Source: Clostridia bacterium
Lineage (GTDB): Bacteria; Bacillota; Clostridia; Acetivibrionales; STF1-152
Reading direction: 5' to 3'
DNA length: 64,000 nucleotides
NCBI GenBank assembly: GCA_028280575.1
Contig: JANQLN010000077.1
Location: 23,669 to 87,668 of the forward strand
Shown here: positions 1-64,000 of the stretch, piece by piece
How the letters are laid out: each line of letters opens with the position of its first letter
Position numbering within the stretch: position 1 is the stretch's first letter
Made by a program: the position numbers and the translations under genes
Notes under the pieces: generated by a model
What the model was told of the DNA's origin: nothing
Databases searched by the model: none
Seen by the model: the letters and a program-made list of their open reading frames with translations, nothing else

Positions 1-448
1 CGGTAAGTGCCCCATCTCCAATTATAGATATAACAGAGTGGACCTCATTTTTAATATCCCTTGCCCTGGCCATTCCCAGTGCGGCTGAAATTGACGTACT
101 GCTGTGCCCCGTATTAAAACAATCATGACAGCTTTCATTGGTTTTGGGAAATCCCGACATCCCATCCAACTGCCTGAGACTGCAAAAATGATCCTTTCGG
201 CCGGTTATAATTTTATGTACATATGATTGATGACCCACATCCCACACAATCTTATCCCTGGGTGAATCAAAAACCCTGTGCAGAGCCAGTGACAATTCTA
301 CTACACCAAGGTTTGAAGCCAGATGTCCCCCTGTTTTTGATACATTATCTACTAAAAATTGCCTGACCTCATTTGAAAGTTGCTCAAGCTCATTATAACC
401 AAGCTTTTTCAGGTCCTCAGGACTGTTGATTGAACATAATAAATCCAA
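1..448 (-). CDS. dxs: 1-deoxy-D-xylulose-5-phosphate synthase, N-terminal part (runs off window start)
   Basis: Minus-strand translation from a TTG start gives [85 protein letters not shown]..., the typical DXS N-terminus. Confidence 0.93.
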
Positions 449-465
449 ATTTAGCCTCTCTCCTC

Positions 466-1053
466 CTACTTTTTCACATTATTTATTTTCCCAAGAAAAA
501 ACTCAAGTATTACACTTACCTTATAAATAATATAATTACTGTTTTTCAATGCAAATGATTTGCCTAACGCTTTCCCGCCTACTGTCAGCGAAGCAACCGC
601 ACCGCTCATAAGCAGGCCGAAAAGAACCGAGTCCGTAACGGTATTCATGCTTGCCACCTTTGTTACGATCAAAGCGCTTGCAGTTCCACTTATAACACCA
701 CATATATCGCCAACAACATCATTTGAAAAATTGGCTACCCTGTCTGCGTTCCTGATAAGAATTATGGATTGTTTCGCGCCATAACATTTTTTTGAAGCCA
801 TAGCATGAAAAGGGGTTTCTTCCGCCGCCGCAACAGCAATACCTATCATATCAAAAACAATACCTACGATTACTATAATGAGCACGACAATTATTGATAT
901 GATATAATTCACATTATCAAATATCGTTTTGGAAAGAAATAATAGTGCTGCGGATAGAATAAAAGAAACAATTGTAATAAAAACTACCCACATTTTATTA
1001 TCATTTTTTGATTTATATGAGTTTTGCCTGAATTTTATATTATTACCTTTCAA
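466..1053 (-). CDS. oapA: OapA-like integral membrane protein (OLE RNA-associated protein)
   Basis: 195-aa multi-TM protein between the OLE-like RNA and dxs, the position expected for OapA; contains the polar segment [17 protein letters not shown] between TM helices. Confidence 0.75.
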
Positions 1054-1207
1054 GATTTCCTCCAGGCTTATATTTACTTACAGATTATTTACCTTTATAT
1101 AATGCTGTATTTTAAGCCTTACTCTATTATCCACCAGTATAAACCGTTTGTCAATCAACTATAACAGCGTTTTGCATCAAAACACACAAAAACCGCCGTT
1201 TTAACTA

Positions 1208-1254
1208 ACTATATGTAACGTCATAATTCTTGGAATTATGACGTTACATATAGT
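1208..1254. repeat. Perfect 22-bp inverted repeat with 3-nt loop
   Basis: ACTATATGTAACGTCATAATTC-ttg-GAATTATGACGTTACATATAGT. Confidence 0.9.
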
Positions 1255-1271
1255 ACTTTGGTTTTCCAACT

Positions 1272-1903
1272 CTTTTTTAATATTAAGCGGTGGCAGTATA
1301 TTGAGTAAATTTTGCGGCTTAGGTCAGGGCGGATTTCCCCGAATTGTACTGAGATGTCGCCAAATCAGCGGTTTCCCTTTAAACAATCCGTCCATATGTT
1401 CCCATATTGGCAGCCTGATTACCACTTAGTCCACACTTCAATCCTCAATATACTTCAATCCGAACAGTCTAGGAGTTTTCCTCTACAGAGTGTCCTATTC
1501 CTAGCCTCTTTTGCAGTTAAGGTTTCAAACAGCAATAATATGCTTTTATCGGCCAATAAAACCATACCTGATCCGTTATCCACACGAAACCACTTCAAGG
1601 CAGGCTACGCTGTCCACAGCTTTTGTATACCGCAAAACAGGTTTAATCCCTTCTCGTGGTCATGCCACATTAAAAAAACTGGCTTTCTCCACAAGCAAGG
1701 GTCTCCACGGTAAAGGGGTCTACGCCTGCATGCCATTGCAGATCGCCCCTAAACCTTAACTCCCAGCATCAGCCCACAACTGGGCGTTGCAAGCCGACAC
1801 AAGGAACTTCATCGATGTGCCCTTTTACGGATTTTTAGGCCCGTCTTTGGAATAGGCATATCTGACTAGAATACTGCACCACCATTCTCTTAATACTCAA
1901 TCC
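1272..1903 (-). ncRNA. ole: OLE RNA (ornate large extremophilic RNA); boundaries approximate
   Basis: About 630 nt without a convincing minus-strand ORF between ispA and the oapA-like gene upstream of dxs; 5' and 3' ends can pair (AGUAUUAAG with CUUAAUAUU; GGUGGUGCAGUAU with AUACUGCCACC). Genomic context matches the described OLE locus. Confidence 0.85.
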
Positions 1904-2138
1904 CAAAATAAAATACCCCTTTATTTGGAATATGATTATAACATATATATATGCTTTAATAAAGATTATTAAACTCCCATATTTTCAATTAAAGCTGCAA
2001 ATTCCAGTATTATATCAAACTATCTTTTATATTCACATGCTAGTGCACCCTTGCGTAATTACGCATACACAGACTAAAGTATATTTTTCCGTATTTCTTA
2101 ATGGTCGCCGTCACTCTGCAAAAATCAAGGTACCGGCT

Positions 2139-3038
2139 TTAATTGTTTCTATTTGCAAGGTATTTTGCAATTCCAATGAGAAATTCAGACTTTGTGCCAA
2201 ATATGGACAGTGAGTCAATGGCATTATTGGTAATTTCAAAAAGCATTTTTTTTGATTCTTCTGCTCCAAAAATCGTAACATACGTTGATTTACCGAGTTC
2301 TGCATCACTTCCCTGCGGTTTTCCCATAACTTCCAGGCTTGACTCAACATCCATTATATCATCCTTAATTTGAAAGGCCAATCCTATATTATCGGCATAA
2401 TCCCCAAGGGATTTTATCTGGTCCTGTGTAGCATCGCAAAGTATTGCAGGGGCTATGACAGATGCTCTTATCAAGGCACCTGTTTTACATTTATGCATGT
2501 ATTTTAAAGCATGAGGAGATAACTTTTTTCCTTCAGATTCAATATCTATTACCTGACCGGCAATCATTCCTTTTACTCCTGAAGACTGGGCGATTAATTG
2601 CATTGCATTTACTTTCTTTTTATAATCTTCCCTTGTTTGGGCAGATGATAACGTATATTTAAGCATACTCTCAAAAGCATGGTTTAAAAGCCCGTCACCT
2701 GCAAGAACAGCAACGGCATCTCCAAATACCTTGTGGTTGGTAGCCTTACCACGCCTAAAATCATCATTATCCATAGCGGGAAGGTCGTCATGAATCAGGG
2801 AATATGTATGTATAAGCTCAACAGCACATGCATATGGCAAAACAGGTCCAGGGGGGGAATCAAACAATTCCGCAACCGCTAAACCTAAAACAGGCCGGAG
2901 CCTTTTTCCTCCGGCTAAAATGCTATACCTCATTGCACTATATATTGTTTTTTCAAGCCCTTCGTTTTCTTGTATCTCATTATCCATGTAACTGTTTGCT
3001 AAATCTGCCAGTGATTGATATTTTTCTTTAAACTCCAT
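2139..3038 (-). CDS. ispA: Polyprenyl synthetase / farnesyl diphosphate synthase
   Basis: AGGKRLRPVL, HDDLPAMDNDDFRRGK and FQIKDDIMD motifs. Confidence 0.95.
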   Translation of the reverse strand: MEFKEKYQSLADLANSYMDNEIQENEGLEKTIYSAMRYSILAGGKRLRPVLGLAVAELFDSPPGPVLPYACAVELIHTYSLIHDDLPAMDNDDFRRGKATNHKVFGDAVAVLAGDGLLNHAFESMLKYTLSSAQTREDYKKKVNAMQLIAQSSGVKGMIAGQVIDIESEGKKLSPHALKYMHKCKTGALIRASVIAPAILCDATQDQIKSLGDYADNIGLAFQIKDDIMDVESSLEVMGKPQGSDAELGKSTYVTIFGAEESKKMLFEITNNAIDSLSIFGTKSEFLIGIAKYLANRNN

Positions 3039-3273
3039 TAATGTCCTCCTGCTCTATAAAGCTCTTTTCAGTTAATTCCCCATTTTCATCTTCAAGCAGT
3101 ATTGTTATTTTTTTCTCTACTTCATCCAACCGCTTAGAACATAGCCTGGACAATTCCATGCCCTTTTGAAACCACTTTATACTCTCGTCAAGCGTCATAT
3201 CCCCATTTTCCATCTTTTCAACTATTTTTTCCAGTTCCTCCATGGTTTTTTCAAAGTCTATTTTTGAAGACAT
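3028..3273 (-). CDS. xseB: Exodeoxyribonuclease VII small subunit
   Basis: FEKTMEELEKIVEKMENGDMTLDESIKWFQKGMEL; overlaps xseA and ispA. Confidence 0.95.
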   Translation of the reverse strand: MSSKIDFEKTMEELEKIVEKMENGDMTLDESIKWFQKGMELSRLCSKRLDEVEKKITILLEDENGELTEKSFIEQEDINGV

Positions 3274-4495
3274 CCTTATCCTCCTTTATTTCCTCAATCC
3301 TACAGCTCATTTCACCATCTGATACAGATACGGAAACAGCATCGCCTTCACTTATTTGTGACACTGATTTTATAACATCTTTACTCTTCGGATGTTTTAC
3401 AATACCATATCCTCTGGACAAAATATTCAAAGGATTTGTTGAATTCAAACTGTTGACTAGAATGGCAAAATCATTCTTGTTTTTTTCTATTATCCCTTTT
3501 GCTTCCTTTTTCAATGTTTTCATTAGTAAATCCAGTCCCATTCTTGCCTGGTATACCTTGTTATATGGCTGTCTGAAAACCATACTGCCGCTAAGTCTTT
3601 TGAGCTGTTCCTTTTTTAGTGTAACCACTCTTACCAAAGAGGATTTCAACCTTTTATCAATACCGTTTATTCTTCCTGCCAGCTGCAGCTTTTCCGGAAC
3701 AGTAAGCTCGGCTGCAGCAGAAGGAGTAGGCGCCCTCACATCCGCTACAAAGTCCGCTATTGTAAAATCAGTTTCATGTCCCACAGCAGATATAACAGGT
3801 ATTTTCGAATCATATATGCTTATAGCTACAATTTCTTCATTGAATGCCCAAAGCTCCTCAAGGGAGCCGCCGCCTCTTGCTACAATTATTATATCTCCAA
3901 GCCCATGCTCATTAATATCATTAATTGCATTTGATATCTGGTGGGCCGCACGTTCTCCCTGCACCGCTACAGGATAAAGTCTTAATTTGACATTGGGAAA
4001 CCTCCTGGCAAGCACATTAATTATGTCCCTTATCACTGAACCCGTAGACGAAGTTACAACACATATGGCAGAAGGTATAAGGGGCAGCTTCTTTTTATGG
4101 GCTTCATCAAACAATCCTTTCTCACCAAGTTTTACCTTAAGCTGTTCAAATGCTTTATGTAAACTTCCAATACCTTCGGGCTCCAATTCCTGAACATATA
4201 ATTGGTATTGTCCGTCCCTCTCATATATTGAAATATAACCATATGCAACCACACTCATACCATTTTCTGGCCGGAAATTAAGATATTGATTTGAACTTTT
4301 GAACATGACACATCTTATCAATGAACTTTTGTCCTTTAATGTAAAATACATGTGCCCTGAATAATGATTTTTATAATTCGATATTTCTCCCTTTACACGA
4401 ACATCCGAGAGAATAAAGTCACGAGACAGGACAGACTTCAGATATTTACTTATTTCACTAACCGTCAGTATCTGTCTCATAATTTTTATTGGCAT
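3251..4495 (-). CDS. xseA: Exodeoxyribonuclease VII large subunit
   Basis: VSEISKYLKSVLSRDFILSDVRVKGEISNYK...RGGGSLEELWAFNEE. Confidence 0.96.
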   Translation of the reverse strand: MPIKIMRQILTVSEISKYLKSVLSRDFILSDVRVKGEISNYKNHYSGHMYFTLKDKSSLIRCVMFKSSNQYLNFRPENGMSVVAYGYISIYERDGQYQLYVQELEPEGIGSLHKAFEQLKVKLGEKGLFDEAHKKKLPLIPSAICVVTSSTGSVIRDIINVLARRFPNVKLRLYPVAVQGERAAHQISNAINDINEHGLGDIIIVARGGGSLEELWAFNEEIVAISIYDSKIPVISAVGHETDFTIADFVADVRAPTPSAAAELTVPEKLQLAGRINGIDKRLKSSLVRVVTLKKEQLKRLSGSMVFRQPYNKVYQARMGLDLLMKTLKKEAKGIIEKNKNDFAILVNSLNSTNPLNILSRGYGIVKHPKSKDVIKSVSQISEGDAVSVSVSDGEMSCRIEEIKEDKDVFKNRL

Positions 4496-4949
4496 TTTCG
4501 TCTATTATTGCAGCATTTACCTTACTCAATACTCCATTAATATATGAAGACGACTCCATTGTACTATATTTCTTTGCAAGCTCAACAGCCTCATTTATTG
4601 ATACACTGTTTGGAATATCTTTCTTCCATATCATTTCAAATATTGCCAGTCTTAATATGGATAAATCCACCTTTGATATTCTCTCAATGGTCCAGCCCCT
4701 CAAATATGAATTAATATATCCGTCTATGGATGAAATATATTCATTTATACCGTCAAGCATTGATTCGATGTAACCAGAGTCCAATTTTTCTTCCAATTTA
4801 CTAATAGTTGAAGCTATAATTTCATCCTTGTCCTGTTTATGTATTTCCAACTGGTATAAAAGCTTCATTACCGTTTCTCTTGAAGCTCTTCTTTTCATTG
4901 ACTTTTTCCTCCATCCATTGCCACTTACCTGTAGTTTCCAGGCGGCCAA
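4458..4949 (-). CDS. nusB: Transcription antitermination factor NusB (true start probably the internal MKRRASRETVMKLLYQLE)
   Basis: NusB fold sequence, adjacent to xseA. Confidence 0.9.
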   Translation of the reverse strand: MAAWKLQVSGNGWRKKSMKRRASRETVMKLLYQLEIHKQDKDEIIASTISKLEEKLDSGYIESMLDGINEYISSIDGYINSYLRGWTIERISKVDLSILRLAIFEMIWKKDIPNSVSINEAVELAKKYSTMESSSYINGVLSKVNAAIIDENANKNYETDTDG

Positions 4950-5170
4950 AATCTGTCAAGCAGATTTTTTAAAAATTTCTTGCCCATATTGAATCTTTTC
5001 CCAATATAATATCCTACAATTACACATAATGCAACAAAAAGTACATTAAACAATCCGAATATCAGTATGGAAACAGCAAATACCAAGCCAATCAATGCAC
5101 CGCTTATACCATTTTTATTAGCGTTATAATATTCATAGATTTTTTCCTGCTTCATTCTATCGACCTCCAA
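4925..5170 (-). CDS. DUF2273-type small membrane protein
   Basis: Small two-TM protein between amaP and nusB. Confidence 0.7.
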   Translation of the reverse strand: MEVDRMKQEKIYEYYNANKNGISGALIGLVFAVSILIFGLFNVLFVALCVIVGYYIGKRFNMGKKFLKNLLDRFWPPGNYR

Positions 5171-5250
5171 ATATAGGAAAACACTACAATAAAACTAAAA
5201 TAATTTAAATCAAGCAATCCGTTAATCCCCTTTTTATCGGAAACCTTATT

Positions 5251-5835
5251 TTAAGTGCGGCTTATATAGTCTACCACAGGCTTTTGTGAATCCTGTGAAG
5301 ATATATTCTCCACAACTACCTTAACATCGCTCACCATAATGCCGGAACTGCTTTCAACGGCCTTTTTTACAACGGACTGCATCTCTTCGGAAAGTGCCGG
5401 TATGTTAACATCCGGCAAGACTTCCATCCTCACCGTAATCGACACATTCTGGTCCATCTTAAAAACGTTTGCTTTCGTCTCATGAATTCCCTTCACTTTC
5501 TTTGATGCTCTTAGCGCAATACTTTCAATTGATCCGAGCGATATTTTTATTTCACCTATATCAGTGTGTTTGCTGACAGCTCTTTTGTCTTTTCCAGATT
5601 TAAAACCGGACAATAAAAATACAATACTGAGTATGAAAAAAACCAGTGATATTAACATCATTATAATCCTTGTGGAATTATTCCCAAGAACATTTTGGTT
5701 TATATACAAGTAAATATCCGCCAGCAAGCTTTTCTCAAAGGTAATCAGCAAAGCTACTGCTGAAATAATCGCAAGGCAAAACGCATATATAGCCAAGAGT
5801 ATCCTAAAAACAATATTCATACAATCCTCTCCCAC
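5251..5835 (-). CDS. amaP: Alkaline shock response membrane anchor protein AmaP
   Basis: Two N-terminal TM helices plus Asp23-like C-terminus, next to asp23. Confidence 0.8.
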   Translation of the reverse strand: MGEDCMNIVFRILLAIYAFCLAIISAVALLITFEKSLLADIYLYINQNVLGNNSTRIIMMLISLVFFILSIVFLLSGFKSGKDKRAVSKHTDIGEIKISLGSIESIALRASKKVKGIHETKANVFKMDQNVSITVRMEVLPDVNIPALSEEMQSVVKKAVESSSGIMVSDVKVVVENISSQDSQKPVVDYISRT

Positions 5836-5883
5836 TTTTTAGAAAAGTTGTCCTAACATAATAATTATATTGCATAACAAAAA

Positions 5884-5910
5884 AAAAATAAACCCCGAAG
5901 GTTTATTTTT
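5884..5910 (-). terminator. Short hairpin with U-tract between asp23 and amaP
   Basis: AAAAATAAACC-ccgaa-GGTTTATTTTT. Confidence 0.6.
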
Positions 5911-5948
5911 AATAATTATTTCCATCAAAATGGGTACCGGCTTTATAT

Positions 5949-6398
5949 TTATTTTTCTTGCTGGATTTCATCTTCTTCTGGTATCTTCTTCTTTTCTTTT
6001 TCTATATTGACACCCTGTATATGTATATTTACTGCAGAAACTTCAAGTCCCGTCATATTTTCCACCGATTTTTTTACCTTTTCCTGGATACTCCATGCCA
6101 CCTCGGGAATGCGGCATCCGTAATCTACAATAATAAACAGGTCAATGCTTGCCTGTTTTTCATTTATCTCAACACGAACACCCTTTGAAAGGTTTTTTCT
6201 TCCAAGCATTTCGGATATGCCGCCCGCAAACCCTCCGCTCATACTTACTACCCCAGGTACTTCCATTGCGGCAATACCTGCAATTATAGCCACAACCTCA
6301 TCGGTAATCCTTATTGCTCCTATATCATTTACAACACCATTCTCATTTTCTCCCATAGTAAATTCAAACCTTTCATCATGATTGTTCGATAAATCCAA
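5949..6398 (-). CDS. Asp23/Gls24 family envelope stress response protein
   Basis: GAIRITDEVVAIIAGIAAMEVPGVVSMSGG...VNIHIQGVNIE. Confidence 0.93.
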   Translation of the reverse strand: MDLSNNHDERFEFTMGENENGVVNDIGAIRITDEVVAIIAGIAAMEVPGVVSMSGGFAGGISEMLGRKNLSKGVRVEINEKQASIDLFIIVDYGCRIPEVAWSIQEKVKKSVENMTGLEVSAVNIHIQGVNIEKEKKKIPEEDEIQQEK

Positions 6399-6509
6399 AT
6401 GTATTATATCACTTAAAACATATTAATGGCAACACAATTTCCAAAGCACGCCCTTCTTTTTAATACCAAAGCTTTTATTATCCTATACTTAATATGGGCA
6501 TTTTGGCAG

Positions 6510-7127
6510 TTAATATATAATCTTTATATGTATTGACGGTATATCTACATTTGCCTGCCTTGAAGTAATATCAGAAATTTGGGCGACCTCTGCAGACGAA
6601 AGGCTTGGTGCTTTGACAATAATATCAACACTGCCGTCATCTCCAAATAAAGCTATAACATCTGCAAAACCTCTTTCCTTAATTAAAGTTTCAATACGCA
6701 TTTCCTTTTCGGAAGTATCCATAATACTCATCATCTTCTCGTAAGCTTCACTCTTTATTTCCTTGCTAGCGTTGACGTCTTCGGTTATTTCTCCATACAC
6801 ATCCACATCTCTGCTCCGGGTAATTTCCCTGTCCAGCTTAGCTTGTGAAAAAAAATCATTTGTTTCGGCCGATGCGCTTATGCCAAGATCATTATTTAAT
6901 TCGGAAAATAATTTATCCTGTTCTTCATTATTATCCACATATACTGCTTCACCCAGCCTGCCTTTCTCATCATTTTCTGCGGACATACTGCTTTTATTAT
7001 AGCTGTACTGCAAATAACCGGCTATAATAATCATTAAAACCAAAGACAATACTACAACCTGTTTCCTCTTGAAAATCATCATTCTCAAACCTCCAATTAA
7101 CTTAAGTTTGTAATTTATAGTTTTCAT
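6510..7127 (-). CDS. spoIIIAH: Stage III sporulation protein AH
   Basis: N-terminal TM plus SpoIIIAH C-terminal domain; terminal gene of spoIIIA operon. Confidence 0.9.
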   Translation of the reverse strand: MKTINYKLKLIGGLRMMIFKRKQVVVLSLVLMIIIAGYLQYSYNKSSMSAENDEKGRLGEAVYVDNNEEQDKLFSELNNDLGISASAETNDFFSQAKLDREITRSRDVDVYGEITEDVNASKEIKSEAYEKMMSIMDTSEKEMRIETLIKERGFADVIALFGDDGSVDIIVKAPSLSSAEVAQISDITSRQANVDIPSIHIKIIY

Positions 7128-7326
7128 CTGCTCCGTATTAAGCTCCGCCGGCTATCTGCAGATGGTTTTGAGCATAGGTAACCTTAAGCCGCCAAAATCT
7201 CATTTGTAAAAAGTATTTCTTTGCGCAAATTGCTTTTCCTTATATGTTTATGTCCATCAATTGAAATTTATGTTATTAAAATAATTTCACATTAATATAT
7301 GATGCCGGCAGTCATTTGCAAAACAT

Positions 7327-7923
7327 TTATTTTCTGTCAAAAACCTGGATTTTGTGAATAGGTACATCCAGTAATACTTCAACGGCTTTTATGAGTTTTT
7401 CCCTGGTAGACATCCTGTCTGCACCCTCTGCAATAACTACTACCCCTTTTACAATTGGTTTTATTTCTTTTATTACTACCGGCCTTTTGCCTCCTGAATA
7501 ATCTTCATATGCTATACTTGACTCGGAGTCTGTCTGGCTTGTACTCCTTGTGCCACCCTGGCTGTCCTTTTCAATTGTTTCATTGCTGTTATTGCGCGTA
7601 TCATATGCAAGGACAATTTCTTCCCCGGACACATAGGTTATCATTACATTTACTTTGCCCGCACCGCTGATTTGGGACAATATATCTGAAAGTTTTTCTT
7701 CCATACTCATTTTTGCCTGCATGGAATATACCTCTTGATCACTATCTTTTATAACAGCTCCTCCTTTATTTTCTTCATCTTTTTTTCCCGGAAAAGAGCT
7801 TGCCGCAATCAAAATTATGACACCGAATATTATCACGATTACACATATTTCCCTGAGCTTTTTCTTTTCAGAACTCTTTATATAAGTTTTCAGCTTTTCA
7901 ACTAATTTTTTGTAAAAATCCAT
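7327..7923 (-). CDS. spoIIIAG: Stage III sporulation protein AG
   Basis: Operon position; SGAGKVNVMITYVSGEEIVLAYDT...GVVVIAEGAD. Confidence 0.92.
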   Translation of the reverse strand: MDFYKKLVEKLKTYIKSSEKKKLREICVIVIIFGVIILIAASSFPGKKDEENKGGAVIKDSDQEVYSMQAKMSMEEKLSDILSQISGAGKVNVMITYVSGEEIVLAYDTRNNSNETIEKDSQGGTRSTSQTDSESSIAYEDYSGGKRPVVIKEIKPIVKGVVVIAEGADRMSTREKLIKAVEVLLDVPIHKIQVFDRK

Positions 7924-7924
7924 T

Positions 7925-8539
7925 TCAATTCCTCCCTATTGAAATAACCACCTGTTCTTCATTTATATTTAACAATGCCGCCACTTTTTTTCGTATTTCT
8001 TCCGCATTTTCGTTATCGGACCCTTCAATCTCCTTTTGCTCAGCAGGTTCTTTACTGTCTATCAATATCCTGTCTATTTTTATGCCGGATGAGGTATTTG
8101 CGCTTTCCCTGTCCAGCCAAAAATAAATTCTTTCAACCTGTCCAAAATCTTCGGATTCCAAATCTTCATTTATAATAATATCGGACCTGAAAGGTTTACC
8201 GCCTTCCAAATTCGATAATGTGCTGTTTATCCTGTCCAGCAGTTTTTGCCTGTATAATTCAATAACTTGATTTACCTGGGCTTGTTCCATACTCTTACTG
8301 TTTGCTTCAATCTCACTAATATCCAAAAAATTACTGCTTGCTATAAAAGCTTTATCTATATTGATGTTTTTTCCAAATAAACCCACTACCGGCTTGACAA
8401 TTGAAATTATCATAATAAAACCTGCGGCCATGCCAACGACCTTTCGAATTTTACCTGATGGAATTATTATATCTACCATCAGTAAAAAGATTGCTATGTA
8501 TACGATTGTTAAAAGCCAGCTCCTGAGAAAATCAACCAC
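7925..8539 (-). CDS. spoIIIAF: Stage III sporulation protein AF
   Basis: Operon position and two N-terminal TMs. Confidence 0.9.
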   Translation of the reverse strand: MVDFLRSWLLTIVYIAIFLLMVDIIIPSGKIRKVVGMAAGFIMIISIVKPVVGLFGKNINIDKAFIASSNFLDISEIEANSKSMEQAQVNQVIELYRQKLLDRINSTLSNLEGGKPFRSDIIINEDLESEDFGQVERIYFWLDRESANTSSGIKIDRILIDSKEPAEQKEIEGSDNENAEEIRKKVAALLNINEEQVVISIGRN

Positions 8540-8549
8540 TTTTGCCCAC

Positions 8550-9770
8550 CTACCTTATCATGGCGGAAATATTACCGGCACCTATTATTGTTGAAACGGT
8601 TATAATAAACATAAAAGCAACTAAAACTACCACAGCAAAAATCATACCCATTGATTTTGAAACATCATTCATGCATTCTGTTATTCTCTCATCTGAAATA
8701 GGCTCTACAAGTACAGTTGCAGCTTTAAACAGAAGTATTACGGCTCCGATTTTGAGCAGAGGGAAAAGGCATATTCCAATAAGCCCTATCATAACAGCCA
8801 GTCCTGCGGCGTTCTTTACCATAAGCGTACAGCCCAATACGGTATCTGCAGCATCGGACAGGTAACCTCCTATAACAGGTATGGTTCTTACAATGAATTT
8901 CAAGGATTTACCTGTTATGCCGTCCGCAATGGCTCCTACCGTGCCCTGTACGGTCATAAGAAAAATAAAGACCGTCAGTATAAAGCCTAACAAAAATGTG
9001 CAGCCTTTTGAAAGCACTTCTGCCAATTTGTATAATTGAACTCTTTCCGATATACTGTTTAAAATGGCTAGCACAACACTAAATATTATCAGAGGTACAA
9101 ATACATTACTTGCCAAAGTAGCAAGGAATTCTACGGCCAAAATCAGCAGTGGCTTCATAACGGCACCTGATGCCAGTCCGCCTGATGATGCCATTAATGT
9201 AACGAGAACAGGAGAAGTTGAGTACATGAAATCTACCATATCTCCTATTATGCCTCTTGCCATGCTCGAAATTTCACTAAAACTTATTACAACAACGGAT
9301 ATAAGCACTATATATGACACAAAAAATGCCACTTCTCCAACACTTTTACTTAAAAAATTCGACTGCATATTTTTAAGAACAGCACATACAACTGCTATAA
9401 CAACCAGTTTGATTAAAAGTGCCATATTCACGTATATTTCATCCAAAAACAACATAAGAAAGCGTTTAAGAGCATTCTTATAGTTAAGCTTGAAGCTTCC
9501 CCTGGCAGCATCCTTCAAAAGTGACTTGGGGTCGTAACCATCTATGATTTCCTTTAAGGCTTTCCCGCCATACCGGTCCATATTACGGCCGATATCATCA
9601 AGCTCAGCCGCGTCAATCTGCTGCTGTATCATATTGTCCATATCCGGTTCTTCACCATGGACATAAACCACAGGGACAGATAAAAAGAATATTATTACGG
9701 ATAAGGATACCATTGCTTTTAATATACTTTGTCTTCTGTAATCTTCCATCACTTTTGTCCTCTCTTTCAA
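8550..9770 (-). CDS. spoIIIAE: Stage III sporulation protein AE
   Basis: Multi-TM protein in spoIIIA operon. Confidence 0.93.
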   Translation of the reverse strand: MKERTKVMEDYRRQSILKAMVSLSVIIFFLSVPVVYVHGEEPDMDNMIQQQIDAAELDDIGRNMDRYGGKALKEIIDGYDPKSLLKDAARGSFKLNYKNALKRFLMLFLDEIYVNMALLIKLVVIAVVCAVLKNMQSNFLSKSVGEVAFFVSYIVLISVVVISFSEISSMARGIIGDMVDFMYSTSPVLVTLMASSGGLASGAVMKPLLILAVEFLATLASNVFVPLIIFSVVLAILNSISERVQLYKLAEVLSKGCTFLLGFILTVFIFLMTVQGTVGAIADGITGKSLKFIVRTIPVIGGYLSDAADTVLGCTLMVKNAAGLAVMIGLIGICLFPLLKIGAVILLFKAATVLVEPISDERITECMNDVSKSMGMIFAVVVLVAFMFIITVSTIIGAGNISAMIR

Positions 9771-9810
9771 CTTTATAAGCCCTATGTAACAAATATGCTC
9801 CTCTTTCCTG

Positions 9811-10197
9811 TCAAGGCATTATATCAATTATCAAGTCAAGTAGTGAAGTTACAATAGGTATTGCAAGAACAACTATTATGACTTTACCCCCTAATTCAAT
9901 CTTGGAAGCAATTGCACTTTCCCCCGCATCCTTGCAAATTTCCGCGGCAAATTCGGAGATATATGCTATTCCCACAATTTTTAAAAGTGTGCTAAAATAT
10001 ACCATATCTATATTTGCCTTTTTATTATAGGTCTCTAATAACTTTACAACGGACGATATTTTTCCTATCAGCATAATAAAAATGATTATACCTGCCGCTA
10101 TACTGACCTGTATACTTATTTCAGGCTTTACAGGCTTTAAAATCACTGCAATAAATGCAGCCAGCAAACCTATTCCTACTATTTGCATTATCTCCAA
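9811..10197 (-). CDS. spoIIIAD: Stage III sporulation protein AD
   Basis: Operon position, sequence pattern. Confidence 0.93.
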   Translation of the reverse strand: MEIMQIVGIGLLAAFIAVILKPVKPEISIQVSIAAGIIIFIMLIGKISSVVKLLETYNKKANIDMVYFSTLLKIVGIAYISEFAAEICKDAGESAIASKIELGGKVIIVVLAIPIVTSLLDLIIDIMP

Positions 10198-10212
10198 TGT
10201 TTTTCATTCCCT

Positions 10213-10407
10213 TTAAAATAAAAATATTGTTTTTATGGTGTCAAAAAATTCTCTAATATGTGGGACAAGCATTATTATCACAATAATGATACCTGTCAAA
10301 TTTGCAAGAGGTATCAATTCCTTTTTATCTGATTTTTCAAGTATTGAATTTACAATTGACAGCAATATGCCGATAGCTGCTATCCTGAATATTAATTCCA
10401 GTTCCAT
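10213..10407 (-). CDS. spoIIIAC: Stage III sporulation protein AC
   Basis: 64-aa two-TM protein in operon position. Confidence 0.93.
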   Translation of the reverse strand: MELELIFRIAAIGILLSIVNSILEKSDKKELIPLANLTGIIIVIIMLVPHIREFFDTIKTIFLF

Positions 10408-10432
10408 TTTTTATACCTCTCCGATTTTATGC

Positions 10433-10951
10433 TTATATTAATATGATTACAATAGCACTCCCCACAAGTATCCCAAGCCTTCTAAACATCAATTCACTTT
10501 TTTTTCTCTTTTCCTCGGCTTTTTTCACCTGGATTTCAAGCTGGCCGATTGTAAGTCTGATATTCTTTAACTGCCCGTCCAGGTCCGAATTTCCGAGCAT
10601 TTTTCCAAATGAAATCAATATGCTTTCATCCTCCTTTATAAGTGATGTCCTATTTATATTTTTTTTCACAGCCCTTTCCCATGCCAGCGAAGCCGGCATT
10701 TCAGCATTTGAAAGATTACTTACCGTATCTTTAAAAATACCTGTAACAGCATCATCGCAAGTTTTGCTTATTTTTCCGAAGGCTTCATACAAAAGCTCCG
10801 TCAAATAGCAGATACTGTTCTCAAACATCTGAAAATGACCTATCAGCTTTCTCAATTCGGCCGGCCTTTCCGAAAGGTTTGATGATAAAAAATAACCAAA
10901 CATTGTACAGCCTGCCAATACGATAATACTTCCCGCAATCTTAAGAAACAT
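10433..10951 (-). CDS. spoIIIAB: Stage III sporulation protein AB
   Basis: Operon position, GspF-like TM pattern. Confidence 0.92.
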   Translation of the reverse strand: MFLKIAGSIIVLAGCTMFGYFLSSNLSERPAELRKLIGHFQMFENSICYLTELLYEAFGKISKTCDDAVTGIFKDTVSNLSNAEMPASLAWERAVKKNINRTSLIKEDESILISFGKMLGNSDLDGQLKNIRLTIGQLEIQVKKAEEKRKKSELMFRRLGILVGSAIVIILI

Positions 10952-11960
10952 CTTCTATTCTCCTGTATATAAGTTTCATATCCTGACCGTCTACAATTTC
11001 TTCTACCGTACCCGGTCCGTTAATATTACTCAGCACCACATATCTTTCAAACACACGGGACTTTATAAGCTTAAGCACCTCATCCCTGCTTTTCAACTCG
11101 GAAATGTTGTAGCCATGTGCTGAAGTAATTATTTTAACGCCGGCATTTAAGGTTTTTATTATTGCATCAAAATCACCGGAATCACCGATTTCATCAGTAA
11201 CCAAAATATGCGGAGACATGGATCTGATAAGGATTTCCAGGCCGGAAACCTTGGGACAGCAATCAATTACATCCGTTCTTATTCCAACATCGTATTGGGG
11301 GATTCCGTTATAGCAGGATGCTATTTCAGCTCTCTCATCGACTATACCTACCTTCAAGCCCTTTAAGCTGCTAAAGCCGTTACTTAACAGCCTTGATAAA
11401 TCCCTCAATATTGTAGTCTTACCACATTGGGGCGGGGAAACAATCAATGTGTTGAATATATCATTCTCAGCCTTCCGGTTTACCAGATAATTCAATATCT
11501 TTCTGCCGCAGCCTTTTACTTCCCTGGCAATTCTTATATTCAACCCCGAAATATCCTTAAGGGTTTTAATATTTTTGTTATTCACTACTGCTTTACCGGT
11601 AATACCTACTCTATGCCCGCCTTTAAGAGTTATATATCCCATCCTCAGCTCTTCCTGGTATGCATAAATTGAACTTTGGCTCATTAACTCAAGAGTATTT
11701 TGAATGTTTTCCATGCTTGTTACATATGCATTATCATGCTTTTTGGAAAGGATACCGTTTTTTTTTACAAACCAGTCCCCTTCATAGCTTTGAACCATTA
11801 AGGGACGTCCGGCCCTCATTCTTATTTCCTCAATATCATTTACCCTTTCAGTATCCAGGGCCGTCATTATATTGGATACTTCCCGGGTAATATATTTCAA
11901 AACTTCACCATATAATCTTTTGTGTTCCTTCTCTTTTACAAACTTGTCCTGTGTAAGCAC
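10941..11960 (-). CDS. spoIIIAA: Stage III sporulation protein AA (secretion-type ATPase)
   Basis: SPPQCGKTTILRDLSR Walker A, VDERAEIASCYNGIPQ. Confidence 0.95.
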   Translation of the reverse strand: MLTQDKFVKEKEHKRLYGEVLKYITREVSNIMTALDTERVNDIEEIRMRAGRPLMVQSYEGDWFVKKNGILSKKHDNAYVTSMENIQNTLELMSQSSIYAYQEELRMGYITLKGGHRVGITGKAVVNNKNIKTLKDISGLNIRIAREVKGCGRKILNYLVNRKAENDIFNTLIVSPPQCGKTTILRDLSRLLSNGFSSLKGLKVGIVDERAEIASCYNGIPQYDVGIRTDVIDCCPKVSGLEILIRSMSPHILVTDEIGDSGDFDAIIKTLNAGVKIITSAHGYNISELKSRDEVLKLIKSRVFERYVVLSNINGPGTVEEIVDGQDMKLIYRRIEDVS

Positions 11961-12245
11961 TGCCCGGTCCCCCTGAATTAAAAATATCGCTTTAATTTCT
12001 TTGTATCATTTTATTCGCCTTCACAGGAATTATGACAACTATTATATTTTTAAAATAAAATTTTCCGCAAAAAAAAACTCTTATAGCGATTCGGATATGA
12101 AAAAATCATACAATATGTTCCATGTAAACGCCGCAGCAAAATCCCTTTTGTTTTATCAATTTTACTTGCGGCGTCCATGGCCTTAAAGTGAGATACCTTA
12201 ATAAGGTTAAAGATTAATACGGAAATGATATATAGGATGGAGTAT

Positions 12246-12674
12246 TCATTGTTGTTCTTGTTCTTCTTCCTTGCAATCTTCACAATCACACTGCCATACA
12301 ATGTCAATTGCCTTACTACATATAGGGCAATCGATCTGGTCATCCTTTATTGAATCCGGGTCCAGCTCAAAGCTTTCTCCGCAATGGGGACAATTGATTA
12401 ATTTATCCTCCTCATGTGCTTCATCTTTTTCATCTGAATCTTCATAGAGTAATGATTCAATTTCGCCCAGGTCTTCATCAATCTCATCAACCTGGTAACC
12501 GAGCTCTTCCTGGATTTCCTCAATATCATCCACAGCCAGTGCCAGATCATCCATTACATGGATTACTGCTTTAAGCAGTTTAACTTCATTAGTAGAATCA
12601 TCAAGCTCCATACCTTCCGCCAGCCCTTTTAAATATGCAACCTTTTCCTTTAAATCTTTCATAACATCCTCCAA
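12246..12674 (-). CDS. CD1247 N-terminal domain-containing protein with zinc-ribbon-like C-terminus
   Basis: MKDLKEKVAYLKGLAEGMELDDSTNEVKLLKAVIHVMDDLALAVDDIEEIQEELGYQVDEIDEDLGEIE; CPHCGESF and CPICSKAID pairs. Confidence 0.75.
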   Translation of the reverse strand: MEDVMKDLKEKVAYLKGLAEGMELDDSTNEVKLLKAVIHVMDDLALAVDDIEEIQEELGYQVDEIDEDLGEIESLLYEDSDEKDEAHEEDKLINCPHCGESFELDPDSIKDDQIDCPICSKAIDIVWQCDCEDCKEEEQEQQ

Positions 12675-12730
12675 AGATATGTATTTGTTTTTGTCCCGAC
12701 AAGCATTTATTATATGTACCTTTTAAAACC

Positions 12731-13288
12731 TTATGCACGTTCCATGTATTCTCCTGTTCTTGTGTCTATTCTTATTTTTTCTCCCTGTTCAATAAAAAGA
12801 GGAACTTTTATAATTGCACCTGTTTCTACCGTTGCATGTTTGGTAGCACCTGTTGCCGTATCACCCTTAAAACCTGGCTCAGTTTCAACTATTTCAAGCT
12901 CTACAAAAGTCGGCGGCTCAACTCCAAACACGTTGTTTTTATAGGAAAGCACAGTAACAATCATATTTTCTTTGACAAACTTTAGTGCATCTCCCAGCTT
13001 TTCTTTACCGAGAGGCATTTGCTCATAAGTTTCAGTATCCATAAAATAATACAATTCACCGTCATTATATAAATATTCCATTGACTTTTTTTCAATACGG
13101 GCCTTTTGCATTTTGTCGTTGGGGTTAAAGGTTTTTTCAACAGTTGCACCTGTTATTATATTCTTAATCCTGGTTCTGACAAAAGCTGCACCCTTTCCCG
13201 GCTTTACATGCTGGAATTCAATAATCTGAAACAGCTGTCCGTCCATTTCAAAAGTAATCCCATTTTTAAAATCACCTGCTGATATCAT
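12731..13288 (-). CDS. efp: Elongation factor P
   Basis: [44 protein letters not shown]. Confidence 0.98.
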
Positions 13289-13427
13289 TACTATACCTCC
13301 GTTATACTACATATAGATTATTTAACTTTATTAATATATACCTATTCCTTCACTTTTTCAAGTAGTATATAATTTTGAGCATTCCCCATTTTCAGAACTG
13401 ATAATATTTATGTGTATAATGAAACAT

Positions 13428-14489
13428 TTATAAAATTATCATCTCTCTTCTTGCTCCTGTTAAAACATCAGCGGTTCCGTCCTTGAATGCTACCATATCT
13501 TCAATTCTGACTCCGCCTTTATTACTAATGTAAATACCGGGTTCTATAGTAAAAACCATCCCGTCTGTAACTACAGACTCTCCGTGGGGAGATATTCTTG
13601 GCATTTCATGAATTTCAATCCCCACCCCATGTCCGAGTCCATGTCCAAAATACCCGCCAAATCCTGCTTTTATAATATATTCTCGGGCCAGTATATCTAT
13701 TTGTTTTCCCTTCATACCTGCGGCGGCAGTCTCTTTGGCTAATTCCAATGCCCCTAAAACCGTGTAATATATCTTTTTCATTTCATCATCAGGCTTATTG
13801 ACAAATACGGTACGTGTAATGTCCGAACAATATCCTTTATAAAGCGCTCCAAAGTCCATAGTAACCGTATCACCGGATTCTATCAGCTTTTCCGAAGCTA
13901 TTCCATGGGGAAGTGACGCCCTGCTGCCTGACGCAACAATTGTATTAAATGAAGGTCCCAGTGCCCCGTTTTTTTTCATAAAATACTCCAATTCCGCACT
14001 CACTTCGGTTTCTCTGACTCCTGGTTTTATGTAATCCAGAATATGCTCAAAAGCCATGTCTGCAATTTTTACAGCTTTCCTGATTATTTCAATTTCATCT
14101 TCATCTTTTACCCTTCTCATAGCCTCAATTGTCCGGCCGATTGGGACCATTTCTACTTTAATCTTTTCCCTGTATTCATTATACTGGTTAAAAGTCATAT
14201 ACCTGTCTTCAAAACCTATTTTCTTTATGGCTTTTGAAAACAATATGTCCTTGATAAAAACCAGCGGACTTACCTTGTATTCGTGTATTTCATAGAGAGG
14301 GCACTGGTAAGAAGCCTGTTCGGTGTACCGGGAGTCGGTAATAAGAACCCTTAAATTTTCTCCTATCAGTAAAACAGCTTCACTTCCCGTAAAGCCTGAC
14401 AAATACATGATATTTTCAGGTTTTTTAACCAAAACGGCACTTAAATCCAGTTCATTTACAAGCTTTTCAATCCTTCTTTCATAATTCAT
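13428..14489 (-). CDS. pepP: Xaa-Pro aminopeptidase (M24 family)
   Basis: DFGALYKGYCSDITRT, GHGLGHGVGIEIHEMP, FTIEPGIY. Confidence 0.93.
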   Translation of the reverse strand: MNYERRIEKLVNELDLSAVLVKKPENIMYLSGFTGSEAVLLIGENLRVLITDSRYTEQASYQCPLYEIHEYKVSPLVFIKDILFSKAIKKIGFEDRYMTFNQYNEYREKIKVEMVPIGRTIEAMRRVKDEDEIEIIRKAVKIADMAFEHILDYIKPGVRETEVSAELEYFMKKNGALGPSFNTIVASGSRASLPHGIASEKLIESGDTVTMDFGALYKGYCSDITRTVFVNKPDDEMKKIYYTVLGALELAKETAAAGMKGKQIDILAREYIIKAGFGGYFGHGLGHGVGIEIHEMPRISPHGESVVTDGMVFTIEPGIYISNKGGVRIEDMVAFKDGTADVLTGARREMIIL

Positions 14490-14937
14490 TCTTATTCCCT
14501 CCGGAAATCATTTGTGCCGCCGCATAAAGTGCCACAAGGTAACCTTTTGTCCCTAAACCGCTTATTTGTCCCATACACACGGGAGCTATCACGGAAGTTT
14601 TCCGAAATTCTTCTCTGCAATGTATGTTGGAAATATGAATTTCTATAGCAGGTATTTCAACAGCTTTTATTGCGTCCCTGATTGCATAGCTGTAATGTGT
14701 ATAAGCTCCGGGATTTATTATTATAATATCAGCCGTACCCTTAGCACCATGTATTTTATCAATAATTCCACCTTCGTAATTGGACTGGTAAAACTCAACG
14801 GATAAATTCAATTGCCCGGCTTTTTCACAAATGATATCATTTAGTTTATCAAGTGTCATATTCCCGTAAATACTATTTTCCCTTAAACCAAGCAGGTTTA
14901 AATTCGGACCGTTAACAATAAGTACTCTTTTTCCCAA
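14479..14937 (-). CDS. aroQ: Type II 3-dehydroquinate dehydratase
   Basis: VLIVNGPNLNLLGLRENSIYG...INPGAYTHYSYAIRDA. Confidence 0.97.
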   Translation of the reverse strand: MGKRVLIVNGPNLNLLGLRENSIYGNMTLDKLNDIICEKAGQLNLSVEFYQSNYEGGIIDKIHGAKGTADIIIINPGAYTHYSYAIRDAIKAVEIPAIEIHISNIHCREEFRKTSVIAPVCMGQISGLGTKGYLVALYAAAQMISGGNKNEL

Positions 14938-14963
14938 CTTCTTACCTCCATCTTTTTATATAC

Positions 14964-15233
14964 TTACTCCTCATGCCTCGGATTTCTTTTAACAATAACA
15001 GCCGCCTTTGTTATTGCCGCTGTTATATCCACTTCAAACTGCTGTCTGAGTGCATCAATTTTAGAATAAAGCACACCCTTTTCCGTAACAATATATTTGG
15101 GTGGAAGATCGTTTAAAGCAATTGCGGCAATATCATGCCTGCATTTTTCACACTTGCATACATTAATATCATTAAGTATATCCTCTTCCATCTTGATGAC
15201 AACTTCTTCCATATAGTTTCTTAAGCTAAACAT
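14964..15233 (-). CDS. ComFB-family late competence protein
   Basis: NYMEEVV... CKCEKCRHDIAAIALNDLPPKYIVTEKG. Confidence 0.85.
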   Translation of the reverse strand: MFSLRNYMEEVVIKMEEDILNDINVCKCEKCRHDIAAIALNDLPPKYIVTEKGVLYSKIDALRQQFEVDITAAITKAAVIVKRNPRHEE

Positions 15234-15306
15234 ATAACCTCCTCCGCCTTACGCTGTCCAAAAAATCTACTGCAATTCAACCCTAAATTATTCACTTTAC
15301 AGACCG

Positions 15307-16089
15307 CTAATATACATACCAATATATTATATCCCATCCCCAAAGCAGTGTAACAAAGCTTCCCAGTACAATAAAGGGTCCGAAGGGAATAGTGTCTTTC
15401 CTCTTCTTTACACCGGTTGCAATGAGTATCACGCCTATAAGTCCGCCGGCAATAACCGAAATCAATAATGCAAGAATACAAAGCCTCCATCCCAGGAACA
15501 ATCCAATAGGGGCAAACAGTTTTACATCCCCCAGTCCCATGGCACTATCGGTTTTATAGATTATTATTCCAATCAGGAATACAATAAACAGGAATACCGA
15601 CCCCGGTATTATTCCCAGCAGCGGGGTCCACCAATTTGTATCTCCATAAATCTCCATAGGTCTGAATATATTGTACACAAACACCGCCAAACCGCCGTAA
15701 ATCCCTGCAATTACAATACCATTAGGAATTATCATGTGTTTAAGGTCAATGAATACAACGGCCACCAGCAATATCATCAAATAGGCATACATTACAAAAT
15801 CGAATGTGAATCCATATCTATGAAATATCAATACAAACAAAACACCTGTAAGCAATTCCACAATAACATACCTGGGGCTTAACCTTACTCCGCAATACCT
15901 GCATTTTCCTCCAATCATCAAATAACTGAGCACCGGAATCAGGTCATATGCCCTGAGAGTCCTTCCACATGAAGTACAGTGAGATCTAGGAACTGCTACA
16001 GACATATCTTTAGGCGTTCTATATATACAAACGTTAACAAACGAACCTGCGGCAAATCCAAAAGCTAGTACTAAAAAATATGCTAACAT
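15307..16089 (-). CDS. Prepilin peptidase (A24 family)
   Basis: GSFVNVCIYRTP, paired CxxC motifs, MGLGDVKL. Confidence 0.94.
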   Translation of the reverse strand: MLAYFLVLAFGFAAGSFVNVCIYRTPKDMSVAVPRSHCTSCGRTLRAYDLIPVLSYLMIGGKCRYCGVRLSPRYVIVELLTGVLFVLIFHRYGFTFDFVMYAYLMILLVAVVFIDLKHMIIPNGIVIAGIYGGLAVFVYNIFRPMEIYGDTNWWTPLLGIIPGSVFLFIVFLIGIIIYKTDSAMGLGDVKLFAPIGLFLGWRLCILALLISVIAGGLIGVILIATGVKKRKDTIPFGPFIVLGSFVTLLWGWDIIYWYVY

Positions 16090-16163
16090 AACCTGTTACC
16101 TTTTCTTTTATTAATTTATGCCCGCTTAAAAGCAAGCAAGATTTTAGAGGGAAAACCTCTAAT

Positions 16164-16211
16164 CTTATATGGAACGTCTTTATTTTTAGGAATATGGCGT
16201 TACATATAGGT
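16164..16211. repeat. Imperfect palindrome related to the one at 1208-1254
   Basis: CTTATATGGAACGTC...AATATGGCGTTACATATAGG; shares TATATG(G/T)AACG(T/C)C with the 1208 copy. Confidence 0.55.
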
Positions 16212-16247
16212 TTATAATTCTTCAACAGAACTTAAAAATCCTTTGTT

Positions 16248-17168
16248 TTAAAGATAATTTTTAAAAAGTTCCTTTATTATTCTTGCATCTTCTTTGCTTA
16301 TGCTTACATCATTCCATATTTCGTAGGCCTCAATGCCTTGATATATAAGCATTCCCAGTCCATTAACAATTTTGCAGCCTGCTTTTTCCGCCTCCGCTAA
16401 AAGCTTTGTTTTGGGGGGATTATATATAAGGTCATAAACTATTTGTCCTCTTGAGAAAATATTCCCGCTTTCAACAGGCATTGAATCCATATGAGGATGC
16501 ATGCCTGCCGAAGTAGTATTAATAATAATATCGGCTTCCGAAAGCCTGCTTTTAGCTTCGCATGCATTAATTCCAAAAGCTTTGGCTATGTCCGATATAT
16601 TTTTGTTTATATATCCGGCCAGCAGTTCGGCTTTTTCTGCTGTCCTGTTAAGTATGCTGATTCCTTTCGCACCTTCCAGGGCGATCTTTACGCATATTGC
16701 CCTGGAGGACCCGCCTGCTCCTAAAACAACTATATTTTTATCAAAAAAATTTGTTCCCGTTTCCTCCGCAAAATCTCTCTTAAAGCCACTGCAGTCCGTA
16801 TTATACCCGTAAAGCTTTCCATTTACATTCTTAACCGTGTTTACTGCTTCAATAAGCCGTGCTTCCTCCGAAATATTATCCAAAAGCTCCAGGATAGCAT
16901 TTTTATATGGAATTGTAACATTAAATCCAACCAGGCTGCAGGCCTTAAATCCTTCAATTGCTTCTTTCAAACTCTCTTTTTTTACTAAAAAGGGGATATA
17001 TGCTAAATCAATGCCCAGATAAGAGCTTATAGTGTTGTGTATCTGGGGTGATACCGAATGTGCTATTGGATTGCCAATTACACATGCAATTTTCGTTTTA
17101 CCCTTTATTGATTCATTTATCGTCATGCAATATACCTCCAATTTAGTATTCTCCGTTAAAAAAATCAT
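16248..17168 (-). CDS. aroE: Shikimate dehydrogenase
   Basis: GNPIAHSVSPQIHN, GFNVTIPYK, NTDCSGF, VLGAGGSSRA. Confidence 0.96.
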   Translation of the reverse strand: MIFLTENTKLEVYCMTINESIKGKTKIACVIGNPIAHSVSPQIHNTISSYLGIDLAYIPFLVKKESLKEAIEGFKACSLVGFNVTIPYKNAILELLDNISEEARLIEAVNTVKNVNGKLYGYNTDCSGFKRDFAEETGTNFFDKNIVVLGAGGSSRAICVKIALEGAKGISILNRTAEKAELLAGYINKNISDIAKAFGINACEAKSRLSEADIIINTTSAGMHPHMDSMPVESGNIFSRGQIVYDLIYNPPKTKLLAEAEKAGCKIVNGLGMLIYQGIEAYEIWNDVSISKEDARIIKELFKNYL

Positions 17169-17313
17169 AACAACGCAAATCGCTTTAATTTGACTCTTGC
17201 TTTATTTTAAATAACATTATATTATAATATGAATATAGTATATATTACAGTATGGATTATAGCAATCAAATTAAAATTTTATATAAACAAACAAAACGAG
17301 AGGAGTATGGAAA

Positions 17314-18381
17314 GTGTCTAAACATATCAGGATTGAAAAATCAAAGCAGCTTAAAGAAAAACCTGATTGGAATGCCCTTGGATTTGGAAGGAATTTCACT
17401 GATCATATGTTTGTAATGGATTATACAGAAGGTAAGGGATGGCATGATCCGAGAATCATTCCATATGCTCCGTTAAGCCTGGACCCTGCAACAATGGTGC
17501 TCCACTACGGCCAGGCAATATTTGAAGGATTGAAGGCATACAAAGCCATGGATGGAAGAATACTGCTTTTCAGGCCTGGCAGCAATATGGAAAGAATAAA
17601 TGTGTCCAACCAGAGAATGTGTATTCCCCAGATAGATACGGATTTTGCAGTTGAAGCAGTCAAAACGCTGGTCAAGCTTGAGGAGGAATGGATTCCCAAA
17701 GCTGAGGGAACTTCTTTATATATCAGGCCCTTTATAATATCAACCGACCCGTTCCTTGGTGTCAGACCGTCACTGACATACAAATTTATTATAATCCTCT
17801 GTCCGGTAGGAGCATATTACCCCGAAGGATTAAATCCTGTAAAAATATATGTAGAAAACAAATACGTAAGGGCAGTAAAAGGAGGGGTAGGTTTTTCAAA
17901 AACTCCCTGTAACTATGCCGCAAGCCTTAAAGCGCAAATGGAAGCAAATGAAAAAGGTTACACCCAGGTTTTATGGCTTGACGGAATTGAGAGAAAATAT
18001 ATTGAAGAAGTGGGAACCAGCAACGTATTTTTCAAAATTGGCGACGAGGTAATTACACCGGCGCTGGAGGGCACCATACTTAAAGGTATTACCAGGGATT
18101 CAGCCATTCGGTTATTAAAAAGCTGGGGCATTAATGTAATAGAGCGAAGGATTTCAATTGATGAGGTTTTTAAGGCCCATTACAGCGGTAAGCTTGCGGA
18201 AGCCTTTGCCACCGGTACGGCTGCAGTTATTTCTCCAATTGGGGAACTGAACAGGAACGGCAATATTATAACCATAAATGACTTTGAAATCGGTGGGCTT
18301 TCGTCAAGGCTTTACGAAACTATTACAGGTATTCAAAGCGGCCAATTGGAAGACGTAATGAATTGGACTGTTCAAATATAA
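17314..18381 (+). CDS. ilvE: Branched-chain amino acid aminotransferase
   Basis: Class IV aminotransferase; HYGQAIFEGLKAYK, EVGTSNVFF. Confidence 0.95.
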   Translation: MSKHIRIEKSKQLKEKPDWNALGFGRNFTDHMFVMDYTEGKGWHDPRIIPYAPLSLDPATMVLHYGQAIFEGLKAYKAMDGRILLFRPGSNMERINVSNQRMCIPQIDTDFAVEAVKTLVKLEEEWIPKAEGTSLYIRPFIISTDPFLGVRPSLTYKFIIILCPVGAYYPEGLNPVKIYVENKYVRAVKGGVGFSKTPCNYAASLKAQMEANEKGYTQVLWLDGIERKYIEEVGTSNVFFKIGDEVITPALEGTILKGITRDSAIRLLKSWGINVIERRISIDEVFKAHYSGKLAEAFATGTAAVISPIGELNRNGNIITINDFEIGGLSSRLYETITGIQSGQLEDVMNWTVQI

Positions 18382-18467
18382 AGCCGTAAAAAAAGCTCTG
18401 ATAAACTGCATATTTTTACGGACATTTTCATATTGATAAATGATTATAATATAAGGGTTCATTTATT

Positions 18468-19661
18468 ATGGGAAAATGGTACGGGAAAATCAAAAAACCA
18501 ATATTAGCTTCCTTTTGCTTGCTTTTCATTATTTTATTAATATTATATTCAAACACATCCGTCAAATCAGGACTTGAAGGTCTTAACCTCTGGCTTAACA
18601 TAGTCATACCTTCACTGTTTCCCTTTATGACGGCATCATATCTGCTGGTTAAGTCAGGTCTGGTGAAAATCGCGGGCAATATAATGGAACCTTTAATGCG
18701 CCCGGTTTTCAATGTCCCGGGGTCAAGCTCGTTTGCATTTATAATAGGAATCGCCAGCGGTTATCCTTTAGGGGCAAAAATCACATCCCGTCTATGGAAG
18801 GATAAGCTTATTTCCACAAGTGAAGCAGAACGTGTACTGGCATTTTCCAACAATTGCGGACCCTTATTCATAATCGGCTCGGTTGCAGCAGGCATGCTTC
18901 ATAATCAAAGGGCCGGATATATACTTTTAACAAGCCATATCCTGGCAGGCCTCTCAGTTGGAATTCTGCTTAATCTTTTAAGCAGAAAAAAAAGAAACCC
19001 GCATACTCCGGATATTAACAAAAACATGATTATCCGTAAGACTTCAAAGGGTGAAAGCTTTGGCACCCTGCTCAAAGATGCTGTCTTAAGCTCGGTTAAT
19101 ACATTGCTTTTAATAGGAGGATTTATAATACTTTTTTCAGTTATTATAAGTATACTCACACAAACCGGTATAATATCCTCAATTGCTTATATATTAAGTC
19201 CTTTAGCCAGCTTTCTGGGAATTGGTAATGAGCTTTTAATATCAGCCATAAGCGGCTTTTTTGAAATAACCTCGGGTACAAGAATGATAAGTGGCCTGAC
19301 CACAATACCAATCCTGCACAAACTGCCTGCATTAAGCCTTATAATAGGATGGGCAGGCCTTTCCGTCCACTCGCAGGTATTGGGAATTTTAGCAGGAACC
19401 AACCTTAAAATGGGTATTTATATTATTGGTAAATTTCTCCACGGAGCCATATCTGCGTTTTATACATTCCTAATACTGAAATTCACCGATATTACATATT
19501 TAAAACCAATACCGGCTTCCGGTCATCTGGGAGACAACATGAGTAAAATACAACAGCATACATATATAACATTAGGTAAATACATAACCATAATCCTTCT
19601 TCTATTAACAGCAATTATAATTTTATCCAGGAAATTTCACCAAAACAGAAAACTATTTTAA
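18468..19661 (+). CDS. ylbJ: Sporulation integral membrane protein YlbJ
   Basis: Multi-TM nucleoside-transporter/FeoB-gate-like protein, next to coaD/rsmD/recG. Confidence 0.88.
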   Translation: MGKWYGKIKKPILASFCLLFIILLILYSNTSVKSGLEGLNLWLNIVIPSLFPFMTASYLLVKSGLVKIAGNIMEPLMRPVFNVPGSSSFAFIIGIASGYPLGAKITSRLWKDKLISTSEAERVLAFSNNCGPLFIIGSVAAGMLHNQRAGYILLTSHILAGLSVGILLNLLSRKKRNPHTPDINKNMIIRKTSKGESFGTLLKDAVLSSVNTLLLIGGFIILFSVIISILTQTGIISSIAYILSPLASFLGIGNELLISAISGFFEITSGTRMISGLTTIPILHKLPALSLIIGWAGLSVHSQVLGILAGTNLKMGIYIIGKFLHGAISAFYTFLILKFTDITYLKPIPASGHLGDNMSKIQQHTYITLGKYITIILLLLTAIIILSRKFHQNRKLF

Positions 19662-20090
19662 TTCTTCCCTGTTCATGGAAATAACATCAAGTGTGTCGTT
19701 CAAAATCTGTTCAACCTTATTAAGAATGCCATCTGCATATTCTTTAGTCCCCAGCCTGATTTCCCTGGCATTTTTCTGAGCATTGGAAATAATTTCATCA
19801 GCTTGTTCGTATGCCTTTTTAGTAATTTCATGCTCGTCAACAAGGGAAGCTATTTTCCCTTCAGCATCCTGGACAATGCTGTTTGCTTCTTTTTGGGCAT
19901 CCAGAAGTATTTTTTGCCTTTCCTCCTTGATCCACTTTGCCTGTTTGATATCGTCAGGAAGCTTAAGCCTTAATTCTTTTACAATCTCCAGTATTTCCTC
20001 CTTGTCAATCATGGATTTACCGGAAAAAGGTACAGCAACACTCTTTTCAACCAGGTCTTCCAGTGTTTCAAGTATAGATAATATTTCCAT
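19653..20090 (-). CDS. Coiled-coil protein of unknown function, ATP synthase subunit-like
   Basis: EANSIVQDAEGKIASLVDEHEITKKAYEQADEIISNAQKNAREI coiled coil; convergent with ylbJ. Confidence 0.6.
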   Translation of the reverse strand: MEILSILETLEDLVEKSVAVPFSGKSMIDKEEILEIVKELRLKLPDDIKQAKWIKEERQKILLDAQKEANSIVQDAEGKIASLVDEHEITKKAYEQADEIISNAQKNAREIRLGTKEYADGILNKVEQILNDTLDVISMNREELK

Positions 20091-20134
20091 AACAACGTCC
20101 CCCGTGAAGTTATTTATTACTTAAGCAATTTGCT

Positions 20135-20680
20135 CTACTTGGCAGAGAATTTTTCCATAACCTTTTGTTTTATGCAATCAGGTACCAATCCTTCAATATC
20201 CCCTCCATTTTTTGCAAGCTCCTTAACAGCACTGGAACTAAGATAGGAATAATTGACATTTGTCATCATAAACAGTGTTTCTATATTGTAATCAAGCCTC
20301 TTATTAAGAAGAGCCATTTGAAATTCATATTCAAAGTCGGACACTGCCCTTAATCCTTTTACAATGGCCGATGCTTCCTTTCTTTTCGCAAAGTCTATTA
20401 ACAGTCCGTCAAAGCAATCTATTTCAACATCGGGCAAATTAACAAGTGCACAATGCAAAAAACCCATTCTCTCTTCTATTGTAAAGGTTGTCTTCTTAAC
20501 TTTGTTATTCCCAACTGCAACAATTACTTTTTCGCATAATTTCGATGCCCTGCTTATAATATCTATGTGTCCGTTTGTAACCGGGTCAAAGCTCCCCGGG
20601 CATATGCATATTTTCATACTGGGTCCATCTCCTTCAGCATTTTGCTTTTTCACAGGTGTCCTCCTGTTGCAAAACAGCAC
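20135..20680 (-). CDS. coaD: Pantetheine-phosphate adenylyltransferase
   Basis: [23 protein letters not shown]; true start likely MKICICPG. Confidence 0.97.
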
Positions 20681-21247
20681 TTATTTTTCAAGCATTTTTC
20701 CACTAAAAAATGATATTACGGTTCCCCCATACGCCTGTTCCCTGAAAAGAACAAGTTTACCCACAGCTTCCGGTATTTTTTCATCCATATCCCTCTCAAC
20801 TGCAATAATTCCATTTGTTTTAATTATACCATTTTTTTCAATAATATTTAAAGTCTGCAAAACATATCCTTTATTATATGGTGGATCCATTAAAATTATA
20901 TCAAATTTTTTAGCAGAATGCGACATTTTTTGTATAACACCACCGGCAGTGCCTTTTTCAACCTCAGCTTTGCCTGCTAGGCCCGTATGAGCGAGGTTTT
21001 CCTTGATTAAAGCAATGCAAGTACTGCTTTTGTCTGCAAACACGGCGCTGAAAGCACCCCTGCTGAGAGACTCTATTCCAAGGCTGCCGGTACCTGCAAA
21101 AAGGTCAAGAACCTGTGCACCGCCAATATATGATGAAATTATATTAAACAGTGATTCCTTAACCCTGTCCGAAGTTGGCCTGACCATATACCCCTTTGGT
21201 GTTTTAAGCTTATGCCCCTTGGCACTTCCTGAAATTACCCGTAAAAT
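20681..21247 (-). CDS. rsmD: 16S rRNA (guanine(966)-N2)-methyltransferase, probable non-AUG (AUU) start
   Basis: Reading upstream of the first ATG gives LRVISGSAKGHKLKTPKGYMVRPTSDRVKESLFNI, the conserved RsmD N-terminus; MDPPYNKGY motif. Confidence 0.88.
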   Translation of the reverse strand: MLRVISGSAKGHKLKTPKGYMVRPTSDRVKESLFNIISSYIGGAQVLDLFAGTGSLGIESLSRGAFSAVFADKSSTCIALIKENLAHTGLAGKAEVEKGTAGGVIQKMSHSAKKFDIILMDPPYNKGYVLQTLNIIEKNGIIKTNGIIAVERDMDEKIPEAVGKLVLFREQAYGGTVISFFSGKMLEK

Positions 21248-21250
21248 GTT

Positions 21251-23320
21251 TTACCCGTCCTCCCTATCGCAAACTAATTTTTTGATAAATTCACCAATTT
21301 TTCTGTTTTGGCTTTCCGAAAGGTCCTTGTCCTCCTGCAAAATTTCCAATGCTGTGCGTCTTGTTTCTTTCAATATTTCAACATCTCTATAAAGGTTTGC
21401 TATTTTCAAATCAGGTATTCCATGCTGCCTGGTTCCAAAAAACTCTCCAGGCCCCCTTATTTCCAGATCTTTTTCCGCAATCACAAATCCGTCGCCGGTC
21501 TTCTGCATAACATTCATTCTTTCCTTGGCCACCTTGGATTTACCCATATTATATAAAATACAGTAGGATTGATGCTCCCCTCTGCCAACCCTTCCTCTCA
21601 ATTGGTGAAGCTGGGCAAGCCCGAATCTTTCGGAATTCTCAACCACCATCACCGTTGCATTTTGAACGTTGACGCCGACCTCTATAACCGTTGTTGAGAC
21701 CAGTATATCAATATTGCCTTCCGTAAATTCCTTCATAACCTTTTCTTTACGGCCGGCTTTCATTTTACCATGTACCAGCTCCACTTTCAAATCACTGAAT
21801 TCCCTTTTTGCAATTTGCTCTTCAAGTTTTACTGCGGAATTGGCTTCTATTGTTTCCGATTCATCAACCAGGGGGCAAACTATATATACCTGTCTGCCTT
21901 CACCGACCTTTTTCCTTATAAACCTGTTTATTCTTTCTCTCATGCTGTCATCAACAACGTAAGTTTCGACAGGCTTTCTCCCTGGGGGCAGCTCGTCGAC
22001 TGCTGAAATATCAAGGTCCCCGTAAACTATCATTGCCAGGGTTCTTGGAATAGGGGTTGCCGTCATGACAAGAACATCGGGAGTAATTCCTTTTTCTTTT
22101 AAAACCTCCCTTTGGCGTACACCGAATCTGTGCTGTTCATCCGTAATAACCAGGCCCAGCTTTTTAAAAGCGACTCCCTTTTGAATAAGTGCGTGAGTGC
22201 CGACCGTTATATCGGCCCTGCCTTCCGCTATGAGCTTCAAAGCTTCTTCTCTTTCAGTTTTTTTCATGCTTCCTGTCAAGAGGACCACATTGACTCCTTC
22301 ACCTTTGAGGAATTTCGTCACAGTACAAAAATGCTGCTCCGATAATATTTCGGTTGGAATCATCATAGCTGACTGGTAGCCGCTGTAATAGGCCTTAAGC
22401 ATTGCCAGGATTGCAAGAATAGTTTTGCCTGAGCCTACATCTCCCTGTACAAGCCTGCTCATAGGATTGCTGCTTTCCATATCTTTTTCAATTTCCTTAA
22501 AAACCCGTGCCTGTGCACCCGTCAATTTAAAAGGAAGCTTCTTTATAAAAGCATCAAGCCTTCCGTCCCTGGTAAAGGGAATACCGGCATGGTCCGAACC
22601 ATACGACTTTTTCACCAGCATAAGTCCGAGCTGCAGTATAAAAAGCTCCTCAAAAATAAGCCTGTGCCTTGAATTTTTCAAGCTTTCTTCATCTTCAGGA
22701 AAATGTATGTTTTTTACCGCATAATTAATCTCACATAGCTTATGTTCCTTCCTTATATTAAAGGGTAAGATTTCATCAAGGCCACAGTCTATGATCTCCA
22801 AAGCCTTTTCAATAGTTTTCCTCATAATATTTTGAGTCAGCCTTGCAGTCAAAGGATAAACAGGAGCAATTGTGCACAGGCTGCTTTTTATCCCCGGATC
22901 ATATTTTTCAAAAACAGGATTTTGAATTTGAACACTGCCGTATTTTATTTCGGCCCTGCCATAGAAAATATATTCCTTTCCCTCTGTAAGGGTATTTTTC
23001 ACATAGCTTTGATTAAACCATACCAGTGTAGCCATGCTGTAATTATCCTTGACTTTGACTTTTTGTATTGTAAGGTTTCTTCTTGGCCTTGACTCAGAAA
23101 CAGCGGATAGTATCCTGGCTTTAAACGTACAAAATTCTTCATCCTTAATATCCTTGATTTCAACAATATTTCTCCGGTCTTCATATTCCCTTGGGTAAAA
23201 GGTTATAATGTCCTCAAGGGTAAAAATGCCCAGCTTTTCAAAAAGCCCTGCTCTTGCTTCTCCTACTCCTTTTAACAATCTTATGGGTTTTTTCAGCATC
23301 AAGCTTGAACTGTTATCCAC
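21251..23320 (-). CDS. recG: ATP-dependent DNA helicase RecG
   Basis: LVQGDVGSGKT, ITDEQHRFGVRQR, MTATPIPRTLA, QLRGRVGRG. Confidence 0.98.
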   Translation of the reverse strand: MDNSSSLMLKKPIRLLKGVGEARAGLFEKLGIFTLEDIITFYPREYEDRRNIVEIKDIKDEEFCTFKARILSAVSESRPRRNLTIQKVKVKDNYSMATLVWFNQSYVKNTLTEGKEYIFYGRAEIKYGSVQIQNPVFEKYDPGIKSSLCTIAPVYPLTARLTQNIMRKTIEKALEIIDCGLDEILPFNIRKEHKLCEINYAVKNIHFPEDEESLKNSRHRLIFEELFILQLGLMLVKKSYGSDHAGIPFTRDGRLDAFIKKLPFKLTGAQARVFKEIEKDMESSNPMSRLVQGDVGSGKTILAILAMLKAYYSGYQSAMMIPTEILSEQHFCTVTKFLKGEGVNVVLLTGSMKKTEREEALKLIAEGRADITVGTHALIQKGVAFKKLGLVITDEQHRFGVRQREVLKEKGITPDVLVMTATPIPRTLAMIVYGDLDISAVDELPPGRKPVETYVVDDSMRERINRFIRKKVGEGRQVYIVCPLVDESETIEANSAVKLEEQIAKREFSDLKVELVHGKMKAGRKEKVMKEFTEGNIDILVSTTVIEVGVNVQNATVMVVENSERFGLAQLHQLRGRVGRGEHQSYCILYNMGKSKVAKERMNVMQKTGDGFVIAEKDLEIRGPGEFFGTRQHGIPDLKIANLYRDVEILKETRRTALEILQEDKDLSESQNRKIGEFIKKLVCDREDG

Positions 23321-23418
23321 AAAAAAATCATTCCTTTTATTTCCTGATTAACACCGCAGTATTAGTATACAATATTTTGTTACCTTTTCCTATAAGCAAT
23401 TTGCTTAGTACCAGCTTT

Positions 23419-25029
23419 CTAGTTTTTGGTGTCTAATTGATTTCTGTATTCACTAGGGGTCATTCCCTTTACTTTTTTGAAAAGCTTAATAAAGTATTTA
23501 TAATCGGAAATGCCTACATTTTGTGCGATTACCGCTGCTTTGTCGTTAGTGGTGCTCAGAAAATATGCAGCATATTCAATCCTGACAAGATTCAAATAGT
23601 TAATGATACCCACTCCGATTTCGTCTTTAAATATATGACTAAGATAATTAGGACTGATAAAAAGAGAGTCACTAATGTTCTTCACGCGGACGCGTTCGTG
23701 ATAATGCATATTTATATAGCTAAGAGCACTTCTAACATAAGGATTGCCGGAGGTTTCATAATCTATTTGTATGATGTTCTTTTTCTTGATTATAAGAGAA
23801 AGCAGATATTCTTCTATATCATTAAGACTTTCAATGTATTTAATTTTGTTCAAATTTGGATTATCCTCGACCCCTGATGAGGATAATTTATTGGTCAGGT
23901 CAATGAGCCACATTATTACTTCTTCCGGGCGTATCCAAAATCCTTTTATGGTATTTGACAAAGTCGTTAATTTGTCCTGTATTGCGATAGGTTCGTGTTC
24001 ACCGGTTACCACTGAGAAGACAAAATCAAGCTTTTCTTTGATATAACTGCTCAGAGTAGCAAAACGCTTTTCTTTGGAATATATTTTAAGTCTTGTGTTA
24101 TTTATATGGTAGAAAAATGTATCAACAGCCAGCTTGCTTTCGGCAATCATTTCGGATATAGAAATGTTTAGTGCCTCTGTATCGGATGTGCTTCGAATTT
24201 TACTTGCACCGCATACTATCGGCACTTGCAGTTTATTCTCTACTGCGTCGTGGCACTCATTGACGATTTTTTTAATCGTATCACTATTAAGACTGACTGC
24301 AATTTTATGATTGGTTATTATAATGCCCAACTTGTTGTTTTCCCAAAGGAACGGATATAGATTTACTTGCTCGAAGCTTAATTCCTCAAATATTGTCAGC
24401 ACATCTGTCTTCAATTTAATGCCCCGGTCTGCTGTAATGATATCCAAAATACGATTATAGCCACAGATTTTTATCTGCACAACACATATATCAGTCATCG
24501 TATTATATGAGCCTAACTCTTTGGATAGCTGTTCCTGTGAGATATTGGTCCTAGTATCTATTAGACTTTTAACAAGCTCACTGCGACGGGCATATTTGCT
24601 GGGCCCATTACTGTCTATTAAGGTGTTTTTAATCTTGCTGCGGCTGTTCAAAATATCCGGTTTAAGCCTGTCAAGAATTTTTTTGATATCCAGAAATTCG
24701 GCATTAGCTTTAAGAAGATATTCACTGGCACCCAGAGACAGTGCTTTTTGAGCAAAACTGAATTTCTCGTGGCATGACAGAAGAATAACCTTGATATGAG
24801 AGTATTGTTCCTTGATTTGCTTGGTTAGCTCTATGCCGTCCATCAGAGGCATAACTATATCCGTAATTACAACATCAATATCAAGCGTTCTGCAATGTTC
24901 CAGCGCTTCTATTCCATTGGAAGCTTCACCGACTATCTCGTAGCCGTATTGTTTGAAAGGAAAGGCTTTCACAAACCTATCCCTTATCAGGTCCTCGTCA
25001 TCAACTACTAGTATTTTTATCAAGCTCAT
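23419..25029 (-). CDS. Response regulator with AraC-type C-terminal HTH (YesN family)
   Basis: KILVVDDEDLIRDRF receiver; C-terminal YFIKLFKKVKGMTPSEYRNQL. Confidence 0.94.
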   Translation of the reverse strand: MSLIKILVVDDEDLIRDRFVKAFPFKQYGYEIVGEASNGIEALEHCRTLDIDVVITDIVMPLMDGIELTKQIKEQYSHIKVILLSCHEKFSFAQKALSLGASEYLLKANAEFLDIKKILDRLKPDILNSRSKIKNTLIDSNGPSKYARRSELVKSLIDTRTNISQEQLSKELGSYNTMTDICVVQIKICGYNRILDIITADRGIKLKTDVLTIFEELSFEQVNLYPFLWENNKLGIIITNHKIAVSLNSDTIKKIVNECHDAVENKLQVPIVCGASKIRSTSDTEALNISISEMIAESKLAVDTFFYHINNTRLKIYSKEKRFATLSSYIKEKLDFVFSVVTGEHEPIAIQDKLTTLSNTIKGFWIRPEEVIMWLIDLTNKLSSSGVEDNPNLNKIKYIESLNDIEEYLLSLIIKKKNIIQIDYETSGNPYVRSALSYINMHYHERVRVKNISDSLFISPNYLSHIFKDEIGVGIINYLNLVRIEYAAYFLSTTNDKAAVIAQNVGISDYKYFIKLFKKVKGMTPSEYRNQLDTKN

Positions 25030-25048
25030 ATATTTATCCTCTTTGCTA

Positions 25049-26812
25049 TTAGAAGTCTCTGTTAGGAATCAAAACAGTCACTTCCGTCCTTTTGTCCGGT
25101 TCGCTTTCTAGTCGGAGACCGTACTTATCACCATAATAGAGCTTTAATCTGTCATGCACATTTTTGATTCCAATACTTACATATCTGTTTTTAGTTTGAT
25201 ATAAATCCTTAATGTCCACATCTATACTATTATCTTTCATTATCTCTTTGATTTTTTGATCACTTATTCCAATGCCGTTATCTCTGATAATTAAACAGAT
25301 ACTTTCTCCGTCTTTTGCAATGTATCCCGAAATATCTATTATACCGTTTTTGGTATCTTTATACGGAAATCCGTGGAATATTGCATTTTCCACCAACGGC
25401 ATTATTGACATATGGAGTATGGTTTTGGACATTATCTCCTCGTTCAGAGATACTTTGAGCGAAAAACGGTTATTGTATCGTATCTTTTGCATATCCACAT
25501 ATTTGGTTACCAGCTCTATCTCTTCACCAATTCTTACGGCTTGCCCGTTTTTTGCGAGACTATAGGATAGCATGGATATAAGCGCAGTATTAATAGACCG
25601 GATATCCCCATACCTTTTTAAATCAAGTAATGCATTAATGGAGTTAAGGGTATTGTACAGAAAATGAGGATTAACCTGTGCAATGAGCGCCCTGTATTCA
25701 TAGTATTGACGTGTTCTTTCTGCCTTTAGTTTCTGGTTAATAGTATTGTGAAGGTCTTCTGACATGTCGTTAAATGCCTCCACAATCGGGACAAATTCTC
25801 GTGCATAGACTTTTGAGACCTTTGAACCGAATATATTGTTGCGTATGTTTTGTATGTGAACGATAATTTCATTGAATGCTTTGGTGATTATGCTCCACTC
25901 AATAGTAGTAGCTATAAACTGTATAATCAGGAATAATATTATAAAACCTATAATATAGAAAACAACGGACTCAGTTTCAGTAGCGATATCACCTATCTTT
26001 GAAAAAACCGTCAGCTTCCATCCCATAGAATTGATATTCACAGAATAGGCATAGTAGGTCTGATTGGAAGCTGATGTTATAACTTTAGTTGTTTCCTCCG
26101 AGTTGAAGTATGATATTAAATCATTTTTAATTTCAGAGTATGCTTGATTCGTCAGATTCACATCACTAAGCACTATATTATTATTGTTGTCGGATACAAC
26201 GACAGAATTGAACTTTGAGTAGTTAAGCGTATTGATATATTCATTAAGTTCATAAAGATTGATATCATAGCACAAAAGCCTTATTTTAGCACTTGTATTT
26301 TCTATTGCCGTAATATATGTATAAGTTAAGGGATTTAAATCTTGAATATCCAGAGAAAACAGCTTAGCTGACTGTTTGGTTTCAAATAGGTTAATAATCG
26401 CTGACTGTTTTTTTTTAGATATATTCCGTCCTAACAATGAGTATGTATTTTCATTGTCTGTGTCAATATAATAAATATCGTGGAAAAATGCCAATGGCAC
26501 AATCATTCGTGTCTGCATATAATATTCAATATCATCTTCATATTTTGGGCCCATCCTTAACGCTGCATTTATTCTGTTAAATTGATTTGTAAGGATGGAA
26601 ACCTGTTCTTGTAATGTACTGGAGACATAATTGGCTGTAGTAGCAATGTGCATCTTTTCCTGCTGCCGTGAATATGAGAAAATATAGCTTCTGACAAAAC
26701 TTGAAGCTGCCACTACAGCAGTCAGTGTTATCATAGAGCTTATAAGCATTATTCTTCTAAATATAGAGATTTTTTTCATGCTATTTATCCCATCCTTGTG
26801 TGTAATACACAC
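25049..26812 (-). CDS. Sensor histidine kinase (YesM family)
   Basis: QVNPHFLYNTLNSINALL, RDNGIGI; two TMs with extracytoplasmic sensor. Confidence 0.94.
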   Translation of the reverse strand: MCITHKDGINSMKKISIFRRIMLISSMITLTAVVAASSFVRSYIFSYSRQQEKMHIATTANYVSSTLQEQVSILTNQFNRINAALRMGPKYEDDIEYYMQTRMIVPLAFFHDIYYIDTDNENTYSLLGRNISKKKQSAIINLFETKQSAKLFSLDIQDLNPLTYTYITAIENTSAKIRLLCYDINLYELNEYINTLNYSKFNSVVVSDNNNNIVLSDVNLTNQAYSEIKNDLISYFNSEETTKVITSASNQTYYAYSVNINSMGWKLTVFSKIGDIATETESVVFYIIGFIILFLIIQFIATTIEWSIITKAFNEIIVHIQNIRNNIFGSKVSKVYAREFVPIVEAFNDMSEDLHNTINQKLKAERTRQYYEYRALIAQVNPHFLYNTLNSINALLDLKRYGDIRSINTALISMLSYSLAKNGQAVRIGEEIELVTKYVDMQKIRYNNRFSLKVSLNEEIMSKTILHMSIMPLVENAIFHGFPYKDTKNGIIDISGYIAKDGESICLIIRDNGIGISDQKIKEIMKDNSIDVDIKDLYQTKNRYVSIGIKNVHDRLKLYYGDKYGLRLESEPDKRTEVTVLIPNRDF

Positions 26813-27044
26813 TATAACATAATGCTATAATTATTTTGATGCAAAATATAGATATTAACAGAATTATTATAACATATAGGCAGTGTATTGTATAATATTA
26901 CACCTGACCAATGAAACTGTTGTTAGAATTGTATAGCTTTTGAGCAGTAATCTAAGGTGACTTAGCATTTATACTTGATTATAATGTATTTATTAAATAA
27001 TAATTCTTAAGAAATACTAATTCTTAAGAAAAAAGGAGGAGAAA

Positions 27045-28562
27045 ATGAAAAGACTACTAGCAATTATTATGGTACTTTTAATCATGGTTTCATTGCTGGG
27101 CTGTGCTGCAACTCCAGATGCACCTGAAGGTAAACCTGCAGACGATCCTAAGGAAAGTACCGGAGTGAAAGACGAGGGTCCTGCGGAACCTGTTGAGGTA
27201 AGTTTAGTACTGCCTGGCCCTGCTCATGAAGAGGATTTCTATATTTCAATGATAGAGGAATTCGAAAAAGCAAATTATAACATTAAGGTAAACTTGATGT
27301 TCACACCTAATGATAATGAAGCATACGGAAACGCAATTCAGCTTATGTACACAGGTGATGAAGGACTTCCCGATATTTTCAGAGTGAGCGGGTCTTTACC
27401 TACATCAATGCTAATATCATATGAAAAAGGCTGGTTGATGCCTTTAGATGATTTTATTACAGAAGATATGAAAGGCAGCTATCCTGACGGCGCATTTGCT
27501 CCGAATGGCGGACTGATGATTGAAGGTCAAATTTATGGATTACCATTAATAGCAAACCAATTCCCTGCCTTCAGGCCATTTATCTACAACATGGATATAC
27601 TTAATAAGTATGGCTACAAAGAACCAGCTAAGACTTGGGACGAATTTAAGGAAATGCTTTCAACAATTACAGAGGGCGGTGCTGGAAAGGAATTTGGTTT
27701 GGGCATCGTGGGAACGAATGCAGCAAGCTGCTTCTATGAATTAGCAGAAACAATAAGAACAAGAGTTGTTGATGCTCATCTGACAGAAGGTAACTTTGTC
27801 TTCAACATTGATACAGGTGAATCACAAGCAGCAAATGAAGCATTTATTGCCGCAGCAGAATATGTAAAAGGATTACACAAAGATGGTCTGTTGCTTCCGG
27901 GATATGAGTCTGCAAATGCAGATACTTTAATACAAAGCTTTGCTATGGGACAAGTAGCAATATTAGCCGGCCAAGCTTGGTACTCACCAAGAATAATCGA
28001 AGCAAATCCTGATTCAAACTTGAAAGTGGCATTACCACCAAAACGCGCTGCAGATGACAACGGATATCGCTACATCTATGCACCGGTTGACCCGTACTAT
28101 GCTATGAGCAGTCAATGTGAAAATCCGGAAGCTGCTTGGAAAGTACTGGAGTTTATCTCCTCTGTAGAATTCCAACAAGACTTCTATGATACACAAGGCA
28201 GGGTTACAGTCAGTTATAATAGCTATGCAGAAGGTACAATGCCAGATTACATGGCTGAAAACATGGCATTAGCAGACGAGTTCTTAAGAGTTGCGCCAAA
28301 TCCAATAGATATACATCCCGAAGCTAATATTCTTATTTCTAAAATTTTGGCTAACGCCCCAAAACCAGCTTTGAAAGATTTGTTTATGCTAAGCATTGTT
28401 GATGATGTATCCTTTGAAGAATTGGCAAAAGAGTATGATACAAAAATGAATCAAGTTATAGACGAACAAATTGCTGCAATGCAGGCAGAGGGAAGCGATA
28501 TTACAAGAGAGGCTTTAATATATCCTTCAGATTGGAATCAAGACAAAGATTATATCAAATAA
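27045..28562 (+). CDS. Extracellular sugar-binding lipoprotein (ABC importer SBP)
   Basis: Lipobox VSLLGCAATP; family 1 SBP features; upstream of two permeases. Confidence 0.93.
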   Translation: MKRLLAIIMVLLIMVSLLGCAATPDAPEGKPADDPKESTGVKDEGPAEPVEVSLVLPGPAHEEDFYISMIEEFEKANYNIKVNLMFTPNDNEAYGNAIQLMYTGDEGLPDIFRVSGSLPTSMLISYEKGWLMPLDDFITEDMKGSYPDGAFAPNGGLMIEGQIYGLPLIANQFPAFRPFIYNMDILNKYGYKEPAKTWDEFKEMLSTITEGGAGKEFGLGIVGTNAASCFYELAETIRTRVVDAHLTEGNFVFNIDTGESQAANEAFIAAAEYVKGLHKDGLLLPGYESANADTLIQSFAMGQVAILAGQAWYSPRIIEANPDSNLKVALPPKRAADDNGYRYIYAPVDPYYAMSSQCENPEAAWKVLEFISSVEFQQDFYDTQGRVTVSYNSYAEGTMPDYMAENMALADEFLRVAPNPIDIHPEANILISKILANAPKPALKDLFMLSIVDDVSFEELAKEYDTKMNQVIDEQIAAMQAEGSDITREALIYPSDWNQDKDYIK

Positions 28563-28736
28563 GGATGTAAAACTAAATAGTTACACATAGAGATTCGGCT
28601 AAAAATGCATGAGAAAATGCTGTTTAATTACAGCAATTTAGTAGAATTTAGCATTCACAGGATACAAAGATGGTTACAGGACTGACTTTAAGGAAGATTT
28701 AGACAGCTCTACGGATTATTTTCGTAAGGAGAAATT

Positions 28737-29648
28737 ATGAAGACAAAATTGAAAAATATTATAGATAACAAGTGGAATTATGCGTTTTTGCTTCCTATGC
28801 TTGTGCTGTTTGTTATGTTTACTCTTTATCCGATATACAATATCATTTCATACTCATTTTATGAATGGGATGGCTTCGGTCCTTTGAACAAGTTTGTTGG
28901 ATTAAGAAACTACAAAGAAGCAATCAGTGATCCTTATTACTGGAAAGCTCTTAAGAACACACTTGTATTCGCAGCGTCGCATTTATTATTTCAGGCGGGT
29001 ATATCGCTTTTAATAGCTGTAGCGCTTAATAATACCACCGCTAAATTGAAAAATATTTACAGGCTTATGATATTTCTGCCCGTTATAACCACTACCTCTG
29101 TAATAGGTATGGTAATGGCAATGATCTTCGGACCTATAAACGGACCGATAAATATGGCTCTGACAGAGCTGGGAATTATTAAAAAGCCTATAATGTTTTT
29201 AAGTTCCCCCGATCTTTCGCTTTGGAGCACTATTGCTGTATCAATTTGGAAGAATATCGGTGTAAGCCTTGTATACTGGCTTGCAGCATTGCAAACAGTA
29301 CCCAGAGATGTTTACAAGGCTGCAAAAATTGATGGTGCTAATTCTGTGCAGACTTTTTGGCGAATAACGCTTCCCATAATAGCTCCATTCGGCTTAGTTA
29401 TCGCTCTATTTGCATTTAAAAACGGATTATATCCTTTCGATATAGTTAAAACAATGACCAATGGCGGTCCCGCATTTGCTTCTGATGTTATCGATACCTA
29501 TTTGTACCGCTATGCATTCAATCCTGAGCAGTCTGTTATCAAATATGGTTTTGCATCGGCTGGAGGAATATTCTTTGCTCTGGTTGTTATAGGCATTACG
29601 TTAATTTTCAACGGCATTACAGCAAGAGTACAGGAAAAGAACAAATAA
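28737..29648 (+). CDS. CUT1 ABC sugar transporter permease (UgpA/LacF-like)
   Basis: AAKIDGANSVQTFWRITLPIIAP (EAA loop). Confidence 0.94.
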   Translation: MKTKLKNIIDNKWNYAFLLPMLVLFVMFTLYPIYNIISYSFYEWDGFGPLNKFVGLRNYKEAISDPYYWKALKNTLVFAASHLLFQAGISLLIAVALNNTTAKLKNIYRLMIFLPVITTTSVIGMVMAMIFGPINGPINMALTELGIIKKPIMFLSSPDLSLWSTIAVSIWKNIGVSLVYWLAALQTVPRDVYKAAKIDGANSVQTFWRITLPIIAPFGLVIALFAFKNGLYPFDIVKTMTNGGPAFASDVIDTYLYRYAFNPEQSVIKYGFASAGGIFFALVVIGITLIFNGITARVQEKNK

Positions 29649-29656
29649 GAAGGAGG

Positions 29657-29702
29657 CTAGGAGCCTGTCACAGGCTCCTAGGAGTCCGCTCGGACTCTTA
29701 GG
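29657..29702. repeat. Tandem hairpin element between permease genes
   Basis: CTAGGAGCCTG-tca-CAGGCTCCTAG followed by CTAGGAGTCC-gctc-GGACTCTTAG sharing CTAG. Confidence 0.75.
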
Positions 29703-29710
29703 CAAAGAAT

Positions 29711-30583
29711 ATGACAACAATAAAAAAGACTGTTAAGTCTAGTAAACTTTTTAAATTAAACTATATGAAAAAAAGCATTGCAACTAATGTTATATTTATC
29801 CCTTTATGCTTTTTATGGTGTTATCCATTTTTGTGGATGGTATCAAATGCATTTAAAACACCTCCTGAAATGTTCTTGAAAGGGCTGAGAATAATACCGG
29901 AAAAACCTGTATTGTATAATTTTGTCAGGGCATGGAAAGCAGCACGATTTGAGCAGTATTTGCTTAACTCAGTTATTATCACCTGCGGTGTTGTAATATT
30001 GGTGCTGATAGTGGCTTCAATGGCAGGATATGCGTTTGCTAAACAAAATCTTGCGGGGAAAAAGCTATTGCTTGCAGTATTGTTGGCGACAATGTTTTTT
30101 CCAAAAAGCGTAGGTATAATACCCATATATAAGATTATTAATGCCTTAGGACTAAACAATACCTATTTGGGAGTCATACTGGCAATTGGAGGTCCTGCAC
30201 ATGTTATGGCAATCCTGCTGTTTATGAGGTACTTTATGTCAGTTCCGAAGGAGTTGGAGGAATCAGTTAGAATAGACGGCGGAGGTTATTTAACTGTTTT
30301 TATAAGAATTATGCTTCCATTGGCTAAGCCGGTCTTTGCGACTGTCGGTATATTTAACTTCATCAGCGCATGGAACGACTTTATGGTTCCGCTTATATTT
30401 ACACTGAATAAACCCAGCATGAGAACTATAGGCGTAGGGCTATATGCATTCTTTGGCGAAGGTACAGCGGACTGGACAGGATTGTGTGCAGCGGCTACTA
30501 TAGCGATTATTCCTATTATAACAGTATTTTTAGCTTTCCAGAGGTTCTTCATAGAAGGATTGGAAGGATCTGTTAAAGGATAG
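29711..30583 (+). CDS. CUT1 ABC sugar transporter permease (UgpE/LacG-like)
   Basis: ESVRIDGGGYLTVFIRIMLPLAKP (EAA loop). Confidence 0.94.
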   Translation: MTTIKKTVKSSKLFKLNYMKKSIATNVIFIPLCFLWCYPFLWMVSNAFKTPPEMFLKGLRIIPEKPVLYNFVRAWKAARFEQYLLNSVIITCGVVILVLIVASMAGYAFAKQNLAGKKLLLAVLLATMFFPKSVGIIPIYKIINALGLNNTYLGVILAIGGPAHVMAILLFMRYFMSVPKELEESVRIDGGGYLTVFIRIMLPLAKPVFATVGIFNFISAWNDFMVPLIFTLNKPSMRTIGVGLYAFFGEGTADWTGLCAAATIAIIPIITVFLAFQRFFIEGLEGSVKG

Positions 30584-30613
30584 TGGCAGCACAGGAAGCA
30601 AAGGAGGTAAATT

Positions 30614-32200
30614 TTGGAGAATAAAAGATATAATATATTATTCATACATACAGACCAGCAGCGAGCTGACACATTGGGCTGCTATGGTAATAAGATAGTT
30701 AAAACTCCCAATATTGACAGACTTGCAGAACAGGGAACAACTTTTTTAAATGCACACTGCAGCCATCCCCTTTGTTCACCATCCAGAGCTACCTGGGTAA
30801 CGGGGGAGTATATTCATTCACATGGGTTGTGGAGAAATGGTACTGCTCTTTCATACGACAGGGACAATGTGGTCAAGGAGCTTAATCAAAATGGTTATCA
30901 AACAGGTGCTATTGGAAAAATACATCTGACTCCATACCACGGAAATCCAAATTTATATCCCGAATCAATGAGCCTGCACAATGTTGATTATGAAATTGAC
31001 AGTGAAACCTGCTGGGAATACTGGCGCAATTTCGATATGAATTATTTTGGTTATGATCATGTTCGTATGACGCTAGGACACGGTGATTACTGTATTGACG
31101 GCGGTCATTACGGACTATGGCTTGAAGATAACCATAAAGATAAAAAGGAATTATTCCTTCGTGAAAACTCCTTAGTTGATGACAAGAGTTATGATGCATG
31201 GAAATCACCCTTTGATATGGATATACATCCGGCATCATGGATAGCTGAACAAGCGGATGAGTTTTTTGAATCAAATGCTGATAATCCCTTCTTTTTATCA
31301 ATAGGAATACCTGAACCCCATCCGCCATTTCAACCTCCTCGTCCGTACTGTGATATGTATGATCCAAAGGATATTGGGCTGCCGCCAAAGCGCGAAGGTG
31401 AATGGGGCGATACACTTCCGTCCCATATTGACCATTATATATACAGGGATAAAAACGATAAGATCTCTGATAGAAGACTCCAGGAGATAATTGCGTTGTA
31501 TTACGGTATGGTCTCTCTTGTTGATGCTGCAGTTGGCAGGATACTTAATTCATTGGAGAAGCAGAATCTTTCAGACAACACAATCGTTGTGTACACATCA
31601 GATCATGGCGACTGGATGGGAGACCACGGATTGCATAGGAAGGGTGCTGTTCACATCACAGGAGTAACAAAAGTACCTATGATTATTAAGTGGCCCTTTA
31701 TATCAAAGAAGAATAATATTGTAAATGAAGTCAGCAGTCAGATAGACCTTGCGGCAACTTTCTATGATGCTTCCGGCATTAAACCCCATTCTGCAAATCA
31801 AGGAACAACTTTACGAAATGTAGTATCGGGTGAAACTGGCTCTGTAAGGGATTATGCATTGATTGAACACAGGCATGAGTGTTATGACCCGGATGGTGGA
31901 TTAAGCAAAAACATATTCGGACATCTAAAAGATGAGAGGAACAGGGAAGCGACACAGCGGGACCTTATTAACCATTTAGACCGGGATATATTTATGAAAA
32001 CGATAGTTACAGATGATTATAGATTCAGCTATGTTCCTGCACTAAACTATGGGGAATTGTTTGATCATAAAAATGATCCTCATGAGTTAAATAATCTATG
32101 GGGTAAAGGTACCGGACTAGAATCAACGGCAATGCATCGTATGCTGGATGTTCTTATAGAAACCACGTCAAAAAACTGCGAAAGGATATGGAGAGTTTAA
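30614..32200 (+). CDS. Type I sulfatase (Cys-type active site)
   Basis: HTDQQRADTLGCYGN, CSPSRATWVTG (CxPSR), TSDHGDWMGDHGL; TTG start after GGAGG. Confidence 0.94.
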   Translation: MENKRYNILFIHTDQQRADTLGCYGNKIVKTPNIDRLAEQGTTFLNAHCSHPLCSPSRATWVTGEYIHSHGLWRNGTALSYDRDNVVKELNQNGYQTGAIGKIHLTPYHGNPNLYPESMSLHNVDYEIDSETCWEYWRNFDMNYFGYDHVRMTLGHGDYCIDGGHYGLWLEDNHKDKKELFLRENSLVDDKSYDAWKSPFDMDIHPASWIAEQADEFFESNADNPFFLSIGIPEPHPPFQPPRPYCDMYDPKDIGLPPKREGEWGDTLPSHIDHYIYRDKNDKISDRRLQEIIALYYGMVSLVDAAVGRILNSLEKQNLSDNTIVVYTSDHGDWMGDHGLHRKGAVHITGVTKVPMIIKWPFISKKNNIVNEVSSQIDLAATFYDASGIKPHSANQGTTLRNVVSGETGSVRDYALIEHRHECYDPDGGLSKNIFGHLKDERNREATQRDLINHLDRDIFMKTIVTDDYRFSYVPALNYGELFDHKNDPHELNNLWGKGTGLESTAMHRMLDVLIETTSKNCERIWRV

Positions 32201-32254
32201 TAAATCTTATAGGTTTTATAACAAAAATATATAATAATAAAGGAAGTATATCAT

Positions 32255-33403
32255 ATGAAAATTAAAACAATAGAAACATTTTTAGTACCGCCTAGATGGC
32301 TGTTCTTAAAGATATCAACAGACAATGGAATATCGGGCTGGGGTGAACCTGTAGTTGAAGGAAGGGCCAGGACAGTACGGGCATGCATACATGAAATGGA
32401 AGACTATCTAATTGCTGAAGATGCAAATAATATCGAAGATATTTGGCAGAAACTATATAGATCAGGATTCTACAGAGGTGGCCCTGTATTAATGTCAGCA
32501 ATTTCAGGCATAGACCAGGCATTATGGGATATAAAAGGTAAAGCTTTAGGTGTTCCTATATATGAGCTTTTCGGAGGACAGGTCAGGCATAAAGTACGGC
32601 TTTATTCCTGGATAGCCGGGGATAAACCCAGTAATGCGGCAGTAGAAGCAAAAGAAAAGCGCGAATTGGGCTTTACAGCAATAAAAATGAATGCAACAGA
32701 TGAAACAGACTATATAGACAGCAATGGGAAGATTGATGAAGTTATTGAGCGTGTCGGTGCAATACGAGATGCCTGCGGGAATAGTTTAGGTATTGCTTTG
32801 GATTTCCACGGGCGGCTGCATAAAGCCACGGCCAAAGCACTTATGAAGGAGTTAGTGCCATATAGAATTATGTTTATTGAGGAACCGGTCCTGGCAGAGA
32901 ATCTGGATGCTCTAAAAGTAATAGCACAGCATACACCAGCACCGATTGCTACGGGTGAAAGAATGTATTCCCGCTGGGACTTTAAAAGGATATTACATGA
33001 AGGATATGTGGATATTATACAGCCGGATTTATCCCATGCGGGCGGTATTAGCGAATGCAGGAAGATTGCAGCCATGGCAGAAGCATATGATGTGTCAGTA
33101 GCTCCTCACTGTCCGTTAGGTCCAATAGCCTTAGCTTCGTGTTTGCAGCTGGACACTTGTACTCCAAATGCGACTATACAGGAACAGAGCCTGGGAATCC
33201 ATTATAATAAGGGAAATGATTTGTTGGATTATCTGCAGGATAACTCTGTATTCGAGTTTAAAGAAGGATACGTAGATGCGTTTAAAAATCCCGGCCTTGG
33301 CATAGAAATCAATGAAGATTATGTAAGACAGCAAAGCCAAACAGAGCACAACTGGAAGAGCCCTGTATGGCGCCATGAAGATGGCAGTATTGCAGAATGG
33401 TAA
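32255..33403 (+). CDS. dgoD: D-galactonate dehydratase (mandelate racemase/enolase superfamily)
   Basis: PPRWLFLKISTDNGISGWGEPVVEGRARTV, SGFYRGGPVLMSAISGIDQALWDIKGKALG, LQPDLSHAGGISEC-like segment, PHCPLGPIALASC, WRHEDGSIAEW; closely resembles E. coli DgoD from memory. Confidence 0.88.
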   Translation: MKIKTIETFLVPPRWLFLKISTDNGISGWGEPVVEGRARTVRACIHEMEDYLIAEDANNIEDIWQKLYRSGFYRGGPVLMSAISGIDQALWDIKGKALGVPIYELFGGQVRHKVRLYSWIAGDKPSNAAVEAKEKRELGFTAIKMNATDETDYIDSNGKIDEVIERVGAIRDACGNSLGIALDFHGRLHKATAKALMKELVPYRIMFIEEPVLAENLDALKVIAQHTPAPIATGERMYSRWDFKRILHEGYVDIIQPDLSHAGGISECRKIAAMAEAYDVSVAPHCPLGPIALASCLQLDTCTPNATIQEQSLGIHYNKGNDLLDYLQDNSVFEFKEGYVDAFKNPGLGIEINEDYVRQQSQTEHNWKSPVWRHEDGSIAEW

Positions 33404-33574
33404 ACATAGCAAAAAGTGAATTTGAGGTATGGCGTGAAAAAGAATATTCTTTTTTTCTTGTTGATCAAAAGGTCTAAATGACTGAAACAAAACGCATTAC
33501 CTTTTTTCTACAATTAGTGTTATAATATATAGCAATAAAGGATAGCCTTCAAGATAGATGAGCTACGCAAATCT

Positions 33575-34804
33575 GTGATGAACAGGAGGGATATTTCCGT
33601 GATATATACATTAATGAGCAAAAATACACCTGTATTGGATTTGGAAATTCATGGGGAAACGGCAAGCATATTAAAAATTGTTGAGATTCATAATAAAAAG
33701 CATCTGCCTGTTGGTGTACGCATATCAGAAAAAAAAACTGATATAAGCTCATTAAACAAGTGGTGGCAGGGACGCTCAATTCCCGCAAGCCGTTACGGTA
33801 TAAGGGATGCGCTTGAAATTATGCAAGTACCGTATACTGAGCAACTGCTGCTAAAATGCTTCGGACTTAGCCTGTCCGACCAGTACTGGATAAATCCAAA
33901 AAGTAATCCGATGGAATGGAATAAGGTGAATTTTTTTGAGAACACATTCAGTGATGATGTCGGTAATGTATTGTTTGGTCAAGAAGTACAGAGCGAGGAC
34001 CTGGATTTAATGTCACCGGATAATACTTCCGATGGCTGGCTGAAGAAGAAATGGAAAATTATTGACGGGAAACTCTGCCTCATCAAAGCAGGAAGTAATC
34101 CATTTAACCAGGAGCCGTTAAATGAAGTTGTTGCAAGTGCCATTCAAAGACGACTTAAAAAAGAACCATATACATCATATGCATTAGTGTGGGAGAACAA
34201 CTATCCATACAGTGTATGCGAAAACTTCATTAATACCGATACCGAATTGGTGAGCGCGTGGAACATCTGCCAAACGGAGAAAAAACCGAATCATGTATCG
34301 CCATACAACCATTATTTGAGTTGCTGTGAGCACCTGGGAATACCCAATATTAAAGAGAGCATTGACTATATGCTGGCTGTTGATTTCATTATCGCCAATA
34401 GTGACCGTCACTATAGCAATTTCGGTGCGGTAAGGGATGTAAACACTCTTGAATGGACCGGTGCAGCACCCCTGTTCGATTGTGGCACAAGTATGTGGCA
34501 TGACCAACTGGTGCAAAACATCAAACCTCACAAGGATGTACCAAGCAAACCGTTTAAAAGTTACCATTCAGAGCAGATAAAATTGGCTGGTTCACTTGAA
34601 TGGATAGATTTTTCAGCACTTCATGGAATAGATGAAGAATGCAAAGAAATACTTAAAGCTTCTGCATACATAGATACGGCAAGGTGCGATGCTTTGTGTT
34701 ATGGAATCCGTAAAAGAATTGAATTGCTTCAAAGCCTGATGATGAAACAAGGTGTTATTAATGTCAATGGAAAAACACACCAGGAAATGAATCTTAAAAT
34801 GTAA
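33575..34804 (+). CDS. HipA-like serine/threonine kinase-fold protein, no HipB partner visible
   Basis: VDFIIANSDRHYSNFGAVRD catalytic-type motif and APLFDCGTSMW metal-binding-type motif. Confidence 0.75.
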   Translation: MMNRRDISVIYTLMSKNTPVLDLEIHGETASILKIVEIHNKKHLPVGVRISEKKTDISSLNKWWQGRSIPASRYGIRDALEIMQVPYTEQLLLKCFGLSLSDQYWINPKSNPMEWNKVNFFENTFSDDVGNVLFGQEVQSEDLDLMSPDNTSDGWLKKKWKIIDGKLCLIKAGSNPFNQEPLNEVVASAIQRRLKKEPYTSYALVWENNYPYSVCENFINTDTELVSAWNICQTEKKPNHVSPYNHYLSCCEHLGIPNIKESIDYMLAVDFIIANSDRHYSNFGAVRDVNTLEWTGAAPLFDCGTSMWHDQLVQNIKPHKDVPSKPFKSYHSEQIKLAGSLEWIDFSALHGIDEECKEILKASAYIDTARCDALCYGIRKRIELLQSLMMKQGVINVNGKTHQEMNLKM

Positions 34805-34853
34805 TTTGTATTTAATATCAAGTTGAAATATATAATCAAAGGGAGTTGATTAA

Positions 34854-36311
34854 ATGTCTGTTAAAAACAGCAAAAAACCGAACATTGTTTTTATATTGTC
34901 AGATGATCAAGGGCCATGGGCAATGGGGTGCTCAGGGAATAAAGAATTAATAACACCGAATATAGATAGATTGGCAGAAGAAGGTATTCGATTCAACAAT
35001 TTTTTCTGTGTATCACCGGTATGTTCACCTGCACGTGCGTCAATTCTAACAGGAAGAATACCCTCACAGCATGGAGTGCATGACTGGATTCGTTCCGGTA
35101 ATATTGATTATGACAGTTTATCGGATGAAATGAAACAATTTGGAAGCTTAAAGGATGAAAGTAAACCCATAGATTATCTAAAAGGACAATTAGCTTATAC
35201 CGAAATACTTGCACAAAATAGTTACAAGTGCGGCATGGTGGGTAAATGGCATTTAGGGAATAGCGTGGTTAGGCAGAAAGGGTTTGAATATTGGTCGGTT
35301 CTTGCCAAAGGAGGCTGTAAATACTTTCAGCCTGAACTGATACGAAATGATAAAGTGGTCCTGGGAAATAAATATGTAACCGACCTCATTACCGAAGATG
35401 CTGTAAAATTTTTGGACCAAAGCAGGGATGAAGATAGGCCTTTTTATTTAAGTGTCCATTATACCGCACCTCACGCTCCCTGGAGTAAAGATGACCATCC
35501 GGAAGAAATTTGGAATTTGTACAAGGATTGTGAATTTGCGTCCGTACCAAATGTACCTATGCACCCATGGATCATTGAAGGAGCCAAGCGTTTTAAAGGA
35601 GATAAAAGAAGAGAAGCCCTTCAAGGTTACTTTGCCGCAATAACGGCTATGGATAGAGGTATTGGCAGAATAATACAAAAACTTGAGCAAACGGGACTAA
35701 GAGAAAATACAGTCATTATTTTTACTTCTGACAATGGCATGAATATGGGCCATCACGGCATTTTCGGAAAAGGGAACGGAACATTCCCTCTAAATATGTA
35801 TGATACATCGGTAAAAGTGCCTATGTTAATATCTTTACCGGATTTAAGCATTAAAAATGAAGTCTGTGAAGAAATGTTAAGCCATTACGATATAATGCCT
35901 ACATTATTGGAATACTTAGGATTTGAAAATCCCGTCAAAGAAAAACTGCCGGGACAAAGCTTCATGCCCATATTAAAGGGAGTAAAAAAAGCAGGAAGAG
36001 AAGACGTTGTCATATTTGATGAATATGGTCCTGTCCGGATGATACGTACAAAAGAGTGGAAATATGTACACAGGTATCCCTATGGCCCTCATGAATTATA
36101 TGACCTGATTAATGACCCGGACGAAAGCAAAAATTTAATTGGTGAAGATTCATGTAGACAAATAACACTTGATTTAAAAGGCAGATTGGAAGCATGGTTT
36201 ATAAAATATGCAGATCCCGCTTTTGACGGCAGCAAAGAAGGAGTAAAAGGAAAAGGCCAGTTAAATCTGGCAGGGCCTGCAGGAAAAGGAAACAAAAATT
36301 TCTATGGTTAG
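34854..36311 (+). CDS. Type I sulfatase (Cys-type active site), second copy
   Basis: CSPARASILTGRIPSQHG, GKWHLGN, FTSDNGMNMGHHG. Confidence 0.94.
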   Translation: MSVKNSKKPNIVFILSDDQGPWAMGCSGNKELITPNIDRLAEEGIRFNNFFCVSPVCSPARASILTGRIPSQHGVHDWIRSGNIDYDSLSDEMKQFGSLKDESKPIDYLKGQLAYTEILAQNSYKCGMVGKWHLGNSVVRQKGFEYWSVLAKGGCKYFQPELIRNDKVVLGNKYVTDLITEDAVKFLDQSRDEDRPFYLSVHYTAPHAPWSKDDHPEEIWNLYKDCEFASVPNVPMHPWIIEGAKRFKGDKRREALQGYFAAITAMDRGIGRIIQKLEQTGLRENTVIIFTSDNGMNMGHHGIFGKGNGTFPLNMYDTSVKVPMLISLPDLSIKNEVCEEMLSHYDIMPTLLEYLGFENPVKEKLPGQSFMPILKGVKKAGREDVVIFDEYGPVRMIRTKEWKYVHRYPYGPHELYDLINDPDESKNLIGEDSCRQITLDLKGRLEAWFIKYADPAFDGSKEGVKGKGQLNLAGPAGKGNKNFYG

Positions 36312-36388
36312 TTGAGGCTCGGAAAGTCTTGCATGCAGATTTCCCGAGCAGACTCCTAGTTTTTGACAAAACCGGTCCTATGTCAAGT

Positions 36389-36616
36389 TTACTCAATGGT
36401 TATTTTTTTTAAAGCTTCATCCTTTTTATTTGTATTTGAATCCTTTAATGCTTCGTCGGCTGCCTCACCAACTGCTTTGATTATTTCCCGGTGCAAATCT
36501 AAGGCACTTTCCCTTATATCAGGGGGAAGTACGTTTATCAGCCTGTTAATTAATTCAATCTTAATTGAAATAATATTTTTTATAATATCCTTATTATCCA
36601 TTTTCCTGACCTCCAA
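36389..36616 (-). CDS. Small acidic protein of unknown function, overlaps arsA-like gene
   Basis: 75-aa ORF, stop/start overlap with 36594..37769. Confidence 0.6.
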   Translation of the reverse strand: MEVRKMDNKDIIKNIISIKIELINRLINVLPPDIRESALDLHREIIKAVGEAADEALKDSNTNKKDEALKKITIE

Positions 36617-37769
36617 ACCTGATTTTTAACATTTCGTTCTCAAACTTTGCTCCCTTAACCGACATATTAAGCAATGTCCTTGGCAGTGTCATACTTCGCT
36701 TAACATTACCCACCCTGACAATCATCTCATCATATTTCTGATTCAAGGTTACGTCCTTCTTTTCTACGAAAGGCATATAAATGGAAAAAATATATTCTTC
36801 GTCAACCTTTGTGAACTCCTGGATACGGGAATTATATTTTATGCTTATGGGATCTTCGTCAATAAAAATCTCATCACCCATCCTTTTTAACATTTCAAAT
36901 CCGACAACCTCTTTTTCAAAAAGCGGCGAATAGTAAATTGGGAGGGGTGAAAAGCTTTCCATTATCATCTCCTTGTATTTTTTCTGTATATCCTTCCAGA
37001 CCTTGAAATAATCGTCGGAAACATTTTCCGGGATAACCCTGTTCACGACAACGGCATCAATATTATAATCATAAATATTTAAATATGTGAAGCTTCTCTG
37101 TGCCTCTTTTATAACCATTTTTTCAGGATTCACAACTATCCTGACACTGGTTATTTCCCTGTTTGCAAGTATTTTCCTCATTTCATCCAACTGGTTGTAT
37201 ATCCTTTCAATCTCACCCATTACATTGTCGGAAGGCATGGGAATTCCAAGGATTGGCTCTGCAATTGGCTTTACAAGCTTTACGGCCTTCCTTTTTAAAG
37301 GGAATAATTTGTCCATCCACCACCTGAGCATATCGGGAAAGCTCAGCAAAGCCAGTGTTTCACCTGTGGGCGCACAGTCTATTATAATGACATCAAAGGT
37401 TTTCTCCTTATAATATTTGAGAATCCTTAAAAGGCTTAATAAATCCTCCATTCCCGGAAATACAGTCAATTCTTCCGTAGTAATATTCTTAATGGTTTTG
37501 GATGTTAAAAGTGCCGTCAGGTATTCTTGAACCTTGCCCCAGCCTTGCTCCACTTCATGGATGGAATCTATTTCCTGTGCCCAGAGATTTTCTTTTATTT
37601 CCACCGGCTCCGGGGACAGCCCTATATCAAATGAATCTCTCAGGCTGTGGGCAGCATCAGTACTTACAACCAAAGTTTTCAAGCCCTTTTCTGCACTTTT
37701 CACTGCTGTAGCTGCAGCTATGCTTGTTTTTCCTACCCCGCCTTTTCCCGTATACAATATAATCCTCAT
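36594..37769 (-). CDS. ArsA/Get3-family ATPase with HSP20-like C-terminal domain
   Basis: GKGGVGKTSIAAATAVKSAEKG deviant Walker A, STDAAHSLRDSF, DCAPTGETL. Confidence 0.92.
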   Translation of the reverse strand: MRIILYTGKGGVGKTSIAAATAVKSAEKGLKTLVVSTDAAHSLRDSFDIGLSPEPVEIKENLWAQEIDSIHEVEQGWGKVQEYLTALLTSKTIKNITTEELTVFPGMEDLLSLLRILKYYKEKTFDVIIIDCAPTGETLALLSFPDMLRWWMDKLFPLKRKAVKLVKPIAEPILGIPMPSDNVMGEIERIYNQLDEMRKILANREITSVRIVVNPEKMVIKEAQRSFTYLNIYDYNIDAVVVNRVIPENVSDDYFKVWKDIQKKYKEMIMESFSPLPIYYSPLFEKEVVGFEMLKRMGDEIFIDEDPISIKYNSRIQEFTKVDEEYIFSIYMPFVEKKDVTLNQKYDEMIVRVGNVKRSMTLPRTLLNMSVKGAKFENEMLKIRFGGQENG

Positions 37770-37812
37770 ACTATTACCTCCTAAAATTTTGATTGCGTAA
37801 AATTCATTTAAT

Positions 37813-37837
37813 GAATATTTCGCAAGTCGTAATATTT
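37813..37837. promoter_or_regulatory. Putative MarR operator upstream of the ArsA-like gene
   Basis: GAATATTTCG-caagt-CGTAATATT; same 5-nt spacer and near-identical arms to the palindrome at 38369. Confidence 0.65.
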
Positions 37838-37851
37838 GTTTTATTTAAAGC

Positions 37852-37872
37852 CCATTTTTTAAATGGGCCGCT
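37852..37872 (-). terminator. Hairpin downstream of marR-like gene
   Basis: AGCCCATTTtttAAATGGGC. Confidence 0.5.
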
Positions 37873-38357
37873 TATTGGATATTAATTTTTTTAATTTCTT
37901 TGTTTTCAGTCTTTTGAAGGCTTTCATCCGTATTTTTGTTTTCTATTATATTTACTACCTTTAAAAATACATTATATATCATTTGACGTTCTTCATACGT
38001 CAAGGCATCATAGACCATCTGTATATACTTTTGCATGGTGTTTTTCAACCTGACAACCTGTTCCTTGCCTTTATCTGTCAGCTTTATTACTACATGCCTT
38101 CTGTCGGCCTCGCTTCTTTCCCTCCTTAAATAACTGTTTTTAACCAGCCTATCCACTATACCCGTAGCAGTACTCATAGGAATATTTATATAATCTGCAA
38201 CCTGGCTCATTATTATTTCTCCATGCCTGTCAACAAGCATTATGGTGAAAATTTCAGACTTGGAAAGCTCCAGGTCTATTTTAATCCATTCCTCAGGGTA
38301 GAAAAGCTTTTTAATATATTTAAATACAAAATCAAGTATTTCATCATAGTCAAGCAT
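37872..38357 (-). CDS. MarR-family transcriptional regulator
   Basis: wHTH with RRERSEADRRHVVIKLTDKG wing. Confidence 0.94.
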   Translation of the reverse strand: MLDYDEILDFVFKYIKKLFYPEEWIKIDLELSKSEIFTIMLVDRHGEIIMSQVADYINIPMSTATGIVDRLVKNSYLRRERSEADRRHVVIKLTDKGKEQVVRLKNTMQKYIQMVYDALTYEERQMIYNVFLKVVNIIENKNTDESLQKTENKEIKKINIQ

Positions 38358-38368
38358 AAATTACCTCC

Positions 38369-38399
38369 ATAGAATATTTCGTGTTGCGAAATATTCTAT
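38369..38399. promoter_or_regulatory. Putative MarR autoregulatory operator
   Basis: Perfect palindrome ATAGAATATTTCG-tgttg-CGAAATATTCTAT immediately upstream of the marR-like start. Confidence 0.8.
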
Positions 38400-38435
38400 T
38401 TATATATTACTCCCTTTTTAAGCTTTTGTCAATTT

Positions 38436-38810
38436 TTATTCTGCTAATTTTTCTACGTTATTCGTTGCTGCAATGTTAATACCTGAATTCAAAATGTTCT
38501 CTACCAGTATATCTCCAATGTGAACCGGTGCCGTTGCTTTTAAATTATTAACAGCTTCCATGCATTCCATTAATAAATGTTTGGGTAAGCCCTTTTCCGA
38601 TTTCACTGGGACCAAAGGATATTTTCCTTTTTCAACTCTCATTGTTGTGGTTAAAATTCTAGTGGGATTTGTACATTCTGTTTGTGCATAACAAACCCCC
38701 TTTTTGCAGCCATTGCCTTTTACACTTTTAACCATGCCATTTCCCATGACTATATCCATACCGCATCCAAGAGGACATGCAATACATATTAAGCTTCTCT
38801 TTTCAGTCAT
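38436..38810 (-). CDS. DUF1667 domain-containing protein
   Basis: CIACPLGCGMDIV...GNGCKKGVCYAQTECTNPTRILTTT. Confidence 0.9.
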   Translation of the reverse strand: MTEKRSLICIACPLGCGMDIVMGNGMVKSVKGNGCKKGVCYAQTECTNPTRILTTTMRVEKGKYPLVPVKSEKGLPKHLLMECMEAVNNLKATAPVHIGDILVENILNSGINIAATNNVEKLAE

Positions 38811-38812
38811 TT

Positions 38813-40105
38813 TTAACCCTCCTCCAATTCAACATAAATGTCACTTTTTTGATTTAAAAATTCCATTTGTTTTTTTGAAAGCCTGATGCTTTCCATTTCA
38901 CCCGGTGTTACTTTCAGCTTCTTCTGCGTGTTCAATAAACTATTACCTGATTTTATTACTACGTTAATATTTTTATAAATATTTTTTACCCTGAAAAAAA
39001 ATTTGATTTCATCCTTTACAAAATTTTTACGGATAATCTGGGGTACAACATAAAGTACACTATTTCCCGCAAGAGTTTTATATATTTTGCCTTCATGGAT
39101 TTCACCTGTGCCCTTCACATATTCTGCGGCACACCTTCCTGCCATTTTGCTCTCCTGTGTTACATAATCTACCAGGTCATGGACATGTACCACATTCCCG
39201 CATGCAAATATTCCTTCAACGGATGTTTCCATTGATTCATTGACAACCGGCCCTGAAGTTGCCGGATCAATTTCTATACCTGCTTCTTCAGACAGCTCGT
39301 TCTCAGGTATCAAACCTACCGATAAAAGCAAAGTATCACACTCAACATATTCTGCGGTTTCCATGATGGGCCTTCTATTTTCATCAACCCGGCAAACTGT
39401 AACACCTTCCAACCTTTCCCTGCCGTCAATAGCAACAACCGTATGACTTAATTTTAAAGGAATTCCGAAATCATGGAGACATTGGACAATATTGCGGGTC
39501 AATCCTCCCGAATATGGAAGAAGCTCACATACCATCTTGACCTTAGCGCCTTCTAATGTCATCCTCCGGGCCATGATAAGCCCAATGTCACCTGACCCTA
39601 GAATAACAGCTTTTTTTCCCGGTAAATATCCTTCCATATTCACAAACCTCTGTGCTGTACCGGCGGTATAAACTCCTGCCGGCCTGGTCCCCGGAATATT
39701 CAATGCCCCTCTGGTACGCTCCCTGCAACCCATTGCCAGTATAACAGCTTTCCCTCTTAAACGTATAAGGCCGTCATTGCTGTTTACCGCTGTAACAATT
39801 TTATCATGGCTAATATTCAATACCGTTGTATTCAGCTTATATACAATTCCCAATTCTTTTAACTGCTTAATATAACGCCATGCATATTCAGGACCTGTCA
39901 GCTCCTCTCCAAATATATGCAAACCAAAACCATTGTGAATGCATTGTTTCAGTATACCTCCCAGCTCCCTTTCCCTCTCCAAAACCAGTATATCCCTTAC
40001 GCCGTTTTTATAAGCTTCTATTGCGGCGGCAAGCCCTGCAGGGCCCCCACCTATGACAACCAGGCCAATGTTCTCCATCCAAAGAAACCTCCTCGTAAAA
40101 GTCAT
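38813..40105 (-). CDS. NAD(P)/FAD-dependent oxidoreductase
   Basis: VVIGGGPAGLAAAIEAYKNG, FACGNVVHVHDLVDYVTQE. Confidence 0.93.
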   Translation of the reverse strand: MTFTRRFLWMENIGLVVIGGGPAGLAAAIEAYKNGVRDILVLERERELGGILKQCIHNGFGLHIFGEELTGPEYAWRYIKQLKELGIVYKLNTTVLNISHDKIVTAVNSNDGLIRLRGKAVILAMGCRERTRGALNIPGTRPAGVYTAGTAQRFVNMEGYLPGKKAVILGSGDIGLIMARRMTLEGAKVKMVCELLPYSGGLTRNIVQCLHDFGIPLKLSHTVVAIDGRERLEGVTVCRVDENRRPIMETAEYVECDTLLLSVGLIPENELSEEAGIEIDPATSGPVVNESMETSVEGIFACGNVVHVHDLVDYVTQESKMAGRCAAEYVKGTGEIHEGKIYKTLAGNSVLYVVPQIIRKNFVKDEIKFFFRVKNIYKNINVVIKSGNSLLNTQKKLKVTPGEMESIRLSKKQMEFLNQKSDIYVELEEG

Positions 40106-41535
40106 TTCGTTTTTCGCAGCAGCAGCCTGGAATTGCCGCCGAATTTTGTAACTTTATCTGCCGGAATATCTAATTCACGTGCCAGTATACCCACTACTCC
40201 AGGCATACAGAATCCTCCCTGGCACCTGCCCATCCCTGCTCTTGTCCTTCTTTTTACAGCGTCTGAATTCCTTGCGCCGGCAGGTCTGTGAATACAATCT
40301 ACAATTTCACCTTCCGTTACTTTTTCACACCTGCAGATAATATTCCCATAGCGGGGATCCTCTTTTATAATCCGCACTTTTTGATTATCGTTAATTTCTC
40401 TGAAACGAATGACAGGCCTCCTCACTAAATAATAATTTTTCTTTTTGTTCAATGTTAGCCCTTCGGATATAAGAATATCCCTTACATATTCTGCAATTGC
40501 AGGAGCAGCAGATAATCCCGGTGATTCTATCCCTCCTGCATTCACAAAACCCTTTGTTGTTTGTGAAGCTTTAATTATAAAATCTTCCGTAGATGGGGCT
40601 GCCCGGATACCTGCAAATGATGTTATAATTTCACGCTGATTAAAAGCGGGAATTAATTTGCCTGCGCCTTCAAGTACTTCCTGCATGCCTTCAGCCGTTG
40701 TTGAAACATCATTTTTGTCCTTAATATCATGTGCATTCGGGCCAATTAGAAGATTGCCGTCAACAGTGGGTGTAGCCAAAATGCCTTTTCCCGTCGCGGA
40801 AGGAGTATTGAAGATTATACTGCTTACAATATTTCCAATCTTTTTATCAAAAAGCATGTACTCTCCCCTCCTGGGTATTATTGAGAATTCGGTTTCACCC
40901 ACCATTGCAGAAATCAAATCTGCATAAACTCCCGCCGCATTGATAACATATCTGCTGTATATCACATCTGTTCCCATTATTATGGTAAACTTTCCCTTGT
41001 ATGGTTTTATATCCAGGACTTTTTTTCCCAGTATAAGCTCAATTCCATTTTCAGCTGCATTTTCAACTGCTCCTACCGTCAAATCGTATGGAGAAACAAT
41101 GCCTGCTGTTGGTGCATACAATGCACCAGTAATTTTCCGGGACAATTGGGGCTCCATCTCCAGTACCCGTCTTCTGCTTAAAATTTCAATATCAGGAACA
41201 TGGTTTTTAATTCCCTTTTGGTATAATTTCTCCAACTGTAACATATCTTTTTCATTAAATGCCAGTACAAGGGAGCCTATTCTTTTAAAGGGAACATCCA
41301 ATTCTCTTGCCAACTTCTCCATAAGCATATTTCCCCGTACATTCAGCATGGCTTTTAAACTCCCCGGATTTGCATCGTAACCGGCATGAATAACTGCGCT
41401 ATTGGCTTTACTGCTGCCCATTGCCACATCTTCCGCCTTTTCAATTAAACAAACATTAAGATCATATTTTGAAAGCTCCCTTCCAATTAAAGAGCCTACC
41501 ACCCCGGCACCTATTATTGCTGCATCATACTCCAT
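40102..41535 (-). CDS. glpA: FAD-dependent glycerol-3-phosphate dehydrogenase-like oxidoreductase (start re-called at MEYDAAIIGAG)
   Basis: DAAIIGAGVVGSLIGREL; C-terminal BFD-like CRCEKVTEGEIVDCI...GRCQGGFC. Confidence 0.85.
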   Translation of the reverse strand: MEYDAAIIGAGVVGSLIGRELSKYDLNVCLIEKAEDVAMGSSKANSAVIHAGYDANPGSLKAMLNVRGNMLMEKLARELDVPFKRIGSLVLAFNEKDMLQLEKLYQKGIKNHVPDIEILSRRRVLEMEPQLSRKITGALYAPTAGIVSPYDLTVGAVENAAENGIELILGKKVLDIKPYKGKFTIIMGTDVIYSRYVINAAGVYADLISAMVGETEFSIIPRRGEYMLFDKKIGNIVSSIIFNTPSATGKGILATPTVDGNLLIGPNAHDIKDKNDVSTTAEGMQEVLEGAGKLIPAFNQREIITSFAGIRAAPSTEDFIIKASQTTKGFVNAGGIESPGLSAAPAIAEYVRDILISEGLTLNKKKNYYLVRRPVIRFREINDNQKVRIIKEDPRYGNIICRCEKVTEGEIVDCIHRPAGARNSDAVKRRTRAGMGRCQGGFCMPGVVGILARELDIPADKVTKFGGNSRLLLRKTK

Positions 41536-41563
41536 ATAGAACACTTCCCGGCTTAAAGTATTA

Positions 41564-41623
41564 AAAAAACAAAAAAGCCACATCAAAACACTAGGCTTAT
41601 AATGCCCATGTTTCAATGTGACT
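41564..41623 (-). terminator. Leader terminator of the glpA-like operon, candidate GlpP antitermination site
   Basis: Minus-strand AGUCACAUUGAAACA...UGUUUUGAUGUGGCU pairs fully with G-U wobbles, followed by UUUUUGUUUUUUU. Confidence 0.8.
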
Positions 41624-41829
41624 CCAGGTCTCCACACATTCATCATATTTGATTTTCTGAAAGCCCAAAAAGCATGTTAACTGTTTTCCAACCAAGCTTA
41701 ACAGGCCACTATCCAATTATACCACTTTTATCATTATATCTCAAGGCTTCAAAACAAAGCTGTTTACTTTCTATCATAAACAATTTGCTTTGTATATGTT
41801 CCAAATAATGACCATACCAGATGTTTTGT

Positions 41830-42426
41830 TTATATATCCCAAAGCTCTTTTTTCCCGGTAGAAACTCCTAAAGCTCCGGCCTTTATAACTTCTATAATAT
41901 CATTTTTTTTATCTACAAGTCCCCCTGCAATAATTGGTACAAAAATCTGGCTGCTAAGCCTTTTTATAACGCCGGGTATTACTCCCGGCATTACTTCCAC
42001 CATATCCGGCATAATAGATTTCACTGTTTTGACTGCTGTTTCATATGACAGGCTGTCAATCATGAAAAATCTTTGTATTGTAAAAACACCCTGTTTTTTC
42101 ACATATTTGATATGTGCACTGCGGGTGCTGATAATACCATCTGGTTTGATTGCCTTCATAATATAGTCAAGTGCCTTATGGTCATTACCAAGTCCTTCTA
42201 TAAAATCCATATGGACAAATACTTTTTTTCCCGCTCCTTTTATCCTCTTTACCAGTTCATGAATGTTAAAGATGTCTGCCTGGAGTAGAAAAACTACTCT
42301 CACACCCGATTGCATAACATCTTCCATATCTGCTTCTTTTCTGATTGCCCCGATAATAGGATAAGCTTCAACGGCTTCAATAATCTCATTCAAATATATC
42401 AATCCTTCCCAGCGTACCCATATCAC
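41830..42426 (-). CDS. glpP: Glycerol-3-phosphate responsive antiterminator
   Basis: IIGAIRKEADMEDVMQSGVRVVFLLQADIFNI...VHMDFIEGL...KPDGIISTRSAHIKYVKKQG. Confidence 0.94.
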   Translation of the reverse strand: MIWVRWEGLIYLNEIIEAVEAYPIIGAIRKEADMEDVMQSGVRVVFLLQADIFNIHELVKRIKGAGKKVFVHMDFIEGLGNDHKALDYIMKAIKPDGIISTRSAHIKYVKKQGVFTIQRFFMIDSLSYETAVKTVKSIMPDMVEVMPGVIPGVIKRLSSQIFVPIIAGGLVDKKNDIIEVIKAGALGVSTGKKELWDI

Positions 42427-42538
42427 TTAATCTTACGGATAAGTTTGAAGAAAGCCTCCGAAATACCACGGATATGCACGCTGTCTTTCGAATCAAAACA
42501 GGAAGTATCACTTACCATTGAGAAGATTTATACCTGTT

Positions 42539-44128
42539 TTACATACCCCATATCACTACTTTTTTACCCTCAACTATTCTTTCTTCTTTAAATATTTTAT
42601 CATCCCAACTCCTATTTTCTCTTCTATCAAATATTAAAAGGTGCCCAATTTTTGTAGCTGTTTTGTCCATGTACTCTATTGTTTGACTTATACCCTGTGA
42701 TCTGGTGTGTTCTAAAGATTTATGCAGGATTTTTAATTCTAGTACATATTTTTTATTATCTTTCCATTCTATTAACAAATCTGTTCGCATTCTGCCAAGA
42801 CCATATTCTCTAAATATTCTTCCTCCTCCATTTACTATTCTCTGTAGAAAGGCTTGAAGCAGTAATTGTGGTCCTGATTCTTTATATTGAAAACGTTCTA
42901 CCCAGCTTTCTGAATTTTCTCTAAAAAATTCTTGAAAACTTTCAATTAGTTTAATTATGTCCAGACTTCCGTCTTCATTAACATACCATTGAGGCTCAAA
43001 ATAAGCTGCTAAACTAATTTGAGTTATATATGTCAATTCTCTGGGTATTACTTCCTGATATATTAAATTTGATATTTTAGCTTTCCCATTTTCCACTTTT
43101 ACCAAACCTAAGTCAACCACATATTGCAAATCATCCTGTGGAATCTCATGGAATGAAGCTCCTTCTAATATAGGTGATATTACTCTTCTTACCCTTTCCT
43201 CTTTTAATTTGTCTACCAGTTGATCTAAATGAGTAACTCTTGCTTTTATTAAATTTTCTTTTGCTATGCTTATTATTTCCTTGGTTATCGTGTTTTCTCT
43301 GTTTTTACCTTCTGTTATTTCAAAACAAGCTTCATAGGCAAGGGCATTTGCTAACCATGGTTGACCATTTGTAAGCTGCCATGCATATTCTATAACTTCA
43401 TTACTAAATTTTTGTCCGGTTTCTTTAGTATGCTGATTATATAAATATTCAACTTCTGCTCTTGTAAAATTTCCAAGACTTAGAGATTTAGCATTTACAT
43501 TAAAACAGCTTCCTCCGGTAATTACCTCTTTTTCTTTACTTGAGTATATTCTGTAATCTTTAACATCTCTAATACCGCAAAGAATTAAACTTTGAGGGAA
43601 TGCACAAGGTCTTGAAGTATAACCGCTTCTAAGCTGACGAAGTACAGAAATCAAAGAGTCACCCACTAATGAATCTATTTCATCAATGAAAAGAATTGTT
43701 GGTAGTTCACTTTCTAAAGACCAGTATGTCAGAATATTTGCCAATGCTGTAAACTCACTTTTTTCCAATGCTTTTTTTGAATTTTTTTCAAATATACTCT
43801 CTTTTAAATAGATTTTCTCCATTCTTTCCAACATTTCAATAATAGCTTTATTTGTCTCTACCACATTTTCCCTCGTTACTTGTGCACTTTCAACATTTAC
43901 ATAGAGACATTTATACTTACCACTGTCATTTAGTATCTTCATGAGTGTTAAGAGACTGGTAGTTTTACCACTTTGTCTTGGTGCATGTAATATAAAATAC
44001 TTATTTTGTCCAATCAATTCTAATATTTTATCTATATTTATCCGGTCAGCGATAGGTACATGATAATGTTTTTCTGGTACTATTGGTCCTGCCGTATTAA
44101 AAAATCTCATTTTTATAGCTCCCAACAT
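42539..44128 (-). CDS. AAA-like domain ATPase with C-terminal PD-(D/E)xK-like domain
   Basis: APRQSGKTTSLLTL Walker A, PTILFIDEIDSL Walker B; C-terminal RTDLLIEW...YVLELKI. Confidence 0.85.
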   Translation of the reverse strand: MLGAIKMRFFNTAGPIVPEKHYHVPIADRINIDKILELIGQNKYFILHAPRQSGKTTSLLTLMKILNDSGKYKCLYVNVESAQVTRENVVETNKAIIEMLERMEKIYLKESIFEKNSKKALEKSEFTALANILTYWSLESELPTILFIDEIDSLVGDSLISVLRQLRSGYTSRPCAFPQSLILCGIRDVKDYRIYSSKEKEVITGGSCFNVNAKSLSLGNFTRAEVEYLYNQHTKETGQKFSNEVIEYAWQLTNGQPWLANALAYEACFEITEGKNRENTITKEIISIAKENLIKARVTHLDQLVDKLKEERVRRVISPILEGASFHEIPQDDLQYVVDLGLVKVENGKAKISNLIYQEVIPRELTYITQISLAAYFEPQWYVNEDGSLDIIKLIESFQEFFRENSESWVERFQYKESGPQLLLQAFLQRIVNGGGRIFREYGLGRMRTDLLIEWKDNKKYVLELKILHKSLEHTRSQGISQTIEYMDKTATKIGHLLIFDRRENRSWDDKIFKEERIVEGKKVVIWGM

Positions 44129-44218
44129 ATTTTCATTCTCTTAGATCATCAAGTATATTATATCCCTACATATATTATAATACAAGAATATGATTTATTA
44201 GGACAAAAATCCAGGGTG

Positions 44219-44339
44219 AGCAATTTGCTTATGTTATGATTTTCTTAATGAAGCATACTAAATTTAGTAGTATGAATAATAAGCATATACAACATCTAGT
44301 ATGCTCCTTGCTTGAAATTGATTAAGGCGCAAATTGCTT
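44219..44339. mobile_element. MITE-like element, copy A
   Basis: Ends AGCAATTTGC / GCAAATTGCTT; flanked by direct AGGGTG at 44213-44218 and 44340-44345; about 96% identical to rc of copy B. Confidence 0.8.
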
Positions 44340-44375
44340 AGGGTGTGAATATTGCAGTTCATGATTAATATTCAG

Positions 44376-44417
44376 CAAAACCTCTTACTCAGGATTCCAG
44401 TGCCGTAAGAGGTTTTG
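44376..44417. terminator. 13-bp perfect stem hairpin in xylA 3' intergenic region
   Basis: CAAAACCTCTTAC...GTAAGAGGTTTTG. Confidence 0.45.
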
Positions 44418-44517
44418 CCTCTTCATATCTTCATTGATATGGATGTAATACATTTGGGAGCCTGTTAACCTTGAATTTAAACCTAAATTCCCCGGCCTTT
44501 TTTGAGTTTATGATTTG

Positions 44518-45834
44518 TTATCCTTCCAGGATATACTGGTTAAGTATACTTTCAAGCATTTCCTGCCTGCCTGATTTATTCCGGATGTCTGTATTCATGG
44601 CATATGCCTCCAGCTCTTTGAATCCGGCCCTGCCCTCTATAATATCTTTGCCTATACCCGACCGGTAGCTGGCATATCGTTCTTCAACAAATCTTTCAAT
44701 TTTTCCGTCTTCAAGCATTTTACCTGCTATTTTAAGACCCTTTGCGAAGGCATCCATACCTGCTATGTGTGAGTAAAACAGGTCCTCCGGTTCAAATGAT
44801 CCCCTTCTCACCTTGGCATCAAAATTGAGTCCGCCCTTTTTGAATCCGCCGTCTTTTAAAACCTCATACATTGCCATTGCAGTTTCATAAATGTTTGTTG
44901 GAAACTGGTCCGTATCCCAGCCGAGTAAAAGATCTCCCTGGTTGGCATCAATACTTCCGAGCATTCCATTTATTCTTGATATCCTAAGCTCGTGCTGGAA
45001 GGTATGGCCCGCTAAAGTTGCATGATTGGCCTCTATATTCATTTTAAAATGCTTATCCAGTCCGTAGCTTTTTAGAAATCCTATTACGGCAGCGGCATCA
45101 AAATCATACTGATGCTTTGTTGGTTCCTTAGGCTTCGGTTCAATCAAGAACTGCCCGTCGAAGCCTATTTCCCGGGCATAATCCACAGCCATCTTGAGAA
45201 ATCGTGCAAAATTGTCAAGCTCAAGCTTCATATTTGTATTCAAAAGGGTTTCATATCCTTCCCTGCCTCCCCAGAATACATAGTTTTGTCCACCCAGCTC
45301 CATGGTGATTTCCATTGCCTTTTTAACCTGGGCCGCAGCGTATGCAAAAACATCTGCATTACATGATGTAGATGCCCCATGTACAAACCTGGCATTGAAA
45401 AATGTATTGGTAGTTCCCCATAAAAGCTTCACATCACTATTTTTCATCCTGTCTTTAATCATGCCGGCTATTACATCCAGTCTCCTGTTGGTTTCTTTCA
45501 AAGTTTCGGCTTCCGGCGAAATATCCCTGTCATGAAAACAGAAAAACGGAACCCCCAGCTTTTCACAAAGCTCAAAGTTAGCTTCAACTTTTGCTTTTGC
45601 CAGCTCCATTTCATCACTTATGCTGTCCCAGGGTCTTACCGCTGTTCCGGGACCAAACGGATCATCCCCCCTGCCCTGGTATGTATGCCAGTAAGCTACG
45701 GCAAACCTTAAATGATCTTTCATTGTCTTTGTGCCAATCTTTTCATCAGGGTTGTAGTACTTGAAGGCGAGAGGATTATCTGATCCTTTACCTTCATACT
45801 TGATTTTTGGTACATTTGTAAAATATTCCATCAA
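44518..45834 (-). CDS. xylA: Xylose isomerase
   Basis: [44 protein letters not shown]. Confidence 0.98.
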
Positions 45835-45955
45835 ACCATACCTCCTTGTTTTTTACATAATATAAAAAAATCCTTTATTTCCCAGCACGGCATTAGATAT
45901 GCTATGAAACTTACTAATATTATATTATTAAGTATGCAGGTAAGTCAATAATTTT

Positions 45956-46798
45956 TTAACTTTCCATATATATCACAGCAGCCTGGCTGCCCCTCTTTCC
46001 CCTGTGCCCCCTGTGGGAAAAAAATGTGTCTTTATTGCATGCCGTACAGATTTGAGATATGGTTATGTTGTTATGTTGTATTCCTGTCTTTACAAGATTT
46101 GCTTCATTTATTTTCCACAGGTCCGTCATATACTTGCCATTTGACCTGTAATGCATAAATTTTAAATTATCCTTATCATTCCTTTCAATCTCATTTCTTA
46201 CGTCCTCGCCTGTTTCAAAACAGCATACTCCTATTGACGGCCCAATACCGGCAATTATGTCGGCTTTTTCCGATGAATAATCTGAAACAAAAACTTCTAC
46301 CATCTTCGCCGCAATGTTTTTCACCGTCCCCCTCCATCCTGCATGAGCAAGTCCGATTATTTTTTTAACAGGATCAAAAAAAAACAGCGGGACACAATCT
46401 GCATAAACAGTAACAAGTGCAATCTTGTTCTCATCTGTAACAAGTCCGTCGACGCATTCATAATCCCGTTCCCTTATAATGCCCTTTCCCCTGTCATTTG
46501 CATTCACTTTCCTTATTCGGGTTTCATGACATTGAGAAGAAAGTACCATATTATTGCAATTTATGCCCAAAGCTTTTGCAAACAGCTCATAGTTTTTCAA
46601 AACATTTTTATTTTCATCACCCAGATTAAAGCCAAGATTCATTGACTCATATATCCCCCTGCTGGTTCCTCCATATCTGCTGCTGTAACCATGCTTTATA
46701 AAACTGTATTCGTCAAGGCGCGGAAAAGTATAATATGTAACTTCGTTCTTTTTATTAACAGCCATTTTCACAAAAATACTACCACCTTTATTTTCCAT
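45956..46798 (-). CDS. pgeF: Peptidoglycan editing factor PgeF (YfiH/laccase-domain family)
   Basis: ADCVPLFFFDPVKKIIGLAHAGWRGTV. Confidence 0.95.
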   Translation of the reverse strand: MENKGGSIFVKMAVNKKNEVTYYTFPRLDEYSFIKHGYSSRYGGTSRGIYESMNLGFNLGDENKNVLKNYELFAKALGINCNNMVLSSQCHETRIRKVNANDRGKGIIRERDYECVDGLVTDENKIALVTVYADCVPLFFFDPVKKIIGLAHAGWRGTVKNIAAKMVEVFVSDYSSEKADIIAGIGPSIGVCCFETGEDVRNEIERNDKDNLKFMHYRSNGKYMTDLWKINEANLVKTGIQHNNITISQICTACNKDTFFSHRGHRGKRGSQAAVIYMES

Positions 46799-46800
46799 AG

Positions 46801-47541
46801 CTAAATTTTTTGTATATAATCAAGCTTCCTATAATCTTTTTCAAGCCTTTCCCTTAAATACTGTCTCGTTAAATTACCAAGCTCTTCAAGAGATTGTTTT
46901 GAAATCTGAAAGCTGAAAAGGCTTTTTGCATCGGAAAACACTATATGCATCAAAGCTTTTGCCGTTGCTTTTGTAATTGGCTTTGCCTCCTCGCCTTTTT
47001 TTATACATTTTTCACAGATAAATCCACATTTTGAAAAGCTGAAAAAGAACAAATCTATCTCTTTGCTTCCACATAGTGAACAGGAAGAAACTCCGGGAGA
47101 ATAACCAATCAGTGAAAGCATCCTTAATTCAAAAATTGATGTTATTAAATCCGGGTCCTTTTCTTTTTTTGCAAGTAAATGCAAGGTATTCAAAAAAAGC
47201 TTTAACAAATCCTGTGAAGATTGATTTTCCTGTATTACGTCCCTGATTATATCTATAAGGTGAGCCGCATATGTAAGTTTTATTATATCATCCCTGATAG
47301 GGTAAAATGATTGTATTACATCACAGGTATTTACCCTGTACATGTCCCTGCTCCTGTATAATAGAAAATCACTATAGCATAAAAGCTGGGTTCCGGCAAC
47401 CAATTTGCTTTTTGGTCTTTTTGCACTATTGGCTATTGCACTTATTTTTCCATGGCTTTCGGAAAATATTGTAATTATCTTGTCTGCCTCACCTGTGTTT
47501 TTTTCACGTATCACAATACCTTTTGTTTTTAAATATGACAT
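46801..47541 (-). CDS. recO: DNA repair protein RecO
   Basis: KTKGIVIREKNTGEADKIITIFSESHGKISAIANSAKRPKS. Confidence 0.95.
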   Translation of the reverse strand: MSYLKTKGIVIREKNTGEADKIITIFSESHGKISAIANSAKRPKSKLVAGTQLLCYSDFLLYRSRDMYRVNTCDVIQSFYPIRDDIIKLTYAAHLIDIIRDVIQENQSSQDLLKLFLNTLHLLAKKEKDPDLITSIFELRMLSLIGYSPGVSSCSLCGSKEIDLFFFSFSKCGFICEKCIKKGEEAKPITKATAKALMHIVFSDAKSLFSFQISKQSLEELGNLTRQYLRERLEKDYRKLDYIQKI

Positions 47542-47660
47542 ATTACCAGCCTGTTTTTTAACATTTTGCGTTATTATAAAGGCGCAAATTGCTATATTTA
47601 AAATATTTCCTTTTATAATATCATGTTTTTTAAAAAAATTTATACTGCATTTTTATGCTT

Positions 47661-47834
47661 TCATACCATAACGCCGGTAACCCCGGCTTCATTTGTGGCA
47701 CCAATTTTCAATTCATTTACATAAACAGCTTCTCTATTTTGCCCATTTTCAATATATGACAATTCTTTAAAGAACATATAACTATTAATATTACCGGTGT
47801 TTTCAAATGTTTTCCACATAATATCCTTTAGCAT
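47661..47834 (-). CDS. yqzL: YqzL-family small protein (not in supplied ORF track)
   Basis: Minus-strand 57-aa ORF MLKDIMWKTFENTGNINSYMFFKELSYIENGQNREAVYVNELKIGATNEAGVTGVMV between recO and era. Confidence 0.8.
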   Translation of the reverse strand: MLKDIMWKTFENTGNINSYMFFKELSYIENGQNREAVYVNELKIGATNEAGVTGVMV

Positions 47835-47998
47835 ATTCTGTCTTCCCCCTCAAAGTTTCCTTTCATATGTGCCGGCAAAAATTTTTTGAAATTGATTTAA
47901 AAAATTTTATCTGCCGCACTATTATGTAGGATGCTTCATAAAAACTTTTGTATACTGAAAATTATTTCATGTATAAGTTTGATTAACAAAAACCTAAA

Positions 47999-48901
47999 TT
48001 ATTTATAGCCTAAATCCTTTAATACCATGTTATTATCTCTCCAGGCCTGCTTTGTTTTAACCCATAATTGAAGGAAAACCCTGGCTCCCAATAATATTTC
48101 TATGTCCTGTCTTGCAAGCTGTCCGGCTTTTTTAAGCTTGCTGCCTTTCTTTCCTATAATAATACCTTTATGTGACTCTTTTTCACAGTAAATATTAGCA
48201 TCTATATCTATTATTCCCTTATCCTTTCTTTCATTGAAAGTTATAATTTCTACTCCTGTTCCGTGGGGTACTTCATCATTGAGTAAATGCAAAAGCTTTT
48301 CACGGATTATTTCAGTAACAATAAATCTCTCCGGCTGGTCGGATATAACATCTTCAGGGTAATACTTGGGACCGCATGTTAAATATTTGAGGATTTCTAA
48401 GTTTAAAGCCCCCAGGCCGTCATTTTTTTTTGCAGATACCGGAATAAATGCATCAAAGCCGTATATTTCGGAATACAGCTGGATTAAAGGTAAAATACTC
48501 TCCTTTCCTACAAGATCAACCTTGTTTATGACCAGAACAACAGGAGTATCAACCTGTTTAAGCTGCTCAATGATTTTAAGCTCCCCGCTTCCAGGGCCGG
48601 CCTTAATTGCTTCGACTACAAACAGTATCAAGTCTACACCATTCAATGTATCAATAGCTGAATTCACCATAAATTCACCGAGTTTGGTTTTGGGTTTATG
48701 AATTCCCGGAGTATCAATAAAAACCATTTGATATTTTTCCGTTGTAGCAATAGACCTTATCGAATTTCTTGTGGTTTGCGGTTTGGAAGATGTTATTGAT
48801 ATCCTGTTTCCTGACAATGAATTGACAAGAGTTGATTTACCAACATTTGGTCTTCCTATTACAGTAATAAATCCCGATTTGAATTCCATTTTATCCTCCA
48901 A
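47999..48901 (-). CDS. era: GTPase Era
   Basis: GRPNVGKSTLVN, DTPGIHKPK, NKVD, KH domain. Confidence 0.97.
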   Translation of the reverse strand: MEDKMEFKSGFITVIGRPNVGKSTLVNSLSGNRISITSSKPQTTRNSIRSIATTEKYQMVFIDTPGIHKPKTKLGEFMVNSAIDTLNGVDLILFVVEAIKAGPGSGELKIIEQLKQVDTPVVLVINKVDLVGKESILPLIQLYSEIYGFDAFIPVSAKKNDGLGALNLEILKYLTCGPKYYPEDVISDQPERFIVTEIIREKLLHLLNDEVPHGTGVEIITFNERKDKGIIDIDANIYCEKESHKGIIIGKKGSKLKKAGQLARQDIEILLGARVFLQLWVKTKQAWRDNNMVLKDLGYK

Positions 48902-48944
48902 TGCTTCCAGTAAAATCAGTAAACGGCAACATACAATTTATTAT

Positions 48945-49397
48945 TCAATCCTCAAGCTTAAACGCTTTAGGCATTAATTCCCCTATGCTGTATTTTTCAA
49001 ATTCTCCGTCATTACTTGCACACAGTACAACAGTATTCTCATATGAAAACTCACTTATTACCTGTCTGCAAATACCACAGGGTGTTACTGCACTTTTACT
49101 GTCTGATGCAATAGCTATCCTTTTTATCCTTCTTCTGCCGTCGGAAACAGCTGAAAAAACAGCACATCTTTCCGCACAAACCGTTGCCCCGAATGAGGAG
49201 TTTTCAACATTGGCACCCGTATATACGGTTCCGTCATCCATTTCCACGCAAGCTCCAACCTTAAAGCCCGAGTATGGAACATATGCATTCTTTTTTGATT
49301 TTAGAGCAATATAAACAAGCTCATTATTTGTCATTTCTACTCTCCATTCCCGGTTATTTATATTCCAAAAACCATATAACAGGCTGCCGGTATTCAT
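48945..49397 (-). CDS. cdd: Cytidine deaminase
   Basis: VENSSFGATVCAERCAVFSA, TPCGICRQV. Confidence 0.96.
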   Translation of the reverse strand: MNTGSLLYGFWNINNREWRVEMTNNELVYIALKSKKNAYVPYSGFKVGACVEMDDGTVYTGANVENSSFGATVCAERCAVFSAVSDGRRRIKRIAIASDSKSAVTPCGICRQVISEFSYENTVVLCASNDGEFEKYSIGELMPKAFKLED

Positions 49398-49492
49398 TCA
49401 AAGCCTTTTCAAAAATTTATCTTTCCGCCTGCTTTTATTATATCATCATATGGCTTGTTTACACCAGGATTTTATTACATTAAAACAGGTTT

Positions 49493-50215
49493 TTACCTTA
49501 TAAGGGTTTGAAATAAAAAAAGTGTAACCAGAAAACCCAGAAAAGCACCTGCTAAGACCTCAAAAAAATTATGTATTTTTGATTCAAGCCTGCTTTGTAC
49601 CAGCAGGATTGTAACTGTAAGACAAAGAATGGTATAGGAGGCATTTTCACTCAAAAGCGCTATGGCCGTTGTGATGGAAAATGCTATTGCCGCATGGCCG
49701 CTGGGCATTCCTCCGCTTAATGGGGACCCTTTCTTTGTAATTGCTTTGATTATAAGCACCAGTATTATTGTGACCGACAGTGCAATAAAAGTAACATGTT
49801 CGGGTGAATCTCTCAAATGGCTTATGCCTATTTCGAGGTCACCGCTCAGCCTATCAAAAAAAACGAAGTACGCAATCATTATTGAAAGAAAAGCTGCGAT
49901 CAGAACGGCACCTGCCGACATATCCTTGATGGCTTTTGCCCTTCTATTATATTTACCGGTAAATGTGTCTACAATTAATTCAAGTGCCGTATTAAACAAT
50001 TCACATATAATAACAATTGCAACGGCAACGCAAACTAATAAAAACTCAAGTCTGCTGATTTTATAAAAAAGACTAAGCACTAAAATACCAACTGCTGCGG
50101 TAATATGTATTTTCATATTCCTTTCCGCCGCAATAGAGTAAATTAACCCATTTATTGCATTGTTAAAACTTTTAAGCAAGCCAAAGCTACTCCATATCCT
50201 TCTTACTTTTTTCAT
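49493..50215 (-). CDS. Diacylglycerol/undecaprenol kinase fused to PAP2-type phosphatase
   Basis: N-terminal DgkA motif CELFNTALE; C-terminal GGMPSGHAAIAFS. Confidence 0.92.
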   Translation of the reverse strand: MKKVRRIWSSFGLLKSFNNAINGLIYSIAAERNMKIHITAAVGILVLSLFYKISRLEFLLVCVAVAIVIICELFNTALELIVDTFTGKYNRRAKAIKDMSAGAVLIAAFLSIMIAYFVFFDRLSGDLEIGISHLRDSPEHVTFIALSVTIILVLIIKAITKKGSPLSGGMPSGHAAIAFSITTAIALLSENASYTILCLTVTILLVQSRLESKIHNFFEVLAGAFLGFLVTLFLFQTLIR

Positions 50216-50717
50216 TATTCCATACCCGCTTCAGTATTTCTTCCTGTCTATCAATCATAGTATTATCATTTTCATTATGGTTATAACCCAGCAGATGATA
50301 TACGCCGTGTGTTATTAAAAACAGGATTTCCCTTTCAAATGAATGTCCGTATTTATATGCTTGCTCACCGGCTTTTTCAACAGAAATTATTATGTCGCCG
50401 AGTAATAAAACTCCTGAGTCAAGGTTTAAATCCCCCTCAGCTGATATAATTTTACCATCCTCCATTGTGGTAATAGGAAATGAAAGTACATCTGTAGCTT
50501 TGTCAATATGCCTGTACTGGTTGTTAATCAGCCTGATTTTATTATTATCGGTAAATTGTATATCTATTTGGCACTTCCTGTCTATGCCTTCATGCAGCAG
50601 GCACTCTTTCACGGCAGCTGCAATTTTATCTTCAATGTGCTTTTCAATAGTAAAAAGGCTTTGGTCATTAAAAATTTCTATATAAAACAGATCACTCATG
50701 TTTTTCTCCTCTGGCAC
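50187..50717 (-). CDS. ybeY: Endoribonuclease YbeY
   Basis: HGVYHLLGYNHNE. Confidence 0.94.
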   Translation of the reverse strand: MPEEKNMSDLFYIEIFNDQSLFTIEKHIEDKIAAAVKECLLHEGIDRKCQIDIQFTDNNKIRLINNQYRHIDKATDVLSFPITTMEDGKIISAEGDLNLDSGVLLLGDIIISVEKAGEQAYKYGHSFEREILFLITHGVYHLLGYNHNENDNTMIDRQEEILKRVWNNEKSKKDME

Positions 50718-52194
50718 TCATTGCCTCGACCTGTTCAATAGTTGTTATCAGGCCGGTATGGTTCACATGGGCTTTTGTATCCGGATACTGGAGTCTTCCA
50801 TGGAAATACCCGCTGAATACTCTTAAAAATCCGTTAGCTATATCGTTAAGGTCCTTAAGTGTCAACTCACACATATCAAATTGTCCGTCCTCCAGCTTAT
50901 CCTTGATTATTTTTCTTATCAATCCTTCAATCTTGCCTTCAGTCCTGTCCGTCATCGAGCGGACGGCTGCCTCAACAGAATCTGCAAGCATAACCACTGC
51001 CGCTTCCCTGGACGTAGGTCTTGGGCCATTATATCTGAAGTCTTCCTGTCTGACCTTTTTTCCTGCGCCGTCTTTTTGTGCCTTGTGATAAAAACATGCT
51101 ACCATTGTTGAGCCATGATGCTGTTTAATTATATCAATGATATCCTGGGGTATTTTATGTTCCCGTGCAATTTCGGCCCCATCATGTGTATGTGATGTTA
51201 TAACAAGTGTGCTTAAGTTAGGAGTCATTCTGTCATGCGGATTGTCTGAAAGTTGGTTTTCCTTGAAAAAATTTGGTCTTTTTATTTTGCCTACATCATG
51301 ATAATATGCACCTACCCTTGCTAAAAGTGCATTTCCCCCTATGGCTTCTGCCGCTACCTCAGCCATGTTTCCAACCATAAGACTGTGATGGTAAGTGCCC
51401 GGAGCTTCCACCAGAAGCCTTTTTAAAAGAGGATGGTTTGGATTTGCAAGCTCTAAGAGCTTAAGGGGAGTCACAATGTTGAATCCTGTTTCAATAAAGG
51501 GCAAAATGCCTATTGTAAGAATTATGGATATCAACCCATTGAGAGCAGCAACCATACTGTCGGAAACGATTTTTTGGAAATCTCCCCTTGAAATAACACC
51601 TATGCTCATTATCACAGCCGCGTTTATCCCCGCAGTGAGCAGTCCCGCTGCCGAAAGCTTGCTTCGCTGCTTGGCTTTGGAAATAACAAACGACGTAATG
51701 GTACCACTTATTACCGACATAACCAGAAAACCAAACTCACCCTTTGTTATTAATGATACGGCTATGGTGAGAATAATATTTGAAATAACCGCAAGGCCTA
51801 GGTCCAAAAGTATTGATATCAGCATTGGAGCTAAAAATATTGGAATAATCAGTATTGAATAACCGGATATGAATTTTGCTGCAGTGAGGGTAATAATTAT
51901 TATAATTGAAAGAGCCACAACCTTTTGAATATTATTATATACGCTTTTGCAGAATTTTCTCATAAACAGGATTAATATTAATTCCAGCAGTATAAGCAGA
52001 ATAAGAATACCTGCCGCAATTTTATAATCAAATGCATTGGCATCCGGCAGGCTTGTATCCAGTATTATCAAAAATGATAACAGCAGAGTTATTAAAGCAG
52101 TACAAGCCTTTTGAAAAATTATACCGCTAACAAGCTTTTTTACTTTTTTGAAAGCTTGTCCAAACATTTTGCTCCATTTGGGTAACATTCCCAT
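50692..52194 (-). CDS. pgpH: HD-domain phosphohydrolase of PgpH family, lacking most of the extracellular region
   Basis: Multi-TM then YHHSLMVGNMAE...YYHDVGKIKRP HD motif; between phoH and ybeY. Confidence 0.9.
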   Translation of the reverse strand: MGMLPKWSKMFGQAFKKVKKLVSGIIFQKACTALITLLLSFLIILDTSLPDANAFDYKIAAGILILLILLELILILFMRKFCKSVYNNIQKVVALSIIIIITLTAAKFISGYSILIIPIFLAPMLISILLDLGLAVISNIILTIAVSLITKGEFGFLVMSVISGTITSFVISKAKQRSKLSAAGLLTAGINAAVIMSIGVISRGDFQKIVSDSMVAALNGLISIILTIGILPFIETGFNIVTPLKLLELANPNHPLLKRLLVEAPGTYHHSLMVGNMAEVAAEAIGGNALLARVGAYYHDVGKIKRPNFFKENQLSDNPHDRMTPNLSTLVITSHTHDGAEIAREHKIPQDIIDIIKQHHGSTMVACFYHKAQKDGAGKKVRQEDFRYNGPRPTSREAAVVMLADSVEAAVRSMTDRTEGKIEGLIRKIIKDKLEDGQFDMCELTLKDLNDIANGFLRVFSGYFHGRLQYPDTKAHVNHTGLITTIEQVEAMSARGEKHE

Positions 52195-52215
52195 AAGACC
52201 TCCAAGTGTCAGTTG

Positions 52216-53187
52216 TTATTTTTTGTTCCTGCAGCACTCATCATATGCCTTTATTATTTTTTGAACCAGTTCATGCCTTACAACATCCTTTTCCGTAAGT
52301 CTTATAAACTCTATGCCATCTATTTTGTTGAGTATTTTCATTACCTCTTTAAGCCCTGATTTTTTATCTCCCGGTAAATCAACCTGGGTAATATCTCCTG
52401 TTATCACCGCTTTAGAACCAACCCCTATTCTTGTCAGGAACATTTTCATCTGCTGGTTTGTCGTATTCTGTGCCTCATCAAGTATTATAAAAGAATCATC
52501 AAGGGTCCTTCCTCTCATATACGCTAAAGGAGCAACCTCTATCATTCCTTTTTCAAGGTATTTTTGATATGTCTCTGCTCCCATTATTTCATAAAGTGAA
52601 TCATATAAAGGCCTTAAATACGGGTCTACTTTGTTTTGAAGGTCTCCCGGCAGAAAGCCCAGCTTTTCCCCAGCTTCAACAGCCGGTCTTGTAAGGATTA
52701 TCCTGTTGACTATCCTGCTTTTGAATGCCATAGCCGCCATTGCAACTGCAAGAAATGTTTTTCCAGTACCTGCAGGGCCTATTCCAAAAACAATATCCTT
52801 ATTTCTTATTGCATTTACATAATGCTTTTGCCCTACTGTTTTTGCCCTGATTTTCCTGCCTCGTGAAGTCAGGCATATAATATCTGTATAATATGATTCT
52901 TCATCCTCCGTATTTGTATCCTGGGAAGCAAGGCCGACAAGATAGCTGACGGTTTGCTTGGTTATTAAATCTCCCTGGAGGGACATATCAAGCAGCTTGC
53001 TTATCACACCCGATGCTTTTTCTATGTTTCCATGTTCTCCTTGAACCCTGATTTCTCCGCCTCTATATAATATTTTTACATTAAATTCTTTTTCAATCAC
53101 CTTGATATTTTCATCACAATAACCAAAAATATTAATTGCATCATCCAGCCTGTCGAATTCCAGAATTTTTTCCATTGTGTTGTCCAA
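52216..53187 (-). CDS. phoH: PhoH-family ATPase
   Basis: GIGPAGTGKTFLAVAMA, DEAQNTTNQQMKMFLTRIG. Confidence 0.97.
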   Translation of the reverse strand: MDNTMEKILEFDRLDDAINIFGYCDENIKVIEKEFNVKILYRGGEIRVQGEHGNIEKASGVISKLLDMSLQGDLITKQTVSYLVGLASQDTNTEDEESYYTDIICLTSRGRKIRAKTVGQKHYVNAIRNKDIVFGIGPAGTGKTFLAVAMAAMAFKSRIVNRIILTRPAVEAGEKLGFLPGDLQNKVDPYLRPLYDSLYEIMGAETYQKYLEKGMIEVAPLAYMRGRTLDDSFIILDEAQNTTNQQMKMFLTRIGVGSKAVITGDITQVDLPGDKKSGLKEVMKILNKIDGIEFIRLTEKDVVRHELVQKIIKAYDECCRNKK

Positions 53188-54411
53188 TCAATATCCTCCA
53201 ATCTTTTGTTTAACCCCTATACTTTCAAGGCATTCTATTAATACACTGGCATTAAGATTGCCTTTTTCATCTTGAACAAACTCCAGGGATGTTTGACTTA
53301 TTACCGCATTTTCAGGTATGGTCTCCAATGCTTTGCTATATGCATTGTCGCCTGCTATCTGTTTTGCTTCCTGCATATCAATTTCCCTTTCAAATTCATT
53401 GATTTCAGAATATTTATCACTTATAACAGCAAAGGGCAAAATAAAATTTTCACCTATTCTTATGTTCTTTTTTACAGATGTCAATTCATACTTTTCAAAG
53501 TTAACCCTTCCTGCCGGAATATTTATTGTTTTGGCAAACAGCTCCAGCGCATATCTATTCTCCACCTCTCCTGTTTTAACCTGCTCTTTAATTACACGGC
53601 TGACAATTGAACTTCCTTCATACCACGTCCTGGCTTTAACTTCTGCTATGGCATGAACAAGCTTATTCTCAGTTTTTTCAATACTGTTTTCCAGAATACC
53701 TGATACCAAAATTTGGCCTTTTGTTACCGTATCGCCAATCTTTACAAGCTCTTGCCCTTTTTTTACAACAATGTTTTCTATCATACCGTCTTTTGCTGCA
53801 ATTATACTGCATGGAGTATCCAGTGATATTAACTCGGGAGGTTTTATTCTCTCCGCCACCGAAATTTTCAGTTTAGTCCCTTTTACTTCAACTCCGGCCC
53901 AGGCAAGGTCACCTAATTTTAACATTAACAGTCTTACCAATTCTTTTGTATCAATTTTGTATTTAAGTATTCCTGCTTTAATACCCTGTTCCGTTAATAC
54001 CTCTGTTATCTTCTCCGTATCAATTTTATCATTTCCTCTTATTTCCACATTCCATATGAAGGAGCTCATCAAATTCAATAAAATAATAAAAACAACTGCT
54101 CCTGCCAAAAATGCCTTCCTTTTTTTATATCTGCCGATTATAAAAGGTAATCCCTTCTTTTTTCCGATTCTTACCTTACACCCTGTTTTTTTAGCAACGG
54201 GCCTAAGCTTTTTAAAACCTTTTATACCGATATTCATTTTCATTGAGGAGTTTCCCTCACGTCTGATATTCCAGAGAAATATCTGCCTGTGGGTACATAT
54301 ATTCAAAAATTTCTCTAAAAAATATCCTTCAACTATAATAATAACATATCCCTTTAAATAATTCCATATCCTATGTATCAGCATTTTCTTAAACATACAC
54401 CTCACATACAT
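53188..54411 (-). CDS. yqfD: Sporulation protein YqfD (true start probably internal)
   Basis: Single TM then POTRA-like domain; adjacent to yqfC and phoH. Confidence 0.88.
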   Translation of the reverse strand: MYVRCMFKKMLIHRIWNYLKGYVIIIVEGYFLEKFLNICTHRQIFLWNIRREGNSSMKMNIGIKGFKKLRPVAKKTGCKVRIGKKKGLPFIIGRYKKRKAFLAGAVVFIILLNLMSSFIWNVEIRGNDKIDTEKITEVLTEQGIKAGILKYKIDTKELVRLLMLKLGDLAWAGVEVKGTKLKISVAERIKPPELISLDTPCSIIAAKDGMIENIVVKKGQELVKIGDTVTKGQILVSGILENSIEKTENKLVHAIAEVKARTWYEGSSIVSRVIKEQVKTGEVENRYALELFAKTINIPAGRVNFEKYELTSVKKNIRIGENFILPFAVISDKYSEINEFEREIDMQEAKQIAGDNAYSKALETIPENAVISQTSLEFVQDEKGNLNASVLIECLESIGVKQKIGGY

Positions 54412-54753
54412 TCATAGAAATTCCAGTTGTTTGATTTCTCCTGTAATCATTACATCTTCACTTGTAATTTCCAGAATACTCATATTAAGACCGTTCAGGC
54501 TCACTATTCCACATCCTGTATTAAGCCGTATTCTCTCAACTCCATATTCAATTACTCCTTTGTAATTTTCAACGATTAAAGATTTATTTCCCATCATAAC
54601 CAACTGGGGCATATCAAGTATTATTTCAGCAGGTAATTCAAATACTTTTGATACCTTTTCCTTGACGGTAACCTTTGCTTTTCTTTTCTTTTTTTTATAA
54701 TTATTTTTTTTATTATATTTTTTCTTTATATCAATCACCTCAAAACCCTGCAA
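54412..54753 (-). CDS. yqfC: Sporulation protein YqfC
   Basis: VFELPAEIILDMPQLVMMGNKSLIVENYKGVIEY. Confidence 0.88.
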   Translation of the reverse strand: MQGFEVIDIKKKYNKKNNYKKKKRKAKVTVKEKVSKVFELPAEIILDMPQLVMMGNKSLIVENYKGVIEYGVERIRLNTGCGIVSLNGLNMSILEITSEDVMITGEIKQLEFL

Positions 54754-54757
54754 TATT

Positions 54758-55663
54758 TCAATATGCCTTAACTATTTCATTAATGTCTCCAAATTCATAA
54801 CCCTGTCTTTTAAGCTCCTTAATAATACCGTCAAGGGCGTCCGCGTTATCTTTTGAAACCGCATGAAGCAATATCACGGCGCCGTTATGAATATTGGATA
54901 CTACTTTGTCAAATGCATATTCGGCGCCCCTGGTTTTATCTTTATACCAGTCATCATAGGCAAAACTCCAAAAAAGGTTGACATATCCAAGCCTATTGGT
55001 TATATCCAGTGTCCTTTCACTGTATTCTCCTTTAGGAGGCCTTAAGAACTTCATGTCTTTATTGAATTTTTCCTTGAAAGCCCTTTCCAGCTCTATCAGC
55101 TCATTTTCAATTTCTGTATTGCTTATTGCCGGAAGGCTTGGATGATGCACCGTATGATTACCCACCGTATGACCTTCCTCCACCATTCTCCTTACAAGAT
55201 CCTGGTGGCCTTTCAAATAAGGACCGGTTATGAAAAATGCGGCTTTAACATTATTGGCGGAAAGCACATCAAGAATTTTAGGGGTGTAACCATTTTCATA
55301 CCCTTCGTCAAAAGTCAAGTATATTGTTTTTTTCTCAATATCTCCAATGTATTTGCCATTGTATTTTTCCAAAAGGGCAGGAGCTCCAGGGTCGGCCTGG
55401 GGGGGTAAATTATCCTTGTTTCTTTTTATTCCCCACCTCAGTATACTGCTCGCTTTGTCAGCGGAAGTATAAATATCTTTAGCATCAGGAAATAGGCTTG
55501 CATCACCGGATACCATTTCATCGAAATGGGCAGGGTCATATCCGGTTGTATAAATATTTGAAGAAAAGTGTTCATTCTCCGGTCTGTCCGGATATGCGCT
55601 GAAATATATATAAGAAGCGGCTATAAAAATTGTCACTAAACCCACTGTTAATTTTCCAAGCAT
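54758..55663 (-). CDS. pdaA: Polysaccharide deacetylase, PdaA-like
   Basis: YLTFDEGYENGYTPKIL, GNHTVHHPSLP, LRPPKGEYSE, ILLHAVS. Confidence 0.88.
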   Translation of the reverse strand: MLGKLTVGLVTIFIAASYIYFSAYPDRPENEHFSSNIYTTGYDPAHFDEMVSGDASLFPDAKDIYTSADKASSILRWGIKRNKDNLPPQADPGAPALLEKYNGKYIGDIEKKTIYLTFDEGYENGYTPKILDVLSANNVKAAFFITGPYLKGHQDLVRRMVEEGHTVGNHTVHHPSLPAISNTEIENELIELERAFKEKFNKDMKFLRPPKGEYSERTLDITNRLGYVNLFWSFAYDDWYKDKTRGAEYAFDKVVSNIHNGAVILLHAVSKDNADALDGIIKELKRQGYEFGDINEIVKAY

Positions 55664-55830
55664 TCAAATACCCCCTTAAAAAAAATAGGTAAAAATTCTA
55701 TTATTACTATTCTATATTTGAATACTTAAAAAAATTACTTGTTAATCAAGGAATAAATAATTATCATAACAGTAAGAAAATTGTTATTAATATTAAAAAG
55801 CAACAGCTTTATACTGTATTAATCAGATGT

Positions 55831-56532
55831 TCATTCTGCTTCAACAGGAGTCAGCAAATCGGTTTTTATTACCGTTCCGTCATCACGTACGGCAGGAGTA
55901 ACAATACTCGACGACTTTTCTACCCCAACCTTAAAGCCATAGCTGATAAATCCCTCTATAACTCCGCCTATCATTTTTAATGAATGCTCCATTTTTTCAG
56001 GATCGCCTATTGCCTTAATTACATAAGGCTCAAATATCTGATTGCTGTTTACCATTATATATGAGTTTGACACTGCACGGATTTCCGACATTGCAACAAT
56101 TCTTTCATCATTTATGGATATAGCCTGTGCATCCGCCGCCCTTAGCTCATTTATAAGAAGCAGAAGGTCCGCACCCTGAACATTAAACGTAGTGCCGCTG
56201 CTCAAGGTGATAAAAAGCCCCGAACCGCTTACAGGCAGAGTTCCTGCAAACATTTTTGTTTTTATCAATCTATTTTTAAGATCTTCTTCAATATTACCCA
56301 CATTTTCATACTGCTCATTTATTCCTTTTAATTCTTTAAGCCTGTTTTCAAGGTTATAATTTTTATTTTGAAGGTTTATTATTTCATCCTTTAGCTCTTC
56401 TTCTCTTTTGTTTTGAAATGCGGAAAGCTTTCTATTATTATTTATACTCTTAAACTGGACCGCTATCATAAATCCCAATAAAATACAAACAATGGTAATT
56501 GCAGTATTTCTACTTATTTTATTGATTATCAT
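55831..56532 (-). CDS. DUF881 family protein
   Basis: TM + coiled coil + LINELRAADAQAISINDERIVAMSEI. Confidence 0.93.
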   Translation of the reverse strand: MIINKISRNTAITIVCILLGFMIAVQFKSINNNRKLSAFQNKREEELKDEIINLQNKNYNLENRLKELKGINEQYENVGNIEEDLKNRLIKTKMFAGTLPVSGSGLFITLSSGTTFNVQGADLLLLINELRAADAQAISINDERIVAMSEIRAVSNSYIMVNSNQIFEPYVIKAIGDPEKMEHSLKMIGGVIEGFISYGFKVGVEKSSSIVTPAVRDDGTVIKTDLLTPVEAE

Positions 56533-57398
56533 TTTACTACCTCCAATTTGTTTATAAAAGCGTCGAGGCCTTTTTCTCCTGTTTTCAGCGCAGGAATAAA
56601 TACATTATTTGAAGTTTTAACTTCAACTCTTATTTTATCCCTCAGCAAAAAAGCAATTCTCTGGCTGTTGTTAACAGCTCTGTTAAGCTTATCGGGGTCT
56701 CCTATGACTTTTATTATATATGGAACACTATACCGGTTTTTATTAATTCTGATTGTAGGACCTGCACACACCTGTTCACTGGTTGCAACAATACGTTCTC
56801 CATTTATGGAAATTGCCTGTGCACCTGCTATTTTCAACTCATTTAGAATTTCCTTGATATCTACATCATGTATTAACAAGGAATTGGGTATTTCGTCTTT
56901 TCTCGCTATCGCATCATCCAGTTTAATTATTAACCCGGGTCCTTTGACGTCAATAAGACAGCCCTTTAGCATTTCCGTTTTTCTTTCATAGTATTGCTCT
57001 CTCAGTGGAATATTATCATGCTGTTGAGCATAATCAAGCACCAGCTTATCTGCTTTGTCCGATTCTATCTTTATCAGGTCTTCCAATTCCCTGTACTTGT
57101 TTTTTTGCATTTCCAACTGCTCAATAAGCTTTTCTACTTTCAAAACCTTTTGAGCGCTGCTTTTCCTGTTATCAATAGTACTTCTAATTTGTACGGTAAT
57201 AATTGTTCCCAGAACAAGGAATGTTATAAACATCATATACCCCTTGCCTTTTCTATTCATTATCATATCCCCCAGCATTCTATATGGAACATCTTTAATT
57301 CTTGCGATACGGCCTATTTTAAATACACAAGAATTTTCTATTATGACGCTGCATATATTCATATAATATATTTTACTTCTAAAAATATCTGTTTTCAA
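56529..57398 (-). CDS. DUF881 family protein, second copy (true start probably MIMNRKGKGYMMF near 57269)
   Basis: ILNELKIAGAQAISINGERIVATSEQVCAGPTIRINK. Confidence 0.9.
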   Translation of the reverse strand: MKTDIFRSKIYYMNICSVIIENSCVFKIGRIARIKDVPYRMLGDMIMNRKGKGYMMFITFLVLGTIITVQIRSTIDNRKSSAQKVLKVEKLIEQLEMQKNKYRELEDLIKIESDKADKLVLDYAQQHDNIPLREQYYERKTEMLKGCLIDVKGPGLIIKLDDAIARKDEIPNSLLIHDVDIKEILNELKIAGAQAISINGERIVATSEQVCAGPTIRINKNRYSVPYIIKVIGDPDKLNRAVNNSQRIAFLLRDKIRVEVKTSNNVFIPALKTGEKGLDAFINKLEVVK

Positions 57399-57435
57399 GT
57401 GTATTCCTTATAAAAAGCAAATTGCGCTCATCATA

Positions 57436-57557
57436 AAGCAATTTGCGCCTTAATCAATTTCAAGCAAGGAGCATACTAAATGCTGTATATGCTGTATTAT
57501 TCATACTACTAAATTTAGTATGCTCCATTAAGAAAATCATAACATAAGCAAATTGCT
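57436..57557. mobile_element. MITE-like element, copy B (inverted relative to copy A)
   Basis: AAGCAATTTGCGCC...CATAAGCAAATTGCT; flanks ATCATA (57430-57435) and CTCATA (57558-57563). Confidence 0.8.
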
Positions 57558-57577
57558 CTCATAAGCTGCCACTTGAC

Positions 57578-57628
57578 AAAATGCAAAATATATATTACCT
57601 TTAAAATGTAATATATATTTTGCATTTT
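57578..57628. promoter_or_regulatory. 21-bp perfect inverted repeat upstream of ABC exporter genes
   Basis: AAAATGCAAAATATATATTAC-9 nt-GTAATATATATTTTGCATTTT. Confidence 0.75.
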
Positions 57629-57687
57629 AGCATTGCGGCAAATAAAAATATGTTGGGAAATATTATAAGAAGGAGTGGTCAAAATAC

Positions 57688-58443
57688 ATGCTTGATATAT
57701 GTAATCTTGTAAAAAACTATGGCAAAAAACAGGCAGTTAAAGGAATAAATTTTACAGTCAATCCGGGAGAAATTTTTGGTTTTTTAGGCCATAACGGAGC
57801 AGGAAAAACAACAACTATCAAGATTAGCTCAGGACTTTTAAAACCTACATCGGGAACTGTAAAAATATGCGGGTATGATATAGTAAGCCAGCCTGTGGAA
57901 GCAAAAAAAAATCTCGGATATGTTCCTGAAGCTCCCTATTTATATAACAAGCTGACAGGCCGTGAGTTTTTAAGCATGGTTTCGGGTATATATATGAAAA
58001 ATTCATATGATCTGGCAAAAAAAAGGATCAACAGTTTACTGGGACAGTTCCAGATGTCAAATGATGCGGATAAACTTATAGGCAGCTATTCCCAGGGTAT
58101 GCGCCGAAAAATAACCTTATGTGCCGCTCTGTTGCACAAACCAAAAGTGATTCTTCTTGATGAGCCGACTTCCGGGCTTGATGCCGTGAGTGCCAAAGCT
58201 GCAAAGGACATGTTCAGAAAACATGCAAATGAAAATGCAGCCGTGCTTCTTACAACACATATACTGGAAATTGCTGAAAGAATCTGTGACAGGATAGGAG
58301 TCATTTACCAGGGAGAATTGATTGCGGCAGGCACGCTGGATGAGCTTAAGGAAAGGGCATCATCTCCGGGCTCCACACTGGAGGATATATTCATGGAGCT
58401 TACGCAGGAAAACAAAAATGAAACTGAAAAGGGTGAGGATTGA
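57688..58443 (+). CDS. ABC transporter ATP-binding protein
   Basis: GHNGAGKTTTIK, SYSQGMRRKITLCAALLHKPKVILLDEPTSGLD. Confidence 0.96.
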   Translation: MLDICNLVKNYGKKQAVKGINFTVNPGEIFGFLGHNGAGKTTTIKISSGLLKPTSGTVKICGYDIVSQPVEAKKNLGYVPEAPYLYNKLTGREFLSMVSGIYMKNSYDLAKKRINSLLGQFQMSNDADKLIGSYSQGMRRKITLCAALLHKPKVILLDEPTSGLDAVSAKAAKDMFRKHANENAAVLLTTHILEIAERICDRIGVIYQGELIAAGTLDELKERASSPGSTLEDIFMELTQENKNETEKGED

Positions 58444-60104
58444 TGGATTATCTCATGTGGTTTTTGAAATTGAGGCTTTTGTCTGTGCGAAACAGCTTGT
58501 GGATAGATAAAAACAGGATTATGAGGACTGTAAAAATCGGTATAATTATAATATGTGCTCAAATACTGTTGGTATATTTGTTTAAAAATTATATATTTGA
58601 CGGATTGCTGCCTTCCGGTGAAACTGGGACAAAAGCTTTGCTTTTAATACTCTTTACAGGAGTTGTGATCTGGATATATTTTATTTCTTTTGTTGACAGC
58701 ATAAGCAATATCATCCGGAATTTGTACAGGTCACCGGACCTGAATTACCTGATGTCCCTTCCGGTGCCGGTAAACAATGTTTTCATGTCCAAATATGCAG
58801 AATATATTTTTAACAGCATCAAAGTCAAAATCTTTATAATATTTCCATTCCTTGCTGCAATGGGATGGTCCGTATCAGCACCATGGTTTTTTTATCTTCT
58901 CATAATACCTTTTTATTTCCTGATATCGATTATTCCATGTACAATAGGAATTATTATCGGTATGCTAAGTTTAAGGGTAATTTCTACAAAAATATTAACC
59001 AAGATCACCATGTTTCTTTCCTTTGCAATTAATATTGTGTTTGTAGTCATTCTGTCGGATAAGGTAAAAGAAATATCTCCTTTGTACATAAAAAATCTTA
59101 TGGAATTTATTGAAAAGCCCTTTATATCAGATATTGTACCTGTAACGGCAGGTGTCAGGATATTATTTTTTTCTGCTTTCCAGGAGCCGGGAGGGTTTTT
59201 TGCATCTTTGAGCTCATTTGCAGTGATTACTTTTTTATTTATAATATTTATATTCTTTTTATCTCGAAAGCTTTTTTACGAAGGGTGGAGTAAAAGCCAG
59301 CATTCCGAATCGAAAGTCTATAAAATGGAATCCTCCAAATCCGGCAATTTAGAAAAAACTTACAGTAATTCAGCATGGAGCTGGATTAAAGGGGAATGGA
59401 AAATGGCTTTAAGAAATCACGAAATGCTTATGGGAGCTTTTTTATTATTACTGTTTTTTGGCATAACGTTAATTCTATTTATTTTCAAAGGCTACCTTTC
59501 GGCAAATCCTTTACTGGCACTCTATATTTTAATAGGTATAGCAGTCATATTCAATATTATGGCAGTTTCAATACCCTTTAACCCCATAGAAATAGCAGCA
59601 GACAAAAGCCTTACAAAGAAAAGATTCTGGCTGCTTAAAGTGATGCCTTTAAATGGTCTCAAGATATTTCACATGCAGTGTACCATGATTTTCATACCAG
59701 GTTATCTGATAAGCCTTTTAGGGATAACCATATTTTCGGCTGTGAAGTCAATCCCTTTGCCTGTAATACTTATATCCGGACTGGCACTGCTGGTTATACT
59801 CTATGGGAGTGCCGCACTATATACGGCCCTGGAAATTATGCTTATGGAAAAATTTTTTGAAGATACCAGGTTCGTAGGAGACTTTTTAAGCATTGTATTG
59901 CCTGTGGTCTACGGAGTCCTTTCCGTAGGTCCCATGATTTTGTTTATTTTAAAAGATATTCCTGTAGATATATGGATGGTTTCAAGATTAAGCAATGTGT
60001 TAAGCTTGCCCTATGCCATAGCAGCTTCTGCCGTCACAGTTATTATAACATTTTTACTCTCAAGGAGGATTAGCGCAGCGGTATGGGATAAAATTGAAAT
60101 ATAA
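58440..60104 (+). CDS. ABC exporter permease
   Basis: About 554-aa multi-TM protein coupled to the ATPase gene. Confidence 0.8.
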   Translation: MMDYLMWFLKLRLLSVRNSLWIDKNRIMRTVKIGIIIICAQILLVYLFKNYIFDGLLPSGETGTKALLLILFTGVVIWIYFISFVDSISNIIRNLYRSPDLNYLMSLPVPVNNVFMSKYAEYIFNSIKVKIFIIFPFLAAMGWSVSAPWFFYLLIIPFYFLISIIPCTIGIIIGMLSLRVISTKILTKITMFLSFAINIVFVVILSDKVKEISPLYIKNLMEFIEKPFISDIVPVTAGVRILFFSAFQEPGGFFASLSSFAVITFLFIIFIFFLSRKLFYEGWSKSQHSESKVYKMESSKSGNLEKTYSNSAWSWIKGEWKMALRNHEMLMGAFLLLLFFGITLILFIFKGYLSANPLLALYILIGIAVIFNIMAVSIPFNPIEIAADKSLTKKRFWLLKVMPLNGLKIFHMQCTMIFIPGYLISLLGITIFSAVKSIPLPVILISGLALLVILYGSAALYTALEIMLMEKFFEDTRFVGDFLSIVLPVVYGVLSVGPMILFILKDIPVDIWMVSRLSNVLSLPYAIAASAVTVIITFLLSRRISAAVWDKIEI

Positions 60105-60433
60105 AGACAATCTGCCTGCATAGTGGTCTGTAAAAGGACGAAGCCTGTTGATTTATGCATATAATGAAACATTTACCAGTCCAATCATTAAAAAAATTTT
60201 TGGAAATAAAAAAGCTTGTTCTATAGGGATGAGGGGTATAAAGACATCACTTTTTAATATTGGATTTACGTTAAAGCAGGTCTGTTTTTCCGTCCGAATG
60301 GAACAATTAAGACGAAACGGAGCTGAAATATTTGTGATTTTGCGGTATACTTTACCGGTACATTATTTCGTGCCCAACATTTTAAATGGTGCTTAGCTTA
60401 GGTCATTTTAATGCTTATATGGCGAAATGACAG

Positions 60434-60457
60434 GATAGCCAAAAGGCTATTTTTTAT
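60434..60457 (+). terminator. Rho-independent terminator upstream of the ECF operon
   Basis: GATAGCCaaaaGGCTATTTTTTATA. Confidence 0.75.
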
Positions 60458-60484
60458 AACATTATAGTTAGCTCATTCTAACAT

Positions 60485-61117
60485 TTGGATATTATGGAGG
60501 AGGCAGAAAACATGCCCGAGACAAAACAGAGCAGGATTTTAAAAGGAAAAGAACTGATCACTATCGGTATCTTTTCGGCAATCTATTTTGCAATCAATTT
60601 CTTATTTATGCTTTTGGGAGCATTCCATCCGATAATGTGGATTTTTATGCCCGCTTTTATTGCCCTTTTTACAGGCATTCCCTTTATGATTATGACAGCC
60701 AAGGTTCAAAAACCCTTTGCAGTGGCAATAATGGGGGCTATTACTGCACTCATCTATTTTGCAACCGGACAGTTTACGATGGTGATTCTCATTACATTTG
60801 TGACTTCCTGTACCCTTGCGGAGATTTGCCGCCGGGCCACAAAATACAACAGCTTTTGGGGCAACACATTGGCCTTTGCTTTCTTCTCCTTAGGCATGAC
60901 GGGCTCACCCCTTCCTGTCTGGTTATTCCGGGATGATTTTTTTGCGCAGATCCGCGACCAGGGTATCCCGGCTGATTATCTCGTAAGCATAGAATCCCTT
61001 GCATCGACAGAGATGCTTTTTGCCATGTTAGCCGCCCCTTTTTTACTGGCGATTATCGGTTCTTTCATTGCAAAGGCCCTGACTAAAAAACACTTTAAAA
61101 AAGCCGGTATCGTATGA
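60485..61117 (+). CDS. ECF transporter S component, MptD/Trep_Strep-like family
   Basis: LKGKELITIGIFSAIYFAINFLFMLLGAFHPIMWIFMPAFIALFTGIPFMIM; followed by EcfT and dual ATPase. Confidence 0.8.
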   Translation: MDIMEEAENMPETKQSRILKGKELITIGIFSAIYFAINFLFMLLGAFHPIMWIFMPAFIALFTGIPFMIMTAKVQKPFAVAIMGAITALIYFATGQFTMVILITFVTSCTLAEICRRATKYNSFWGNTLAFAFFSLGMTGSPLPVWLFRDDFFAQIRDQGIPADYLVSIESLASTEMLFAMLAAPFLLAIIGSFIAKALTKKHFKKAGIV

Positions 61118-61797
61118 GTGTAAAAGACATAAAAAAGACAAACTTGCCCATTGACCCAAGAAGTGCAATTTTGCTTTTATTTATTGCCAACGTTGTCGGG
61201 TTTATGCAGGATTCGCTTTTAGTCGAATTTGCGACATTTACCGCGCTTACCATTCTTCTGGTCTATTGCGGCTGCGTCAGGCAGGGCCTGAAGTGGGGCC
61301 TGATATTCGGGCTGGTGCTTGCATTACAATATCATATATTTCTTATAGTGCCTCCATTTGTTGCCGCTTCGTTTACAGTCCTTTTCGTCTATATACGGAA
61401 GATGCTTCCGTGCCTTATGATCGGCACTATTATTGTACGGAAGATACATATGCGCTATCTGCTTCTTGCACTGCGCAAATGGCGTGTTCCACAAAAGCTG
61501 ATCATTCCCCTTTCCGTAACCCTGCGTTATTTTCCTGCCATCAAGGAGGAAATTATGCACATACGGGATGCTATGAAGCTTCGTCGTATTAATGGCATCG
61601 AAAGGTTCGAATGCCTGGTTGTGCCTCTTATTGTTTCGGCGGCAGGTACGGCGGAGGAGCTCGCGGCGGCAGCGGTAACAAGGGGTATTGATAATCCTGT
61701 CAAGAAAACGAGTGCGGTCGATATCCGCTTTTCGCCTATTGACTATATTAGCCTTGCAGCCGGTGTTTTGCTGGTTGGGGCAGCCTTTTGTCTCTAA
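61114..61797 (+). CDS. ECF transporter transmembrane component (EcfT/CbiQ)
   Basis: LRYFPAIKEEIMHIRDAMKLRRI; AAAVTRGID. Confidence 0.9.
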   Translation: MSVKDIKKTNLPIDPRSAILLLFIANVVGFMQDSLLVEFATFTALTILLVYCGCVRQGLKWGLIFGLVLALQYHIFLIVPPFVAASFTVLFVYIRKMLPCLMIGTIIVRKIHMRYLLLALRKWRVPQKLIIPLSVTLRYFPAIKEEIMHIRDAMKLRRINGIERFECLVVPLIVSAAGTAEELAAAAVTRGIDNPVKKTSAVDIRFSPIDYISLAAGVLLVGAAFCL

Positions 61798-63188
61798 GGA
61801 GGTTAATGATGATAAAGATTCACAATGTATCTTTTGGTTATACACAAGAGGAGCAAATACTCAAGAATATTGATTTACATATCAATAAAGGTGAATGCGT
61901 GCTGCTTTGCGGGAAAAGCGGATGCGGCAAAACGACCGTGACAAAGCTGATAAACGGTCTAATCCCACATTTCACGGATAATTGCCGTTTAGAGGGAACC
62001 GTTACCGTAGAGGGGAAAAATGTGGCCGAGACACAAATTTATGAACTGGCCGAAAAAATCGGTTCTGTCTTTCAAAATCCCAAATCCCAGTTTTTCAATC
62101 TTGATTCGGACACTGAAATTGTGTTCGGGCTTGAAAATGCGGGGGCTTCTCCTGATTTTATCGACGAAAGATTGAGGGTAACCACAAAAACGTTAAATAT
62201 AGAGAAGCTACGCCGGCGCAGCATTTTTTCCATGTCGGCAGGTGAAAAACAGAGCCTTGCCTTTGCTTCCGTATACGCCATGAATCCCCATGCATATGTC
62301 TTGGACGAACCGACGGCGAACCTGGACGAAGGTGCTATTGAGGTGCTGAGAGCGCAGATTGGGAAAATAAAAGAGGAAGGGAAAGCCGTGTTAATTGCGG
62401 AGCACCGGATATATTTTCTGATGGATTTGATTGACCGTGCCGTATTTATGGAAAAGGAAGAGATTGTTCGTATCTTTACCCGCGAGGCCTTTCTTGCCCT
62501 TTCGGAGGATGAGCGCATTAAAATGGGCCTTAGGACCCTTGGCAAAAAATCCGTGTGCTCGTTTCCCCATATTCCCGGTCATTCTGCCGAAGCGTTGACT
62601 GTAAAAAACCTTTGCTGTAAGATAAAAGAGAATATTATCTTTGAAAAGCTCTCTTTTTCGGTGAAAAGCAGGGAAATACTGGGTATTACAGGCAGCAACG
62701 GCGCCGGTAAAACCACTCTGCTCCGATGTATCGCGGGGTTGATTAAGCAAAGTGAGGGCGAGCTGTTATTGGACGGGCGGCCCCTGAAGAAAAAAGAACG
62801 GAGCCGCCTTTGCTATTTGATCATGCAGGATGTAAACCATCAGCTTTTCAGCGACAGCCTGTGGAATGAATGTGAACTTTCCAGGACTGAGGCCGAAGAG
62901 GCTAAAATCGAAGAGGTTCTGCGACAATTTGATTTATCGGAGTTAAAACACAGCCATCCTATGGCGCTGTCCGGCGGACAAAAGCAAAGGCTTGCCATCG
63001 CTGCGGGGGTTTTAGAGGATAAAAAAATAGTTCTGTTCGACGAACCGACAAGCGGTCTGGATTATGAACATATGCTTGCCGTTAGCGCGACCATAAAAGG
63101 CCTTGCCCAAAAAGGCCATATTGTCATCATTGTAACCCATGATACGGAGTTCTTAAGATGTACCTGCAACCGGACGATTGTGCTTTAA
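61788..63188 (+). CDS. ECF transporter ATPase with two fused ABC domains
   Basis: Two Walker A motifs: CGKSGCGKTTVTKL and GSNGAGKTTLLR; two signature regions. Confidence 0.94.
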   Translation: MSLRRLMMIKIHNVSFGYTQEEQILKNIDLHINKGECVLLCGKSGCGKTTVTKLINGLIPHFTDNCRLEGTVTVEGKNVAETQIYELAEKIGSVFQNPKSQFFNLDSDTEIVFGLENAGASPDFIDERLRVTTKTLNIEKLRRRSIFSMSAGEKQSLAFASVYAMNPHAYVLDEPTANLDEGAIEVLRAQIGKIKEEGKAVLIAEHRIYFLMDLIDRAVFMEKEEIVRIFTREAFLALSEDERIKMGLRTLGKKSVCSFPHIPGHSAEALTVKNLCCKIKENIIFEKLSFSVKSREILGITGSNGAGKTTLLRCIAGLIKQSEGELLLDGRPLKKKERSRLCYLIMQDVNHQLFSDSLWNECELSRTEAEEAKIEEVLRQFDLSELKHSHPMALSGGQKQRLAIAAGVLEDKKIVLFDEPTSGLDYEHMLAVSATIKGLAQKGHIVIIVTHDTEFLRCTCNRTIVL

Positions 63189-63222
63189 GGCAAAACCGCA
63201 TATGCAAAAATGGAGGAAAGCG

Positions 63223-64000
63223 ATGAATGAAATGAAAAAACTGTCCCTTAGCGAAAATGTCTTTTCCGTAACAGCCGGTGAAAACTGCCAGGTGTATCGG
63301 ACGCGTGACCACAGCGGTGAAGGCGTAATGACATTATACAGGGTTTTTGAGGGCGTCTATTTAATGTATAACGACTTTCATATGCAAAATTGCCGTGCTA
63401 AGGTTATTGCGAATACGGAACTGTTCTGCATTGACCATTGCCGTGAAGGCAGCCTTGAGCACATTGCAGCAAATGGCGGTTACTCTTACATTAAAGCAGG
63501 CGATTTGAGGATTGACGATAGGAGCAATGATTATAATACCGATTGCGTACTTCCCCTTTCTCATTACCATGGCATAACAATTGCTTTTTTTCTTGAAACT
63601 GCTCCTAAATCTTTGTCCGATTGTTTTTCCGGGTTTCCGGTGGATTTAAAGAAGCTGAAACATAAGTATTGCCGTCAGAAAACTTCTTTTGTCATCCGCA
63701 GAGAACCGTCTGTCGAGCATATATTTACCGAATTATATGCCGTACCCGAAAAGACAAGAACCTATTATTTTAAAATCAAAATTTTTGAGCTTTTGCTTTA
63801 TCTGGATGCCCTTGTTATTCCGGAGCACACGGATATACGTCCATATTTTCATAAAACCCAGGTTGAAAAAGTCAAAGCAATTCACGCACATATGACAAAT
63901 AATCTGGAGCATCATTTTACCCTTGAGGACCTGTCGAAGTGCTTCGATATTTCCCTTACACCTATGAAAACTTGTTTTAAGGGTATATACGGCACATCCG
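63223..64000 (+). CDS. AraC-family transcriptional regulator (truncated by window end)
   Basis: ATG after GGAGG; C-terminal HFTLEDLSKCFDISLTPMKTCFKGIYGTS. Confidence 0.88.
   Translation, partial: MNEMKKLSLSENVFSVTAGENCQVYRTRDHSGEGVMTLYRVFEGVYLMYNDFHMQNCRAKVIANTELFCIDHCREGSLEHIAANGGYSYIKAGDLRIDDRSNDYNTDCVLPLSHYHGITIAFFLETAPKSLSDCFSGFPVDLKKLKHKYCRQKTSFVIRREPSVEHIFTELYAVPEKTRTYYFKIKIFELLLYLDALVIPEHTDIRPYFHKTQVEKVKAIHAHMTNNLEHHFTLEDLSKCFDISLTPMKTCFKGIYGTS

Follow-up and report, generated by a model that had tools for sequence, protein, structure and literature searches.

A full-length OLE RNA is encoded, with a probability of about 0.98, on the minus strand at 1898..1274, followed at 466-1053 by oapA, and the two would take their places in the known particle scheme of the family. 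OLE, a large, structured and conserved bacterial RNA, belongs to a stress-response particle that is bound to the membrane. The window, i.e., the whole stretch of 64,000 nt that was analysed, comes from a Clostridia bacterium (GTDB Acetivibrionales; STF1-152) and covers positions 23,669-87,668 of the forward strand of contig JANQLN010000077.1 (assembly GCA_028280575.1). The analysis establishes membership in the OLE family, with a match to the full RF01071 model, together with the conserved structure, the gene order, the co-occurrence of OLE with OapA and the presence of the partner proteins. The locus adds a well-preserved member to an already known family, in the customary location and beside the customary partner, and there is nothing unusual in it.

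The Rfam model RF01071 is matched end to end (model positions 1-616, not truncated) with 525.8 bits and an E-value of 4.5e-152. As the gathering cut-off of this family is 50 bits, the match exceeds it by more than 470 bits, which bears out the OLE reading of the initial annotation, for which a search of the minus strand with this model had been named as the check; in that annotation, only details of the end pairing call for correction. OLE is the sole Rfam family exceeding its cut-off across the 64-kb window, the matches to MIR9563 and BYDV being under theirs and regarded as chance, and a single OLE copy was found in the genome.

Gene order and the interval between ole and oapA

A non-coding stretch of about 630 nt between ispA and a membrane protein, in the order xseA-xseB-ispA-RNA-membrane protein-dxs, had been claimed beforehand. 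The stretch is genuine: the 625-nt OLE lies within a gap of 1085 nt, measured from the ispA stop (2139) to the oapA start (1053), and the open reading frames and family matches (Table 1) agree with both the membrane protein and the order. On the minus strand, the genes run asp23, asp23-like, nusB, xseA, xseB, ispA, ole, oapA and dxs, with tlyA, nadK and argR outside the window (these three names, and the identity of nadK, were assigned from sequence and position). OLE gene clusters of this kind, including yqhY (Asp23 family), have been published (PMC12265935) and, as judged from sequence, the order here is that of the published cluster, asp23-nusB-xseA-xseB-ispA-ole-oapA-dxs-tlyA-nadK-argR. 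The neighbours expected of an OLE RNA, namely oapA and the isoprenoid/nusB/xse cluster, adjoin it.

Table 1. Features at the OLE locus, with positions counted from the first letter of the window
Feature	Position	Strand	Basis
dxs start, leaves window	1..446	-	open frame; the continuing contig ORF has PF13292, PF02779 and PF02780 (DXP synthase domains)
oapA, encoding a membrane protein of 195 aa, with TTG as start codon and long hydrophobic helices (AlphaFold model)	466..1053	-	ORF and relatives
Promoter-like TTGACA-17-GATAAT before oapA, weak evidence	1126..1154	-	consensus scan, 11/12 match; site count no higher than in shuffles
ole, gene of the 625-nt OLE RNA (full-length form, P7 and P8 included)	1274..1898	-	RF01071
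P1 3' strand UGCCACC	1289..1295	-	covaries with 1877-1883
P2 3' strand CUAGA	1468..1472	-	pairs with 1866-1870
P3 region 3' strands GAAUAGG, UCUG	1486..1500	-	pairs with 1850-1864
L9 palindromic kissing loop UUGGCCGAU	1548..1556	-	GGCC in all commonest variants
P4a region, palindrome CAUCGAUG, published OapA site region	1809..1821	-	same 13-mer in 52/93 aligned sequences
A-rich loop of L4, GCCUAAAAAUC, A-A contact of the dimer in the literature	1830..1840	-	identical in 73/93 aligned sequences
P3 region 5' strands CAGA then CCUAUUC	1850..1864	-	pairs with 1486-1500, 11 bp in total; covariation
P2 5' strand UCUAG, in region of one published OapA site	1866..1870	-	pairs with 1468-1472; U-A/C-G covariation
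P1 5' strand GGUGGUG	1877..1883	-	covaries with 1289-1295
ispA, farnesyl diphosphate synthase, upstream neighbour	2139..3038	-	NCBIfam NF045485, 348 bits, cut-off 275
xseB	3028..3273	-	TIGR01280 above cut-off
xseA	3251..4495	-	TIGR00237 above cut-off
nusB	4458..4949	-	PF01029

The neighbourhood was compared in 80 loci, which are those of the kept OapA relatives fetched from named genomes. OLE lies directly upstream of OapA in 78 of them, and in the remaining two (L048, L104) the contig breaks off after just 198 and 335 nt on that side; dxs is found downstream in 71 of the 80, and in 44 of them ispA was seen immediately ahead of OLE. The gap between ole and the OapA match has a median of 97 nt among relatives, while ole and oapA are 220 nt apart in the window. 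Within this interval, at 1208-1254, lies an inverted repeat whose two 22-bp arms match perfectly around a 3-nt loop. With up to two mismatches allowed, the genome contains the arm 24 times, and the reversed pattern gave none. The flanks of the other copies resemble a family of small dispersed mobile elements, and the repeat was seen in none of the loci taken from other genomes.

As OLE points in the same direction as oapA and dxs and, in most relatives, sits just upstream of them, it might be read as a long cis-acting 5' leader of these genes and not as a trans-acting RNA. This is very improbable, however, since in relatives anything from 24 to 1206 nt separates OLE from the OapA match, unlike what is seen in a cis switch, and since the OLE RNA of H. 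halodurans undergoes processing, is abundant and works as part of an RNP (PMC11332333, PMC12265935). The separate promoter-like sequence between ole and oapA also speaks, weakly, against a leader.

Helices, contact loops and the P6 strand

Covariation was analysed in 93 aligned OLE sequences, with helices being sought independently of the Rfam structure. The Rfam helices were recovered in this way, together with three elements that are unpaired in the Rfam structure line: P1 (OLE nucleotides 16-22/604-610), P2 (29-33/427-431) and the P3 region (35-38/410-413 and 43-49/399-405). These labels were matched by position to published names, P1, P2 and P3 all being given in PMC12265935; a model in the literature proposes that P3 crosses the membrane. 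The covarying conserved helices that characterise OLE, P1-P3 included, are thus found in this RNA, and the RF01071 model could be extended by these three elements.

A strong duplex between the two ends of OLE is possible (-20.4 kcal/mol over the ends), and both terminal pairings quoted in the initial annotation do occur in the sequence where it had placed them. Their conservation was scored on 85 distinct sequences against 1000 shuffles, which leave relatedness in place. The GGUGG/CCACC part holds, as it corresponds to the covarying helix P1 in the register GGUGGUG/UGCCACC: across its 7 pairs, 120 cells are changed on both sides and 93% are paired, compared with 78% after shuffling, a value equalled by 0 of 1000 shuffles. 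By contrast, its extension CAGUAU/AUACUG was rejected, as it has zero both-side changes, pairing amounts to 58-61% at three of the six positions, and the 3' strand is claimed by a stronger helix. The AUACUG strand overlaps the strongly covarying helix 1454-1444/1305-1295, and AUACU lies within the 3' arm of the latter. The outer AU helix, AGUAUUAAG/CUUAAUAUU (1897-1889 with 1287-1279), was not retained as a conserved element either: with 7 of its 9 pairs tested, it is paired in only 34-53% of relatives and is consequently private to this sequence.

The A-A dimer contact of L4 and the kissing role of L9 are known from PMC12286853, and P4a is known as the region of an OapA site from PMC12265935; all three have their counterparts here (Table 1). 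Other published contacts are also retained, namely GCCCA in L5.1, UGGCAU in L6.1 and UUGGCC in L9. When compared with the descriptions in PMC12286853 and PMC12265935, the RNA thus has the dimer-contact loops L4, L5.1/L6.1 and L9 that are expected of a member of the family. A different situation is found in P6. In H. halodurans, a CCUCCU anti-Shine-Dalgarno mimic has been reported at the place in P6 where bS21 binds, and this binding persists in mutants whose mimic is altered (PMC12054373). This mimic, which is reported for a species and does not define the class, is absent from the P6 3' strand of the window (ACCCCUUUACC, 1707-1719, minus). Even the shorter CCUCC was seen in this strand in 3 of the 93 aligned sequences and was missing in the other 90, in a set that is weighted to Clostridia; within this lineage, the mimic is not a general feature.

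A decayed, functionless OLE gene would be in keeping with a score in the low part of the range of the order (most members reach 530-562 bits) and with the insertion of a repeat between ole and oapA, but the complete coverage of the model, the intact contact loops, the paired P1-P3, the intact oapA and the presence of all partner genes make decay slightly less credible still than a leader. A plus-strand protein-coding region can be dismissed, since its open reading frames at 1238-1429, 1312-1713 and 1511-1759 exist (63, 133 and 82 aa) but have Pfam and NCBIfam matches no better than chance, lie opposite the strand that matches the covariance model, and are open, over the OLE-aligned part, in just 2, 5 and 15 of 92 relatives (median stops 2, 4 and 2). 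These frames had been called probably spurious beforehand, which the 5 of 92 relatives and the median of 4 stops for 1312-1713 confirm, and the coding conservation that would have spoken for a protein did not appear.

OapA and the other components of the particle

The frame at 466-1053 encodes OapA, an identity that is established by its relatives, which adjoin OLE and occur in the same genomes as OLE. A tblastn search with the window protein yielded 522 relatives, with a best identity of 58%, and the OapA of Halobacillus salinus (L108) is 41% identical to it in the alignment. Taken alone, the window protein had no family above cut-off when Pfam and NCBIfam were searched, and Pfam has none of its own for it. 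As is expected of OapA, it is a small multi-helix membrane protein that is encoded right after ole.

A second expected property of OapA is a distant relationship with CNNM (DUF21), and this was observed through relatives and fold matches. Although the window OapA by itself did not reach the CNNM model in the sequence search, 20 of 30 aligned OapA relatives matched it weakly (E up to 0.01, best 2.7e-6). Additionally, the top six PDB matches of its AlphaFold model (mean pLDDT 81.5) were all CNNM/CorB/CorC transmembrane domains, at modest values (best E 5.2e-3, TM up to 0.54); the PDB sequence search with OapA gave no match. The similarity to CNNM of both relatives and fold agrees with the published relation between OapA and MpfA (PMC11332333).

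In the order, with its 59 genomes, OLE and OapA co-occur strictly: 53 genomes have both and the other 6 have neither, and the chance of such an identical pick would be 2e-8 if relatedness is ignored. Five genomes of the same order (G030, G032, G039, G051 and G057) were seen to be without OLE and without OapA. As G030 is a single 6.9-Mb contig that lacks both, and its genus-mate G031 has both, a joint loss of OLE and OapA within this genus is suggested.

The other known partners are encoded elsewhere in the genome. The OapB gene was found by its position between map and infA (L139 3657-3938, minus) and was then confirmed against the PDB, where its best match is 7k9b, OLE-associated protein B (E 4.7e-11); the KOW domain (PF00467), tried as a path to OapB, led no further than rplX, NusG and a fragment resembling NusG. 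OapC/YbxF is encoded between rpoC and rpsL (L123 1492-1740) and matches YbxF in the PDB (4lck, E 3.9e-18), and bS21 is also encoded (85.9 bits). Genes for every known part of the particle are, thus, present.

When the window's genome was searched for a CNNM/MpfA protein, none was found. A published anticorrelation between MpfA and OLE was not seen inside this order, where full CNNM proteins occur in 34 of the 53 genomes with OLE and in 3 of the 6 without it. With all known partners present and MpfA not found, the genome offers a modest test case for the proposed replacement of MpfA by OLE-OapA.

Proposed working of the particle and comparison with known systems

According to work on H. halodurans and two clostridial cryo-EM structures, the RNA forms dimers, associates with OapA at the membrane and takes up OapB, OapC and bS21, and the particle is required when cold, alcohol, Mg2+ or the carbon supply puts the cell under stress (PMC12265935, PMC9723947, PMC12054373, PMC12286853). 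If the same scheme applies here, ole and oapA would be expressed as one transcript or as adjacent transcripts within the isoprenoid/exonuclease VII/nusB cluster, and OLE would adopt the conserved multi-helix fold that P1 closes. To judge from the literature, the RNA probably dimerises through contacts of L4, L5.1/L6.1 and L9, and OapA may bind near P2 and P4a, holding it at the membrane. OapB, OapC and bS21 would bind P13, the k-turn and P6, respectively. By analogy with Halalkalibacterium halodurans, the particle may help the cell to cope with cold, alcohol, too much Mg2+ and carbon sources of poor quality, and OapA would probably move or sense divalent ions. A bolder proposal, and a rather doubtful one, is that OLE-OapA is the only CNNM-type divalent-ion device of this genome, and that the repeat and a later promoter-like site uncoupled oapA from the transcription of ole.

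Among known systems, the closest is the full-length type of OLE RNA described by Fernando and Breaker in 2024 (PMC11332333), with which this locus shares the whole model, P7/P8, the dimer loops, the P4a palindrome, the GGCC loop of L9 and the adjacent oapA. It differs from this type in a P6 without the CCUCCU mimic and in a 220-nt gap before oapA that contains a dispersed 22-bp inverted repeat. With OapA, the membrane partner of OLE, the protein encoded here has in common the size of 195 aa, the place directly after ole, the membrane helices and the co-occurrence, and nothing notable differs. The likeness to the MpfA/CorC/CNNM ion transporters consists of the weak CNNM-domain match in OapA relatives and of best fold matches that are CNNM, whereas OapA, at 195 aa, has no room for the CBS or CorC domains.
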